46,197 nt of DNA. Source: a virus. Position 1 is the first letter of the stretch. Each line of letters begins with the position of its first letter. Both the position numbers and the translations under genes were made by a program. The stretch is taken from positions 1 through 46,197 of IMG/VR virus record IMGVR_UViG_3300046538_000126; one strand, 5' to 3'. The notes beneath the pieces are model-generated. The model was not told the origin of the DNA and searched no databases. It saw only the letters and a program-made list of their open reading frames with translations. This document shows positions 1-46,197 of the stretch, in pieces.

Positions 1-388
1 TATCTCGTCCTGCCGCGAAGCACAACGGCATAAGTTGAGCAGGAACCGCCACTGCGAAATCCGTGGCGGAGCCCTGATAGCGTTTGGTTGCTAGCGCCGC
101 GGACTAGGGCGGCGCATCGACATGCGCGCGGCGGCAGATCGGCGCGTGAGGTGGTGGCGGTGCGGGAATGCGCACGATGTGACGCGCAATCCTCGATGTG
201 TCTCAGCGCGGCGAGGAACTGGCGTGGCCGAATCTTTAATGGGGCATCCAAAAACTGCCCCCCTAAAAAGCCTCCAAAACCGCAAGCTGCCAACAGACCT
301 CAGCAGCTTTTGGTGGACTCAGATTTGAGATTTCTCCTATGAGAAGGAGAAAAACCGCGACATGCCTGGACGTCTGCGGATGAGGTAA
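1..388. other. chromosomal flank without a recognisable gene
   Basis: I see no convincing coding sequence here; the short open frames are arginine-rich by-products of high GC. The stretch lies downstream of the tRNA-Leu 3' fragment and is therefore probably the original chromosomal downstream flank. A small hairpin with 8-bp arms (TTTCTCCT and AGGAGAAA, about 331-352) may be a weak processing or termination structure for the tRNA transcript. It has no T-run after it. Confidence 0.5.
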
Positions 389-444
389 TGGTGCTCCGAG
401 CCGGAATCGAACCGGCACGCCTTGCGGCGGGAGATTTTAAGTCT
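389..444 (-). tRNA. tRNA-Leu(UAA) 3' fragment, prophage attachment site
   Basis: Read on the minus strand this is the 3' half of a leucine tRNA: anticodon loop CTTAAAA (anticodon UAA), 3' side of the anticodon stem, a class II variable arm (CGCC-GCAA-GGCG), a T arm with GCCGG / TTCGATT / CCGGC, the 3' acceptor strand and an encoded CCA. The 5' half is missing. The sequence upstream of the loop pairs for only three bases of the anticodon stem (442-444) and then diverges. That is the pattern of a displaced 3' end at the far side of an integrated element, so the crossover lies within this segment. The intact tRNA should sit at the other prophage end, outside the window. Confidence 0.8.
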
Positions 445-572
445 GACGTGCATTTCTTTTGAATCAACAACTTAACATCGATTTTCGTTCCGCACTCAGC
501 GAAATATAATCCAGCATCCTCCGGGCATGACTGAATTCGCAGGCGATTTTGCGGAACGATTTTAGGTTGCTC

Positions 573-971
573 TCATGGTGCTGGCGGAACCTGGTCGGCG
601 GCGGTCTCCGACGCCGTGCCGCTCCTCGAATGGAAGATCGACTTGATCTTATCCTGCGGCGGGTACATGTCGACGATCTCAACAAGCCACTCTTGAAAAT
701 ACACAGGCTGCCCTTTCGTGTCACCAAGGCGTGCGTGCTGGTACCCCTCCCACTTCATGCTGCGCTGATGCCAACCAACGCATTTGGCGTCCCACAAATC
801 CGGCAACAGTTCCGCACCCGCGCGATGAACACCCCATTCCTCAATAGCCAGGCGAAGATATCCACCGACGCAAAACAGCGTCGCGGCGCCGAAAACCCCT
901 GCATCATTGGAGATATCCCGGTCAGGACGGCGGACACCGCGATGGCGGAATTGAACTATTTTGCTGTACAT
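573..971 (-). CDS. hypothetical protein at the prophage edge
   Basis: I do not recognise a family. The reading frame gives about 132 residues with ordinary composition in its middle and C-terminal part (segments such as LLPDLWDAKCVGW and KGQPVYFQEWLVEIVDMYPP), which look more protein-like than the overlapping plus-strand frame. The start is uncertain. An ATG at 971 falls inside the LexA box, an upstream ATG at 1010 would place the box within the coding region, and no clear ribosome-binding site is seen for either. It lies between the tRNA fragment and the SRAP gene and diverges from the latter, so it could share SOS control. It may also be a decayed gene. Confidence 0.4.
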   Translation of the reverse strand: MYSKIVQFRHRGVRRPDRDISNDAGVFGAATLFCVGGYLRLAIEEWGVHRAGAELLPDLWDAKCVGWHQRSMKWEGYQHARLGDTKGQPVYFQEWLVEIVDMYPPQDKIKSIFHSRSGTASETAADQVPPAP

Positions 972-985
972 ACATACAGTATAAT
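964..985 (+). promoter_or_regulatory. LexA (SOS) box fused to a -10 element
   Basis: The 16 bases 964-979 read CTGT-N8-ACAG with spacer ACATACAT, an exact match to the core LexA operator pattern known from E. coli and many betaproteobacteria. Directly adjoining at 980-985 is a perfect TATAAT -10 hexamer on the plus strand, followed about 55 bases later by the SRAP start codon. No good -35 is present at 17 bases. LexA bound here would cover the promoter, so the downstream SRAP gene is very likely SOS-induced. Confidence 0.8.
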
Positions 986-1040
986 CCCCAAACGGTAAAA
1001 GCGCTATCATTGTAGATTCATACTACTTCGGACGATAATC

Positions 1041-1748
1041 ATGTGCGTCAACTTCCGCCCGCCAGACCCAGACATGCTCGAATCCGTCATGGGCGTCATC
1101 ATCGACCTGCACGACACCGGTTTCTGGAAGACTGAGACCTGGAAGGATTACGGAGCGCCGGTCGTTCGCCGCGGCGAGGACGGCGGCCGTGAGGGCGTGC
1201 TGGCCAGCTACGGGCTGGTGCCGCGCAAGCATATCCCGCCCGGCGTGCGGCCGTTTGACACGATGAACGCGCGCGCCGAGACCGTCGGCCAGCTGCGGTC
1301 GTTCTCCGGCGCTTGGAAGCGGGCGCAGCTGTGCCTGGTGCCGATGACGGCGTTCTACGAGCCCTGCTATGAGAGCGGCAAGCCGGTGCGATGGGGTATT
1401 GGGATGGCGGACCAGTCGATGTTCGCCGTGGCCGGCCTGTGGCGGGAATGGGAGAGCGAGGCAGGGAAAGAGGCGTCGTTCACGCAGCTGACCATGAACG
1501 CCGACGAGCACCCGCTGATGCGGCGATTTCACAAGCCGGGCGACGAGAAGCGGGCGCTGGTGATCGTGCCGCAGGAGGAATGGGACGACTGGCTGGAATG
1601 CAAGGACCCGGAGCGGGCGCGCAGTTTCCTGCGCCACTACCCGGCCGAGCTGATGCGATCGTGGGAATTCCCAGCGCCGCCGCGCGCGAAGAAGGCGGCG
1701 CCGGTCGCCGCGCCGGAGCAGCCGACCACCATGGACTTGGGATTTTGA
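1041..1748 (+). CDS. SRAP (HMCES/YedK-type) abasic-site crosslinking protein
   Basis: The 235-residue product belongs to the SOS response-associated peptidase family, which covalently traps abasic sites in single-stranded DNA through its N-terminal cysteine. The diagnostic residues are in place: Cys2 right after the start Met, Asn76 within TMNARAE, Glu107 in AFYE, and His157 in EHPLM, matching the Cys/Asn/Glu/His set of YedK in order and spacing. The start is fixed because the family needs Cys at position 2. The last 25 residues are a proline/alanine-rich tail. An exact LexA box with a -10 lies upstream, so the gene should be induced by DNA damage. It overlaps the next gene by one base (TGATG). 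A role in protecting phage or host DNA is inferred. Confidence 0.9.
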   Translation: MCVNFRPPDPDMLESVMGVIIDLHDTGFWKTETWKDYGAPVVRRGEDGGREGVLASYGLVPRKHIPPGVRPFDTMNARAETVGQLRSFSGAWKRAQLCLVPMTAFYEPCYESGKPVRWGIGMADQSMFAVAGLWREWESEAGKEASFTQLTMNADEHPLMRRFHKPGDEKRALVIVPQEEWDDWLECKDPERARSFLRHYPAELMRSWEFPAPPRAKKAAPVAAPEQPTTMDLGF

Positions 1749-1969
1749 TGGAGCAGACGATGGAAGTGAAGCCACCAAAGGACGGCGATATCGTCCAGCA
1801 GCGAGGTAATCCGGATGGGCCGGCGATGCTGGTTGCCGGCGAGGCGCTAGGCGAGCAGCACCTCTGGGAAGGTGTCCGCAACGGCGTGTACTGCACCTGG
1901 ACAGAGAATGGCGAGGATCGATTCGAGGTCTTCAACGCGAAGGACCTTGTGGTGGTCGGGTGCAGCTAG
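1748..1969 (+). CDS. DUF2158-like small protein
   Basis: This 73-residue protein has the pattern of the YodC/DUF2158 family: a GDIVQQRGNPDGPAMLV segment near the N terminus, then VYCTWTENGEDRFEVF and a final hydrophobic strand. That suggests a small beta-barrel of unknown function. The start ATG overlaps the SRAP stop codon (TGATG), so the two are probably translated together and share the LexA-controlled promoter. Its stop overlaps by four bases the end of the convergent DUF1353 gene. Confidence 0.7.
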   Translation: MEQTMEVKPPKDGDIVQQRGNPDGPAMLVAGEALGEQHLWEGVRNGVYCTWTENGEDRFEVFNAKDLVVVGCS

Positions 1970-2340
1970 GCGTTCTCTGGCTCCCAGTGCGATCCGCCGC
2001 CGGCGCGCACGCCAGCCCACATCAACCAGCGGCGCCATGCTGGAACGCCGATCACCTCGGACGCTTCGCGCAGCACCGCATCCGCCATGGCGCGCGGCAC
2101 CTCGTGCGAGCTGTAGAGGTAATCGTGCACCGCCGCTGCCTGGCTGGACGTGTCACCGGTCAGTAGGAAAATCACCGGCAGCCGCGGCACGCTGGCCAGG
2201 TCGGTCTGGAATCCCTTTGGGACGACGAACGTGCGGCCGGCCACGTCTGACTGGTAGATCAGCGGCGCGGTCAGTACCCATTTGCCATCGTCGGTATTGT
2301 CGGCCGTGGCCAGTTGCAGGTTGGTGAGAAATCGGCTCAT
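1966..2340 (-). CDS. DUF1353 family phage protein
   Basis: The 124-residue product starts MSRFLTNLQ and carries the DUF1353 signature: a predicted beta half (FVVPKGFQTDLASVP) followed by a helix with HDYLYSS and a final WLMWAGV segment. Members are found in tailed phages, often close to lysis genes; the molecular role is unknown. The ATG overlaps the stop of the preceding lipoprotein gene (ATGA), which fixes this start over a longer upstream frame. It is the last gene of the minus-strand late operon. Confidence 0.75.
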   Translation of the reverse strand: MSRFLTNLQLATADNTDDGKWVLTAPLIYQSDVAGRTFVVPKGFQTDLASVPRLPVIFLLTGDTSSQAAAVHDYLYSSHEVPRAMADAVLREASEVIGVPAWRRWLMWAGVRAGGGSHWEPENA

Positions 2341-2621
2341 GGCGTCTGGCTCCGGGCTGGGATTGCATAGACCGGCGCGGCCGGCACCTGGTCGAACATC
2401 GGCAACGGCCCGCATAGGGCGCGCAAAGCCGGTAGAATCTGGGGATTGCGCTGGGCGGCGCTGTACGGTGTGGCGCAACCGGTGAACGTCCAGACCGAGA
2501 TGGCATTGTCCTCGGCCGCGCGCAGCGACACGCCGGCGGCGGCCTCGTAGCCGTTGAGCGCCTGCTGAACGCTGGCGCAGCCGGCCAGGCTGGCCAGCAG
2601 CAGGATGGCGGCAGCCTTCAC
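2337..2621 (-). CDS. small lipoprotein, possible Rz1-like spanin subunit
   Basis: This 94-residue protein begins with a lipoprotein signal (MKAAAILLLASLAGC) whose lipobox LAGC places the acylated cysteine at residue 15. The mature part is short and proline-rich near the end. Position next to holin and endolysin genes, in an ATGA-coupled series, suggests an outer-membrane spanin or other lysis lipoprotein. I see no Rz partner nested in the usual way, so this is a positional guess. Its start overlaps the stop of the gene upstream. Confidence 0.6.
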   Translation of the reverse strand: MKAAAILLLASLAGCASVQQALNGYEAAAGVSLRAAEDNAISVWTFTGCATPYSAAQRNPQILPALRALCGPLPMFDQVPAAPVYAIPARSQTP

Positions 2622-3259
2622 GGCGCCACCGGCGTTGCCGCCTGCAGCGCGCCGGCCAGCACGATCTGGCCCACGGTCAGCCCCAGCACAATCTGGTCGT
2701 GCACGCCAGGCTGCAGCGGCGCGGTATCCACGATCTTGATCAGCGCCGGCAGCGCGGTGTCGCGCAGCGCCTTCAGGCTTGCGATGTCAACCGTCGCGCC
2801 GGCAGCGCATACCGCGTCCACAATGGGCAGCGCTGCTGCCAGGTCATCATGCGCCTCGGCCGACAACCCGCGCAGCCCCGACAGCGACGCGACTGTGATC
2901 TGGGCGGCCCGACACACCTGGGCCAACACCTGCTGCGGCGTCGGCTTCGGCGCGCCGGGCACGGGTGCCGCGCATCCGGTCAGCGACATGGCGCCGGCAG
3001 CGACGGCCGCCAACAGGACCAACATGCCAACGCGGGCGAATCCTCCCTGCCCGGTCGATACCGTCGGCGCCGCCGACGCGCGCGGCGCCAGCAACGTCAG
3101 GACGTGGCCACTCAGCGTTCCCAGGCCGATCTGGATGTAGGTGACGATCTGGTCAGCGCCAGGCACTTTGTTGAAGACGACTGCCACCCAGGTGCCGAAC
3201 AACAGGACGTAACAGGAGGCGTACAGCATCAAAGCGATGTAGGTCAGTTTGGTGTTCAT
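2618..3259 (-). CDS. membrane protein with internal lipobox, lysis region
   Basis: The 213-residue product has an N-terminal transmembrane segment (about residues 6-29), a second weakly hydrophobic stretch (about 40-58), then a third hydrophobic segment from Met79 that ends in the lipobox LTGC (Cys96). The region after it is alanine-rich and predicted helical. The N-terminal third looks like a holin-type or anchor protein; from Met79 on it looks like a complete lipoprotein. It may be a fusion, or a gene with an internal start, although no ribosome-binding site at normal distance precedes Met79 (a GGAGG lies about 16 bases away). Its stop overlaps the next lipoprotein gene by four bases. Confidence 0.6.
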   Translation of the reverse strand: MNTKLTYIALMLYASCYVLLFGTWVAVVFNKVPGADQIVTYIQIGLGTLSGHVLTLLAPRASAAPTVSTGQGGFARVGMLVLLAAVAAGAMSLTGCAAPVPGAPKPTPQQVLAQVCRAAQITVASLSGLRGLSAEAHDDLAAALPIVDAVCAAGATVDIASLKALRDTALPALIKIVDTAPLQPGVHDQIVLGLTVGQIVLAGALQAATPVAP

Positions 3260-3345
3260 GATCTGCTTTCAGGGTTGAGAAGTCAGCGCTGCGAAGCGCA
3301 CGGAATAATTTTTTGAATAATTTGTGGTCGATTTATGTCATGCGG

Positions 3346-3975
3346 TCACGTCAGAACCTGCACCGCGATCGTGAAGATCGCCAGACGATCCGCCCAGCCG
3401 ATCGAGTCGCCCACCTTGTCGGTCTTGTGGCCCAGGTTCACCAAGTCACAGCAGCCGTCGAAATCACCGGCGTTCGCGCGCGCGCTGATGCCGTGGGCGT
3501 GCCAAAACCAGCCAGCCGAGCGGATGGCACCCTCCGGCGTGCGCACCCAGTCCGCGAAGGCGCCGATGTCCATGCCGAAGTGCGCGGCGCCGGCGGCGTA
3601 GTTGTCGTGGAACGTGGTCTGGATACCGCCACCGCCCCGGTACCGCCAGCCGTCACCGCTGCCCTCATCGCCATTACCGTACCGGCCGGCATAGACGTGG
3701 TTGGCTATCGCCTCCGGTCGCCGTGCCAGTTGCGCGGCAAGCGCAGGAGTGAACCGAGCCGGCCAGGTCTTGAGCAACCCTTCGGCGCCGTAGTTCAGGT
3801 TTTCCGAGAAGCTGGCCAGTTGCCCGGTCTCGTGGCCGACGTTCGCGATGAACGCCGCGCGGTCGATGGATGTCGAGATGCCGAACTCCGCAAACGCCGC
3901 CAGGATGATGGGCAAGAAAAATCCAGCGCGCGGACGGGCCAGAGGCAGGATGGCAATGAGTTGATCGGCAGTCAT
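3346..3975 (-). CDS. GH19 (chitinase-like) endolysin
   Basis: The 209-residue enzyme is a glycoside hydrolase family 19 type phage lysin that would cut peptidoglycan at the end of infection. Family features include the helix with ANVGHET containing the probable general acid Glu49, Glu58 in SENLNYG, the segment YAGRYGNGDEGSGDGWRYRG and the late motif GWFWHAHG. The usual RGRGLIQLTG stretch reads RGGGGIQTT here, a mild departure near the active-site cleft. No signal peptide is seen, so export should depend on the holin just upstream, with which it overlaps by four bases (ATGA). Confidence 0.88.
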   Translation of the reverse strand: MTADQLIAILPLARPRAGFFLPIILAAFAEFGISTSIDRAAFIANVGHETGQLASFSENLNYGAEGLLKTWPARFTPALAAQLARRPEAIANHVYAGRYGNGDEGSGDGWRYRGGGGIQTTFHDNYAAGAAHFGMDIGAFADWVRTPEGAIRSAGWFWHAHGISARANAGDFDGCCDLVNLGHKTDKVGDSIGWADRLAIFTIAVQVLT

Positions 3976-4184
3976 TGCGGAATCTCGATCTTGTCGCGGC
4001 GCGATTTGCGCTTCTTCATGCGGTCACGCACCAGAAAAACGATCTGAAGGATCACGAAAATCAGCGTGGCCACCGATACCCACTTCTCGACCGGGATATC
4101 CAAGAGCCAGTTGGCCAAGGTGAATGCAAGCCCCGGCGAAGCTTGGGCGAGGACGCCGGATGCGCTGGCTGGTTGCTGGGTCAT
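3972..4184 (-). CDS. holin (single transmembrane segment)
   Basis: A 70-residue protein with one strong transmembrane helix (about residues 35-53, VSVATLIFVILQIVFLV) and a very basic C-terminal tail (RDRMKKRKSRRDK). An amphipathic or weakly hydrophobic stretch precedes it. Size, topology and the four-base overlap with the endolysin gene fit a phage holin that permeabilises the inner membrane at the time of lysis. Identification rests on topology and context rather than on a specific family motif. Confidence 0.75.
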   Translation of the reverse strand: MTQQPASASGVLAQASPGLAFTLANWLLDIPVEKWVSVATLIFVILQIVFLVRDRMKKRKSRRDKIEIPQ

Positions 4185-4717
4185 TGCACCTCCTGAGCAT
4201 GGTGGATCACCTCGACGGCGCTGAACTGATAGCCCTCCACCATGTATTTCTGCGCCAGCCAGATCGGCTCAGGCAGCATGTGCACGCCCTCGTCCTTGCC
4301 GGTGTGGTACTGCTTGCCCAGCAGTCGGCCGTTGACGGTCATGTCGTCCACGAACAGGTACGGGTCGACAGGCACTAGGCGACCGGCCTCGTCGCGCGTG
4401 GCACCGTCGAAGAACGCTTCCCAGTCGAAGGCCTGCGCATACGGACCCCACAGCCCAAATTTGCAGTCGTTCGAGAAGCGCGGCCAGTCGATGCCTTCGG
4501 CGAAGCAGCGCTCTATCGGGAAATGGTGCGCCTCCATCGGGCCCAGCTCGGTCTCGGTCAGGCCGGACAGCCAGCACCGGCCGGCCTCGCGTGCGATCAG
4601 CAGCTGGCGCGTGCGCGTGAACAGCGCCGATGCCGCGCCGCGCGCCTCATGGCCTGGGATGTTGTAGTCGACGGCCAGCGTCTCGCGCTGCTCGTGATCC
4701 TGCGTTACCTCTGTCAT
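4181..4717 (-). CDS. hypothetical protein with HNH-like Cys/His segment
   Basis: This 178-residue phage protein is not one I can assign firmly. It contains RCWLSG followed by EAHHFPIERC, which resembles the Cys and His-His part of an HNH or treble-clef nuclease fold, but the second zinc-binding knuckle is not evident. The rest is acidic and aromatic-rich. It sits between the terminator that closes the tail-fibre region and the holin gene, and overlaps the holin start by four bases, so it is translated as the first gene of the lysis group. A nuclease function is a weak guess. Confidence 0.55.
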   Translation of the reverse strand: MTEVTQDHEQRETLAVDYNIPGHEARGAASALFTRTRQLLIAREAGRCWLSGLTETELGPMEAHHFPIERCFAEGIDWPRFSNDCKFGLWGPYAQAFDWEAFFDGATRDEAGRLVPVDPYLFVDDMTVNGRLLGKQYHTGKDEGVHMLPEPIWLAQKYMVEGYQFSAVEVIHHAQEVQ

Positions 4718-4732
4718 GGATTCTCCAGGCGT

Positions 4733-4755
4733 AAAAAAACCCGCCGAGGCGGGTT
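4733..4755 (-). terminator. intrinsic terminator between tail and lysis genes
   Basis: On the minus strand a stem AACCCGCC / GGCGGGTT with a two-base TC loop region runs straight into a run of seven T. It lies between the small tail-region gene and the lysis genes. Without antitermination it would limit lysis gene expression from the long late transcript. It is one of four near-identical CCCGCC/GGCGGG hairpins in the late operon. Confidence 0.8.
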
Positions 4756-4778
4756 GGATGGGAATGGTCGGATTCTGT

Positions 4779-5162
4779 TTAGGGATTCAGGGCGCCAGCG
4801 GCGATGAAGAACTGATCCAAGCCAGCAGCGTCGTAGCCAAGTGCCGGTGCCAACTGCAGCATCCACTTGTTGTCGCGCCGGCAGGTCAGCGCAAGGTTCA
4901 GATAGGCCTGAACCTCCTGGCGTTCAAGATCGGGTAATTGGCCAATGAGCGTGTTGAGCTGATCTAGCTTGCCGTCTCGGATCAGCACTAGGTGCGCATT
5001 GAGCATTGGCACAGAATCCGGAATGGCAGGAGGCGGTACGTCATCTGGCTGCTCTCCGGCAGCAATCCGCCAGTGCCCCGGAAATTGCGACTCGACGAAC
5101 GCGTGATCTGCCACGATCTTGTTGATGACCACGCCAGCGTCGTTGAGGATTTCAAAGATCAT
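4779..5162 (-). CDS. hypothetical tail-region protein downstream of the fibre
   Basis: The 127-residue product (MIFEILND...) has a short N-terminal beta portion (VINKIVADHAFVESQFPGHWRIA), a proline-rich linker and a helical C-terminal half. Small genes directly behind a fibre gene often encode fibre assembly chaperones or fibre-attached proteins, and the N-terminal piece is of that general type. That is inference from position. I chose the second ATG because GGAA lies eight bases upstream of it; an ATG 12 bases earlier overlaps the fibre stop codon. An intrinsic terminator follows. Confidence 0.6.
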   Translation of the reverse strand: MIFEILNDAGVVINKIVADHAFVESQFPGHWRIAAGEQPDDVPPPAIPDSVPMLNAHLVLIRDGKLDQLNTLIGQLPDLERQEVQAYLNLALTCRRDNKWMLQLAPALGYDAAGLDQFFIAAGALNP

Positions 5163-5164
5163 AG

Positions 5165-6994
5165 TCAGTTCCATTCAAAAATTGCAAAGGCATTTGCGCC
5201 GGAGTTGACGGTTACCGTCCCGGTTGATGTGGTGCTCATCGCCACGCCGCCAACAGCCCCTCCGAGCGTGCTTACCGATGCTGTCAATGAACCTGACGCC
5301 CCATAGCCCACCACGCCGCCGGTACCAGCTAGCACACCGCCGGTTCCGCTAGAGATTGAACTCGAACTCATGGATGGATAATATGCAGCTCCCGAGCCAG
5401 CGCCACTCCCCCCTGCGCCTGAGTTCACAGCCGATCCGGTGCCTCCGCCCTGACCGTTGAGAAGCAAGGGGGTTGAGTTGGTAATTTCTGCGGCACCTGG
5501 AGTACCCGACGTTGTGGTGGACGCTGCCGAAGCCGAAGCAGATCCTCCGCCTGCAGATACCGCTGAGGCGCCGGTAGCTGATCCAGACCCACCGCCTACG
5601 CCAGCGCCGCCAGTTGCGGCCATTGAGAAAGACGAATTGGCAGCCGTAGCGGCGCCGCTGGAATATCCCACACCTCCCCACGGGATCGCCCCCCCACCTG
5701 TAGCGGCCATGCTCGAAAGAGCCGTCCCAGATGTAGCTACGCCGGAGCCGCCGCCAGAGAAATTGAGATCCCCGCCGCTTGCCGTGCCACCAACAGCTGC
5801 TGCTGCGACTGCTGCGCCACTGGTAACAATGGTGGCCTTGCCACCCTGCCCACCATTGGCAACCATATTTAGCCCTCCAGGGCCTGTCACCGAAGAATTC
5901 CCACCGGCGTTACCCTGCTGTATTGTGCCGGGCGCGCTGATGCTGATTACTGTGCCGCCCGCTGCCAAGGTCGCGGTGAATACGTCACCAGCCTGTGCCC
6001 ATACAGTCTTCACGCATAGGCCGCCCGTGGCGCCGCCAGAGGCAGCTACCGAATGCACCCCCGTAGAACCTAGCGCAGCACCTCCATTACCCGACGCACC
6101 GCCGTGCGTAATGCGCAGCCACCCGGTAGTCGGAGCGGTAAAGGTACCGGATGACGTCAGTGACCGGCTGACTCGGAATGACGGTTGCGCGGCTACAGCC
6201 AAGGCTTGTCCGTTGGCGCGCGTCCAACTAGTAACTCTTACCACGCTGCTACCCTCGCCGCGGAACACGACAACGTCTCCTGCGGCACCCTGAACGTTCG
6301 CACCTGTTGGCAGGATTAGGTTCGCTCCGTTGGTGAAAAGCGGCGCTGCATCGAGCGTGATCTCACGTTCTGCACCCTGAGCAAGAGTCACGGCGGTCAC
6401 GTTGACACTGCCAGTTAGGTGTAGGTAATTCCCCGTCGCGGCGTCCAGGTTGATGGTGGCCGCCGACGCGATGGCGCCTCCCTTTTGCTCGTTGAGCACG
6501 CCCGTCTGTGCCGCCGGTCCAGACAGGGAAACTGTCCAGGCAGAGAGCGTCGGGAACGTGCCCGGCGTCACCAGTCCGATATTCGTAACGTAGACCTGCA
6601 GCGCGCCAGTACCCGAGTTGTAGGAGTCGATCGAGCCGTTCATCCAGTTGCGCGGCGATGCTGTACTGGCGATCGTGCACGGCATGCCAGGCGAAAGCGT
6701 CTTGCCTGTCTGGATCGTCAACGACTGTGCGCCGAGGCCTACGGTTAGCGACGTAGTCGAAGTGCCGTTCGATCCCGGACCGGATACAGCAGTCGACGCC
6801 GACACGGCGGCCGCTGCCGCCGCTGCATTGGCGAGCGCGACCTGGGCAGCGGCAGCTGAGACCTTCGTCGAGGTATCCACCATGGTGTCGCTCACCATGG
6901 GAAGCAAGTTGGTCCTAAAACCTCCGGCTTGCATATCCTTCGGCGTCGATCCGTCGTCCGAATAGGTATTGCCGTTGACTGTGACTTGGGTCAT
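5165..6994 (-). CDS. tail fibre with glycine-rich C-terminal domain
   Basis: The 609-residue protein is probably the receptor-binding fibre. Residues 1-75 form a phage-attachment type start (MTQVTVNGNTYSDDGS) followed by an alanine-rich helical stretch. A beta-structured middle follows. From about residue 290 onward it is dominated by Gly, Ala, Ser and Thr with many GG-containing turns, ending in a short conserved-looking strand (NAFAIFEWN). Glycine-rich tips of this kind occur in polyglycine-helix adhesins of other phages, but I cannot show that fold here. It overlaps the upstream hub-like gene by one base and is followed by a probable accessory gene. Confidence 0.75.
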   Translation of the reverse strand: MTQVTVNGNTYSDDGSTPKDMQAGGFRTNLLPMVSDTMVDTSTKVSAAAAQVALANAAAAAAAVSASTAVSGPGSNGTSTTSLTVGLGAQSLTIQTGKTLSPGMPCTIASTASPRNWMNGSIDSYNSGTGALQVYVTNIGLVTPGTFPTLSAWTVSLSGPAAQTGVLNEQKGGAIASAATINLDAATGNYLHLTGSVNVTAVTLAQGAEREITLDAAPLFTNGANLILPTGANVQGAAGDVVVFRGEGSSVVRVTSWTRANGQALAVAAQPSFRVSRSLTSSGTFTAPTTGWLRITHGGASGNGGAALGSTGVHSVAASGGATGGLCVKTVWAQAGDVFTATLAAGGTVISISAPGTIQQGNAGGNSSVTGPGGLNMVANGGQGGKATIVTSGAAVAAAAVGGTASGGDLNFSGGGSGVATSGTALSSMAATGGGAIPWGGVGYSSGAATAANSSFSMAATGGAGVGGGSGSATGASAVSAGGGSASASAASTTTSGTPGAAEITNSTPLLLNGQGGGTGSAVNSGAGGSGAGSGAAYYPSMSSSSISSGTGGVLAGTGGVVGYGASGSLTASVSTLGGAVGGVAMSTTSTGTVTVNSGANAFAIFEWN

Positions 6995-7851
6995 TACAAG
7001 AGTTCCTTCACTTCGAATGCTGCGCTGTTGATATTTAGGTAGGGGTAGTCGATGGCGCTGAGCGTTCGCAGGCGCGCCAGGAAGCGGCGGCGGAGCGCGT
7101 GCACGGTGTCGTCCGGGTCGTGGATGAACAGCACCTCTTGATCGATGCCAGCGCGCCGCATCAGCTCAAATGCCTGGGAGAAAGCCTCGTCCTGATCCAT
7201 CCAGTTCAGAGAGAACTTGGAGACGCGGTACGGCGTGCGCGGTTGAAAATACTCGGCGCCGCCGATCGACTCCTGCACCCCGGTCTTCGTTTCCCACGCG
7301 ACCGACGCGCCGTAGCTCATGTTGATCTTAGGTTGCCAGACAGGCCCGATGAAGAGGCGCCCTAACTGGACGTAGCCATCCGAATTGGTTGTGTCGCTGA
7401 TTTCAACGCGCCAGTAGCGCGCGACCTTCGTGGTTGGTAGCAGGTGGTCGAGTTCAACGGTGTAGCCCTGCGTCTGCTCGACCGTATATTTTCCCGTCCA
7501 GAAGTTATCGTCCTCCCACTCCAACGTGCCCCATGGGTAGACCACTGGCCAGACGTCGAGCCAACCCGAGTCGTACGACAGCGCGGCGAACGACGACGAC
7601 GTCGACGCCGTCACACGGTAGGTGCCGGCCAGAGAAATATTGTGGTTGCGCAGGCAAACAGCCTGAATCTTGGTTCCGGCGCCCAGGTCGACGTCAAACT
7701 TCGTGCTGGCCGGCGCCGTGTTGGCGCTGCGCGCCACCTTGCCGATCAAACGGCTTTGCAGGTTCGATAGCGGCAAGGTCGCCGCCCAGGATCCTCCGCT
7801 CAGCACCGAAGCGTCCGTGCGATTTGGGAACCCCAGCATGCAATTTTTCAT
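6994..7851 (-). CDS. tail tip / baseplate-associated protein
   Basis: The 285-residue protein has a jelly-roll-like, beta-rich composition with many aromatic residues (YWRVEISDTTNSDGYVQLGR, LEWEDDNFWTGKY), reminiscent of discoidin-type folds in tail-tip proteins. A C-terminal half (FSLNWMDQDEAFSQAFELMRRAG) is shared by unnamed proteins that sit between the hub and fibre in siphoviruses. It probably belongs to the tail tip. Three bases separate it from the gene upstream and it overlaps the fibre gene by one base. Confidence 0.65.
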   Translation of the reverse strand: MKNCMLGFPNRTDASVLSGGSWAATLPLSNLQSRLIGKVARSANTAPASTKFDVDLGAGTKIQAVCLRNHNISLAGTYRVTASTSSSFAALSYDSGWLDVWPVVYPWGTLEWEDDNFWTGKYTVEQTQGYTVELDHLLPTTKVARYWRVEISDTTNSDGYVQLGRLFIGPVWQPKINMSYGASVAWETKTGVQESIGGAEYFQPRTPYRVSKFSLNWMDQDEAFSQAFELMRRAGIDQEVLFIHDPDDTVHALRRRFLARLRTLSAIDYPYLNINSAAFEVKELL

Positions 7852-7854
7852 CCA

Positions 7855-9369
7855 TCAGCCCCAGATCGTGAGAGTTACTTTGTTGCTCGACAGATTCGGC
7901 GCAATGCCGATGATGCGGAAAAGGCGGCCGGTCTGAAGGTCGTAGCGCGGATAGGTCACTGCGACCAGGTCCAGCATCCATAGGTCGGCCGCAGTCAGAA
8001 ACGACAGGTCGACCGGGATGTCGAATATGTCCCGCCGCATCTTGTAGAGGGCGAGCAGCCGCGCGGCCTCCGCGTCCGCATCGGCCACAGCCGTCAGCAG
8101 CGTATCGACTGACATCGTGTCGGACAGCAGCCACTGCGTTTTAATGGTCGCGTCCGCCGCGTTCGATGCGCGCAACTCTTCGCTGACGAACGGCTCACGT
8201 GCTGATGCAGACCCGGCCAGGCCGGACGTCTGCACGGTGTAGTTCTTCGCGTAGTTCACGGTAGCGCCGCAAACCGGTATGCCGTTGTCCTTCGGCGCGC
8301 GGCGCTCGATCCCGTCCAAGATGTCGTAGCCGTACAGAGTGGCCTTGGACATACCTGTCGGTGCCGTCAGTCGCCCCATGCGCAGGACGCCCAATGAATC
8401 GAAGCCGTAATACACGCCAAGGCTCGCCGCGACCTGGTCCATAGCGTTGGCGAAGGTGGTCCCGGCATCATCGATCCAGATACCTACGACGGCGGTGTTC
8501 AGGCCATCGAGAGCAGTGATGTCGGCGGCTGAAATCTCCGCTGTTGTCAACCCTGCGTCCGTCGCCAGCGTACGAAGCACCTGCGCCACCGTGCGTGCCG
8601 CCGCGCTGGCACCTTGGGTGACGTCGGCCGTGATCTGCTCCGCGCTGTAGCTGCCTAGCCGGAAGTAGCCGCCGGCCGGCCATGCGCGGTATGTGCCGGC
8701 CGACGGAGCGTTCGTCTCCATGTCGGATTGCGAGGTGTAAGCGGTTCCTGCCGTCAGCGCCGCGCCGTTTGAGTAGACTGCATCCACGGAGTTGCACACA
8801 CCAACCTCGCAAATCAGGCGCGAGGTGTTGACCATCGGCGGCGAGACGTTGAAAACCTTGCCGTAGGCGACCGGGCGTGGCTTCCCTTTCAGGTCGGCCA
8901 CGCCGTCCAGGCCGTTCGGCAGCGCGTTCGTGCCGCCATATAGCGCGGTGCGCACCTGCTTGGCGAACACGAATTGCTTGTCCTTGATCTGGATGATGGC
9001 TTTCGCCCAGGTGCAGTCGACGCTTTGAACCGTGGCGGTGAGCACCGTCCGGAAGGAGCCGGGGTACGCGCCGCCAGTACCGCTTCGGATCACCACCGGG
9101 CGACCGTCGAAGGAGTACTTGACCCAGTCGTCCAGCTGTCCGTCGATGTTGATCAGCGTGATTTCGCCTGTCTCCAGCTTCGTCGCGCCTCCTGTTCGGC
9201 CATCCGAGAATGCATGCAAACCAATGGAACCCGGATCGTCGACGCACGCCAGGAATGCAGTATTGGCTGGTATATCGCTCGGCTCGGTGACAAAGCCGTC
9301 GGTCGAGACGTAAAAGGTGCGCAGCGTGCCGGCGGCGTCGACGGCGGCCGTAAGTTCGATCAGGATCAT
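7855..9369 (-). CDS. tail hub / baseplate protein
   Basis: A 504-residue protein directly after the tape measure, where siphoviruses place distal tail and hub proteins. It begins with a beta-rich region (MILIELTAAVDAAGTLRTFYVS), contains a segment LINIDGQLDDWVKYSFDGRPVVIR typical of hub-domain beta-barrels, and ends with a strand-rich stretch (VAVTYPRYDLQTGRLFRIIG) as in proteins that bind the end of the tape. No enzymatic motif is visible. The start overlaps the tape-measure stop by four bases. The exact tail-tip role is uncertain. Confidence 0.65.
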   Translation of the reverse strand: MILIELTAAVDAAGTLRTFYVSTDGFVTEPSDIPANTAFLACVDDPGSIGLHAFSDGRTGGATKLETGEITLINIDGQLDDWVKYSFDGRPVVIRSGTGGAYPGSFRTVLTATVQSVDCTWAKAIIQIKDKQFVFAKQVRTALYGGTNALPNGLDGVADLKGKPRPVAYGKVFNVSPPMVNTSRLICEVGVCNSVDAVYSNGAALTAGTAYTSQSDMETNAPSAGTYRAWPAGGYFRLGSYSAEQITADVTQGASAAARTVAQVLRTLATDAGLTTAEISAADITALDGLNTAVVGIWIDDAGTTFANAMDQVAASLGVYYGFDSLGVLRMGRLTAPTGMSKATLYGYDILDGIERRAPKDNGIPVCGATVNYAKNYTVQTSGLAGSASAREPFVSEELRASNAADATIKTQWLLSDTMSVDTLLTAVADADAEAARLLALYKMRRDIFDIPVDLSFLTAADLWMLDLVAVTYPRYDLQTGRLFRIIGIAPNLSSNKVTLTIWG

Positions 9370-12300
9370 GCCGTCGCCTTCGCCAGTACTCGCTTCGTGT
9401 CGTCTAGCTTGTCGACCACCGAGCCGAGCTTGTTCAGGGTTGCATCAGCAACGGCGCCGCGCTGGGTCTTGTCGGCGCGCAACTCCGTCAATACCTCGCG
9501 CAGCAAGGAATTTGTCTCCTGCGCAGCCGCATCTCCATTCCGTACTGCAGCGGCAGTCTGGACCCGCTCACCCTTGTGCAGCTCAGCCCGATATCCGTCG
9601 AACGGGACATAGTCCAGGCCATTGGCGTGGGAGCCATTCAGGCCGCTAACGCTAGCCATGAAGTTTTTCCAGATGCCAGGGATCGCGGCGGCCGTAGCAT
9701 CTTGGCTAGCCGCCTCGGAACTGTTCCGCGCCAACACAGCCGCAAAGTCCGCCGCATAGCCGGCGCTGCCGCCGAACCACGCCTTCGATGCGTCAAGGAA
9801 TGCCTTCTCGGCCGACTGCAGGCCGCTGGCGTCAGCAGTGTCGAACTGTCGCTTGGCCTCGGCGTACTTTTGCTCCGGAGACAACGTCGATGAGTCGCCG
9901 ATCAGCAAGGCGTCGTTCAGCGCACGGAATGCTTTGGCGGCGTCGTGCGCCTTAGTGATACTGTCGGCGAGAGCATTGCCGAAGCTCTGCGTCGCAGCGG
10001 CGGCGGAGGCCTGTGCTTTCGCGATCGCATCAGCGGCAGCCTGGTCAGCGGCTGCGGCTGCCTGGGCTGCTGTTGCAGCAGCATCTGCCGCCGCCCTCTC
10101 ATCCGTCAGTGCATAGATCCGCTCTTTGAGCGGGCGAAGGGAAGCGGCCATAGCGTCGAGCTCGACCTGACGCTGGCGTGCGGTCGCCTCTACAGCGGTG
10201 TGAGTCATGTCGTATATCTGGCCCTGCAAGTCGGCCTGCTGACCTGCCAAATTGGCCGCGGCAGCCTGCGCATCCTGTGCGGCCTGCACTGATGCTGCAG
10301 CGGTAGCCTCGGTCGCGGCTGCCGCCTGTGCAAACCCATCCTGCAATTGCATCAGCGCGGCATATTGCTTGGCGCCAGCGGCCGTGGACAGATCGAGCCC
10401 TTCCACCAACTGCTTAAACTGATCCTTGGTCGTGATCCCGGTGTAGCCCAAAACAGAAAGCTGCTCAGCGATCGGCTTCATCACTGCCGCGGCCTTTTCT
10501 GCGTCGGAGAGGTAGTTATTGGCGAACGAAGCGGTCTGCGACGCGAGCGCGTCGATACCACCGGCGGCCAGCACCAACTGCGCGCGGGCTGCCTCCGATG
10601 CCAGGCCGACCGCACCGAACGCTTCTGCGCCGGTTTTCCCGAACAGCTGCGCTACGGCATTGGTCGAGGTGAACTCGCCGGCCACGCGGATTAGCGCGGC
10701 GCTGGTGTTCTCGGTCGGTAGCTTCAGCGCCGCGATGTCCTGCAACGTTACCTTGACCCCGAACACAGCCTCACCAGAATCCTTCAGCGCAGCCCGGTAT
10801 TTCAGCAGCGCCTCGGCCTCGGTTGCCAACTCGGACGATGTACCCTTAAAGCCCGCCTCAAGCGCCGACAGCCCCGGCTCCACGCCATCCAGGATGTTGT
10901 TGATCCGCTGAGCAAAGACGTAATCCAGCTGGCCGTTGGCGTTCTGATTCGATCCCTCCGGGCCTGTCTGAGCGGTGTAGGTCTTGCCAACCAGGTTCGC
11001 AGCAGCTGACGCCTTCTCGGAGGTAGTCATAAACTGCGCCAAAGCGTCATCCGTCTGGGATACCGTCTTGATGAACGACTGCACCGTTTCAGATTCGGCC
11101 GGCGTCCAAAGCGTCGATGCGACGCCGAAGGTTCCAAGCGATGAGGTGCCGGAACCTGCGATATATGCGTCGGTTTTCCCCTCGTTGCCGCGCTCGTTTA
11201 TGCTGATGTTGCCGGCGGCATTGTCGTTGGCGAACTTCAGATGGGTGTTCTGCTCGGGACCATCGCCAGAGAGGGCGACATAGGCCAGTATTGCGGCTGC
11301 AGCTGCCCAGCCCCATGGTCCAAACCCGGCGGCCGTACCGGCTGCGGCATCCGCGCCACCGACAGCGACTGCGCCAGCCCCTGCGGCTCCCGCTCCAGCT
11401 TCCGCAGCGCCGGCAGCGACTGCTGCACTCGCGCCGGCGGCGGCCCCCGCTTCGGCGCCAGCCGCGCTGGCCGCAGTGGTCCACCCCTCAAACGATGCAA
11501 GCGTGCCGATTGCATCACCACCTGCGGCGCCGGCGAAATTGGCGGCGGCGACCGACGTTGGCGCCACCGAACTGGAGCCAGCCAGCCAACTGGCGACCGT
11601 ACCCGAACCGGAGCCAAACAGCGCATTGCCAGCTGTCGACGCGCCCTTGTAAAGCGAGTTCGCGCTGCTGGCTGAGCTGGCTAAACCCAAGATGCCTGAC
11701 CCAGCGCCGCCCTGGGCCTGCGCGGCGTTCGGGTTCAGGAACGAAGATATTGCACCAGTGACAGGCGACAAGATCGGCTGCAGCACGGCCTTGGCAAAAG
11801 CCAACTCCATATCACGAACCAACTTCTTGACTCCGTGGCCGCCGCCGTCGACGATGGCGCTGGCCAAGTCGTCGCCGATCTTTTTGTTGGCGCGGCTCCA
11901 CTCCTCAGTGGCCTTCTTGGCTGCGTCGGCGTCAGCCTGGAGGACGGCGTTAGAACCGAGGATGCCGGCGAGTTCCTTTCGCGCGGCGATCTGGGCATTG
12001 ATCTGCACCAGTTGCTCTTCGTAGATGCCGCGTGCTATGCCGTTCAAATCCTGCTGCTTGAGCAAATCTTCAATCGCCTTCGATTGGCTTTCCAAATCGG
12101 CCGTGGCAGCATCCTGCTGAGCCTGCATCAGGCGATCGATCTGCTCCTTCGTGTGGCCGATTTCCAGCGCGTGCTTCTTCTCCTTGGCGATCTGATCATC
12201 GATCGACTTCAGCGATGTCTGCCCGGCCTTGTCGAGCGCGGCAATCATATCGTCGTAGGCCTTCTGCTCGGCGGCCAAGACATTGGCGCCGTCCAGCGAG

Positions 12301-14135
12301 GCCACGCCATTCATGTCGGCGACGAATTTCTGGTAGTCGGCGAACATCTTCTGGAGTGTGCGATTGGAATCCGCCTCCTCCTTGGAGTTCTTGTTGTCGA
12401 AATTGGCAACGAGATCGCTTTCCTTGTCGTAGGCGGCGGCGGCCGCCTGCAAGTACTCAGCGCGCGCAGCCTCCCGGCCGGAGTAGAAAGCGCCATCCGA
12501 CAGCCCGAACTTCGAGTGATACAGTTCGAGTTGCTTGATGCGCTCGTTGTACAGGCCGGTCTGCTCTTGGAAGTTCGCCTTCTCCAGCTCCAGTGCATAG
12601 TTAAGCTGCGCCGCTCGGTCGTCCACGGCCTTGTCGGCATACTTGGCGTTCGACGCGGCGACCAGCCGCGCGACATCGTCGGCCGTCTCCACGATCTGCT
12701 TGCCGTTTGACATGGCGTTCGCGTTGATGATCTCGGCATCCTTGCGGATCTTGGCCTCGGCGTCGGCGCGCAGTTCATCGCGGGTCTTCAGCCCGGTCTT
12801 AATCTGATCCAGATCCTTCTGGGCGGCGACAGCACGCAGATTGGCGAGGTCTTGCTCTGATTTTTGGTCCGCTGCAACTCGCTCGCGAACAGCTTGTGTC
12901 ATGAGATCGTTGACGATCTTTACCTGCTTGACGATATCGGCCTGAATCTGATCGCCACCACCAATTCCAGGGCCAATACGTGCAAATTTCTCGCGTAGTT
13001 TGGCTAGCTTCGTACTTTCCTTTTCAATTTCCTCATTGACTGTAGGGAATGCGAATTTCCGCATCGACTCCCCCGCAGCATCAAGGATCATGGTCCACCC
13101 TTGGGCATTTTTCTGCCAGTAGCTGAGGTGCTTCGCATTCTCGTCCAGGCCGGCATTCATCAGGTTCATCGCCAAGATGACTGCCTGCTGGGAATTCCCC
13201 TCTTTTTCCAGTGTGGCGATGTGCTCGTACTGGGCGGCGCTGAGGAAGTGATACGACTTGTTCGCCGTCTCGGCCCAGGCGGTCACGCCGTTGCTCATCC
13301 CGTCAAAGAACTTGACGACATCCTCCGACGATTTGCCAGTCAGGCGCGCGAACTGCAGCGCACTTTCGCCGGTGGCCAGCATGGCGCCGGAGGTGAAGTG
13401 ACCGGTGGCGGCCAGCCCCTCCAGGACTTCGGTGGCCTTGCGAACACCGCCGGTGGCCGAGGACTGGATGCTGGTTGACATCGAATTCAGGCTGTCGCGT
13501 GTGACGCCCGCGAAGTTGCCCGTGAGCTGCAGCGACTTATTGAACTCGTCAATCTCGCTGTGCATCTTGTACAGCTCGTAGCCGGTCAAGCCGATGACCG
13601 CGGCGAGTGCGCCAAGAGTCAGGCCGGCGGCCGAGAACAACAGCGACGCGGCATTCGTCCGCTCGGCGAGCACCAACAGCGAGCCGCCAAACTTGGAGTA
13701 ATTCCCCTGGCTCATCTCGTGGGCCAATACGATCAGCTCACGGCGCGCGCCGGCCGTGGACAGGCTGAATTGCTCGGTGTGGGCGCCCGCCTTCTTCGCC
13801 TCTTCGCCGTAGGCGGAAGCCGCATCTTTCATGCCGGTCAACCGTGCATTCAGTGCCTGCACCTCGCCGCCAACGCCGGCCAAGTTGGCCTTGTACTGGA
13901 TCAGCTGTTGATCGGTCATGCCGAAGGTAGCGATCTGCTCTTTCAGGGTGGCGATCAGCGCCTTGCCGGCTGCGTTGACGTTCCCCGTAGACGTGGTGAC
14001 GCCAGCCCATGCGTTGGTCATTTCCTGAGCCGACTGCTTCACGGTCGCAGTGGTGCCGGCGAGATCGGATTTCAAATCGGCGGTGTTCGCCGACAAATTC
14101 ACGATCAGCTGACCGACTGTAACTGCACCTGGCAT
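9366..14135 (-). CDS. tail tape measure protein
   Basis: At 1589 residues this is the longest gene and sits directly after the tail chaperone pair. The N-terminal region carries the prophage tail-length tape-measure domain (ELIVLAHEMSQGNYSKFGGSLLVLAERTN region) followed by a hydrophobic helix (about 164-187). Long coiled-coil helices fill the middle, an Ala/Gly-rich hydrophobic segment (GFGPWGWAAAAAILAYVAL) sits in the second half, and further coiled coil follows. Near the C terminus is YRAELHKGERV, a hallmark of the family. By the general rule of about 1.5 angstrom per residue it would specify a long flexible tail. Confidence 0.92.
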   Translation of the reverse strand: MPGAVTVGQLIVNLSANTADLKSDLAGTTATVKQSAQEMTNAWAGVTTSTGNVNAAGKALIATLKEQIATFGMTDQQLIQYKANLAGVGGEVQALNARLTGMKDAASAYGEEAKKAGAHTEQFSLSTAGARRELIVLAHEMSQGNYSKFGGSLLVLAERTNAASLLFSAAGLTLGALAAVIGLTGYELYKMHSEIDEFNKSLQLTGNFAGVTRDSLNSMSTSIQSSATGGVRKATEVLEGLAATGHFTSGAMLATGESALQFARLTGKSSEDVVKFFDGMSNGVTAWAETANKSYHFLSAAQYEHIATLEKEGNSQQAVILAMNLMNAGLDENAKHLSYWQKNAQGWTMILDAAGESMRKFAFPTVNEEIEKESTKLAKLREKFARIGPGIGGGDQIQADIVKQVKIVNDLMTQAVRERVAADQKSEQDLANLRAVAAQKDLDQIKTGLKTRDELRADAEAKIRKDAEIINANAMSNGKQIVETADDVARLVAASNAKYADKAVDDRAAQLNYALELEKANFQEQTGLYNERIKQLELYHSKFGLSDGAFYSGREAARAEYLQAAAAAYDKESDLVANFDNKNSKEEADSNRTLQKMFADYQKFVADMNGVASLDGANVLAAEQKAYDDMIAALDKAGQTSLKSIDDQIAKEKKHALEIGHTKEQIDRLMQAQQDAATADLESQSKAIEDLLKQQDLNGIARGIYEEQLVQINAQIAARKELAGILGSNAVLQADADAAKKATEEWSRANKKIGDDLASAIVDGGGHGVKKLVRDMELAFAKAVLQPILSPVTGAISSFLNPNAAQAQGGAGSGILGLASSASSANSLYKGASTAGNALFGSGSGTVASWLAGSSSVAPTSVAAANFAGAAGGDAIGTLASFEGWTTAASAAGAEAGAAAGASAAVAAGAAEAGAGAAGAGAVAVGGADAAAGTAAGFGPWGWAAAAAILAYVALSGDGPEQNTHLKFANDNAAGNISINERGNEGKTDAYIAGSGTSSLGTFGVASTLWTPAESETVQSFIKTVSQTDDALAQFMTTSEKASAAANLVGKTYTAQTGPEGSNQNANGQLDYVFAQRINNILDGVEPGLSALEAGFKGTSSELATEAEALLKYRAALKDSGEAVFGVKVTLQDIAALKLPTENTSAALIRVAGEFTSTNAVAQLFGKTGAEAFGAVGLASEAARAQLVLAAGGIDALASQTASFANNYLSDAEKAAAVMKPIAEQLSVLGYTGITTKDQFKQLVEGLDLSTAAGAKQYAALMQLQDGFAQAAAATEATAAASVQAAQDAQAAAANLAGQQADLQGQIYDMTHTAVEATARQRQVELDAMAASLRPLKERIYALTDERAAADAAATAAQAAAAADQAAADAIAKAQASAAAATQSFGNALADSITKAHDAAKAFRALNDALLIGDSSTLSPEQKYAEAKRQFDTADASGLQSAEKAFLDASKAWFGGSAGYAADFAAVLARNSSEAASQDATAAAIPGIWKNFMASVSGLNGSHANGLDYVPFDGYRAELHKGERVQTAAAVRNGDAAAQETNSLLREVLTELRADKTQRGAVADATLNKLGSVVDKLDDTKRVLAKATA

Positions 14136-14180
14136 ATCAAACTCCCAATTAAAACGGCCTGCCGGGGTGAACCGGTCGGC

Positions 14181-14941
14181 CTACTTTTGCGCTGTGCGCC
14201 ACGTGTTGAGCGCCGCGCGCTCCATCACTTTTATGCCTTGAAAAATCTCAGTGGTCTGCTTCTTCTTGACGCCGGCCGCAACCAGTTCCATCTGGAACGT
14301 CGTGAAGTCCAAGCCGTCGCGCTGCGGCGTCATACCGGGAATCCAGCGCCACTGCGTCGCCATCGACATGAAAATGCTGAAGGTTCGGGCGTTCTCCGGC
14401 CACACTTCGAACTGCGCCGGCTCGTCGTCCTGACCTACCCATTCCGCAGCTGCGTCAGGGTCGACTCCGAACAGCGCCAGGTCGTCCTCGACGCCTGCGC
14501 CGTCGTCCTTACCGCCGCGCGCCCAGAACGCGGCGGCGTCTGCTAGTTTTTTGTGCGGGCACCGACGTTGATTTCGTTGATCGCGGTGTTGATGCCGCGC
14601 AGTAGGCTCACGCCCAGCGAAGTACGCGCCACGGCCAGCAGGTTGTCCTTGCTGAACTGGACCGGGACCTTTTCCTCGTCCACGACGCCCTTCCAGTCGG
14701 TCATGAAGTTCATGATGCGGTCGACCGAGACAGCCTTCCAAGCGTTGACGGATTCCTCGCTGCCGTCCTCGGCCGGCGCCGCGGCGCGCGACTCGGCGGC
14801 AATCGCGTCCTTGGCGTCGTCGTCCAGCAGGTTGAAGGTGCCAGTGAATTCGAACTTGCTGATCTTGCCGCCATCGGCCGGCACGTCGACTGTGATGGGC
14901 CAGGTGATGGACTTTGGCTTGCTGGATGGGATGATGAACAT
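14181..14941 (-). CDS. tail assembly chaperone fusion (G-T type) by -1 frameshift
   Basis: A -1 slip on the heptamer A_AAA_AAC at the end of the short chaperone gene joins its 132 residues to a downstream frame that begins LADAAAFWARGG, giving about 253 residues. The downstream part has no credible start of its own and ends just before the tape-measure gene, exactly as in the lambda G/GT system and most siphoviruses. The C-terminal part (FWARGGKDDGA...FEVWPENARTFSIFMSM) would bind tape measure or tail tube subunits during tail assembly. The slippery site, the overlap and the location together make this a strong case. Confidence 0.88.
14543..14941 (-). CDS. tail assembly chaperone, short form (G type)
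   Basis: The 132-residue zero-frame product starts MFIIPSSKPKSITWPITV and has an acidic helical region (LLDDDAKDAIAAESRAAAPAEDGSEE) and a C-terminal helix. It is read from the major tail protein side and stops at a TAG three bases past the slippery heptamer. It should be made in excess over the frameshifted form and act as a non-virion chaperone for the tape measure. Confidence 0.82.
   Translation of the reverse strand: MFIIPSSKPKSITWPITVDVPADGGKISKFEFTGTFNLLDDDAKDAIAAESRAAAPAEDGSEESVNAWKAVSVDRIMNFMTDWKGVVDEEKVPVQFSKDNLLAVARTSLGVSLLRGINTAINEINVGARTKN
14546..14552 (-). other. programmed -1 ribosomal frameshift site (A AAA AAC)
   Basis: On the minus strand the codons ACA AAA AAC TAG contain the classical X_XXY_YYZ slippery heptamer in the proper zero-frame phase. 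A slip of one base back continues as CTA GCA GAC GCC and opens the 121-codon extension. The stop codon right behind the heptamer and the GC-rich sequence downstream, able to form a stimulatory structure, are consistent with programmed use. Confidence 0.88.
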
Positions 14942-15050
14942 GGGATAACCTTTCGCGGGTGAATGAGTGCCCGTGCCAGCCGCCGCGCCCGCGAAGGCGA
15001 CAGCGACCGGCCGGTGCTGGGGTGGCTTGCGCCGAAACTTCAGGGTTGAA

Positions 15051-16211
15051 TTACTGGATGCAGATCGTGATTTCGTCGTTGCCGATGACAGGGATCAGGT
15101 CGGCCTTGGTGCCCAGCATCGTGATGCCGTCCTTGTCGCTGTATGCCGGCGTGGTCAACTGCATGGCGGGGGCGTCGATCTTCACCTTATTGCCGGCCGC
15201 CGTGCCGTGGGTCATGGAGAAGGCGCCGAGCGTCACGTTCTTGATCTGGGTCCACCAGTCTTTCGCGGCGACAGTGGTGGCCTCCTGGGTGATCGAGCCG
15301 GAAGGCTTGCGGTCGGTCAGGACGACGTTCTCGGAGCCGCCGACCAGCGACCGGAAGACGACCGTATTGGCGAGATCGAACGAAAAGTCGCTGCCGACAG
15401 CGGCGGAATAGCCGGCGACGACCAGGCTCGAGGTGTTGGTGTTGTTGATGGCCAGCGGCTGCTGGAATGCCGACAGCGTGACGGCCGGCATGGTGACGTC
15501 GGTAGGCGTCAGGAACAGGCCGGTGAACGTGAAGCTGAACATCGGGATGCCCTGCGCCGATGCCTTGATGGCGACAGTGCCACGTGAGCCTAGCAGGATG
15601 TGGCGTACGGAGTCCACGTTGCAGTAGATGGCGATCGACTCGAACGCGGACGAGACCGGCTGGTAGACAACCTGCTTGGGTATGTTGTAGACGCTGGTCA
15701 CGTCGGTCGGAGTGGCCCATGCAACGGTCATGGTAGCGGTCTTGGTCGAGCCAACGTAGGACTGGACCACGCCAGACTGGCCCGATCCGGTGCCGCCAGT
15801 GATGTAGACGGTCATGCCGACGTAGGTGCCGTCCGTCGCCGATGCGCCTGCCGCGAATTGGATGGTGCTCGCGCCGCCGGCGGCGGCAGTGCCGGTGAGC
15901 GCCGTACCCAGCAGGGTTTCCGACATCGCGCACGCGCGCAGCAGCGGGCCATAGCCCGGTGCGGTGCCGGCGACGCCGGATCCGGCCACCTCGACGTCGA
16001 AGGATACCTTGGCGTAGATAGCTGCCAGCACGGACGGATTATTGCCCAGGTAGGCCTTGATGTTGTTGCGCTGCGCCAGGTTCATTTCCATCGGCGAGAC
16101 GGTGATGTTGCTCATCAGGATGGCGTTGGCGCCGCCAGTCGGAACTGGGTCCACGCCATACGTGGTTTCGATCTTGGCCAGAATGGCGCGCTTACGGAAG
16201 AGAAGGCTCAT
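15051..16211 (-). CDS. major tail tube protein
   Basis: The 386-residue product has the start typical of siphovirus tube proteins (MSLLFRKRAILAKIETTYGVDPVP) and a long beta-rich body. Residues of about 108-176 (GGASTIQFAAGASATDGTYVG...SVYNIPK) form a module seen in many phage structural proteins, apparently an inserted surface domain in the tube subunit. It lies between the completion proteins and the chaperones, as expected. Two following tube features, LTPTDVTMPAVTLSAF and a final strand, support the call. The stop of the small gene upstream overlaps the start by four bases. Confidence 0.82.
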   Translation of the reverse strand: MSLLFRKRAILAKIETTYGVDPVPTGGANAILMSNITVSPMEMNLAQRNNIKAYLGNNPSVLAAIYAKVSFDVEVAGSGVAGTAPGYGPLLRACAMSETLLGTALTGTAAAGGASTIQFAAGASATDGTYVGMTVYITGGTGSGQSGVVQSYVGSTKTATMTVAWATPTDVTSVYNIPKQVVYQPVSSAFESIAIYCNVDSVRHILLGSRGTVAIKASAQGIPMFSFTFTGLFLTPTDVTMPAVTLSAFQQPLAINNTNTSSLVVAGYSAAVGSDFSFDLANTVVFRSLVGGSENVVLTDRKPSGSITQEATTVAAKDWWTQIKNVTLGAFSMTHGTAAGNKVKIDAPAMQLTTPAYSDKDGITMLGTKADLIPVIGNDEITICIQ

Positions 16212-16426
16212 TTTTTCTCCGGGGTCGGGGTGGATTTGTCAACCGGAGTAGCCGGGATGACGGGCGTAAAAAAACCCGCCGGGGCGGGTTGGTCTCGTGC
16301 TGCTGGTTCGTCGGGCGGCGCTGGCGCGCGCGAGGGCGGTGCCTCCTCGGTGCGCTGGATCAGCTTGCGCTGGCCATCGGCGTCAATGGCGTAACTGCCG
16401 CCCTGCCCTGCATATTCGTTTTCCAT
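16208..16426 (-). CDS. small proline-rich protein overlapping a terminator hairpin
   Basis: A 72-residue open frame with a good start: AAGGAG lies seven bases before the ATG, which itself overlaps the stop of the gene upstream (TGATG). The product is acidic at first, then proline/alanine-rich (EAPPSRAPAPPDEPAARDQP). Its distal part is encoded by an intrinsic terminator hairpin, read as QPAPAGFFTPV. I know of no function. Because of its composition it may be a leader-like or disordered protein whose translation affects the embedded terminator. Confidence 0.55.
   Translation of the reverse strand: MENEYAGQGGSYAIDADGQRKLIQRTEEAPPSRAPAPPDEPAARDQPAPAGFFTPVIPATPVDKSTPTPEKK
16268..16290 (-). terminator. 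intrinsic terminator before the tail tube gene
   Basis: On the minus strand AACCCGCC-CC-GGCGGGTT is followed by a run of T (seven in total with the stem end). It lies within the last third of the small proline-rich frame, about 60 bases before the tail tube start. Ribosomes translating that frame would melt the hairpin, so it may work only when translation is uncoupled. It belongs to the same repeat family as the other three. Confidence 0.7.
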
Positions 16427-16833
16427 CAAACAACTCCTTCAAGTGCGCGGTATTTCACAAGGTAGGTGGCCTGCGTGATGCCGGCCGCTGGGTTTTCCAC
16501 ATCGATGGCGCGGTTGACCTGGCCGATTGAGATATCGATGGCCAGGCCGCCGAGCGTGCGGTCGACATATAGCGCCGCGTGCGCGGCAGCGCGCGTTGGC
16601 TCGGGCGCCAGCTTCGGCACCGGGCCGTCGGCGCCGATCATTAGCGTCACGGTCAAGTCCCAATACACGTAGGAGCCCACAACCGGCTGGCAGATCTCAT
16701 CGCCGCAGTCGACAACGATGCATGGCTTGGTCTCGAAGCTGAACAGCGCCTCGGTATCCTCGCGCACGGTCAGGCCGGCGCCGGTCAGCACCGCAGCGAT
16801 TGCAGCAACGATGCTCTGTGTCTTGGTCGTCAT
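16426..16833 (-). CDS. tail completion / minor tail protein
   Basis: A 135-residue protein with a helix-strand pattern (MTTKTQSIVAAIAAVLTGAG, then VREDTEALFSFETKPCIVVDCGDE) and a region VYWDLTVTLMIGADG like those of tail terminator or tube-end proteins. It lies in the block between head-closure and tail tube genes. Which of this pair is the real tail terminator cannot be decided from sequence alone. Four bases overlap the gene upstream. Confidence 0.6.
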   Translation of the reverse strand: MTTKTQSIVAAIAAVLTGAGLTVREDTEALFSFETKPCIVVDCGDEICQPVVGSYVYWDLTVTLMIGADGPVPKLAPEPTRAAAHAALYVDRTLGGLAIDISIGQVNRAIDVENPAAGITQATYLVKYRALEGVV

Positions 16834-17228
16834 GCGGGATCTCGGTAGTGAATGCGGAACGTGCAGTGGTTGAAGTAGGTCTTCGTCGGCGGGTCGTACA
16901 TGTCGACGTCATCGGTGTAGAACGTGTCGTCCACGTAGACACCGCCGACCGTCTGCTGCCGCTGGCGGTCCATGGCGGCGCGAACCTGCTGGACGATCGC
17001 CGCAGCGTCGCTACGCGTTCTCGCCCAGCTGGAAATCTGGAAAATTGCCGTCATCAGCGGCGGGTCGGCCACCGCGCCGCGCGCGCTCGATCCGCTCAGC
17101 TTCTGGCACGTGACGGAAGGCAGCGTCGGGCTGTCGGGCATGACATCTGGGTAGATTCTGACGCCCACAAGCGCAGTCAGGCCGGCCGCCCGCTTGAGCA
17201 GTCCCACTACGGCGATGTGTCCGTTCAT
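16830..17228 (-). CDS. tail completion protein, DUF3168-like
   Basis: The 132-residue product resembles the DUF3168/gp17 family of tail terminator proteins: an initial helix (GLLKRAAGLTALVGVRIYPDVMPDSPTLP is typical), then PSVTCQKLSGS, a beta strand AIFQISSWARTRSDAAAIVQQVRAAMD, and a C-terminal strand FRIHYRD. These proteins form the hexameric ring that caps the tail tube and joins it to the head. Overlaps of four bases on both sides put it in the tail-completion set. Confidence 0.7.
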   Translation of the reverse strand: MNGHIAVVGLLKRAAGLTALVGVRIYPDVMPDSPTLPSVTCQKLSGSSARGAVADPPLMTAIFQISSWARTRSDAAAIVQQVRAAMDRQRQQTVGGVYVDDTFYTDDVDMYDPPTKTYFNHCTFRIHYRDPA

Positions 17229-17734
17229 CCGACGATTCCTGCAAAGTTATTGCGCACGGTCTCAACCAGCGTATCGAGCGCCTGCTGGCCTTTGTCGGCC
17301 GCCGCAGGCGCCATGTACGGGTGCGCTGGCGTGTTGGACTCGGAAACTTGACGCTGGTAGGCCTTGAATCTGCGCGTGCCGAACAGGGCGTCGTGCATCT
17401 TGCGGTTGATGTGGCCCTTCTCGACCCAGAGCGCGTAGTACGGCGAGTCCGGGCCGAATTTCTTGACCTGGGCGGTGGTCAGTGTGCCGGCCACCACGTT
17501 GAAGACGACGCGATCAGGCGTGCCGCGCCGCTGCACCGTGCGAATCGACGCTTTCAGGGCGCCGGACAGCTGGTCCTCGGGCGAAACAGGGACTAAATTC
17601 GCCTTCGCCTCGTCCTTGATGATGTTCGCGGCTTGGCGCAGGCCGGCGGCCAGCGCATTCTTGGCCAGACGCGGCGCGATGGCGTTCAGCGACGCGGTCA
17701 TGGCTTCCATGCCGGTTACGACGAGATCAGCCAT
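17225..17734 (-). CDS. HK97 gp10-like tail component
   Basis: A 169-residue protein of the HK97-gp10/minor tail family: N-terminal helix (MEAMTASLNAIAPRLAKNALAAGLRQAANIIKDEAKANLVPVS), a middle with SIRTVQRRG, and a conserved W-V-E-x-G (YYALWVEKGHI) before a helical end ending near HPYMAPA. Members connect head completion to tail. Order in the cluster (closure, this, terminator, tube) matches HK97-type phages. Confidence 0.82.
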   Translation of the reverse strand: MADLVVTGMEAMTASLNAIAPRLAKNALAAGLRQAANIIKDEAKANLVPVSPEDQLSGALKASIRTVQRRGTPDRVVFNVVAGTLTTAQVKKFGPDSPYYALWVEKGHINRKMHDALFGTRRFKAYQRQVSESNTPAHPYMAPAAADKGQQALDTLVETVRNNFAGIVG

Positions 17735-18068
17735 CGTTAGGCCCCTCCAGGCACGTCAATTCAATGGTGCGGTGCAGCTCATCGATATCGCGCGCCGAAG
17801 AGATATTGAAAATTCGGGTGCCATACAGGCAGCGCATCGCCGCCATTGCCTTCGGGTTGGCGAATTGCGCCTGATACCTGATCTGGATTAAGTGGCTGAT
17901 TTCGGTGTTGGCAGCTGCGGCGGCGAACATCTCGCGCCCACTCAGGGGCTGGATGTCCGCCCATACCGTCGCAACGTCCGTCCAGTCCAGAACCGGCTGA
18001 TTCAGCGCGTCGAAGCCAGCGCCGTGCGCTTGAATCGTCAGGCGGCGACGCAAATTCCCGGCGCGCAT
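17727..18068 (-). CDS. head closure / head-tail adaptor protein
   Basis: A 113-residue protein of the SPP1 gp16-like head-tail joining family: MRAGNLRRRLTIQ at the start, then VLDWTDVATVWADIQPLSGREMFAA, an aromatic-rich turn typical of this beta-barrel, and RIFNISSARDIDELHRTIELTC at the end. Such proteins seal the connector after DNA packaging. Its stop overlaps the following gene by eight bases and its start abuts the connector gene stop. Confidence 0.85.
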   Translation of the reverse strand: MRAGNLRRRLTIQAHGAGFDALNQPVLDWTDVATVWADIQPLSGREMFAAAAANTEISHLIQIRYQAQFANPKAMAAMRCLYGTRIFNISSARDIDELHRTIELTCLEGPNDG

Positions 18069-18916
18069 CAGTACACACTCGGCAAATAGGGATCGAGCAG
18101 GCCGTCGACGTAGGGCAACAGTTCTACCTTCCCGCGGTTGAGGATGGCCACCTCTTCGCGGTTTTCATACAGCGAGCCGACGCGCAACAGCATCCAGCTA
18201 CGGATTCCTTCCGGCACCACACCGATGAAGTTGCGGCCGGAGCCGTCGTCGGTGAACGTGATCGCCGCGCCGGCCAGGTCGGTCAAGGTATAGGCGCCGC
18301 TCACAGCTGTGGCAACCAGGTAGGTGTTGTCGCCGTCCAGTGGGGCGGGCAGCGCGCCACCGCTGTTGTAGAAGCGCATGCGCGCGCCCACTGCCCACAC
18401 CACAGGGCCAGAAGCCTTGATGTGCGTGGCGTCGCTCACGTGCGTTACCGTCATCGGCGATGCATAGCCGGCATCGTAGGTCACAATCACCGAACCGATT
18501 TGCGGCAACGGGATAGGCCAGATCTTGCCGAAGCACGGCGTGATGATGGCCGGTTCCATGGCAGAATTCACGACGTAATCGGTCGGCGGCATCGTCTGCA
18601 ACACACCGGCCATGTCGACGTACTGGATCGAAACGACATCAACCACCGGCGAGCGCGGCAACTGGATGGCGTAGCCTGGAAGATTGACAGCATTGGGCAG
18701 CGCTGGGTAGGCGCCACAGGGAAACCGGTCCAGCACCAGTTGGAATCGAGCATGCAGCAGCTGGCGGCGAGTCTTCGACTCGACGGCCTGGCGCGCGGCC
18801 ACGATCAACGACTTGATCTTGCTGTCGTCGGCGGAATCATCCACCCGGCGGTCGTTCTTCGCCTCGATGAGATGAATGGGCTCGCCGGACGGTTGGATCA
18901 AGCAGATTTCGGGCAT
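18068..18916 (-). CDS. head-tail connector (phiE125 gp8 type) with inserted domain
   Basis: The 282-residue product has the connector fold at both ends: an N-terminal helical part (DDSKIKSLIVAARQAVESKTRRQLL), a central strand region with DYVVNS, and a C-terminal helix (VPEGIRSWMLLRVGSLYENREEV). Between about residues 153 and 227, after YDAGYAS, lies a beta-rich segment (VTHVSDATHIKASGPVVWAV...ALPAPLDGDNTYLVA) that standard connectors lack. It resembles decoration-like modules in phage virion proteins. It follows the structural gene between it and the capsid. Confidence 0.78.
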   Translation of the reverse strand: MPEICLIQPSGEPIHLIEAKNDRRVDDSADDSKIKSLIVAARQAVESKTRRQLLHARFQLVLDRFPCGAYPALPNAVNLPGYAIQLPRSPVVDVVSIQYVDMAGVLQTMPPTDYVVNSAMEPAIITPCFGKIWPIPLPQIGSVIVTYDAGYASPMTVTHVSDATHIKASGPVVWAVGARMRFYNSGGALPAPLDGDNTYLVATAVSGAYTLTDLAGAAITFTDDGSGRNFIGVVPEGIRSWMLLRVGSLYENREEVAILNRGKVELLPYVDGLLDPYLPSVY

Positions 18917-18960
18917 TTTTTATCCTGGAGATGCGCCCGGCCGAAACCGGGCGCGTGGCG

Positions 18961-19407
18961 TTACACCAGCTGAGCGACGGCGGCCTGGTTAAGCGCGGAT
19001 GCGGGCAGGAAGCGCGCGTTGTTGCCGATCAGTGCAGCATTGAAGATCGATGCGGCCGTGCCGACGGTGACCGACAGCGCCACATAGGTGAAGCCGTTGT
19101 TGACGTCCAGGTCTTCGCTGCGCGCCTCGATCATGGCCTGCTTGTTGTCACCGGTCGCTTTGACGATTTGGGTGATCGCCTTGCCGGTGATGTCCTTGGC
19201 GCCGGTGCCCGACGAATCGGTAGCCTGGCGCAGCTTGGCGTCGATGGTCGCCGAGGCGCCCAGAACGCCGGTCTGGATCAGGGCGGCGATCGAGTGGAAG
19301 TTCGCCATGGAAACCCAGCCGGAAACCACGGTGCTGGCCGCGACGCTGGCAGGATCCAGGGTCGCCAGGATAGCGACGCGCTCGTTAAACTTGGTGTTCG
19401 GATTCAT
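18961..19407 (-). CDS. hypothetical virion protein next to the capsid gene
   Basis: A 148-residue protein between the capsid and connector genes. It has a beta-rich, low-charge composition (GWVSMANFHSIAALIQTGVLGASATIDAKLRQ and FTYVALSVTVGTAASIF), like small structural or decoration proteins. I do not recognise a named family. Some phages of this type have a conserved protein of this size at this spot, so a minor head or head-tail role is likely but unproven. Confidence 0.6.
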   Translation of the reverse strand: MNPNTKFNERVAILATLDPASVAASTVVSGWVSMANFHSIAALIQTGVLGASATIDAKLRQATDSSGTGAKDITGKAITQIVKATGDNKQAMIEARSEDLDVNNGFTYVALSVTVGTAASIFNAALIGNNARFLPASALNQAAVAQLV

Positions 19408-19462
19408 GTCTGTTCCTTATGGAGTGGTAGGTGCGGAGGGCGGCATGGCCGCCCATTTGCGA

Positions 19463-20761
19463 TTAGCGGGCGCCCAGGGTGACGAAGTAGCTCCGGGTGT
19501 TGGTGCTCTTGCCGGTAGGCGGGGTGATCGGCGCCTGCATGATCGGCTGGCCGTCCATGCGGAAGATGAAGCGGAACGCGGTGGCATTGGCGTCGAAGTA
19601 CAGGTGCATCGACGTGTCGGTCTGGATCCCGCCGGACTTGGTGATCGTACGGTAGCCGGACAGCGCGACCAGCGACAAGTCGGACTGCGCGCTGAAGGCA
19701 GCGGCATGCTCCGACAGGATCAGAGGGCGGCCGTTCAGCGTGCCGTCGTAGGAATCGCGCAGGCCGGTGCCTGGCGGCAGGAAGATCGGCAGGTTGCCGA
19801 CGGTCATGCCTTCCAGGGCTGGCAGGATGTCGGGGTTACCGATCCACACGGCGTTCTTCAGTTCGCCGGTCTTCAGGCGGCTGCGCATCTTGGAGATGTT
19901 TGGCTGCAGCAGCGTGCTGGCGCCCTGGCCGGACTCCTTGGCGACGACCACCAGCGAGTTGCTGTTCAGGCAGCCCATCGGTTGGCCGCCGCCGGTGCCG
20001 AACAGGATTGACTCGTTGGCCTTCCACATGATGTGGTCGCTGGCCAGCGGCGACAGGTAGCTGCCCAGCGCTGGCGCATCGTCCATCAGCTCGTTGGTGA
20101 CCGGGATCAGCACCATCAGCTCTTTCAGACGCAGCATTTCGGTGCCCAGGTTCATTTTGCTGGCGGTACCGGCAGTGCCTTCGCCCTTCCAGTACGCCTG
20201 AACGCCGGCGCCACCCCATGGGGTCGTTTCATCTTTCGGGAAGACCATCGAATTGCCCGACACTTCAGTGTTGGCGGTCATCGGGATCAGCGAGCCCTCG
20301 CCCAGCGACAAGCGCCAGATCTCTTTCGAGAACTCGGCAGGGATCAGGAAACCGCCATCGGCGCCGGCACCCTCATTGCCGTAGGTGCCGGGGGCGGCGG
20401 CGCCGATCAGCAGGCGCTGGTCAACAGCGCGGCCAGTGCTTTGGGCCGTGGCCGCGCCTTTTACCGCCTTGAAGAACTCGCCAGCCGACTTGAAACCGGC
20501 TTTCGGGTCGGCCGCAGCATTCTCGGTCACGCTGATGCGGGCGTTGTCGGCGATGTGGACGCCGTCCGACACATCGGCCGCAGCCAATTCCTGCGCGCGG
20601 GCGATGCGCGAGTCGTAGCTGGAAGCTTCCGCCATGGCGGCGTCGTACGCCACCTGTTCGTCGGCGCTCAGGTCGCGGTCAGCTGCTGCTGCTACGTCGT
20701 TGATGCCCTTGGCCTTGGCAACCGCAGCCGCTTTTTTCTGTTGCAGGATACGAATGGTCAT
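19463..20761 (-). CDS. HK97-fold major capsid protein
   Basis: The 432-residue protein has an N-terminal coiled-coil scaffolding-like delta domain (about residues 1-100, starting MTIRILQQKKAAAVAKAKG) that should be removed by the S49-type protease encoded just upstream. The mature capsid domain follows (KEIWRLSLGEGSLIPMTANTEVSG, WKGEGTAGTASKMN, ELMDDAPALGSYLSPLASD). The typical A-domain ends with a strand-rich C terminus (ATAFRFIFRMDGQPIMQ). I placed the start at this ATG because the upstream extension runs through a terminator and is not protein-like. Confidence 0.92.
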   Translation of the reverse strand: MTIRILQQKKAAAVAKAKGINDVAAAADRDLSADEQVAYDAAMAEASSYDSRIARAQELAAADVSDGVHIADNARISVTENAAADPKAGFKSAGEFFKAVKGAATAQSTGRAVDQRLLIGAAAPGTYGNEGAGADGGFLIPAEFSKEIWRLSLGEGSLIPMTANTEVSGNSMVFPKDETTPWGGAGVQAYWKGEGTAGTASKMNLGTEMLRLKELMVLIPVTNELMDDAPALGSYLSPLASDHIMWKANESILFGTGGGQPMGCLNSNSLVVVAKESGQGASTLLQPNISKMRSRLKTGELKNAVWIGNPDILPALEGMTVGNLPIFLPPGTGLRDSYDGTLNGRPLILSEHAAAFSAQSDLSLVALSGYRTITKSGGIQTDTSMHLYFDANATAFRFIFRMDGQPIMQAPITPPTGKSTNTRSYFVTLGAR

Positions 20762-20781
20762 GGTTTTCTTTCTCAGAAATG

Positions 20782-20803
20782 AAAAAACCCGCTCGGAGGC
20801 GGG
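20782..20803 (-). terminator. intrinsic terminator between protease and capsid genes
   Basis: Minus strand: ACCCGC-CTCCGA-GCGGGT followed by a run of six T. It stands between the protease stop and the capsid start, so readthrough or a separate promoter would set capsid levels relative to upstream genes. Same hairpin family as the ones at 4.7, 16.3 and 22.2 kb, with a slightly different loop. Confidence 0.75.
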
Positions 20804-20906
20804 TGCTGAATTGCTGCTGGGTTGCACAAATCGACCGATGGGCCGGGACGCCGCAGATCGATGGACCGGCGGCGGCGGGCCTGTGCTGGCCCAAAATGGT
20901 TAGAAA

Positions 20907-21923
20907 TCAGATACTGGCGAGGTCCAGCGCGCGGCGGCGCGCGGCGGCGCGGGCAGCATGATTCACTTCTGTTGCCGCAGGCGCCACGACCTCAACTTGC
21001 AGCGCCGCCGGCACTTCTTCGGCGACTGCCGGCGCCACGATGGTCGTCGCCTGCGTACCCCCCGACTTGATGGCTGACTTCAGGCGCGACACCGCGCCAT
21101 CGAAAGTGTCGATGGCGTCGATCATGCCGGCCGCCTGCGCATCGGCCGCCAGCAGGCAGCGGCCTTGGCCCATACCGTCGCGCACCTGCGCAATCGGCGA
21201 GCCGCGCCCTTTCGATACAGCCTGAGTGAAGGCGCTGTAGTAGCTGTCGATCTGGGACTGGGTAAAGGCGCGGGCCTCGTCGCTCAGCGGGCCGTATTGG
21301 TTACCCTCCACCTTGTACTTGCCGGCGCTGATGAATTCCTGGCTCACGCCGGCCTGCTCCATGGCCTTGCTCAGGTCGATGTGCTGTGTGTAGACGCCGA
21401 TGCTCCCGGTCATCGAGCCTTTGACGGCGATCAGCTGCGAGCAGGCCGAGCCGATCCAGTACGCGGCCGACGCGCACAGCGAATTAACCAGCCCATAGAC
21501 CGGCTTGACGCCGCGCGCGGACATGATCTCGTCGTACAGGTCGGCCACACCGAATACCGAGCCGCCGGGCGAGTCGATGTCAATCAGGATGCCGCCAACG
21601 GAATCGTCGGCCATCGCGTCGCGGAAGGCCTGCGTGAATTTCTGGGTGCTGGTGCCGCCGTCGCAGATCTCGTCGATCATCGACATGCGTTGGCTGACAA
21701 CCCCATAAAGGGGCAGCACGGCGATGCCGCCGCCGGCACCGGCGTTGTTCTTCTGCCGTGTGGCGCGCGCAGCCTGCAAGGCGTGAATATCGGCCAGCAC
21801 TTCGGGCGACGCATCCTTGCCGGACACCCAATTCTGGAGCACGGCCGACATGCGCGCCATGTAGGCCGGCTCAAGCGCCCAATACTGGTCGGCGATGGCC
21901 GACATGATGCGGATTTTGTTCAT
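20907..21923 (-). CDS. S49 (SppA-like) head maturation protease
   Basis: The 338-residue enzyme is a phage prohead protease of the S49 family, which cleaves the capsid's scaffolding domain. It has the clan pattern ILIDIDSPGGSV (about 112-123), the nucleophile Ser152 in CASAAYW, GSMTGSIGVY (about 169-178) and a lysine general base in SAGKYKVEG (about 199-207). The C-terminal 70 residues are an Ala/Val-rich tail not part of the catalytic core and may act as a scaffold. Its ATG overlaps the portal stop by four bases. Gene order portal-protease-capsid is standard for HK97-type phages. Confidence 0.9.
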   Translation of the reverse strand: MNKIRIMSAIADQYWALEPAYMARMSAVLQNWVSGKDASPEVLADIHALQAARATRQKNNAGAGGGIAVLPLYGVVSQRMSMIDEICDGGTSTQKFTQAFRDAMADDSVGGILIDIDSPGGSVFGVADLYDEIMSARGVKPVYGLVNSLCASAAYWIGSACSQLIAVKGSMTGSIGVYTQHIDLSKAMEQAGVSQEFISAGKYKVEGNQYGPLSDEARAFTQSQIDSYYSAFTQAVSKGRGSPIAQVRDGMGQGRCLLAADAQAAGMIDAIDTFDGAVSRLKSAIKSGGTQATTIVAPAVAEEVPAALQVEVVAPAATEVNHAARAAARRRALDLASI

Positions 21924-23506
21924 GCTTTTCCTTCGATGGCGAGGCGTTCAAGTTTGCAGCGGGCGATTTCCGCGAAGTCACCGGTGTCCATCGCCCCGTA
22001 AGCATCGGCAGCTATCCGCGCCTGCTCTGCGCAGTAGGTGTTTGCCGCGGCGGCGCTGACGCCCAGTGCCGCCGCAACGAACGCCGAGTGCGTCGTGTAA
22101 GCCCGTGCCAGCGCATCACCACCATCGCGCAGCGCCCGGGTCGCCACCTCCACCTCGCGGCGCGCGATGCGTTCGGCGGCGGCGCCGGCCAGGGCGAGCA
22201 GGCGGTCATCTGGCAAAGAAAAACCCGCCGAAGCGGGTTTCTTGGATTTGGTGTCCTCGGGTGGATTTACCGGAGGCGCGTCGATGGCACCAGCCCCGGT
22301 GGGACCTCCATCTTCAGCCTGCAATTCGTCAGCATCGCTGTCCGAAATCATGTTCAGCGGGCGCAGCGGCTCATCGAGGCCCGGCAGCGGGTTGTAAGAT
22401 TCGGCGATGCGCGCCTCGTTGCGAGTCAGCCAGCCTCCCATGATGCCCTTGTTGTAGTACAGGGACCGGGCTGCCGAGTCGCCGCGCAGCAGCGAAATCA
22501 GCGGAAACTCGACCTGCAGCGTGTCGTCCTCATGGTCGATGAAGTTGAAGCGAATCGCCTCTTCCCAGCAGTCAACCCACGGCTCGATGTCATCGCATAC
22601 CGAGTCCAGCGACTGCATCTCGATGTTCGAGAAGGTGGCCTTCTCCAGGTCGCCGATCTTGTGCGGCCGCACGCCGAACATGCGCGCGATGTCTGAGACG
22701 GAATACTTGCGCGATTCGATGAACTGGGCATCGCCGTTGCTTATCACTGGGCCGGGATTGTATTTCAGCCCGAATTCAAGCACGGCGACTTTACCCTTGT
22801 TAGCGCCACCTTGTTGTTGCTGCCATGATTCAGCAAAGAGGCGGCGCGCCTCGGCATCTTTGAAGTTCCCAGGGTGCTCGATCCAGCCACCTGTCGGCGA
22901 GGCGTCATTCTGGAAGAAGCGAGTCCCGTAGTTCTGGGCGGCGATGGCGCCGGCCAGCGCATTGCGCGCCAACTGGATCGGGCTGTAGCCCATGATGCCG
23001 TCGCCGGACAGCCCTTTCAGGTGGAACATGTCCTGGCGCGCCACCAGCGTCTCGGTGCCGTCGTTGTTTTTGATGCGATAGCGCCAGTTGGTGTCGCCCA
23101 GCATTTCGGCCGTCACGCGGTCCGGGTGGATCGGGATCAGGTCGGTGACTTCACCGCGGCTGTTGCCAAAGATCCGCGCAAAGGCGTTGCCGCGCAGCGC
23201 CAGGTGCCCCTGCATCATCGCGCGGAACTCGGACGGGTTCTGGAACTCGTTCGGGCGCCGCGCGAACAGCCGGTAGAGCCAATGCTTCTTGATCTGCTTC
23301 TTGCCGCCGTCGGCGCGCTCTTCGTACATGACGAAGGGCAGCTTGGCCACGGTGCGCGACAGGTAGTTCACGCACGCGTAGACCGCCGTCAGCTGCAGGG
23401 ACGAGTCGGCCGTGACGTTCATTCCGTTGAACGGCACTGGACTAAACCAGAACGAGCCCCATGGCGAGCGGTCGCCGCTGTCGGCGCTGGGTGCGGATAG
23501 GAACAT
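21920..23506 (-). CDS. HK97-family portal protein
   Basis: The 528-residue protein matches the HK97 portal family: LQLTAVYACVNYLSRTVAKLPFVMYE at the start, the region NPSEFRAMMQGHLALRGNAFARI, the lasso MFHLKGLSGDGIMGYSP and the helix with SRKYSVSDIARMFGVRPHKIG. It forms the dodecameric vertex channel for DNA packaging. The C-terminal part after about residue 400 is variable: a proline/lysine linker encoding KKPASAGF, produced by a hairpin described separately, then an alanine-rich helical tail. It overlaps the protease start by four bases. Confidence 0.9.
   Translation of the reverse strand: MFLSAPSADSGDRSPWGSFWFSPVPFNGMNVTADSSLQLTAVYACVNYLSRTVAKLPFVMYEERADGGKKQIKKHWLYRLFARRPNEFQNPSEFRAMMQGHLALRGNAFARIFGNSRGEVTDLIPIHPDRVTAEMLGDTNWRYRIKNNDGTETLVARQDMFHLKGLSGDGIMGYSPIQLARNALAGAIAAQNYGTRFFQNDASPTGGWIEHPGNFKDAEARRLFAESWQQQQGGANKGKVAVLEFGLKYNPGPVISNGDAQFIESRKYSVSDIARMFGVRPHKIGDLEKATFSNIEMQSLDSVCDDIEPWVDCWEEAIRFNFIDHEDDTLQVEFPLISLLRGDSAARSLYYNKGIMGGWLTRNEARIAESYNPLPGLDEPLRPLNMISDSDADELQAEDGGPTGAGAIDAPPVNPPEDTKSKKPASAGFSLPDDRLLALAGAAAERIARREVEVATRALRDGGDALARAYTTHSAFVAAALGVSAAAANTYCAEQARIAADAYGAMDTGDFAEIARCKLERLAIEGKA
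22219..22240 (-). terminator. terminator-like hairpin inside the portal gene
   Basis: Minus strand: AAACCCGC-TTCG-GCGGGTTT then TTC TTT, a stem with a stable UUCG tetraloop followed by U-rich sequence. It is identical in arrangement to intergenic terminators but lies in frame in the portal coding region and is translated as KKPASAGF, in a linker before the tail helix. Active translation should keep it from terminating. It could be a translocated intergenic terminator or a fused gene boundary. Confidence 0.6.
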
Positions 23507-23662
23507 TTAGCCCTTCCGGGACAGGAAAGCGGCGGTCAGCGTCAGGCCGATGACCAGCCCCCCGACGACAACCATGGCGGCCGGCACGCTGACCATGCCG
23601 ACGCCGGCGCCGATCAGCGCCAGGCCGGCGGCCATCGAAGCGTTGTAGGTAATTGCATTCAT
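23507..23662 (-). CDS. small membrane protein between terminase and portal
   Basis: A 51-residue open frame starting MNAITYNASMA, with two hydrophobic helices (LALIGAGVGMVSV and AMVVVGGLVIGLTLTAAFL) separated by a short turn and a basic end (SRKG). Such a two-helix hairpin between terL and portal has no named function I know of. The stop is contiguous with the portal start and its ATG lies two bases before the terL stop codon, so tight packing supports a real gene. The longer upstream frame overlaps terL and is unlikely. Confidence 0.6.
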   Translation of the reverse strand: MNAITYNASMAAGLALIGAGVGMVSVPAAMVVVGGLVIGLTLTAAFLSRKG

Positions 23663-23663
23663 G

Positions 23664-25367
23664 TCATACCACCAATAAAGTGTAATCGTCAGGCATCTGC
23701 GGAGTTCCGTCGCCGGACATCGCGCGGCCGATACCCATGATCGCCGCCACAATGCCGTCAATCTTCTGCTCGGGCTTTTCTTTGCGCGGGTAGATGTTGT
23801 CCTTGGCGTCCAGCTTCGCGACGACGTTCGACGCCATCCAGGTCAGCACCGGATTGCCGTCGTGGTGCAGACGGCCGGCCTTGACCGCGCTTTCCATCTC
23901 TTTCATCGGCAGGCTCATGGTATTGACCAGCTGTCGGTACTCCACCAACTCGGCACCGTCCTTCATCAGCTGCTGCGCCATGTGCGCCGCGCGCCAGGGA
24001 TCGAAGGCAACCTCGACCGGCTGATATGCCGCCAACTGATGTTCGGTGTGCTCGCGAATCAGGTCGTAATCGATTTCGGCGCCATCGTGCTGCTCGAGGA
24101 AGCCCTCGATCACCCACTTGCGGTAGGCGTCCCGGTTTTTCGGGTCGTTCTCGATTGCGTTCTCAGGCAGGAAGTATTTGCCGAAAAGGTAATAGTGGTC
24201 CTTGCCGTCGATCCGCTTCTTGAAAACCTGCATGACCACGCAGACGTCCGACGTGCTGGCCAGATCCAGCGTGAGCCAGTTCTCGCAGCCAGCGAACTGC
24301 TCCGGCCGCAGCGTGTAATCTGCGCAGCGGTTCCAGTCGAGGATGTTTAACCAGGCCGACTTCGCCGAGCACCACACGTTCAAGTGCTTGGTCTTGAACC
24401 GGGTCTGCTTGGCAGCGCTGTTCACCGCCTGGCGCTGCTGGCTCAGCAAGTACTCGGCGTCGACCGAGACGCCCATGTTCGGGTTCGCCTTGCGCAGCGC
24501 CTTCGGATCGTCCCAGGCGTCGCCGTCGTCGATCGTGTACATGATGGCGAAGAGCTCGTCCTCGACCATCACGCCCTGCAGCACCTTCTTGCAGTCCGTC
24601 TCCTGGTCGTAGCACGGACCGGCGATGTTGAAGCCGGCCGTCGTGATCTCAACCATCAGCGGCTGGTCGCGGGAGCCCATACCGGTCTCCATCGTGTCGA
24701 CCAGGTCGGACGTGTCATGTTCGTGGTATTCGTCCACGATGGCGCAGGACGGCGATGAACCATCGCCCGGCTTGCCGATGACCGGCTCGAACCGGCTGCC
24801 GTCCTCCGGCGTGACCAGCATCTTGGCCCAGACCTCGGCGCCGATCAGCTCGCGCAGCTCCGGCGTGCGCTCCACCATCTGCTTGGCCGGGCGGAACACC
24901 TCCCATGCCTGCTTCTCGGTGGTCGCGCCCGAGTAGACCTCGGCGCCGAATTCGCCGTCGGCAGCGAACATGTACAGCCCGACGCCGGCGGCGATGATCG
25001 ACTTGCCGTTCTTCCGCGGCACGGCGATGTAGGCCTTGCGGAAGCGGCGCCGGCCGCATTTCGTCTTCTTGACCCGATGCTTCCAGCCGAACAGCACGCA
25101 GAAAATGAACGACTGCCACGGCTGGAGAACGATCAGCTCCTTCTTCTGCCCCCACTTTCCCTTCGTGTGCGGCAGCATCTCGATGAACTGGCAGACCAAC
25201 TCGGCCGCGTCCGGGTCGTAGATAAACTTCGCGCGCTGCGACTTGTTTGCCACCAGGTCGCCCAGGTGACGCTTGCACGCCAGCTGCACCCAAGTGCACG
25301 CCAATATCTTGCCGGCGACGACATCTCGGGCATATTTGTTGGCTGCATTGACGTGTGGGTGTTCCAT
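23664..25367 (-). CDS. terminase large subunit
   Basis: The 567-residue protein is the DNA-packaging motor ATPase/nuclease. Walker A VPRKNGKS is at residues 116-123 and Walker B with the catalytic acid reads AIVDE at 209-213. The nuclease domain has Asp368 in LDLAST and a later acidic segment DPWRAAHMAQ. The N-terminal segment (MLPHTKGKWGQKKELIVLQPWQSFI) is typical of HK97/P27-type large terminases. Length and motif spacing are normal. It is preceded by the small terminase gene and followed by a tiny membrane protein and the portal. Confidence 0.95.
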   Translation of the reverse strand: MEHPHVNAANKYARDVVAGKILACTWVQLACKRHLGDLVANKSQRAKFIYDPDAAELVCQFIEMLPHTKGKWGQKKELIVLQPWQSFIFCVLFGWKHRVKKTKCGRRRFRKAYIAVPRKNGKSIIAAGVGLYMFAADGEFGAEVYSGATTEKQAWEVFRPAKQMVERTPELRELIGAEVWAKMLVTPEDGSRFEPVIGKPGDGSSPSCAIVDEYHEHDTSDLVDTMETGMGSRDQPLMVEITTAGFNIAGPCYDQETDCKKVLQGVMVEDELFAIMYTIDDGDAWDDPKALRKANPNMGVSVDAEYLLSQQRQAVNSAAKQTRFKTKHLNVWCSAKSAWLNILDWNRCADYTLRPEQFAGCENWLTLDLASTSDVCVVMQVFKKRIDGKDHYYLFGKYFLPENAIENDPKNRDAYRKWVIEGFLEQHDGAEIDYDLIREHTEHQLAAYQPVEVAFDPWRAAHMAQQLMKDGAELVEYRQLVNTMSLPMKEMESAVKAGRLHHDGNPVLTWMASNVVAKLDAKDNIYPRKEKPEQKIDGIVAAIMGIGRAMSGDGTPQMPDDYTLLVV

Positions 25368-25372
25368 CTATT

Positions 25373-25777
25373 TCATGCAGCGCCCTTCTTCTTGATCAGT
25401 TTCGCGAAGGGGTTTGCAGGCTCCTCTTTTTTGGCGCCGGCGACCTTGGACCGATCCGAGGGCGTCATGCCGAAGCGCGCCAGCAAGGAGTCGAGCCGGG
25501 CCAGCTTGGCAGCCGGCATGTCGATCGGGTCAGAACGGAAGTTCGCCAGCAGGACGGCAGCAATTTCAACCGCAATTCCGTCGGCATGGCACAGCACGCC
25601 CGCATGGCATTGCGATGTGATCACGTTCCAGGCGTCGGCCTGCTCCGGGCTGAAGTAGTCCGGCGCCGGGCCGAGGCCAGTCGCGACCTCCGGCTCATCC
25701 TCGCGTTTGCGCTGCGGGTTTTTCTTGTAGGCGCCACGCATTTCCAGAACGTTGGTCGGTGTGCGTGGTCTTGCCAT
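25373..25777 (-). CDS. terminase small subunit (P27 family)
   Basis: A 134-residue DNA-recognition subunit. The start MARPRTPTNVLEMRGAYKKNPQR is the typical opening of P27-type small terminases. The middle carries an acidic/helical region (FSPEQADAWNVITSQCHAGVL) and a basic, lysine-rich C terminus. SD AGAGG precedes the ATG by about eight bases, which sets this start rather than the longer frame. Together with the large subunit it selects packaging sites, probably cohesive-end type by family. Confidence 0.85.
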   Translation of the reverse strand: MARPRTPTNVLEMRGAYKKNPQRKREDEPEVATGLGPAPDYFSPEQADAWNVITSQCHAGVLCHADGIAVEIAAVLLANFRSDPIDMPAAKLARLDSLLARFGMTPSDRSKVAGAKKEEPANPFAKLIKKKGAA

Positions 25778-25999
25778 CTTGCAACCTCTTGGAAACACGA
25801 ATTTTGTGGAAATAAAAAAAAGCTTGCATAGCCGGTCTTTTCGACGGTCGGCCGCAGGGATTTGCATCCCCCTCCCCCCCCGGGGAATGCCCGGCATGCC
25901 ATCCATCAGGCCAGCCATGGTTCGATCATGACCGTGTCCGATGCCTGAGCAGCCAGCAGCGCAAACACGCTCAAACCGCGTTCTGACGCTCCCTGTTGC
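25778..25999. other. gap upstream of the terminase genes; possible cos region
   Basis: No gene is seen in these 222 bases. A run of A, then a C-rich tract (about 25870-25881) and mixed sequence are present. In HK97-type phages the cos site usually lies just upstream of the small terminase gene, and the HNH nuclease gene next to it fits the cos-packaging set. I cannot identify a cos sequence directly. Confidence 0.3.
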
Positions 26000-26341
26000 C
26001 TACTTGCTTTTCGACCGTTCCCATTCAGCGACGAGGCGCGGATCATGCCGGGCTGGAGGCGGGGTTGGCGCCGGTGGCACTCGCTGCATCTCCGGAACGC
26101 TGATGCCCCAGCCGAGGACACGGGCACGCGTGTCGTATGGGCTAGACTTCAGCGGCTTGCATTCGGCTGCGAGAGGCGGCGGGTTTCGAAGCGGCGGGAC
26201 TTGCCCCAACCGCGACCAGACCACGGCCGAGATGTGCGCAGCGCAATGGCGGCAGGTTCTGGCTGCGGCGATGTCTGCCTCGAACCCATGCACCACCCAG
26301 TCGTGCCCGACGATCATGCACTTGATGCGCTTGAGGTTCAT
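26000..26341 (-). CDS. hypothetical phage protein with Cys/His cluster
   Basis: The 113-residue product begins MNLKRIKCMIVGHDWVVHG and has CRHCAAH in the middle, so a small metal site involving C and H residues (C8, H13 and the CxxC) is plausible. The rest is proline-rich and basic. I do not know the family. It overlaps the HNH nuclease stop codon (ATGA) and precedes the terminase genes by a gap. Confidence 0.55.
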   Translation of the reverse strand: MNLKRIKCMIVGHDWVVHGFEADIAAARTCRHCAAHISAVVWSRLGQVPPLRNPPPLAAECKPLKSSPYDTRARVLGWGISVPEMQRVPPAPTPPPARHDPRLVAEWERSKSK

Positions 26342-26742
26342 CTTCCCGCCTTCTCTTCCGCCTGCTTCACGCCGTCGTGGCACAGCTTGCACATCGACTG
26401 CCAGTTGTTCTCACTATCCCAGAACAGCGCCTTGGCCCTTGCTATCCTCGCCTCATCGCCGCTATCGATCGCTTCCTTCAGCTTGTGAGCGATGATGTGA
26501 TCGACCACGTTGGCCGCTTGTACCCGGCCGGCACGCATGCAGTACACGCACAGCGGGTACTTGCGCAGCCATGCAGCGCGCGCCCTGGTCCATGCGCTGG
26601 TGTAGCCGCGCTCCTGCGCAGTGCCGCGCTGCTCGTCCTCATCCTTGCGCTTAGCCTTGAGGTGCTTGTCGCAGTAGCCTGGCTCAGCGATGGTCTTGCC
26701 GCATCCAGCTTGGCGGCAGATGGATTTGGCTCTGGCGGGCAC
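26338..26742 (-). CDS. HNH endonuclease (packaging-associated)
   Basis: The 134-residue enzyme has a treble-clef HNH fold: zinc ligands in the pairs C65-x2-C68 and C118-x2-C121, the signature DH at 81-82 in VVDHIIAH, Asn113 in SENNWQ and His122. The N-terminal half also has a small Cys cluster (CRQAGCGKTI, GYCDKH). HNH proteins next to HK97-type terminases stimulate cos cleavage, so this one should work with the terminase. It lies first in the head operon on the minus strand, near a divergent promoter for the PEP-CTERM gene. Confidence 0.88.
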   Translation of the reverse strand: MPARAKSICRQAGCGKTIAEPGYCDKHLKAKRKDEDEQRGTAQERGYTSAWTRARAAWLRKYPLCVYCMRAGRVQAANVVDHIIAHKLKEAIDSGDEARIARAKALFWDSENNWQSMCKLCHDGVKQAEEKAGR

Positions 26743-26756
26743 TTATGATCGATGTG

Positions 26757-26785
26757 TTGCAACAAGTGAAATAGATTGTTATATT
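26757..26785 (+). promoter_or_regulatory. sigma-70 promoter for the PEP-CTERM gene
   Basis: TTGCAA at 26757-26762 and TATATT at 26780-26785 are separated by exactly 17 bases, ahead of a start codon 29 bases further on with GGAG six bases before it. The AT-rich sequence stands out from the GC-rich surroundings. This is a promoter of its own, firing opposite to the late operon, as expected for a gene expressed in the lysogen. Confidence 0.75.
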
Positions 26786-26814
26786 GGTAACTCAAACATA
26801 ACCCGGAGTAACAA

Positions 26815-27363
26815 ATGAATCGACTATTCGGCTTCTCGGCAATGATATTGATGCTGCTGCTGTCTTCCGCCGCCAACGCACAAAACATTAGGCAACTCAC
26901 AGGCGACACGGTTGCGGTGGCCTACTTCTTTGGCAATGACCGTGAGGCCGTAGATTTGGCGGTTCCGGGCGTGGTCATCCAGGAGGGGACAACGTTCCAT
27001 CTGGATCTCATGGGATTCGACGTCACTGTGACACCTACGCAGATCATCGCTCACAACTTTTCGACCGAGGCGAAGTGGGGCGACAGCGCCATCAATGGCT
27101 TTGCGGTCTACGACCAAACGCACCTATTCGTCGGGCTGGCCAGCTACGACGCATCTTCCACTATGGCCGGACTAACTCCGCGAAGGCTCAACTATTCGCC
27201 GTATGTCGTCTTCATAAATTGGCCATCACTGTCATTCGATCCACAAACGATCGTCGCTGTAAATGTTAACCAAGTTCCAGAACCAACTACATACATCATG
27301 CTGGCGGCTGGCTTGGCACTTATCGCATGGCGCCGCAAGATGACTGTGAAGCCTTGTGTTTAA
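26815..27363 (+). CDS. PEP-CTERM sorting-domain surface protein (lysogenic conversion candidate)
   Basis: The 182-residue product has a classical N-terminal signal peptide (MNRLFGFSAMILMLLLSSAANA, likely cut after AANA) and, at the C terminus, a PEP-CTERM motif: VPEPTTY, a hydrophobic span (IMLAAGLALIAW) and RRK, followed by seven extra residues. Such proteins are exported and processed by host exosortase (EpsH/XrtA type), usually in species making exopolysaccharide. The middle is beta-rich and without recognised catalytic residues. It lies on the plus strand inside a minus-strand late operon with its own promoter and ends in a TTAA shared with the opposite gene. It has lower GC than its neighbours, which suggests later acquisition. 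Confidence 0.85.
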   Translation: MNRLFGFSAMILMLLLSSAANAQNIRQLTGDTVAVAYFFGNDREAVDLAVPGVVIQEGTTFHLDLMGFDVTVTPTQIIAHNFSTEAKWGDSAINGFAVYDQTHLFVGLASYDASSTMAGLTPRRLNYSPYVVFINWPSLSFDPQTIVAVNVNQVPEPTTYIMLAAGLALIAWRRKMTVKPCV

Positions 27364-28571
27364 GTCGATTTGTAGATGCTGTTGAGCGCGGACAAGAATT
27401 GCAATTCCGCACCTCGATTGCCAGTAGGTTCATCGGGACGGAAACTGGTTTTACTGCGGGAGACGCCGCCGATCGTGGCATAGTCAGTCCCGGTCAATGC
27501 CGGGAAATCCCAGAGTAATGCGAGTTGGATGCCCGCTGACATAATTGCAGAGGCTACGCGCTCTTGCTGTTGTGCAGGTAAGCGGCCGACGCTATAGTCC
27601 TGCGGGATGCCAAACTCGCCAACAATGACCGGCTTCCCGGCGGCAGCGCACGTATCTTTCACGTTGCGCAGGAAATATTCGTAGCCCAGGAAGTCTGAGT
27701 TGTAGTACTGGCCGTTGTTGAAGGTGGCGTACGTGTGGATACATGCGACGTCCGTCTTCTCGTCGTCGAGCATGTCCTGCATCCAGCGCGAGAATTTTTG
27801 GGTCACGATACGATTGCGATAACCTTGATTGCCAGACGTCGTGGCGCGGCTCGCTGTGGTGCCGGACCAAGCCGGGGAGTTGTCCAGCGCCTTCACATTT
27901 TGCTGGAAGGCGGTCATGGCATTGTGGACCGTTTCGATAGTCCCAGAGTCGTTCGGATAAACCCAAGCAGCCGGCGTGCCCAGGTCGGTGTTGATGCTGA
28001 AGCCGTTTGTCGGGTCCGGGGCCTGCGAGCTAGCGTACTGACCAGCATTGCCGATCGTGCCATCATATTCATTACCGAATTGCCACATGGCGATCGCCGG
28101 CGAATTCTTGTAACGATTGACCAGGCTGGTCTGCACGTCCAGCATGGCCAGCCTGGTTTGGCTGGTGCTCGATGCGATGGCACTCAGCCCCTCTCCGTAC
28201 ACCGGGGCGATCTGGGCTGGGTCGAAATGCAGAGACGGGATCAGTAACATCCCCTTGGCTTCGCAGATGGCGATCATCGCATCAAATGCGGCCAGGTATC
28301 CGGCCTTCGCCTCGATCCAGCTTTTCTGGAACAGCAACGGGCGGTTACCGAATGCGGCGAAGCGTACGACACGGAAACCGTAGCTCAACATCAAGTCGCA
28401 ATTCGCTGCCACATTGGTCTGGTACGTGATCGGGTTCCCTGACGTGGGCACCAACGAAGAATTCGTGTTGGAGAGCCAGCGAATCAGGAAATCTGGGCAG
28501 TTCAGGCCAAATTCTCGAACCGGCACGCCGCGGTGCATCAGCACAGAGCCATTGGTATAAAAAGCTGACAT
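27360..28571 (-). CDS. GH5-like (clan A) glycosidase, putative virion polysaccharide depolymerase
   Basis: The 403-residue protein has the landmarks of a TIM-barrel clan GH-A glycosidase: Asn167-Glu168 in MWQFGNEYDG (acid/base), IHTY at 278-281, Glu319 in VIVGEFG (nucleophile) and LLWDF at 352-356. The N terminus (MSAFYTNGSVLMHRGVPVREFGLN) starts inside the barrel without a signal peptide, so it is not exported by the Sec route. A virion-bound enzyme attacking capsule or exopolysaccharide is likely. The family includes cellulases and mannanases, so substrate is unknown. It is followed upstream by two small beta-rich proteins and faces the PEP-CTERM gene. Confidence 0.75.
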   Translation of the reverse strand: MSAFYTNGSVLMHRGVPVREFGLNCPDFLIRWLSNTNSSLVPTSGNPITYQTNVAANCDLMLSYGFRVVRFAAFGNRPLLFQKSWIEAKAGYLAAFDAMIAICEAKGMLLIPSLHFDPAQIAPVYGEGLSAIASSTSQTRLAMLDVQTSLVNRYKNSPAIAMWQFGNEYDGTIGNAGQYASSQAPDPTNGFSINTDLGTPAAWVYPNDSGTIETVHNAMTAFQQNVKALDNSPAWSGTTASRATTSGNQGYRNRIVTQKFSRWMQDMLDDEKTDVACIHTYATFNNGQYYNSDFLGYEYFLRNVKDTCAAAGKPVIVGEFGIPQDYSVGRLPAQQQERVASAIMSAGIQLALLWDFPALTGTDYATIGGVSRSKTSFRPDEPTGNRGAELQFLSALNSIYKST

Positions 28572-28582
28572 TTGTGCGCCCT

Positions 28583-29218
28583 TTAGATATTGGTAAAACT
28601 GAGCGCGACGTCAATGTCGCTCACCGTCCCGAATGCAGTAGTACCCGCACGGGTCAAAACCGCATAAATCGAACCGCTGGCAGCACCGGAAAACATCTTG
28701 TCGATCTTGTCCGCGGCCCAGATGGTGTGGGTGCCGAGACCACTCGCCGGAGTTAGCGTGTAGGATGCGACCAATTTGCTGAAATCGGCGATGTTTATGT
28801 TTGGGGCGGCCTTGTCGTTAAGAGTCGACGCTGATGGGCTGGCAGAGAAGAGCCACAACGTCAGATTGTCGGATTGCGTGCTCTTGCATGCGACGCGAAC
28901 CGAGCGGAGCAGTGCGAGTCCACGCGGCCCCAGTACAGCCGCAAACGTCATCACACCGCCGACGACGTTGCCGGCGGTGTAGGCCGACGTTGAAACAGGC
29001 GGAGCCACTGCCACTAGGGAGCCGCCAGTTGTGAATACCGATCGCGTCCCAGGGGCGATGGAGAGTGATGCGGAGATATCCTGTTCACCAAGGAATGGTG
29101 GGAACTGGCCTAGCGTCTCGTCCGTGGCAAGCGTTACCGAGACACTGTTCGCACCAACCTGAGGCCCCTTAGCCAGACGAGCGATGAGGCTTGCGATTAA
29201 CGTGGAAATGTTTGGCAT
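28583..29218 (-). CDS. hypothetical beta-rich virion protein
   Basis: A 211-residue protein with alternating strands, low charge and many Gly, Ala, Ser and Thr residues (SVSVTLATDETLGQFPP, LLRSVRVACKSTQSDNLTLWLFSASP, FGTVSDIDVALSFTNI). It resembles proteins found next to tail fibre or tip genes in other phages, without a name I can give. It lies 11 bases upstream of the glycosidase and nine bases downstream of another small structural gene, so the three probably act as one set. Confidence 0.6.
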   Translation of the reverse strand: MPNISTLIASLIARLAKGPQVGANSVSVTLATDETLGQFPPFLGEQDISASLSIAPGTRSVFTTGGSLVAVAPPVSTSAYTAGNVVGGVMTFAAVLGPRGLALLRSVRVACKSTQSDNLTLWLFSASPSASTLNDKAAPNINIADFSKLVASYTLTPASGLGTHTIWAADKIDKMFSGAASGSIYAVLTRAGTTAFGTVSDIDVALSFTNI

Positions 29219-29227
29219 GTGTTCGCC

Positions 29228-29452
29228 TTACGGATAGGTCAAACTGGTGCGGTTGTCCCAAACGTTGTCGTAACTCACGTCGCCGTCCGCGTACTTGAAC
29301 GTCTGCGCGGTGCCGCTGGTGCTCATGCGTTGGATCTGCCAAGATCCAGCCGAAGTGAGCGTGCCAGGTGATGCGTTGCCGAAGTAGGTGTTGCCGTCGG
29401 CATTCGTATCGACGATCTGGACGTTTGCGGCGTCGAATGTTTGACCGGGCAT
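29228..29452 (-). CDS. small structural protein with YDNVW motif
   Basis: A 74-residue product with MPGQTFDAANVQIVDT at the start and WQIQRMSTSGTAQTFKYADG followed by YDNVWDNRTSLTY at the end. The WxI-R...YA-G...-DNVW-R-SLTY pattern recurs in small proteins near tail genes of phages infecting proteobacteria. Function is unknown; a beta-stranded virion component is likely. The longer upstream frame crosses a terminator and was not used. Confidence 0.6.
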   Translation of the reverse strand: MPGQTFDAANVQIVDTNADGNTYFGNASPGTLTSAGSWQIQRMSTSGTAQTFKYADGDVSYDNVWDNRTSLTYP

Positions 29453-29462
29453 GGAGACCTCA

Positions 29463-29499
29463 AATAAAAATGCCGCCAGCGCATGGATGCGGAGGCGGC
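29463..29499 (-). terminator. strong intrinsic terminator before the accessory operon
   Basis: Minus strand: GCCGCC-TC-CGCAT-CC-ATGCG-CT-GGCGGC followed by ATTTTTATTT. Two nested stems of six and five base pairs make this one of the most stable terminators in the window. It lies upstream of the small virion gene of the island and behind the gene for a 54-residue protein, so it would block transcription into the head genes unless the polymerase is antiterminated. Confidence 0.8.
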
Positions 29500-29548
29500 G
29501 AAGGACCGGCGCGAGCCAATCGGGAGACACTGGGAAAGGCAGCGAGGC

Positions 29549-29713
29549 TTAGTCTCGCCCTGGACGATCAGGTTGGCGCGCGGCCGGTAGCATATGCCAC
29601 CCTAACTGGCGCCGAATTTCTTCTAGGGAGGGCGGCGGCTCCAGCGGCGCGTGCGTGCGGCGCTCCATGTACTCGCGGACGGTTTCTTTCGTCGGATGCG
29701 TGGTATTGGTCAT
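29549..29713 (-). CDS. small protein (54 residues)
   Basis: The frame starts ATG at 29713 and encodes a 54-residue basic, helical protein: MTNTTHPTKETVREYMERRTH, then a proline-rich turn (APLEPPPSLEEIRRQLGWHML) and a basic end. Proteins of the form REYMexR...PPSPEEIRRQLGW occur in several temperate phages, without known function. It is not preceded by a strong ribosome-binding site. It stops 50 bases before the strong terminator. Confidence 0.55.
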   Translation of the reverse strand: MTNTTHPTKETVREYMERRTHAPLEPPPSLEEIRRQLGWHMLPAARQPDRPGRD

Positions 29714-29729
29714 GGTGCGCCGCCGGTGC

Positions 29730-29999
29730 TTAGTCCGGCGCCTCGGTGAAGGTCACGTAGTACTTCTTGCCAGGCTGGAGCTTGTCAATTAGGGCCTGGT
29801 TGCGGATCGTCGCATCGAAGCGCGCCTGCGGCGTCTGCTTGCCGAAGATCGCATTCTCAGACGCCACTTGCTTCTCGGTCGAGCCTTCCCACACTGCGCC
29901 GAATTCCACCTTCACCATCGGCTCGGACTGGTTGGCGAAGCGATGCTCGGAGAGAGCGTTCAGCGTGAGCTTGCAAACCATAATTTGTTCGGTTGCCAT
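29730..29999 (-). CDS. hypothetical first gene of the late operon
   Basis: An 89-residue protein starting MATEQIMVCKLTLNALSEHRF with a very good ribosome-binding site (AGAGGTGA). It has a beta-strand rich pattern ending with KYYVTFTEAPD, which resembles small phage proteins seen at the beginning of late operons. Function is unknown. It lies just downstream of the terminator behind the late regulator gene and 16 bases before the 54-residue protein. Confidence 0.6.
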   Translation of the reverse strand: MATEQIMVCKLTLNALSEHRFANQSEPMVKVEFGAVWEGSTEKQVASENAIFGKQTPQARFDATIRNQALIDKLQPGKKYYVTFTEAPD

Positions 30000-30067
30000 A
30001 TTCACCTCTATTTTTGGATGCCCGTGCGGGCGTAGAGGGGTTGGTCTTGCGATCTTGCGCCCCAAAG

Positions 30068-30090
30068 AAAAAGCCACCGCATGGGTGGCT
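30068..30090 (-). terminator. tR'-like intrinsic terminator behind the late regulator
   Basis: Minus strand: AGCCACC-CATGC-GGTGGCT followed by TTTTTC. It lies between the HTH regulator gene and the first late gene, in the same place as tR' in lambda. A transcript begun behind the regulator would stop here after roughly a hundred bases unless an antiterminator acts. Confidence 0.78.
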
Positions 30091-30092
30091 TC

Positions 30093-30219
30093 GGGATGCT
30101 CCAGCGCTATCTGCGAAGTGAGCGATTCGGCAGAGTCAATTTTTCAGACTACCAAAACTGAGGCTATTTTCGCCCAAAGTGTAAAGGCATGTCACGGACT
30201 ATTATGTCTAAGGCGCCCT
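30093..30219 (-). promoter_or_regulatory. putative late promoter region (pR'-like)
   Basis: No gene lies in these 127 bases. A 9-bp inverted repeat (GTGTAAAGG with CCTTTACAC) brackets the end of the regulator gene. A CATAAT hexamer on the minus strand (30201-30206) could be the -10 of the late promoter; no convincing -35 is seen (TTTGTG at 16 bases is poor). The order regulator, this gap, terminator, late genes is that of Q, pR', tR' in lambdoid phages. The promoter is inferred from that. Confidence 0.4.
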
Positions 30220-30642
30220 TTACACAAATCCGGCTTCTGTCAGCACTTCGGACTCGGGGTCACTCCCCGCCGTGACATGCGCTTTTTTGAGGCTCTGCGC
30301 CAGAACGAAGGCCCGGCGCGCAAACGACTTCACGCGGTTATAGTAGGTCGGCCGGCTGATGCCCAGCTGGTCGGCCAGGCGCTTCACGTTGTCGGCCTGC
30401 TCGACGTAGTAAAGGTTGAAGCACACCATCGCGTCGCGGTGCTCCTTCATGTCGGCCAGCGTGTGGATCGCCATGTTGAAGAACTGCATGTCGGGATTGT
30501 TGCGCGCGTTCGGCGGCAGACCCGTTTTGCTAGGCTGCATCGCGGCCAGTACCGACTTGCCTCCCGGGGCGATGTAGTAACGGCGCGTGTAGCACCAGTG
30601 CACCCAATCTAGGCAGTATTGATTTAGCAGGCGATCATCCAT
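30220..30642 (-). CDS. late-gene regulator with HTH, Q-like by position
   Basis: A 140-residue DNA-binding protein. The C-terminal part has an HTH in ADNVKRLADQLGISRPTYYNRVKSFARRAF (about residues 85-115), preceded by a helical domain with a WVHWCYTRRYY segment. The start MDDRLL has GGAG seven bases before it, so I preferred it to upstream Mets. Its position at the end of the right early operon, followed by a terminator and the late genes, is that of the Q antiterminator. No Q-family motif is clear, so it could instead be a late activator. Confidence 0.7.
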   Translation of the reverse strand: MDDRLLNQYCLDWVHWCYTRRYYIAPGGKSVLAAMQPSKTGLPPNARNNPDMQFFNMAIHTLADMKEHRDAMVCFNLYYVEQADNVKRLADQLGISRPTYYNRVKSFARRAFVLAQSLKKAHVTAGSDPESEVLTEAGFV

Positions 30643-30711
30643 AGTCATGCTCCAGTTGTAAGGCCAAAAGTTAACACAGTCCGCCGAGAAAGTAATGGGT
30701 GATCCATACAA

Positions 30712-30906
30712 CTATCGCCATTTTTTATTCACCTTGGGCGGCTTGGGCTTCTTTCGCGGCGGTCGGGCCTTCTCCGCCTCCAGTTTCACGCTTTCGGCTG
30801 GGTCTCGGTAGGACGCCGCTGGCAGCGCGCGGCTTGGCGCCGGATCCTGCCGCGCCGGCGCCAGCAGCACGGCCAAGTACTCCTCGCGATTAAGTGGGGC
30901 GTTCAT
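30712..30906 (-). CDS. small basic hypothetical protein
   Basis: A 64-residue protein, MNAPLNREEYLAVLLAP..., with a proline/lysine-rich tail (RPPRKKPKPPKVNKKWR) of strongly positive charge, which might bind nucleic acid. Its ATG overlaps the upstream stop codon (ATGA), so it is a coupled late-early gene. No family is recognised. Confidence 0.55.
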   Translation of the reverse strand: MNAPLNREEYLAVLLAPARQDPAPSRALPAASYRDPAESVKLEAEKARPPRKKPKPPKVNKKWR

Positions 30907-31319
30907 GGATTCATCCGCAACTGCGCGTACGCCTTGTCCTGCGCCCTGGTCAGCACGCCGATCTCCAGCTTCGGCAACGCACGGACGTAGTAGCTGATCG
31001 CGCGCCGGATCACCGCATACTCGCCGGTGGTCAGGTCCAGCAGCGCCGTCGGCCGCGCGCAGGCCTTCGACAGCGCCTGCCATGCTTTTACGCCGGCGGC
31101 GTAGAGCGGCTTGTTGCCCATTTGCGACCAGATCGCTACGCTGGTCAGGAGGTGTTCGGTCAGTGTGTTCGCCACCGGCGCCGGCGCGGCGCTGCGGTGT
31201 GCGGCATCGAGCGCTAGCAGCACCGCCAGCGCCACCTGGTCGACGATCTCCGGATCGATGCGCTGCTTGACGGCGATCAGGTCGAACATGTCGCCGACGC
31301 CGCAATACATACTTCCCAT
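30903..31319 (-). CDS. hypothetical helical phage protein
   Basis: A 138-residue, alanine-rich helical protein (DLIAVKQRIDPEIVDQVALAVLLALDAAHRS, then LTEHLLTSVAIWSQMGNKPLYAAGVKAWQ). It has no motif I know. It overlaps the 64-residue gene by four bases. A purine-rich AAGGA lies about 11 bases before the ATG chosen; an ATG nine bases later is also possible. Confidence 0.55.
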   Translation of the reverse strand: MGSMYCGVGDMFDLIAVKQRIDPEIVDQVALAVLLALDAAHRSAAPAPVANTLTEHLLTSVAIWSQMGNKPLYAAGVKAWQALSKACARPTALLDLTTGEYAVIRRAISYYVRALPKLEIGVLTRAQDKAYAQLRMNP

Positions 31320-31350
31320 TTTTCCATCCTTTCAAGTTGCCGGCCGCATG

Positions 31351-31430
31351 CCAATTACCGATGATTCATAATAATCATGGAGTGCTGTACCTAAAGGCGA
31401 TATGCAAAGTCGCTCGCCACTTTCTCGCCG
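31351..31430. repeat. direct repeat, copy A (integrase 3' flank duplicate)
   Basis: Two blocks match the sequence at the integrase 3' end: 31351-31383 with 29 of 33 bases equal to 32325-32357, and 31409-31430 with 21 of 22 bases equal to 32384-32405. The 25-base region between them has diverged. The copy lies 974-975 bases from copy B and the two bracket the DUF7220 and DUF5664 genes. Confidence 0.8.
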
Positions 31431-31448
31431 CCACATAGCATTTCTGCC

Positions 31449-31703
31449 CTATCCATGGCGGGTCATAGCCGCGGCGGCCAGTTGTGCCATCGTGTGTAAT
31501 TTTGCGTTGAACCAGCGGCGAATGCAGTAGGAGCGGACCACGCTGATCACCGTATAGACGGCCCCCAACGCAAGGTTGGCTCCAGCCGTGATATGGAAGC
31601 CGAAGAGCGGGAAGATGAACATGTTCGCGGTGAAGTTGATCGAGAACCCAACCACCACGTTGATGAGCGACTCGATCAACGACCCAAGGCGGGTTTGATT
31701 CAT
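31449..31703 (-). CDS. DUF7220-like small membrane protein
   Basis: An 84-residue membrane protein with two transmembrane helices: LIESLINVVVGFSINFTANMFIFPLFG and ANLALGAVYTVISVVRSYCIRR, the second ending in a basic cluster. The opening MNQTRLGSLIES is typical of the family that occurs in temperate phage genomes. It lies in the cassette bounded by direct repeats and overlaps the stop of the DUF5664 gene. Function unknown. Confidence 0.65.
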   Translation of the reverse strand: MNQTRLGSLIESLINVVVGFSINFTANMFIFPLFGFHITAGANLALGAVYTVISVVRSYCIRRWFNAKLHTMAQLAAAAMTRHG

Positions 31704-32275
31704 GTCTGCAGCTCCTTAACCGGACGGTCGTCTCCGACTTGGTAGGTCTGTCCGTACAGCGTGAGCATCCGAAGATTGCACATCGCGTGCGCCAGGTGCG
31801 GCAGGCCTGATTCCTGGTCGCACTCCTCGCCGCGCTGCCAGGCAGCCATATGGCGCATCGCGCAGGCGAAGGGTATCGACCACGCCATTCCTTTCGTCCA
31901 GTTCCACGCTGCGTACTTCGCGCGCCCGTATTCCCACACTCGAGCCTCATCCTCGAGTGTGCACAACGGGATGAGGGAAAAGTCCGGCTTGCCGACATTG
32001 AAGCGGGCGCCGGATCCCTTCTCCTGACTGAGCACATCTCCGACACCAGCGCCGACAACGGCAGCACGTGTCTTGGGATATTGCAGGCCGGCCAGCGCTT
32101 CCACCAAAGCCGCCTCATCGGGCGCCAACAGCCGCGCCGCGGCGAGGGCCTCGCGAACGTCGTTCGCGCCAAAATCCCCAGCGCATATCCCGGCGATACT
32201 CGCGACAAAACCAGCTGCGACCGCCTCCCTTGCGGCCTGTGAGCGGCCTGCTGCGGCGGAGTCTTTTTCGTTCAT
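31700..32275 (-). CDS. dATP/dGTP diphosphohydrolase-like domain protein (DUF5664)
   Basis: The 191-residue protein has the DUF5664 core: ARFNVGKPDFSLIPLCTLEDEARVWEYGRAKYAAWNW and the helix FACAMRHMAAWQRGEECDQESGLPHLAHAMCNLRML, with acidic residues (E and D in the EARVWEYG and EECDQESG motifs) that may bind metal. The family is related to all-alpha NTP pyrophosphatases; cyanophage members degrade dATP or dGTP. The first 60 residues are a variable helical extension. It likely alters host nucleotide pools during infection; substrate cannot be read from sequence. Confidence 0.72.
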   Translation of the reverse strand: MNEKDSAAAGRSQAAREAVAAGFVASIAGICAGDFGANDVREALAAARLLAPDEAALVEALAGLQYPKTRAAVVGAGVGDVLSQEKGSGARFNVGKPDFSLIPLCTLEDEARVWEYGRAKYAAWNWTKGMAWSIPFACAMRHMAAWQRGEECDQESGLPHLAHAMCNLRMLTLYGQTYQVGDDRPVKELQT

Positions 32276-32324
32276 TTCGGTACCCTATTAAAATTAAATT
32301 GCGGTTGAAAATGTGCGCAAAACC

Positions 32325-32405
32325 CCAAATACCGATGACTGATGATAATCATGGAGTTGAGGATTCATGCGGGGTTGCGGCCGGTCGTTCGCCACTTTCT
32401 CGCCG
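32325..32405. repeat. direct repeat, copy B (overlaps integrase 3' end)
   Basis: This copy covers the last 57 coding bases of the integrase gene and the 24 bases behind it; the stop codon at 32349-32351 lies in it. It matches copy A in two blocks. It therefore looks like the source of the duplication, since it includes coding sequence of the integrase C terminus. Confidence 0.8.
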
Positions 32406-33425
32406 AGACGAAAATCCGATTTTCTCGGCGATGTCGTGCTGGGCGTTCACAGCGGTGTCGAGATCCTTCTCCAGGTAGGCCATGGTGGTCATCGGGCTTT
32501 TGTGCCGCATCACCTTCTGGATCGTCTGGATCGGCACGCCGGCCTCCGAGAGCATCGTCGCGAAGGTGCCGCGCAGCCGGTGCGGCGTGATGCCCTTGGT
32601 GGCGCATGCTGCGTTCGCCTGCAGCATCACAGTTCGGGCGAAGCCTGGCGGATGCTGGCGGCCGTTGCGCTTGGCCGCGATCAGGCCCTCGGCCTTGCGG
32701 TGTGGCGCCAGATGGTCGGCAAGCCAATCCGGAAGCGGCACCGGCTCGGCCTCGCGGCCCTTTGTCACGCCCGGCGTGTACGTCGCCCGCTGCCAGTCGA
32801 TCCATTCCCAGCGCGCGCCCGCCGCCTCGCCCTCGCGCAGGCCAAGGCCGAACATCATCCGGATGGCGGTGGCCGCTGACGGTTCGCCGCGGGCAGCAAC
32901 ATCGATGGCGACAAACCATGCCTTGGCGACGTCGACCGGCAGGATCGATCGCGGCCGCTTTTGCAGCTTGAGCATCTTGACGCGCCACGGCAGCGCCGGG
33001 ATGATCTCGCGCTTGACCGCCCAGTTGGCCAGCAGCTTCAGGATCCGCAGCCAGTGGTTGGCCGACGCCGGCTTGTGCGTCGTGAGGTGGGTGTTGCGCG
33101 CCATCTCAACCAGTTGAGTGGTGATCATGTTGACCGGCAGTTCGCCGAGGTCATATAGGTGCAGCCGATTGAATGTATCCACGCTGCGCAGATGCGCATG
33201 GCTGGCGACCTGCTTATGGATCGCTAACCATCCACTGGCCAGATCGCGCAGCGCCGGCACAGGCTTACCACCCTGGGCGACCCTCACCGCATCCTCGTAG
33301 GCGCGCTGCGCAACCACGTCAGCCTTGCCCTTTGCCCGCTCCCGGGTGCTTCGCTGCTGTCTGATGCTATCGATCTGGAACCGGTAATGCCAGATACCGC
33401 CGACTTTGAATAGCGCGTAGCTCAT
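32349..33425 (-). CDS. tyrosine recombinase (phage integrase)
   Basis: A 358-residue site-specific recombinase with all catalytic residues: Arg197 (GLREGE), Lys222 (VTKGRE), His282 and Arg285 (PHRLRGT), His308 (MRHKSP) and the nucleophile Tyr317 (MAYLEK). An N-terminal arm-binding domain (about 1-70) and core-binding domain (about 70-160) precede. It probably drives integration into tRNA-Leu. Its place is unusual, inside the right early operon with replication genes upstream, about 32 kb from the visible attachment site. The 3' end is duplicated (copies A and B). Confidence 0.9.
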   Translation of the reverse strand: MSYALFKVGGIWHYRFQIDSIRQQRSTRERAKGKADVVAQRAYEDAVRVAQGGKPVPALRDLASGWLAIHKQVASHAHLRSVDTFNRLHLYDLGELPVNMITTQLVEMARNTHLTTHKPASANHWLRILKLLANWAVKREIIPALPWRVKMLKLQKRPRSILPVDVAKAWFVAIDVAARGEPSAATAIRMMFGLGLREGEAAGARWEWIDWQRATYTPGVTKGREAEPVPLPDWLADHLAPHRKAEGLIAAKRNGRQHPPGFARTVMLQANAACATKGITPHRLRGTFATMLSEAGVPIQTIQKVMRHKSPMTTMAYLEKDLDTAVNAQHDIAEKIGFSSRRESGERPAATPHESSTP

Positions 33426-33453
33426 GCATCACCTCGCCCAATTTGTAGATTCT

Positions 33454-34215
33454 TCATGCCTCATCCTCATTCTCTGTGCTGATCCTCAGTGCAATCCGCG
33501 CCTCCTTAACCTGAAATGGCTTGAGCGACTTGTCGCCGAGTTCGTTCCGCTCAATGATCTTCTTCGCCCACGCCTTGCAGTCGATCTTGCTGTTGGCCGT
33601 CTTGGTGATACCTGACGCGCCGAGCTTGGCCAGCATGCGCTGTGCCTCATCGGGAGACGTCTGCGACTTCCCCGGCGCCGGCAGCAGGACGCGTGGCGGC
33701 GGTACAGGCTCCCATGTGCCGCGCGCCAGCTGCGACTTCAGCGCCGCGGCCCACCGATCTTTCATGAACTGGCCGGGCTGACTCGCCAGATCACGGGAGA
33801 GGCCCGTGGCGGCCCAGAAGATGGCTGGGTGCGACCACACCCCTACCTCACCCTTGCCGCGCGCCTCCAGGCCCGCCAGCGCCTCGTGGTAAGCCATCGC
33901 CGCGTCGACCGGTGGGTTGCAAGCGTCAGCGAGCTGCGGAACAGTCGGCGGCCACTCGCGGTACTGGCGCCGGCATTCGCGTAGGCCGACGACCAGGTGC
34001 GCCGGAGTGATCCCCTCCTCCGCAAATACCCGAAGGCACTCGGCGCGCCAGTTCTCGACAGATTGTTCGGTCGTGAAATTCTTGCGCCAGTTGCCGGGGT
34101 ACATGCCGTCCAGGCGGTTGAACAGATGGTCCAGCGCAGACTTACCGTCCAGCGCCGTGCGCGGCACCGTCCACTCGGTCAGGCCGTCAGCGCGGGTTGA
34201 TGTCGATAATTCCAT
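33454..34215 (-). CDS. lambda P-like replication protein (helicase loader)
   Basis: A 253-residue protein with features of phage replication protein P: LDHLFNRLDGMYPGNWRKNF, ENWRAECLRVFAEEGITPAHLVVGLRECRRQYREWPPTVPQLADAC. Such proteins load host DnaB helicase on the origin bound by the O-like initiator. Its gene overlaps the O-like gene by 29 bases and has a GGGGAGG ribosome-binding site very close to the ATG. A variable linker follows and the C-terminal region (SKIDCKAWAKKIIERNELGDKSLKPFQ) is basic. Confidence 0.82.
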   Translation of the reverse strand: MELSTSTRADGLTEWTVPRTALDGKSALDHLFNRLDGMYPGNWRKNFTTEQSVENWRAECLRVFAEEGITPAHLVVGLRECRRQYREWPPTVPQLADACNPPVDAAMAYHEALAGLEARGKGEVGVWSHPAIFWAATGLSRDLASQPGQFMKDRWAAALKSQLARGTWEPVPPPRVLLPAPGKSQTSPDEAQRMLAKLGASGITKTANSKIDCKAWAKKIIERNELGDKSLKPFQVKEARIALRISTENEDEA

Positions 34216-35125
34216 CGCCTCCCCTTGCCTGCGGCATGCCGCCCTGGTTCACGTGCGCCACCGGATCGAATCGGGCCGGCCGGCCAGTACCTGCTGATGG
34301 CAACCGCGCACCAGCCTTGTCCTGCTCCTTCATCAACCACGAATTGCAGAACCCCAGCACACCGCGGCGCGTCTTGCGTTTGCGCGGATTGTTGAGGCAC
34401 CACTGGCGCATCGCAGCCAACTGCCGGATGACGTCGACGCCGGGATATGCTGCCACCCATTCATCGATCGACATCTGCATGATCCCGAATTCGGTGTTGC
34501 CGACCAGTGGCATCATGAGCACCGGCGGTTCGGTTGGTTCATGCTCAGGCGCCGGAGTTGGCGTTGGCGACGGGGCCATCGTGCCACCAGCTAGCCCCAG
34601 GTCCATTGCATCCATGTCGGCCAGATCCACCAAGCCGGAGGCTGCTGGCGTCGAGTCGCTTTGCGGCTCGGTGCAAGAAGATATAGTTAACTCTTGCTTT
34701 ATATCTTCTCTTCTCTTCTCTTCTCTAGGTAACGCTTTGGTAACGCTGCCAGCGTTAGTTTTAGCGTTACCTTTAGCGTTAGTTTTATGTGAAGAGACAC
34801 GTTTTGCGGTCTGACAGCGTGCTTTTGCAGTCTTTCCGTTGTGCCAGCCGAAATTCGGTAGGCTGACACCATCATCGGTTTGCACAAGCCAGCCGACGTC
34901 ACACATCGCTTTTGCGAACCCGCTAACGCCGCATACGTTATCCAGTAACGCCAAGGTAACGCTGGGGGCGTTACCATCAACCGTTTGTTGATCGAACCAG
35001 CGCCAGATTTTGAGCAGTTTTCCAACTGCTAAATCCGGATCCGGCCATCCCATGGCAACAGCGATGCCGAAGACCTCGCGCTTCTCCGGCGTGTTCGCCT
35101 CGAACTTAAGCCAGTCACCGGCCAT
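34187..35125 (-). CDS. O-like replication initiator with internal origin
   Basis: The 312-residue protein starts MAGDWLKFEANTPEKREV, typical of phage replication proteins with a winged-helix N-terminal DNA-binding domain (about 1-95). The middle is a KTNAKGNAKTNAGSVTKAL stretch encoded by iterons followed by an acidic and proline-rich linker. The C-terminal domain (IDEWVAAYPGVDVIRQLAAMRQWCLNNPRKRK, WLMKEQDKAG) resembles the part that contacts the helicase loader. The start has an excellent SD (GGAGGT) five bases upstream. As in lambda O, the origin is inside the gene. Confidence 0.8.
   Translation of the reverse strand: MAGDWLKFEANTPEKREVFGIAVAMGWPDPDLAVGKLLKIWRWFDQQTVDGNAPSVTLALLDNVCGVSGFAKAMCDVGWLVQTDDGVSLPNFGWHNGKTAKARCQTAKRVSSHKTNAKGNAKTNAGSVTKALPREEKRREDIKQELTISSCTEPQSDSTPAASGLVDLADMDAMDLGLAGGTMAPSPTPTPAPEHEPTEPPVLMMPLVGNTEFGIMQMSIDEWVAAYPGVDVIRQLAAMRQWCLNNPRKRKTRRGVLGFCNSWLMKEQDKAGARLPSAGTGRPARFDPVAHVNQGGMPQARGGDGIIDINPR
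34682..34973. other. putative phage replication origin (iterons and AT-rich region)
   Basis: Nine copies of TAACGC or its complement GCGTTA occur. Cluster one: 34730, 34741, 34752, 34764, 34776, at 11-12 base steps, the first two in one orientation and the last three in the other. Cluster two: 34924, 34946, 34957, 34968, at 22, 11 and 11 bases. Next to cluster one at 34682-34728 is an AT-rich stretch with a GAGAA-repeat, as in lambda ori beside its iterons. The helical phasing suggests cooperative binding of the O-like protein. Confidence 0.75.
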
Positions 35126-35519
35126 GGCGAACCTCCGCACGCTGCGCGATAAACAACGCATCAGCCCAGCTGTGGGGCCGGCCCTTGGCGCGTTCGACCA
35201 CTTGGCGCGCACGGTTCTTGGCCAGCATGACGTCGCCGTGCTCCGTACCCTTCATCCTGGCGCGCGAGCGGCGGCTGCACTCGGCGTTTGTGAAGGTCTT
35301 CAGGTTGCAGCGCGCGTCCTTGCCTGGCCCGGCCACGTAGTACGGCGTCGGCCCGCCGGCATTGCGGCGCCAGCCACCGATGTGGCACTCGCCCTCGGCG
35401 CGCAGGCGGTGTAGCCAGCGACGTATGGTGGACTCAGCGCAACCTGAATTGCGCACCAGGTCATTCATCGTCCCGGGCAGCGCGCGGGCGATGAGGGAGC
35501 GGAAGCCTACGGGTGGCAT
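35115..35519 (-). CDS. winged-HTH DNA-binding protein
   Basis: A 134-residue protein starting MPPVGFRSLIARALPGTMNDLVRNSGC, with an HTH motif in LVRNSGCAESTIRRWLHRLRAEGE (about residues 20-43) and a beta-wing (CHIGGWRRNAGGPTPYYVAGPG). The C-terminal part is basic (CSRRSRARMKGTEHGD). It lies directly upstream of the initiator gene, overlapping it by 11 bases, so a regulatory or replication role is likely. GAGG precedes the start by eight bases. Confidence 0.65.
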   Translation of the reverse strand: MPPVGFRSLIARALPGTMNDLVRNSGCAESTIRRWLHRLRAEGECHIGGWRRNAGGPTPYYVAGPGKDARCNLKTFTNAECSRRSRARMKGTEHGDVMLAKNRARQVVERAKGRPHSWADALFIAQRAEVRHGR

Positions 35520-35893
35520 GGTGCGACCTCGATTCCAAGGCGAGCGCATTCGGCGCTATATTCCAGCCAGGTCTCGACCTCGGCTCCGTTCTTCAAAATG
35601 ACATCGCCGTTCTTGTCGCGCTTCGGGCCGCGTACCATAAGCACGGTGTCGCGAACGTGGCCCGGATCTGTGAGCAACCAGTCGCGGCAGAAATGAGGCG
35701 CATCCAGTTCTGGACTGATCTTCACGCGGCGCGTGGCGTCTGCGTACATCTGAGCGGCCAGCGCGTCGCGCTTTTCCGTCCACTCCTCAATTGTCAGGCT
35801 GCGCCGTCCCTCATGGGTCGGCACCTTCCTTGCAGCAGAAGCTTTGCAAACGGTGCGGCTAATGCCAAATACGCAGAAGGCACCCATGGTCAC
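35507..35893 (-). CDS. hypothetical phage protein
   Basis: A 128-residue protein with the core HEGRRSLTIEEWTEKRDALAAQMYADATRRVKISP, then FCRDWLLTDPGHVRDTVLMVRGP and VETWLEYSAECARLG. No family is recognised. The start could be GTG (35893), overlapping the stop of the 25-residue frame (GTGA), or the ATG two codons later. It overlaps the winged-HTH gene by 13 bases. Confidence 0.55.
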   Translation of the reverse strand: MTMGAFCVFGISRTVCKASAARKVPTHEGRRSLTIEEWTEKRDALAAQMYADATRRVKISPELDAPHFCRDWLLTDPGHVRDTVLMVRGPKRDKNGDVILKNGAEVETWLEYSAECARLGIEVAPCHP

Positions 35894-35967
35894 GCCCCCC
35901 CAAAATTGATCTGGGCGGCGGCGCGCCGAAGAATGGCTTCGAAATCGGATAGAATATTAGTATTCAT
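35890..35967 (-). CDS. possible 25-residue leader peptide
   Basis: A tiny frame ATG at 35967 to TGA at 35890-35892: MNTNILSDFEAILRRAAAQI plus five more residues. GAGGAC lies just before ATAT-ATG and its stop overlaps the next GTG start (GTGA), the signature of translational coupling. It may be a real small protein or simply a leader for the next gene. Confidence 0.35.
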   Translation of the reverse strand: MNTNILSDFEAILRRAAAQINFGGA

Positions 35968-36027
35968 ATATGTCCTCATGATTGTGTAATAGCGCCTCGG
36001 CCGGTTGCCGCCGGCCGGGGCTTCGCT

Positions 36028-36375
36028 TCAAAATTCCTCGATCTTCCAGCCGCCGCCTGCCTTCTTTGGCAGTACCTGGACCGCGATAAACTTCAGTGGG
36101 TACATGTCGGCCGCGATCTTGATCTTGGCGCGGGCGTCGTCGGCCCAGTGACCCTTCACTTCGTGCGCCTCCAGCGCGCCGCTGGCCAGCATTACCGCGA
36201 AGTCGGGCGTGTAGAACGTGTTGTCCGCCAGCCGGAACTTCAGGCCTTCAAACTTGAACCACAGCACCTCGCCGGCGGCGCGGCGCAATTCCAGCGTGGC
36301 GGCGTAGGCTGCCTCAGTCCGATTCATCGCGCCGGTTTTCAGGCGGCCGAGCGCCTGCACGTGTCGTTGCATCAT
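36028..36375 (-). CDS. DUF1064 (RecU/VRR-NUC-like) nuclease
   Basis: The 115-residue protein has the DUF1064 pattern: MNRTEAAYAATLELRRAAGEVLWFKFEGLKFRLADNTFYTPDFAVML, LEAHEVKGHWADDARAKIKIAADMYPLKF. The PDF and EVKG motifs (Asp, Glu, Lys) form the PD-(D/E)XK active site of a Holliday junction resolvase-like nuclease. The ATGATG start overlaps the stop of the YbcO-like gene, so either ATG may be used. Probable role in phage DNA processing. Confidence 0.75.
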   Translation of the reverse strand: MMQRHVQALGRLKTGAMNRTEAAYAATLELRRAAGEVLWFKFEGLKFRLADNTFYTPDFAVMLASGALEAHEVKGHWADDARAKIKIAADMYPLKFIAVQVLPKKAGGGWKIEEF

Positions 36376-36812
36376 TCGATCAGTCCCTTCGTGCGCAAAA
36401 ATTGGTGGGTACGCCCGATGCCGGCGCGGAACGCTTCCCGCACCTGGTCCTTGGTCAGCCATGCCGGGCGCGGCCGGCGGCCGTCTAGCACGTCGTGGCA
36501 GGCGCTGCACCCGAAAGCAGCGGCCGTGTCCGGCGCTTTCAAGCCCATGCCCTTGCCGTCCGCCAGCTCGTTGCTGTGGCAGAGCACGGAGGTGGCCGGG
36601 TCGCGGTTGCAGACGCCCGGCAGGACGATGGTGCAGTCCTGGTCGCGCGCCGCTTTGCGGATTGGCGTCATGCGCGGCCCCTTGGTCTTAAAGGAGCGGG
36701 CTCGAGCCGTCTTGGCCTTCGACACCTCGCGGGCTTCGATGCGCTCGCCGCGCGCGAAGGCGGTGCGCTTCATCGGCGTGGTGTCGGGCTTCATGTGGGA
36801 GCGGCGCATCAT
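36372..36812 (-). CDS. YbcO-like (DUF1364) nuclease
   Basis: A 146-residue protein with CTIVLPGVCNRDPATSVLCHSNEL, GKGMGLKAPDTAAAFGCSACHDVLDGRRP, the pattern of the YbcO/DUF1364 family, a Cys/His-rich HNH-like nuclease common beside phage recombination genes. The N-terminal 60 residues are basic. I chose the ATG after GGAA; Mets seven residues later or earlier are possible. It lies divergent from a short plus-strand gene. Confidence 0.75.
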   Translation of the reverse strand: MMRRSHMKPDTTPMKRTAFARGERIEAREVSKAKTARARSFKTKGPRMTPIRKAARDQDCTIVLPGVCNRDPATSVLCHSNELADGKGMGLKAPDTAAAFGCSACHDVLDGRRPRPAWLTKDQVREAFRAGIGRTHQFLRTKGLIE

Positions 36813-36850
36813 GGTAGGATTCCATTCCGACAACGAATTGGAGAACCACC

Positions 36851-37027
36851 ATGTGGCGATGCGAACACAAAGAATGCCTGGCTCAGTTCCCGAAGGAGGA
36901 GGTCGAGTCCAAGCATGACAGCGCTGGTTACTACTTTGAGTGCCCGGTTTGTCGTCGTCGAAACGCCCTGCGAAACATCGGCTTTGCCGGTGGCCCAGTT
37001 AAATTGGAACCATCGAATCGTTGGTAG
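36851..37027 (+). CDS. small zinc-ribbon protein on the opposite strand
   Basis: The 58-residue product starts MWRCEHKEC and has two metal knuckles, C4-x4-C9 and C31-x2-C34 (CPVC), followed by basic residues (RRRNALRNIG). GGAG lies eight bases before the ATG, so translation is credible. It is one of few plus-strand genes in the early operon and faces the gene at 37033 tail to tail. No clear promoter is seen; a TAGGAT (about 36814-36819) is a weak -10 candidate. Function unknown. Confidence 0.65.
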   Translation: MWRCEHKECLAQFPKEEVESKHDSAGYYFECPVCRRRNALRNIGFAGGPVKLEPSNRW

Positions 37028-37032
37028 TTTTC

Positions 37033-37497
37033 TCATGGCGAAGCCATTCCTGCATCGCCAAACAGCGCAGCTACTAGCGGATCTCGCACGGCCGGCATAC
37101 GGTTGACGCGCACCGAGAAGTGCGTATCGTCGGTCATGAGGTGGATGCTGCTGCCGGGCGTCACTGGCTGCAACGACTTGCCGGCCGGCTTGCGCGGCGG
37201 CGCCGGCACTTTCGGGTCGAGCTGCGCGATGAATGCGGACACCAGCGACTGGTCGGGCGATAGCCGGTAGTGAGGCCGGCCAATGTACGTGGCGGTGCCG
37301 CCGACGTAGCGGGCAAGATCGATGACGCCGGCGCCGCGCAACTCCTGGATGTATTTGCGCCCGCCCGATGGGGAAAATTGCAGCAGTGCGCAGATGTCGT
37401 CGATGTCCATTTCGACAGTGGCGATGGTGTCGATGATGATGCGCAGGTTGTCCATCCGGCGGCGGGTGGCGACGGTGTCGCGGGTGCGGGGCGTCAT
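37033..37497 (-). CDS. hypothetical winged-helix-like protein
   Basis: The 154-residue protein has an N-terminal HTH candidate (DNLRIIIDTIATVEMDIDDICALLQFSPSGGRKYIQELRGAGVI) and a hydrophilic C terminus with proline-rich linker. It may bind DNA. ATG overlaps the stop of the gene upstream (ATGA). Confidence 0.6.
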   Translation of the reverse strand: MTPRTRDTVATRRRMDNLRIIIDTIATVEMDIDDICALLQFSPSGGRKYIQELRGAGVIDLARYVGGTATYIGRPHYRLSPDQSLVSAFIAQLDPKVPAPPRKPAGKSLQPVTPGSSIHLMTDDTHFSVRVNRMPAVRDPLVAALFGDAGMASP

Positions 37498-37883
37498 GGT
37501 CGGCTCCAGGCGAACGCCAGCGGCTCGACCAACCATACGTGCCGCATGTTTGCGACGTTGACGATGTCGCCGTCGGCTGGGTAGATTTCGACAGCCGTGC
37601 GGTCAGCAAAGCTGATCTGGCGCTTGATCGCCTGGATCTCCTCCCACGTTAGTCCGTCGACCCAGCGGCCGGTGTCGGTATCGATCATCGTGCGGCAGAT
37701 GCTGATGCGCTGGGCGCCGTCAAGCTGTTCGAACAGTTGCACCAAAAAACGATTTGAGCGCCAGACGGCGATGCAGCCTGGTGGCACTGGACGGCCATCG
37801 ATCGGCACCGGCGTGAATTCGGCTGTGTAGTTCCGGTTTTCTGAGCGGAGGTATGCAGCCTGGTCGCGGAGATGCTTGGTCAC
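37494..37883 (-). CDS. DUF7694-like phage protein
   Basis: A 129-residue protein with the family core RISICRTMIDTDTGRWVDGLTWEEIQAIKRQISFADRTAVEIYPADGDIVNVANMRHVWLV. Members occur in many proteobacterial phages without known function. It overlaps the genes on both sides by four bases. Confidence 0.7.
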   Translation of the reverse strand: MTKHLRDQAAYLRSENRNYTAEFTPVPIDGRPVPPGCIAVWRSNRFLVQLFEQLDGAQRISICRTMIDTDTGRWVDGLTWEEIQAIKRQISFADRTAVEIYPADGDIVNVANMRHVWLVEPLAFAWSRP

Positions 37884-38317
37884 GATTCATCCTCCAGCGC
37901 GCGGCGGACGCCCGCAGCATCGAGGCCGGCCAGCTTGCACCCCGCTTTCGTGGCGTGGAAGTAGGCCTGCTCATCGCTCTCGTAGCCGGCGGAAATGAAG
38001 CCAGCAGCGACCATGCGACGCATCGATTCCTCGGAAGCACCGCCACGACCGGCGCAATAGTAGTTGCGCAGGCCCCATGTGCGTTTCGGACGGTGCTGCA
38101 CGGCGCCCACGGTGTGCTTGAGCTTATCGATGTCGCCAGCCTGCAGCGTGGCGACGCGCGCGGCCAGTTGGCAGGCGACGCACTTGCCGTGCTGGCCCAG
38201 CTGCTTGGCCGGGGCTGCCTTGCCGCAGGCGCAGCGCTTCGCGATCAGCGCGCCGATGGTCGTTTCGGCGTTGATGGCCCGGTATTGCCGCTCGGTGCGG
38301 CTCAGGTCGTACATCAT
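37880..38317 (-). CDS. hypothetical Cys-rich phage protein
   Basis: The 145-residue product has an N-terminal zinc-ribbon-like set (RCACGKAAPAKQLGQHGKCVACQ; C28, C30, C46, C49) and a C-terminal winged-helix-like segment (YYCAGRGGASEESMRRMVAAGFISAGYES). No family is recognised. Its start (ATGATG) has AAGGA about ten bases upstream; it is divergent from a small plus-strand gene with only about 30 bases between starts. Confidence 0.6.
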   Translation of the reverse strand: MMYDLSRTERQYRAINAETTIGALIAKRCACGKAAPAKQLGQHGKCVACQLAARVATLQAGDIDKLKHTVGAVQHRPKRTWGLRNYYCAGRGGASEESMRRMVAAGFISAGYESDEQAYFHATKAGCKLAGLDAAGVRRALEDES

Positions 38318-38349
38318 GATAAGATATCCTTTTGATAATGAGAAACGCC

Positions 38350-38547
38350 ATGCAGCCAGCGACCAAAGACGAATGGATCGGTTACCTTGCGGGTCTGGAG
38401 CAGCTCAGCCTGCAGCGATCGGAAGAGTTGAAGCAGTGCATCGCCGAAAGCCGGAGTGATCACGAGATTGAACAAGCAGGCATGGCAATAGTCGTTTGCG
38501 CACAACGGATCGAGAAGGCGAAGAAGGCGCTCGCGCAATACGATTGA
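38350..38547 (+). CDS. small helical protein on the opposite strand
   Basis: A 65-residue product starting MQPATKDEWIGYLAGLEQLSLQRSEELKQCI, mostly alpha-helical with a heptad-like second half (QAGMAIVVCAQRIEKAKKALAQYD). An ATG 12 bases upstream is also possible. GAGAA stands before the chosen ATG. It lies between two minus-strand genes in the early operon. Function unknown; confidence moderate because codon pattern and composition look real. Confidence 0.5.
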   Translation: MQPATKDEWIGYLAGLEQLSLQRSEELKQCIAESRSDHEIEQAGMAIVVCAQRIEKAKKALAQYD

Positions 38548-38558
38548 GGAGATCGCGC

Positions 38559-40826
38559 TCACGCCGCGACTCCCGCGATCTCGCGCTCGTGCATGAAGTT
38601 CGCCTGGATCAGCGCCCTCGCCATCGGCGGGCAAACGCTGTTGCCGCACATGCGCACTTGGGCCGATTTCGTCAGCGGCACTCGAGGCAAATCAAGCGGA
38701 TTGCCCTCGGCCTGATGGCCGTCCATGAACAGCAGCTTCGGATCCGGGATTTCCCGAATGACGTAGTCGGAAGGGAAGCCCTGGGCGCGGTACAGCTCAG
38801 CCGGCTCCAGCATGCGCAGGCCGATGTCGACGATCTGATAATCCACGCCCTGGATTGTCACCAAGCCGTAGCGATCCTTTGTGGTGACTGTATGCAACGG
38901 CTCTTCGAGGCGCGGATCCTGATCGGTGCCGTAGTACTTTACGAGGAAGGCGCGTACCTCGGCGTGGTGCTGGCCGCCGGCACTGACCGTGTGCAGCGGC
39001 TCGTCCATGCCGGCCGTGCTGCTGGTGCCGCGGAGTTTGACGAGGCTGCTGGTCATCAGCGCATGCCGGGCACTGGCGGTCACGGTCTTGATCGGTTCCC
39101 GCGCATCCTGGCCGCGCGACTCGTCGCCTTTCTGAGAGTACATCGCCTCGATGTGGGCTGTCACGACCGCATGGCGGTTCTCTGTGGTGATGGTCTTCAC
39201 CGGCTCGTCCGGCAACTGGCCGCGCGCATCCGACGGCCGCTTGTCGCTGTAGTACGGTTGCAGGTGCGCAGCGACCAGGCTGTGGTGGTCGCAGCTTGTG
39301 ACCGTGCCCAGCGGATCGTCGAGGTCCGAGCCGACCACGCCGGTGTAGTGCTTCGCTAAGAAAGCGGTGGCGATCGCGGTGTCGCCCTTTGCGGTGATCG
39401 TCGCGGCCGGCTCGTCGGCGCCGCGCGGGCGGCTTTCGCCGGCCCGGCCGCCGACGCCCACCAAGGTCGCGGAGACGGCACTGAAGTGGCCGCCCTTGAC
39501 CTGGGCGCAGATGGTGCGCAGCGGCTCGTCGGCGGGCATGGTGCGCTGGTTGGACGCATTGGCGTGCTCGTTCAAGAACGCAGTGACCAGCGCCGCTTTG
39601 GCGCTGCCGGCCACCACGGTGCCCAGCGGCTTTTCAAGGTCGAGCGCGCGCGGCTCCTGGCCGGCGCGCTCACCGTATCCGACCTGCACCATTGTTGCGG
39701 TGGCCAGTGCCTTCTCGCCCCGCTGCGCGCTGGTGATCGTGCGGAACGGCTCGTGGACTGACTCGCTGCGGTCGCTGCCCTGGTGCGTGACCGGCACGAT
39801 GCTTGGCACGACCACGGCGCGGTGGTTCTCGGTGGTCAGGGTGCCGAATGGCTGGGCCGACGAGACAGGTTTGCCGGAATAGATCGGGCCGCCCTGCCCC
39901 ACAATAAACGGCGCGGCCGAGTCAACCACGTAGCGCATGATGCCCTTGGCGATGCGACGCATTGTCGCCTCGGCCAGCGGGCGCTTGCGCTCGAAGATGC
40001 TCGGGCAAGGGATCGACCAATCGATGCACTCGGCGGCCGTACGCCAAGGCGCCAGGTTCCCGGCCAGGACGCCGGCCGACGTCGGCGCACCGTTGGTGGG
40101 CGCCGGCCAGCGGATCGGCAACCCATCGCGCCGCGCCACCAAGAAGAAGCGCTTCCGGATGGTAGGCGTGTCGTAGTCGCTGGCGCGCAGCTCCTTGTGG
40201 TCGACCTTGTAGCCGTGGCCGCGCAGTTGGCGCAGGAAGCTCTCGAACGTCTTGCCCTTCTTCGCCGGATCCGGACGGAAGTTACCTTCGGCGTCGACCA
40301 ACAGCGGACCCCACGTTTTGAACTCCTCGACGTTCTCCAGCATGATCACTCGCGGCTTGCACTTCGCCGCCCAGCGCAGCGTCACCCAGGCCAGGCCGCG
40401 AATGTTCTTCGCCACCGGCGTGCCGCCCTTGGCTTTGCTGAAGTGCTTGCAGTCCGGCGACAGCCAGACCAGGCCGACCGGTTGATTGTTCGTGACCTTG
40501 ATCGGGTCGACGTCCCAGACGCTCTCACAGAGGTGCTTCGTGTACGGGTGATTCATTGCGTGCAGCGCCAGCGCTTCCGGATCGTGGTTGATGGCGATAT
40601 CGACCGGCCGGCCGAACGCTTCTTCCAGTCCGGTGCTGGTGCCACCGCCGCCGGCGAAGTTATCGATGATCAGCTCGTGGCCGAGGTCCAACTGCGGCGT
40701 CAGGAAATCACGCTTTACTCGGCGAGGTGCGCGGCGAGCCGCTGGCCGCGATGCCGGAACCGGAGTGGCCATCAGCGCGGCGACGTCGCCCAGGGGCAGA
40801 TCGAAATTGAACTCATCGCGCTTCAT
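38559..40826 (-). CDS. C5 cytosine DNA methyltransferase with ten-unit repeat domain
   Basis: The 755-residue enzyme has the C5-methyltransferase motifs: motif I DNFAGGGGTSTG (55-66), motif IV with catalytic Cys126 in SPDCKHFS, motif VI ENVEEF (164-169), RKRFFLVAR (224-232), and IX-X at 670-740 (MLEPAELYRAQGFPSDY, GNSVCPPMARAL). Between about residues 325 and 655, where the target recognition domain should be, lie ten repeats of about 30-40 residues with the core P-x2-T-[IVL]-[TSV]. The enzyme probably protects phage DNA against host restriction or modifies gene control; its target cannot be read. It overlaps the gene upstream by four bases. Confidence 0.85.
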   Translation of the reverse strand: MKRDEFNFDLPLGDVAALMATPVPASRPAARRAPRRVKRDFLTPQLDLGHELIIDNFAGGGGTSTGLEEAFGRPVDIAINHDPEALALHAMNHPYTKHLCESVWDVDPIKVTNNQPVGLVWLSPDCKHFSKAKGGTPVAKNIRGLAWVTLRWAAKCKPRVIMLENVEEFKTWGPLLVDAEGNFRPDPAKKGKTFESFLRQLRGHGYKVDHKELRASDYDTPTIRKRFFLVARRDGLPIRWPAPTNGAPTSAGVLAGNLAPWRTAAECIDWSIPCPSIFERKRPLAEATMRRIAKGIMRYVVDSAAPFIVGQGGPIYSGKPVSSAQPFGTLTTENHRAVVVPSIVPVTHQGSDRSESVHEPFRTITSAQRGEKALATATMVQVGYGERAGQEPRALDLEKPLGTVVAGSAKAALVTAFLNEHANASNQRTMPADEPLRTICAQVKGGHFSAVSATLVGVGGRAGESRPRGADEPAATITAKGDTAIATAFLAKHYTGVVGSDLDDPLGTVTSCDHHSLVAAHLQPYYSDKRPSDARGQLPDEPVKTITTENRHAVVTAHIEAMYSQKGDESRGQDAREPIKTVTASARHALMTSSLVKLRGTSSTAGMDEPLHTVSAGGQHHAEVRAFLVKYYGTDQDPRLEEPLHTVTTKDRYGLVTIQGVDYQIVDIGLRMLEPAELYRAQGFPSDYVIREIPDPKLLFMDGHQAEGNPLDLPRVPLTKSAQVRMCGNSVCPPMARALIQANFMHEREIAGVAA

Positions 40827-41155
40827 GCATGCGCTCCAGCTGCTCGGCGCGCAATTTTGACCAGCCTATGGCCGATGGTTCCACGGAATGCTGGGCCGGC
40901 CACCTGACCAGCGTACGGGGCGCGCGGCGCGATCTCGGCGCGGGCGCGGTCGGTGATGGTGTAGGTCAGGCCGTCGTACGCGGCGTGGCCGGATTCGACC
41001 AGGCTGTCGAAGACGATGCGCATCAGCTTCTCGGTGCGGTCGTCGTCGATGTCGTACTCGGCGCGCTCGCAGATCTGGTAGAAGGTGCCGGGCGCGGCGG
41101 CCAGCGTGTGCAACAGCTTGCGCGCTGTGCGGTGGCGGTCGGGAAGCTTTCTCAT
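40823..41155 (-). CDS. hypothetical small winged-helix-like protein
   Basis: A 110-residue protein with a possible HTH (FYQICERAEYDIDDDRTEKLMRIVFDSLVESGHAAYDG) and a basic C terminus ending AAGAHA. No named family. Overlaps by four bases on both sides, so it is coupled to the methyltransferase. Confidence 0.5.
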   Translation of the reverse strand: MRKLPDRHRTARKLLHTLAAAPGTFYQICERAEYDIDDDRTEKLMRIVFDSLVESGHAAYDGLTYTITDRARAEIAPRAPYAGQVAGPAFRGTIGHRLVKIARRAAGAHA

Positions 41156-41358
41156 GGCCGACCACCTGCATCGCTCTTGACCGGAAGCTGATCGGCGGCG
41201 TTGCGCAGCTTGCCGCGCTCCCGGTATTCCGTCGTGCGGCTTTGCGGATCATCCTTGCAGGCGATGTAGTTCTTATCAGCGCGGCGCCATGCGACGAGGG
41301 TGTCGAGCGCTTTCTTTTCCTCGGGCGACTTCGCGCCCTGCTGTGCGGCCGCCGTCAT
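41152..41358 (-). CDS. small hypothetical protein
   Basis: A 68-residue hydrophilic, helical product (KSPEEKKALDTLVAWRRADKNYIACK). It has no recognised domain. It overlaps the next gene by four bases. Tight packing and the coupled stop-start are the main support. Confidence 0.5.
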   Translation of the reverse strand: MTAAAQQGAKSPEEKKALDTLVAWRRADKNYIACKDDPQSRTTEYRERGKLRNAADQLPVKSDAGGRP

Positions 41359-41420
41359 GGTGCTGTCCTTGATTTTTTATGTGCTATCATGATTTCTGTT
41401 CCTCTGTGGTTGCTGTACCA

Positions 41421-41443
41421 AGCCGGCCTGCACGCCGGCTTTT
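41421..41443 (+). terminator. hairpin with T-rich tail
   Basis: AGCCGGC-CTGCAC-GCCGGCT followed by TTTCTATTT on the plus strand, in the gap between two minus-strand genes. No plus-strand gene ends here. It may end an antisense or small RNA or act only as a structured region; a related GGCTTTTCTATTT stretch recurs at about 41885. Confidence 0.35.
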
Positions 41444-41566
41444 CTATTTCTGCTTCTGCTCTTCGCGGCATTGCGCCAGCATGGCCTCGTAGTGCTGCCG
41501 CTGACGTACATGGCCGGGATCGACTGGCAGCGGCTCGCCATCGTGCTTGGGCTGCTGCTGAGTCAT
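41444..41566 (-). CDS. small protein (40 residues)
   Basis: The short frame MTQQQPKHDGEPLPVDPGHV and a helical end (RQRQHYEAMLAQCREEQKQK) begins at an ATG that overlaps the stop of the HTH gene (ATGA). The coupling and plausible composition support it. Function unknown. Confidence 0.45.
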   Translation of the reverse strand: MTQQQPKHDGEPLPVDPGHVRQRQHYEAMLAQCREEQKQK

Positions 41567-41856
41567 GCCGACTCTTCGCCTTGGCGCAGTTGGGCCTTCG
41601 GGCGCCCCTGGGCATCCGACATGCGGTACTTGGTGCGACGGTCGCCCATCAAATCGCGCAGGTCACGGATGCTCATGCCGGTCACTTCGTGCATGCGGAT
41701 CAGCAGCGAGGCGCCAACCGGCAGGCGGCGATGGCGGATCTTGCTGATGACGGGCGGTGCCACTTCCAGCAGTCGCGACAACGCAGCATCATTTTTCAAC
41801 TGCATCTTGCCGAGCAAGATGTCGAGCAGGTGGTTCGGGTTGTAGTTCGATTGCAT
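41563..41856 (-). CDS. small HTH regulator (Cro/YdaS-like), paralogue 1
   Basis: The 97-residue protein starts MQSNYNPNHLLDILLGKMQL and contains an HTH (KNDAALSRLLEVAPPVISKIRHRRLPVGASLL). It aligns along its length with the 81-residue protein encoded next to it (LLDxLL...LKxDAxLxRxL...SKxR...), so the two are duplicated or related regulators. The true start gives the segment above; the longer frame is a by-product. Confidence 0.68.
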   Translation of the reverse strand: MQSNYNPNHLLDILLGKMQLKNDAALSRLLEVAPPVISKIRHRRLPVGASLLIRMHEVTGMSIRDLRDLMGDRRTKYRMSDAQGRPKAQLRQGEESA

Positions 41857-41891
41857 GTACAGCTCCTTGGTTACACCGCGGCGCGGCTTTT

Positions 41892-42137
41892 CTATTTGCA
41901 CCACCGGGCCTGCTGCCCGGCGCGCTCGATAATTTCCTTCACGCCCACACAAAATATGGTGTGGATGAGCAGGATCATGTTTGCCGACAAAGCCAACTTT
42001 TCCTGGCGCAGTTTGCTCATATAGGCGCTGTCTTTGTTGAGCATCCGGCCGAGTTCCGCGTCGGTCTTCAGCCCGCTCTCTGCAAGCAAGAAGTCGAGTA
42101 GCTTGGCGACAGTGCCGCGCTCGGTTGTTGGTGTCAT
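41892..42137 (-). CDS. small HTH regulator, paralogue 2
   Basis: An 81-residue protein: MTPTTERGTVAKLLDFLLAES, then LKTDAELGRMLNKDSAYMSKLRQEKLALSANMILLI, an HTH similar to its neighbour. The end contains CVGVKEIIERAGQQARW. It may regulate part of the early operon. ATG with fair context. Confidence 0.62.
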   Translation of the reverse strand: MTPTTERGTVAKLLDFLLAESGLKTDAELGRMLNKDSAYMSKLRQEKLALSANMILLIHTIFCVGVKEIIERAGQQARWCK

Positions 42138-42179
42138 GGCGGTGCACCAGCGTTCTTTTCGTTTTCCATCGTGTCTCCG

Positions 42180-42869
42180 TCAGTGAATGGCGAGCTGTTG
42201 CTCGACCTGGTGCTTCGCGAATTCGCCGGCCACCCAGTTCACGCCCTTCGGAGTGAAACGGGCGCTGTTGAAGGCGTGGTTGTTCGCTTGGGCGTGACCG
42301 GCCTTCACCACGAACCGGCCCGCGTCAAGGTGCGGCGCCATTGGAGTGAGCACGCCGCCCAGGCGATACATGATTTTTTTCTCGATTAGGAACTCGCTGA
42401 AGACGTGCTCCTTGATCTTCAGGACCTTTGCCACCTGACGGAAGCCCAGCACACCGGTGGCGTCGCAGTAGCGGTCGACGAACTCGACGGCCTGCTTCGC
42501 GGCTTCCAGCGCCAAGGCCTGCTGCTCGATCACCTCGGCCTGCTCGGCAGCGAGACGCAGCGCGCCGGACAGCGTGGTCGGCACTGCGAACTGCGGGCGC
42601 AGCGCCTGCTCCATCGCGCACATCCGGTCAAAGACCTTGGCCTGCATCACGTAGCTGTAGCTCATCGCCATCAGACACGCCTCGCGCTTCGGCAGCCGAT
42701 ACATCGGATAGGTCTGGCCGTTCTGCGAATGGCGGTAGGTGTCGGAAAATAATCCGACACCCTGGCCCAACACGTGCGGCACCTTCTTCATGAAATCCGA
42801 GTGCGCCAGCACCGCGTCGGTAGCCGCGCGCTCGGCGTTGATGAAGTCGACCAGCTCAAGACTAGTCAT
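42180..42869 (-). CDS. antirepressor with Rha-like and KilAC domains
   Basis: A 229-residue protein. The N-terminal part (MTSLELVDFINAERAATDAVLAHSDF, YRLPKREACLMAMSYSYVMQAKVFDRM) is a Rha-type phage regulatory domain. The C-terminal part (VLGFRQVAKVLKIKEHVFSEFLIEKKIMYRLGGVLTPM, ARFTPKGVNWVAGEF) is the KilA-C/ANT domain. Such proteins bind phage repressors and release lytic genes. The start has GGAG eight bases before it; a longer frame is less likely. A repressor with no S24 peptidase makes an antirepressor functionally plausible here. Confidence 0.85.
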   Translation of the reverse strand: MTSLELVDFINAERAATDAVLAHSDFMKKVPHVLGQGVGLFSDTYRHSQNGQTYPMYRLPKREACLMAMSYSYVMQAKVFDRMCAMEQALRPQFAVPTTLSGALRLAAEQAEVIEQQALALEAAKQAVEFVDRYCDATGVLGFRQVAKVLKIKEHVFSEFLIEKKIMYRLGGVLTPMAPHLDAGRFVVKAGHAQANNHAFNSARFTPKGVNWVAGEFAKHQVEQQLAIH

Positions 42870-42948
42870 GGTCACTACTCCGGCGATGATGGAATCCACA
42901 GATTCTCCCTACGGTTGTTGGCTGCTGGTCGGCTGGCTGATTTGCGAT

Positions 42949-43230
42949 TCAGGAACGCATCGGCCGCACCGCACTGCGGGTGGCGCGGCGCACGCCCGGG
43001 AACGCGAACGCGCGGCGCAGGCCCGCCACAGGCCCTTGCTCCCGCACGTTGCGGCGGTTAATCTGCTGATGAGCCGTCACCGTGCGCATGCCCTCGCGGC
43101 GCAGGAACCCGCTGAGGCTGAGTCCCTGCGCTGCGCAGTGGCTTTCGATGGCGGCCTGGTCGTTGTCGTCGCAATAGACTTTGATGACGTTCAAGCAGGG
43201 CTCGGGCTTGCGGTTGATGGTGTGGTTCAT
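42949..43230 (-). CDS. ribbon-helix-helix-like small protein
   Basis: A 93-residue product with MNHTINRKPEPCLNVIKVYCDDNDQAAIESHCAAQGLSLSGFLRREGMR, the strand-helix-helix pattern of MobC/Arc-like DNA-binding proteins, and a basic C terminus. AGGAG lies eight bases ahead of the ATG. It may repress its own operon or assist other DNA transactions. Confidence 0.6.
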   Translation of the reverse strand: MNHTINRKPEPCLNVIKVYCDDNDQAAIESHCAAQGLSLSGFLRREGMRTVTAHQQINRRNVREQGPVAGLRRAFAFPGVRRATRSAVRPMRS

Positions 43231-43315
43231 GGTGTTGCTCCTATAAAACAGCGGACTTCAGGATTGGAACCGGCGGGTTTGGTGCCGGCGGGGTTACAGA
43301 ATTCGGTGAGCGGCG

Positions 43316-43633
43316 TCAGCCCGGCAGGCCGCTGATGGCGTCACCGGAGTGCGTGACCTTGGAAAACTCGCGGCGACTGGCATCACCCTGCTTCGCCAGC
43401 ACTTCGAGCAGCGTGGTTTGCTTGCGCAACTCGGCCGCAATCGCTGCCATGCCGCCAGCAACCAGCCCGGCGGCCGATGATTCACTCATCACCGGCGCCG
43501 GGCCGCGCACCAGTTCGGCGAACTCGACCAGCACGGACGCGGCTGCGTCGGCCACGGCGGCCGGATGAGCCTTATCGGTGTCGAGGTTGAAAGCCGCGAG
43601 CAACGCGGCGCTGATGGTGGCGTGGTTGCTCAT
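43316..43633 (-). CDS. hypothetical helical protein behind cro
   Basis: A 105-residue alanine-rich product starting MSNHATISAALLAAFNLD, with a possible coiled-coil end (AAIAAELRKQTTLLEVLAKQ). Its ATG overlaps the cro-like stop (ATGA). No family is recognised. Second gene of the PR operon. Confidence 0.55.
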   Translation of the reverse strand: MSNHATISAALLAAFNLDTDKAHPAAVADAAASVLVEFAELVRGPAPVMSESSAAGLVAGGMAAIAAELRKQTTLLEVLAKQGDASRREFSKVTHSGDAISGLPG

Positions 43634-43869
43634 GCGACTTCCTTCGCAGGTTTGTCCGCTGTCACGGCGGCGGGCTGGGGATTGGGGGAGGATGGTGCGA
43701 ATGCTTCCGGATGCGCGTTGCGGAGATATCGCATCTGCGATTTCGGAATGCCATTCTTCTTCCACTGCGATACGGCGCTCTTTGAAATGTCCAGCAAAGC
43801 ACCGAGCTTCGAAGGCCCGCCAAGGGCTTCGATCACGCGGTTTGCTTCTGCTGTATCAGTAGTGATCAT
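43630..43869 (-). CDS. Cro-like repressor
   Basis: A 79-residue protein starting MITTDTAEANRVIEALGGPSKLGALLDISKSAVSQWKKNGIPKSQMRYL, with a clear HTH in LGALLDISKSAVSQWKKNG and a proline-rich C terminus. Divergent from the CI-like repressor and first gene of PR, hence the Cro position. It should compete for the shared operators. Its ATG lies 27 bases behind the PR -10. Confidence 0.8.
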   Translation of the reverse strand: MITTDTAEANRVIEALGGPSKLGALLDISKSAVSQWKKNGIPKSQMRYLRNAHPEAFAPSSPNPQPAAVTADKPAKEVA

Positions 43870-43895
43870 GGTCGCCTCGTTAAACTATTGAGTCG

Positions 43896-43961
43896 AGTAT
43901 AGAACACTACACTTTATAGAGTCAAGCACACTTTACCGAATGTTGTTTAGAGTTCTTTACA
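43896..43961 (-). promoter_or_regulatory. PR promoter with three repressor operators
   Basis: Minus-strand promoter: -35 TTGACT (43925-43920) and -10 TATACT (43901-43896), 18 bases apart. Operator-like sites follow a 13-base AGTGT-N3-ACACT consensus: O1 AGTATAGAACACT (43896-43908; 12 of 13), O2 AGTCAAGCACACT (43920-43932; 10 of 13), O3 AGAGTTCTTTACA (43949-43961; 9 of 13, reverse orientation). O1 covers the -10, O2 the -35, O3 the start of the repressor gene. That is like OR1-3 of lambda. The repressor's own promoter on the plus strand is weak (possible TTGAGT at 43888, TTTATA at 43913). Confidence 0.75.
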
Positions 43962-44494
43962 TGGATGATTTGATAAGCAGAGTGAAATCAATTTGCGACG
44001 AGCTAGCCGGTGACGACCATTTCGGTGGGCAGGCTGCGCTCGCGGCCGCCGCTGGGGCTTCCAAGAGCGTCGTGAACCAGTGGCTAGCTAATCGCATCAA
44101 GTCGATGGATATACGATTTGCCCTGGAGATTGAAAGAAACCTCGGGTACAACCACATCTGGCTGATGATCGGTAAGGGTAATAGGAAAGTTGACGGTGCT
44201 GCGCAGACAGGGGACGCAGCAACAAGGGCATCAACACCCATGATTGCGGATGACGCTCATAGGCATAGCCTGCCGAAAACCGAAGTGCCTGTCAATGCAG
44301 ACGTGTTGGCCAGTATTGGATTCTTGGCGGAGGATGAGGCGCGGCTTCTAAACTGGTACAGGATGTCCACTGACGACGCAAAGGAACTGTTGATGATTTC
44401 CGCTGGCGCGGCAGGGAAGAAGCAATTAAGCGCGCTTACTGACGACGAGACGCAGAACAGGTCTACGCGGGCGGGCGATCGCAACGGCCAATAG
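43961..44494 (+). CDS. CI-like phage repressor without peptidase domain
   Basis: A 177-residue product starting MDDLISRVKSICDELAGDDH. The N-terminal domain has an HTH (FGGQAALAAAAGASKSVVNQWLANRIKSMDIRFALEIERNL). The rest is a helical region (LASIGFLAEDEARLLNWYRMSTDDAKELLMI) without the S24/LexA Ser-Lys protease motif, so RecA-driven self-cleavage is not expected. It lies divergent from cro across three operators. O3 overlaps its start, suggesting autoregulation. Likely maintenance repressor of this lysogen. Confidence 0.82.
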   Translation: MDDLISRVKSICDELAGDDHFGGQAALAAAAGASKSVVNQWLANRIKSMDIRFALEIERNLGYNHIWLMIGKGNRKVDGAAQTGDAATRASTPMIADDAHRHSLPKTEVPVNADVLASIGFLAEDEARLLNWYRMSTDDAKELLMISAGAAGKKQLSALTDDETQNRSTRAGDRNGQ

Positions 44495-44569
44495 TACTTG
44501 AAGTGTTTCTTTTTGCATTGTGTCGCTCATTTCTCGGTAGGCTTTCATCGCACGTTCAAGATCGGTCAT
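44426..44569 (-). CDS. possible small protein antisense to the repressor 3' end
   Basis: A 47-residue frame MTDLERAMKAYREMSDTMQK, continuing ETLQVLLAVAIARPRR, overlaps the end of the repressor gene on the opposite strand. Composition is protein-like at first but no ribosome-binding site is seen. It could be a spurious frame. Confidence 0.3.
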   Translation of the reverse strand: MTDLERAMKAYREMSDTMQKETLQVLLAVAIARPRRPVLRLVVSKRA

Positions 44570-44698
44570 TTTGAGCAATTCATGTATTTGATGAGCAACA
44601 ATAACCTTCTTTTGCTATCCGCAAACTAACGAATTGTCACAGGCCCAGTTTTATTTTTGGAAGACGACGATCCGCGAGGTTTTGGCAGATCAAATATT

Positions 44699-44884
44699 TC
44701 ATATTTCGGTCTTGGGGTCTACCGATGGCTTCACGATTTTTAGGCCGGCTCGTGGCAGCCGAGGATGCTTCTTTGCTACCTCTTCCATCATTTTGGCCAT
44801 CGCGGCCAGGGCTTCATCGTCCATCTGTTCCAACGCAGCCCTCACTCTTTGCTCGTCCGAGCGCCTCGGATCACTGCATTCCAT
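44699..44884 (-). CDS. small acidic protein under a dyad-rich promoter
   Basis: A 61-residue, highly charged, helical product (MECSDPRRSDEQRV, then RAALEQMDDEALAAMAKMMEEVAKKH and a basic tail). AAGGAG lies seven bases before the chosen ATG and four before another in-frame ATG. Directly upstream is a pair of long inverted repeats that could be operator sites. The function is unknown; in this region small regulators or anti-defence proteins are common. Confidence 0.55.
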   Translation of the reverse strand: MECSDPRRSDEQRVRAALEQMDDEALAAMAKMMEEVAKKHPRLPRAGLKIVKPSVDPKTEI

Positions 44885-44910
44885 CATCAAGCTCCTTGTG
44901 GTCATTGGGG

Positions 44911-44958
44911 TAATTTCCAATATACGCGGAATGTAACAGCCTTACACATTGGAAATTA
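44911..44958 (-). promoter_or_regulatory. nested inverted repeats over a minus-strand promoter
   Basis: The 11-base arms TAATTTCCAAT (44911-44921) and ATTGGAAATTA (44948-44958) are perfect complements 26 bases apart. Inside lies a second dyad TGTAA-CAGCC-TTACA (44932-44946). A -10 TATATT on the minus strand (44919-44924) overlaps one arm, and GTGTAA 17 bases upstream is a weak -35. This looks like a regulated promoter for the 61-residue gene. Confidence 0.6.
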
Positions 44959-45053
44959 GTATTGCCTCTCAACATTGATCTGTTAACGCCTATCATCAGC
45001 AGGAGACATGCCGCAATTGTGAAATTTCAGTGTAGACCCTGACGATAAAGAGT

Positions 45054-45069
45054 GATGTTATTTAACATC
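45054..45069. promoter_or_regulatory. perfect 16-base palindrome upstream of the Arc-like gene
   Basis: GATGTTA-TT-TAACATC lies 42 bases before the Arc-like start. The site could be its own operator. A weak match to the repressor operator (AGTGTAGACCCTG, 45029-45041; 9 of 13) is close by. Confidence 0.5.
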
Positions 45070-45110
45070 AAAAACAACACTTTCTTGACGACTCGCGCAA
45101 TCATCGCGCG

Positions 45111-45329
45111 ATGAAAATAGCAAACCAGCCACTCAAGACCAAAGCCATCACCATCCGCATTCCCATTGATCTTCATGCGCAGATCGCAGCCGATGCGACT
45201 GCTCGAGCCTGGACCGTCAACGCCGAGATCAATCATCGTCTTCGCGCCGGCCCCATTCTTGAACAGCTGCGCGCCCTCACCGATGAAGTGGCTAGGCTCA
45301 AAGCTGTAGTCGAAAAGCAGCGCGATTAA
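45111..45329 (+). CDS. Arc-like ribbon-helix-helix DNA-binding protein
   Basis: A 72-residue product: MKIANQPLKTKAITIRIPIDLHAQIAADATARAWTVNAEINHRLRAG matches the Arc/MetJ RHH pattern (beta strand, two helices), followed by a coiled-coil end (LEQLRALTDEVARLKAVVEKQ). Probably a small repressor of nearby genes. No good ribosome-binding site is seen. It lies between the PR and PL control regions on the plus strand. Confidence 0.75.
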   Translation: MKIANQPLKTKAITIRIPIDLHAQIAADATARAWTVNAEINHRLRAGPILEQLRALTDEVARLKAVVEKQRD

Positions 45330-45423
45330 TGCAACAATTGGAGAGATTTCCAGATTTCATTTTCCGTATCATTCTGGTTGTCGATGCTCGGCGCGACGAT
45401 GTGCAAAATAGAGGATAGAGAAC

Positions 45424-45777
45424 ATGAGCAGCGCTGGAGAATTTTGGGTGCCCGTCATTTGCATAGCGGCTTTTATATTCGCGGTGTGGGTATATTTTCT
45501 GCCAACATTCAAAGCGATGAAGGTCAAGCACCCAGATGAAAATTCGATTTTCGTATTGAATCTATTACTTGGATGGTTGCTCATACCATGGGTTATAACT
45601 CTTGCGTGGGCTTATAAAACCTTCCCGCAGCGCGAGGTCACCGCCGATCAGAAGGCACCGGATGCGCAAGGTGACGATCATAAATCATGCCCATTTTGCG
45701 CCGAAACGATCCTATCAAAGGCTGTCAAATGCCGCTATTGTGGGTCTGAATTACCCGCATCAACAGCAGCCATCTAG
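45424..45777 (+). CDS. superinfection immunity-type membrane protein with zinc ribbon
   Basis: The 117-residue protein has two transmembrane helices (about 8-26 and 41-63). The second, SIFVLNLLLGWLLIPWVITLAWA, matches the superinfection immunity (T4 Imm-like) family. A C-terminal zinc ribbon follows: C89-x2-C92 and C103-x2-C106 (CPFCAETILSKAVKCRYC). Such proteins block DNA injection by related phages. As a plus-strand gene close to the immunity region it is probably expressed in the lysogen. Confidence 0.82.
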   Translation: MSSAGEFWVPVICIAAFIFAVWVYFLPTFKAMKVKHPDENSIFVLNLLLGWLLIPWVITLAWAYKTFPQREVTADQKAPDAQGDDHKSCPFCAETILSKAVKCRYCGSELPASTAAI

Positions 45778-45871
45778 CAAGGATAGTCAAGGCGCCGCCC
45801 GCTGCCTGCTCCCAGTCAGCTACACGAGCGCCTGGCTGGCGAGCTCGGCTGCGCGTGCGTACCAATTCCTC

Positions 45872-45895
45872 TGCCCGCCATGAGCGGGCATTTTT
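45872..45895 (+). terminator. intrinsic terminator behind the immunity gene
   Basis: TGCCCGC-CATGA-GCGGGCA followed by TTTTT. It separates the superinfection-immunity transcript from PL. No gene is seen between 45778 and 46035 otherwise; a second GC-rich hairpin-like stretch (about 45902-45922) adds nothing certain. Confidence 0.8.
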
Positions 45896-45956
45896 ACGCC
45901 TGGTGCCGGCGCAGCCGGCGCTGAAGTGCTGGCGACGAAAGAATTTTATCATTTTA

Positions 45957-45998
45957 AGTGTAGAACGCTTGACTTAAATTAGTTTAGTGTTCTACACT
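45957..45998 (+). promoter_or_regulatory. PL promoter with two repressor operators
   Basis: -35 TTGACT (45969-45974) and -10 TACACT (45993-45998) are 18 bases apart, the same design as PR. Operator AGTGTAGAACGCT (45957-45969; 12 of 13) abuts the -35. Operator AGTGTTCTACACT (45986-45998; exact reverse complement of the consensus) covers the -10. Operator centres are 29 bases apart. The strong similarity with PR (GCTTGACT...TAGTGTTCTAyACT) means one repressor controls both. Confidence 0.82.
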
Positions 45999-46035
45999 TA
46001 TCTCCATCGACACACCAACCCCGATGGAGAACACG

Positions 46036-46197
46036 ATGAACGCAGTAGTCCAAGACCCCGCAGCATCGACCGAACAGAAGCTTTTCGTCACCGTGCCAGC
46101 CGTCACATTCCCCGACGGCAGCATCGAGCCATCGTTCCAGGTGGCCACCTACCTGACCAGCAAGGGCGAAGATGGCACGCCTACGATTTCCGCTAGC
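46036..46197 (+). CDS. first gene of the left early operon, cut by the window end
   Basis: Fifty-four residues are visible, starting MNAVVQDPAASTEQKLFVTVP and continuing AVTFPDGSIEPSFQVATYLT. GGAG stands six bases before the ATG. The part seen is a beta-rich N terminus of a type often found at the start of phage recombination or inhibitor genes; no family can be assigned. It is transcribed from PL. Confidence 0.65.
   Translation, partial: MNAVVQDPAASTEQKLFVTVPAVTFPDGSIEPSFQVATYLTSKGEDGTPTISAS

Follow-up and report, generated by a model that had tools for sequence, protein, structure and literature searches.

Background

Lom and Bor of phage lambda are lysogenic-conversion morons that code for surface proteins, and Cor of the phi80- and N15-type phages is a superinfection-exclusion protein. 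The PEP-CTERM gene investigated here, which lies in a viral stretch of 46,197 nt (IMG/VR record IMGVR_UViG_3300046538_000126, positions 1 to 46,197; hereafter the window), resembles the lambda genes in being an accessory gene that has its own predicted promoter and lies in a temperate phage's late region and in having a product predicted at the cell surface, but the protein is a different one and its predicted sorting is exosortase-dependent. With Cor and with T5 Llp, which acts at the surface to block the receptor used by T5 itself (PMC9586334), it shares the form of a small exported phage protein that could block such a receptor; Llp, however, is a lipoprotein that plugs FhuA and comes from a lytic phage, whereas the window protein has neither a lipobox nor a known receptor.

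Chromosomal PEP-CTERM/exosortase substrates (PF07589 and TIGR02595, near NF038126) are like the window protein in their signal peptide and tail, and one of them, PepA, shifted EPS from the released to the bound form and restored flocs (PMC9850573). Homologues of the window protein among them are coded by stand-alone genes in Oxalobacteraceae, whereas the window gene belongs to a temperate phage and lies against its late operon. The virion depolymerases and spike modules of phages offer a further comparison, as the gene's convergent GH5-like partner also occupies a variable late-operon slot; the PEP-CTERM partner sets the window apart from these modules, and no description of such a pairing was found.

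A preliminary description of the locus, made from the sequence, had proposed that a prophage carries a PEP-CTERM surface protein as a moron and had named this a form of lysogenic conversion that it did not know to be described for such proteins. A search of the open-access literature is in keeping with the latter point, as it yielded no published case and no report of a phage-coded PEP-CTERM protein. We consider it probable that the gene is a lysogenic-conversion moron that feeds a phage-coded protein into the PEP-CTERM/exosortase route of the host. The gene, its tail, promoter and setting, its recurrence, transfer between phages, and selection on its relatives were read from sequence, from which we infer expression, processing, location, and a role at the surface. 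Two features were added to the preliminary description, namely that the gene has a GH5-like convergent neighbour and that PEP-CTERM genes recur next to enzyme or spike genes in unrelated phages.

The PEP-CTERM gene and its product

The gene occupies 26815..27363 on the plus strand (ATG at 26815, stop at 27363; 182 aa), with a GGAG 5' of the ATG. In the span of 26757-27363 first assigned to it, the end holds as the stop, and 26757 is the start of the promoter, the open reading frame beginning at the ATG. The product is laid out as a signal peptide, a putative beta-type domain of ~130 aa, and a tail at residues 153-175. Its N-terminus, MNRLFGFSAMILMLLLSSAANA with Q after the cleavage point, has the form of a classical signal peptide, the cleavage motif being A-N-A, and its C-terminus is VPEP-TTYIMLAAGLALIAW-RRK, which comprises the PEP motif, a hydrophobic span, and a basic end. 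Both features had been claimed on first reading and both were borne out, the tail passing the cut-offs of PF07589 (29.6 bits; cut-off 20.7) and TIGR02595 (23.3 bits; cut-off 16). A six-frame scan found this to be the single PEP-CTERM tail site in the window's 46 kb. The protein also aligned over residues 13-172 with the FxDxF family NF038126 (34.8 bits, E 1.8e-8), a score below the curated cut-off of 50 on which membership was rejected, and it fell under the cut-off of each named PEP-CTERM subfamily. Its AlphaFold model had a pLDDT of 42.

No close relatives of the protein were found in viral contigs (searched with peptide patterns), INPHARED, or plasmids. Its best chromosomal relatives are stand-alone genes of Oxalobacteraceae at 31-38% identity, an indication that the phage gene derives from a family of host genes; a tree of the protein with its chromosomal homologues gave no resolved placement, the window sequence standing on a long branch. 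That hosts of this phage type have exosortases is supported: the window encodes none, and two were present in each of nine Oxalobacteraceae genomes checked (eight with related prophages and one, G303, with a PEP-bearing prophage). The eight genomes with related prophages had 21-70 PEP-CTERM tails each; in 14 control genomes, the same PEP-CTERM profile gave no match at E<=0.01.

The gene's promoter reads TTGCAA-N17-TATATT and has an extended -10 TG; it stands at exactly 26757..26785 on the plus strand, in agreement with the preliminary description of an independent plus-strand gene. By a graded sigma-70 matrix, no other site on either strand of the window scores as high as this one (17.3 bits); the runner-up, at 16.5 bits, is located between the Cro-like gene and the CI-like repressor gene. 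The promoter's score was not reached by any of 400 160-mers drawn at random from the window or by any of 300 shuffles. A plain sigma-70 consensus count around the gene found 3 sites against 2.7 expected, no excess over chance, and it is by matrix score alone that the gene is taken to have its own promoter. The scan listed no plus-strand terminator near 27363, and thus the gene lacks the terminator of its own by which a moron can be recognized. A further point against the moron reading is that no comparably strong promoter was detected upstream of most other convergent PEP genes.

Phage setting and variable slot

The window encodes a temperate siphophage gene set (endolysin, tape measure, tail terminator, head-tail adaptor, protease, portal, TerL, and HNH) and also an integrase, a lambda-P-like protein, an anti-repressor, a CI-like repressor, and a superinfection-immunity match. 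The large terminase subunit (TerL) is located at 23664..25367 (minus strand; phrog_9, 8e-177), the tyrosine integrase at 32349..33425 (minus strand; PF00589, 62.6 bits; phrog_1), and the CI-like repressor at 43940..44494 (plus strand; phrog_4 and phrog_35). A 117-aa protein at 45424-45777 matches phrog_1039 (immunity to superinfection) over residues 12-65. The window phage, probably one of Duganella-like bacteria, has as its nearest relative a Duganella sp. BJB476 prophage (L002; contig of 826 kb) with a 98% identical TerL; this prophage is collinear on either side of the slot that holds the PEP-CTERM gene, with 87-90% identity over most late genes and 90.6% DNA identity up to 26742. This integrated relative and the phage gene set uphold the location in a temperate phage that had been proposed for the moron.

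The slot is bordered on the left by an HNH endonuclease gene (26338..26742, minus strand; PHROG HNH, 1.4e-31), after which the small and then the large terminase genes come, and on the right by a 100-aa late protein (29228..29530, minus strand) that is conserved in L002, where another spike-like ORF comes next. In the Duganella prophage, the segment 26742-29207 is replaced by one 572-aa ORF (L002:6583-8301), which we read as a putative SGNH-type spike, without profile support. As this prophage has another ORF and no PEP gene at that place, the gene is considered to lie in a variable slot; it is also absent from close relatives, and thus has the mark of a moron, an accessory gene of a temperate phage that its close relatives are missing. 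Separately, the SGNH-like ORF points to exchange of the late module that holds the GH5-like and PEP genes.

The PEP-CTERM gene is oriented opposite to the late operon that it adjoins and converges on a gene that encodes a GH5-like glycoside hydrolase of 403 aa (27360..28571, minus strand), the stops overlapping by 4 bp. The partner is a predicted enzyme by its PF00150 score (38.9 bits; cut-off 23.5), its best PDB match is the GH5 endo-mannanase 8d89 (E 2.4e-10), and the position of its gene suggests that it is probably virion-associated. No relatives of it were found in viral contigs, and 394 Oxalobacteraceae genomes gave matches at 24-27% identity only. Upstream of it is a 211-aa protein (28583..29218, minus strand) that had no family match and is probably structural.

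If the gene is a moron, the late operon would be silent in the lysogen while the PEP gene's own strong promoter would drive its transcription on the other strand. The product would be exported by Sec, the host exosortase would cut its tail, and the processed protein would join the cell surface or the EPS matrix, where it may hinder re-adsorption by the same phage or alter the EPS binding or aggregation of the lysogen. In the lytic cycle, transcripts of the late operon would cover the gene in antisense. A change in the EPS or surface layer is the most likely effect, given the tail-to-tail arrangement with glycan-active or spike-like late genes and the exchange among phages described below.

Recurrence in other viral contigs

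A check of phage and prophage proteins for PEP-CTERM tails, as the preliminary description had proposed, gave a positive result, with PEP-CTERM-type tails detected in 119 viral contigs by three pattern scans. An N-terminal signal was present in 100 of the translated tail-bearing proteins by a simple hydrophobicity rule (41 clusters), and all 17 of the tail-bearing contigs checked passed TIGR02595, which gave no match at E<=0.001 among 27 viral records whose terminase is of the same family. None of 11 phage PEP-CTERM proteins matched a PHROG family, and four PEP-CTERM queries found nothing among 50,697 phage records; phage family libraries miss these proteins. Three candidate carriers (L181, L191, and L190) were excluded because they look like host flanks; L190 in particular looks like host DNA called viral, given its chromosomal PEP-CTERM gene pair beside a ParB-like gene, a combination observed at L190:2785-4617 and L359:8685-10596.

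One contig, L183, encodes a protein that is homologous to the window's (32% over 150 aa), with similarity that extends beyond the tail. Its phage has a P22-type coat protein and no notable similarity to the window phage apart from this homologue; its PEP gene is likewise convergent with a late gene, and Blast found no similarity between the product of that gene and the GH5-like protein.

Convergent partners, exchange between phages, and possible roles

In the betaproteobacterial-style set, 10 of 19 PEP clusters were convergent with the next downstream gene against an expected 9%, the share among genes of those contigs (binomial p=2e-6; host flanks removed, genes called with a custom caller, and the window outside the 19). 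This scripted count supersedes a looser null (20%) that had given p ~1e-4 for hand-counted cases. The soil-style set had no excess of convergence (3/16, p=0.64). The convergent partners in the betaproteobacterial-style set were mostly enzyme, spike, or fibre genes. Profiles support a GHL15 in L176, a GDSL esterase in L184/L341 (with two small genes intervening), an FAD oxidoreductase with Golvesin_C fused to a virion-type N-terminus in L235/L342, and a DUF1996 protein in L182, while the partners in L183, L189, L178, and L174 look, without profile support, like TIM-barrel, propeller, or beta-helix proteins (the AlphaFold model of the L183 partner had a pLDDT of 34). The PEP genes of L188/L195 adjoin a small gene followed by a tail fibre gene, and those of L175 and L196 adjoin lysis-type genes.

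Convergent pairing with enzyme or spike genes favors superinfection exclusion, a version of the moron reading in which the displayed protein would mask or remodel the EPS or receptor that the phage's enzyme or spike recognizes and so spare lysogens re-adsorption, in the manner of Llp but via the exosortase route. The blocking of the T5 receptor by Llp provides a precedent (PMC9586334), although two of the convergent partners are lysis-type genes and the window phage already has its phrog_1039 immunity protein. Further evidence on both sides comes from exchange between phages. One head/tail backbone is common to L341, L342, and L183, and all three have an opposite-strand PEP gene in the slot that the spike/decoration gene and the head-tail connector enclose; neither the PEP protein nor the enzyme is the same in any two of them, which favors exclusion. 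L178 and L341 have unrelated backbones and share 846 bp at 84% identity, consisting of the PEP gene, its upstream DNA, and ~60 bp of the start of the L341 connector gene, which is read as persisting in L178 as a scar. As judged from this shared stretch, the PEP gene and its upstream DNA have moved between unrelated phages. The two have just one other protein part in common, namely a domain of a spike (55% over 110 aa); that this domain travels with the shared PEP family also speaks for exclusion, but the same PEP cluster is accompanied by different enzymes in the two contigs. An L341-type prophage was found in the bacterial genome G303, which has two exosortases. On balance, we regard superinfection exclusion as possible, at roughly one chance in three.

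The same standing is given to a benefit in host fitness, whereby the PEP-CTERM protein would tie EPS to the cell or aid lysogen aggregation as PepA does in flocculating bacteria, and the adjacent enzyme gene would mark a tolerated insertion site. PEP-CTERM proteins are known to affect bound EPS and flocs (PMC9850573), and the relatives of the window protein are ordinary chromosomal PEP-CTERM genes; alone, however, this explanation leaves the excess of convergence with enzyme and spike genes in the betaproteobacterial-style set unaccounted for. It is also possible, though less likely than not, that swappable convergent cassettes are common in phages of exosortase-bearing bacteria, each combining the gene of a virion glycan-active enzyme or spike with that of an exosortase-displayed PEP-CTERM protein that would shield lysogens from the matching enzyme or spike.

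It is unlikely that the PEP gene is a passenger, i.e., a host gene caught by chance in late-module exchange with no role for the phage. Its GC content of 0.53 is below the 0.62 of the phage genes, though that of the adjacent GH5-like gene is also low (0.57), and its absence from close relatives would fit; against this, the window's best promoter belongs to it, PEP genes recur in many phages and have apparently been transferred between them, and dN/dS values of 0.09-0.38 in phage PEP pairs indicate that selection acts on its relatives. Misassembly of host DNA with phage DNA, which the preliminary description had named as a way for its reading to fail, is very improbable even though some IMG/VR tail-bearing matches are host flanks (the three excluded contigs), as phage genes lie within 75 bp on both sides of the PEP gene, the outer slot borders match the Duganella prophage, and the distant homologue in L183 has the same convergent arrangement.

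Provided that the protein is displayed, lysogenic conversion by phages makes use of the exosortase pathway, and the many PEP-CTERM proteins without a known role acquire a setting open to testing, in which the partner enzyme or spike hints at the possible target of each.

Other observations

PEP-CTERM genes also occurred in other arrangements. In a related phage, a Herbaspirillum prophage, the replication genes are separated from the terminase genes by two unrelated PEP-CTERM genes (L087:4146-6467). Contigs L241-L320 (e.g., L267, L273, L277, L299, L309, and L319) contain one large PEP-CTERM family, with 37 contigs in one cluster, and often have same-strand rows of 2-3 different PEP-CTERM-like genes, some of which adjoin terminase genes. 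In the Mu-like phages L185, L187, and L192, probably of sphingomonads, the PEP-CTERM genes are on the same strand in the head/tail operon. Within the window, a 755-aa protein (38559-40826) has DNA methyltransferase matches at both ends and is possibly a fused or interrupted methyltransferase.
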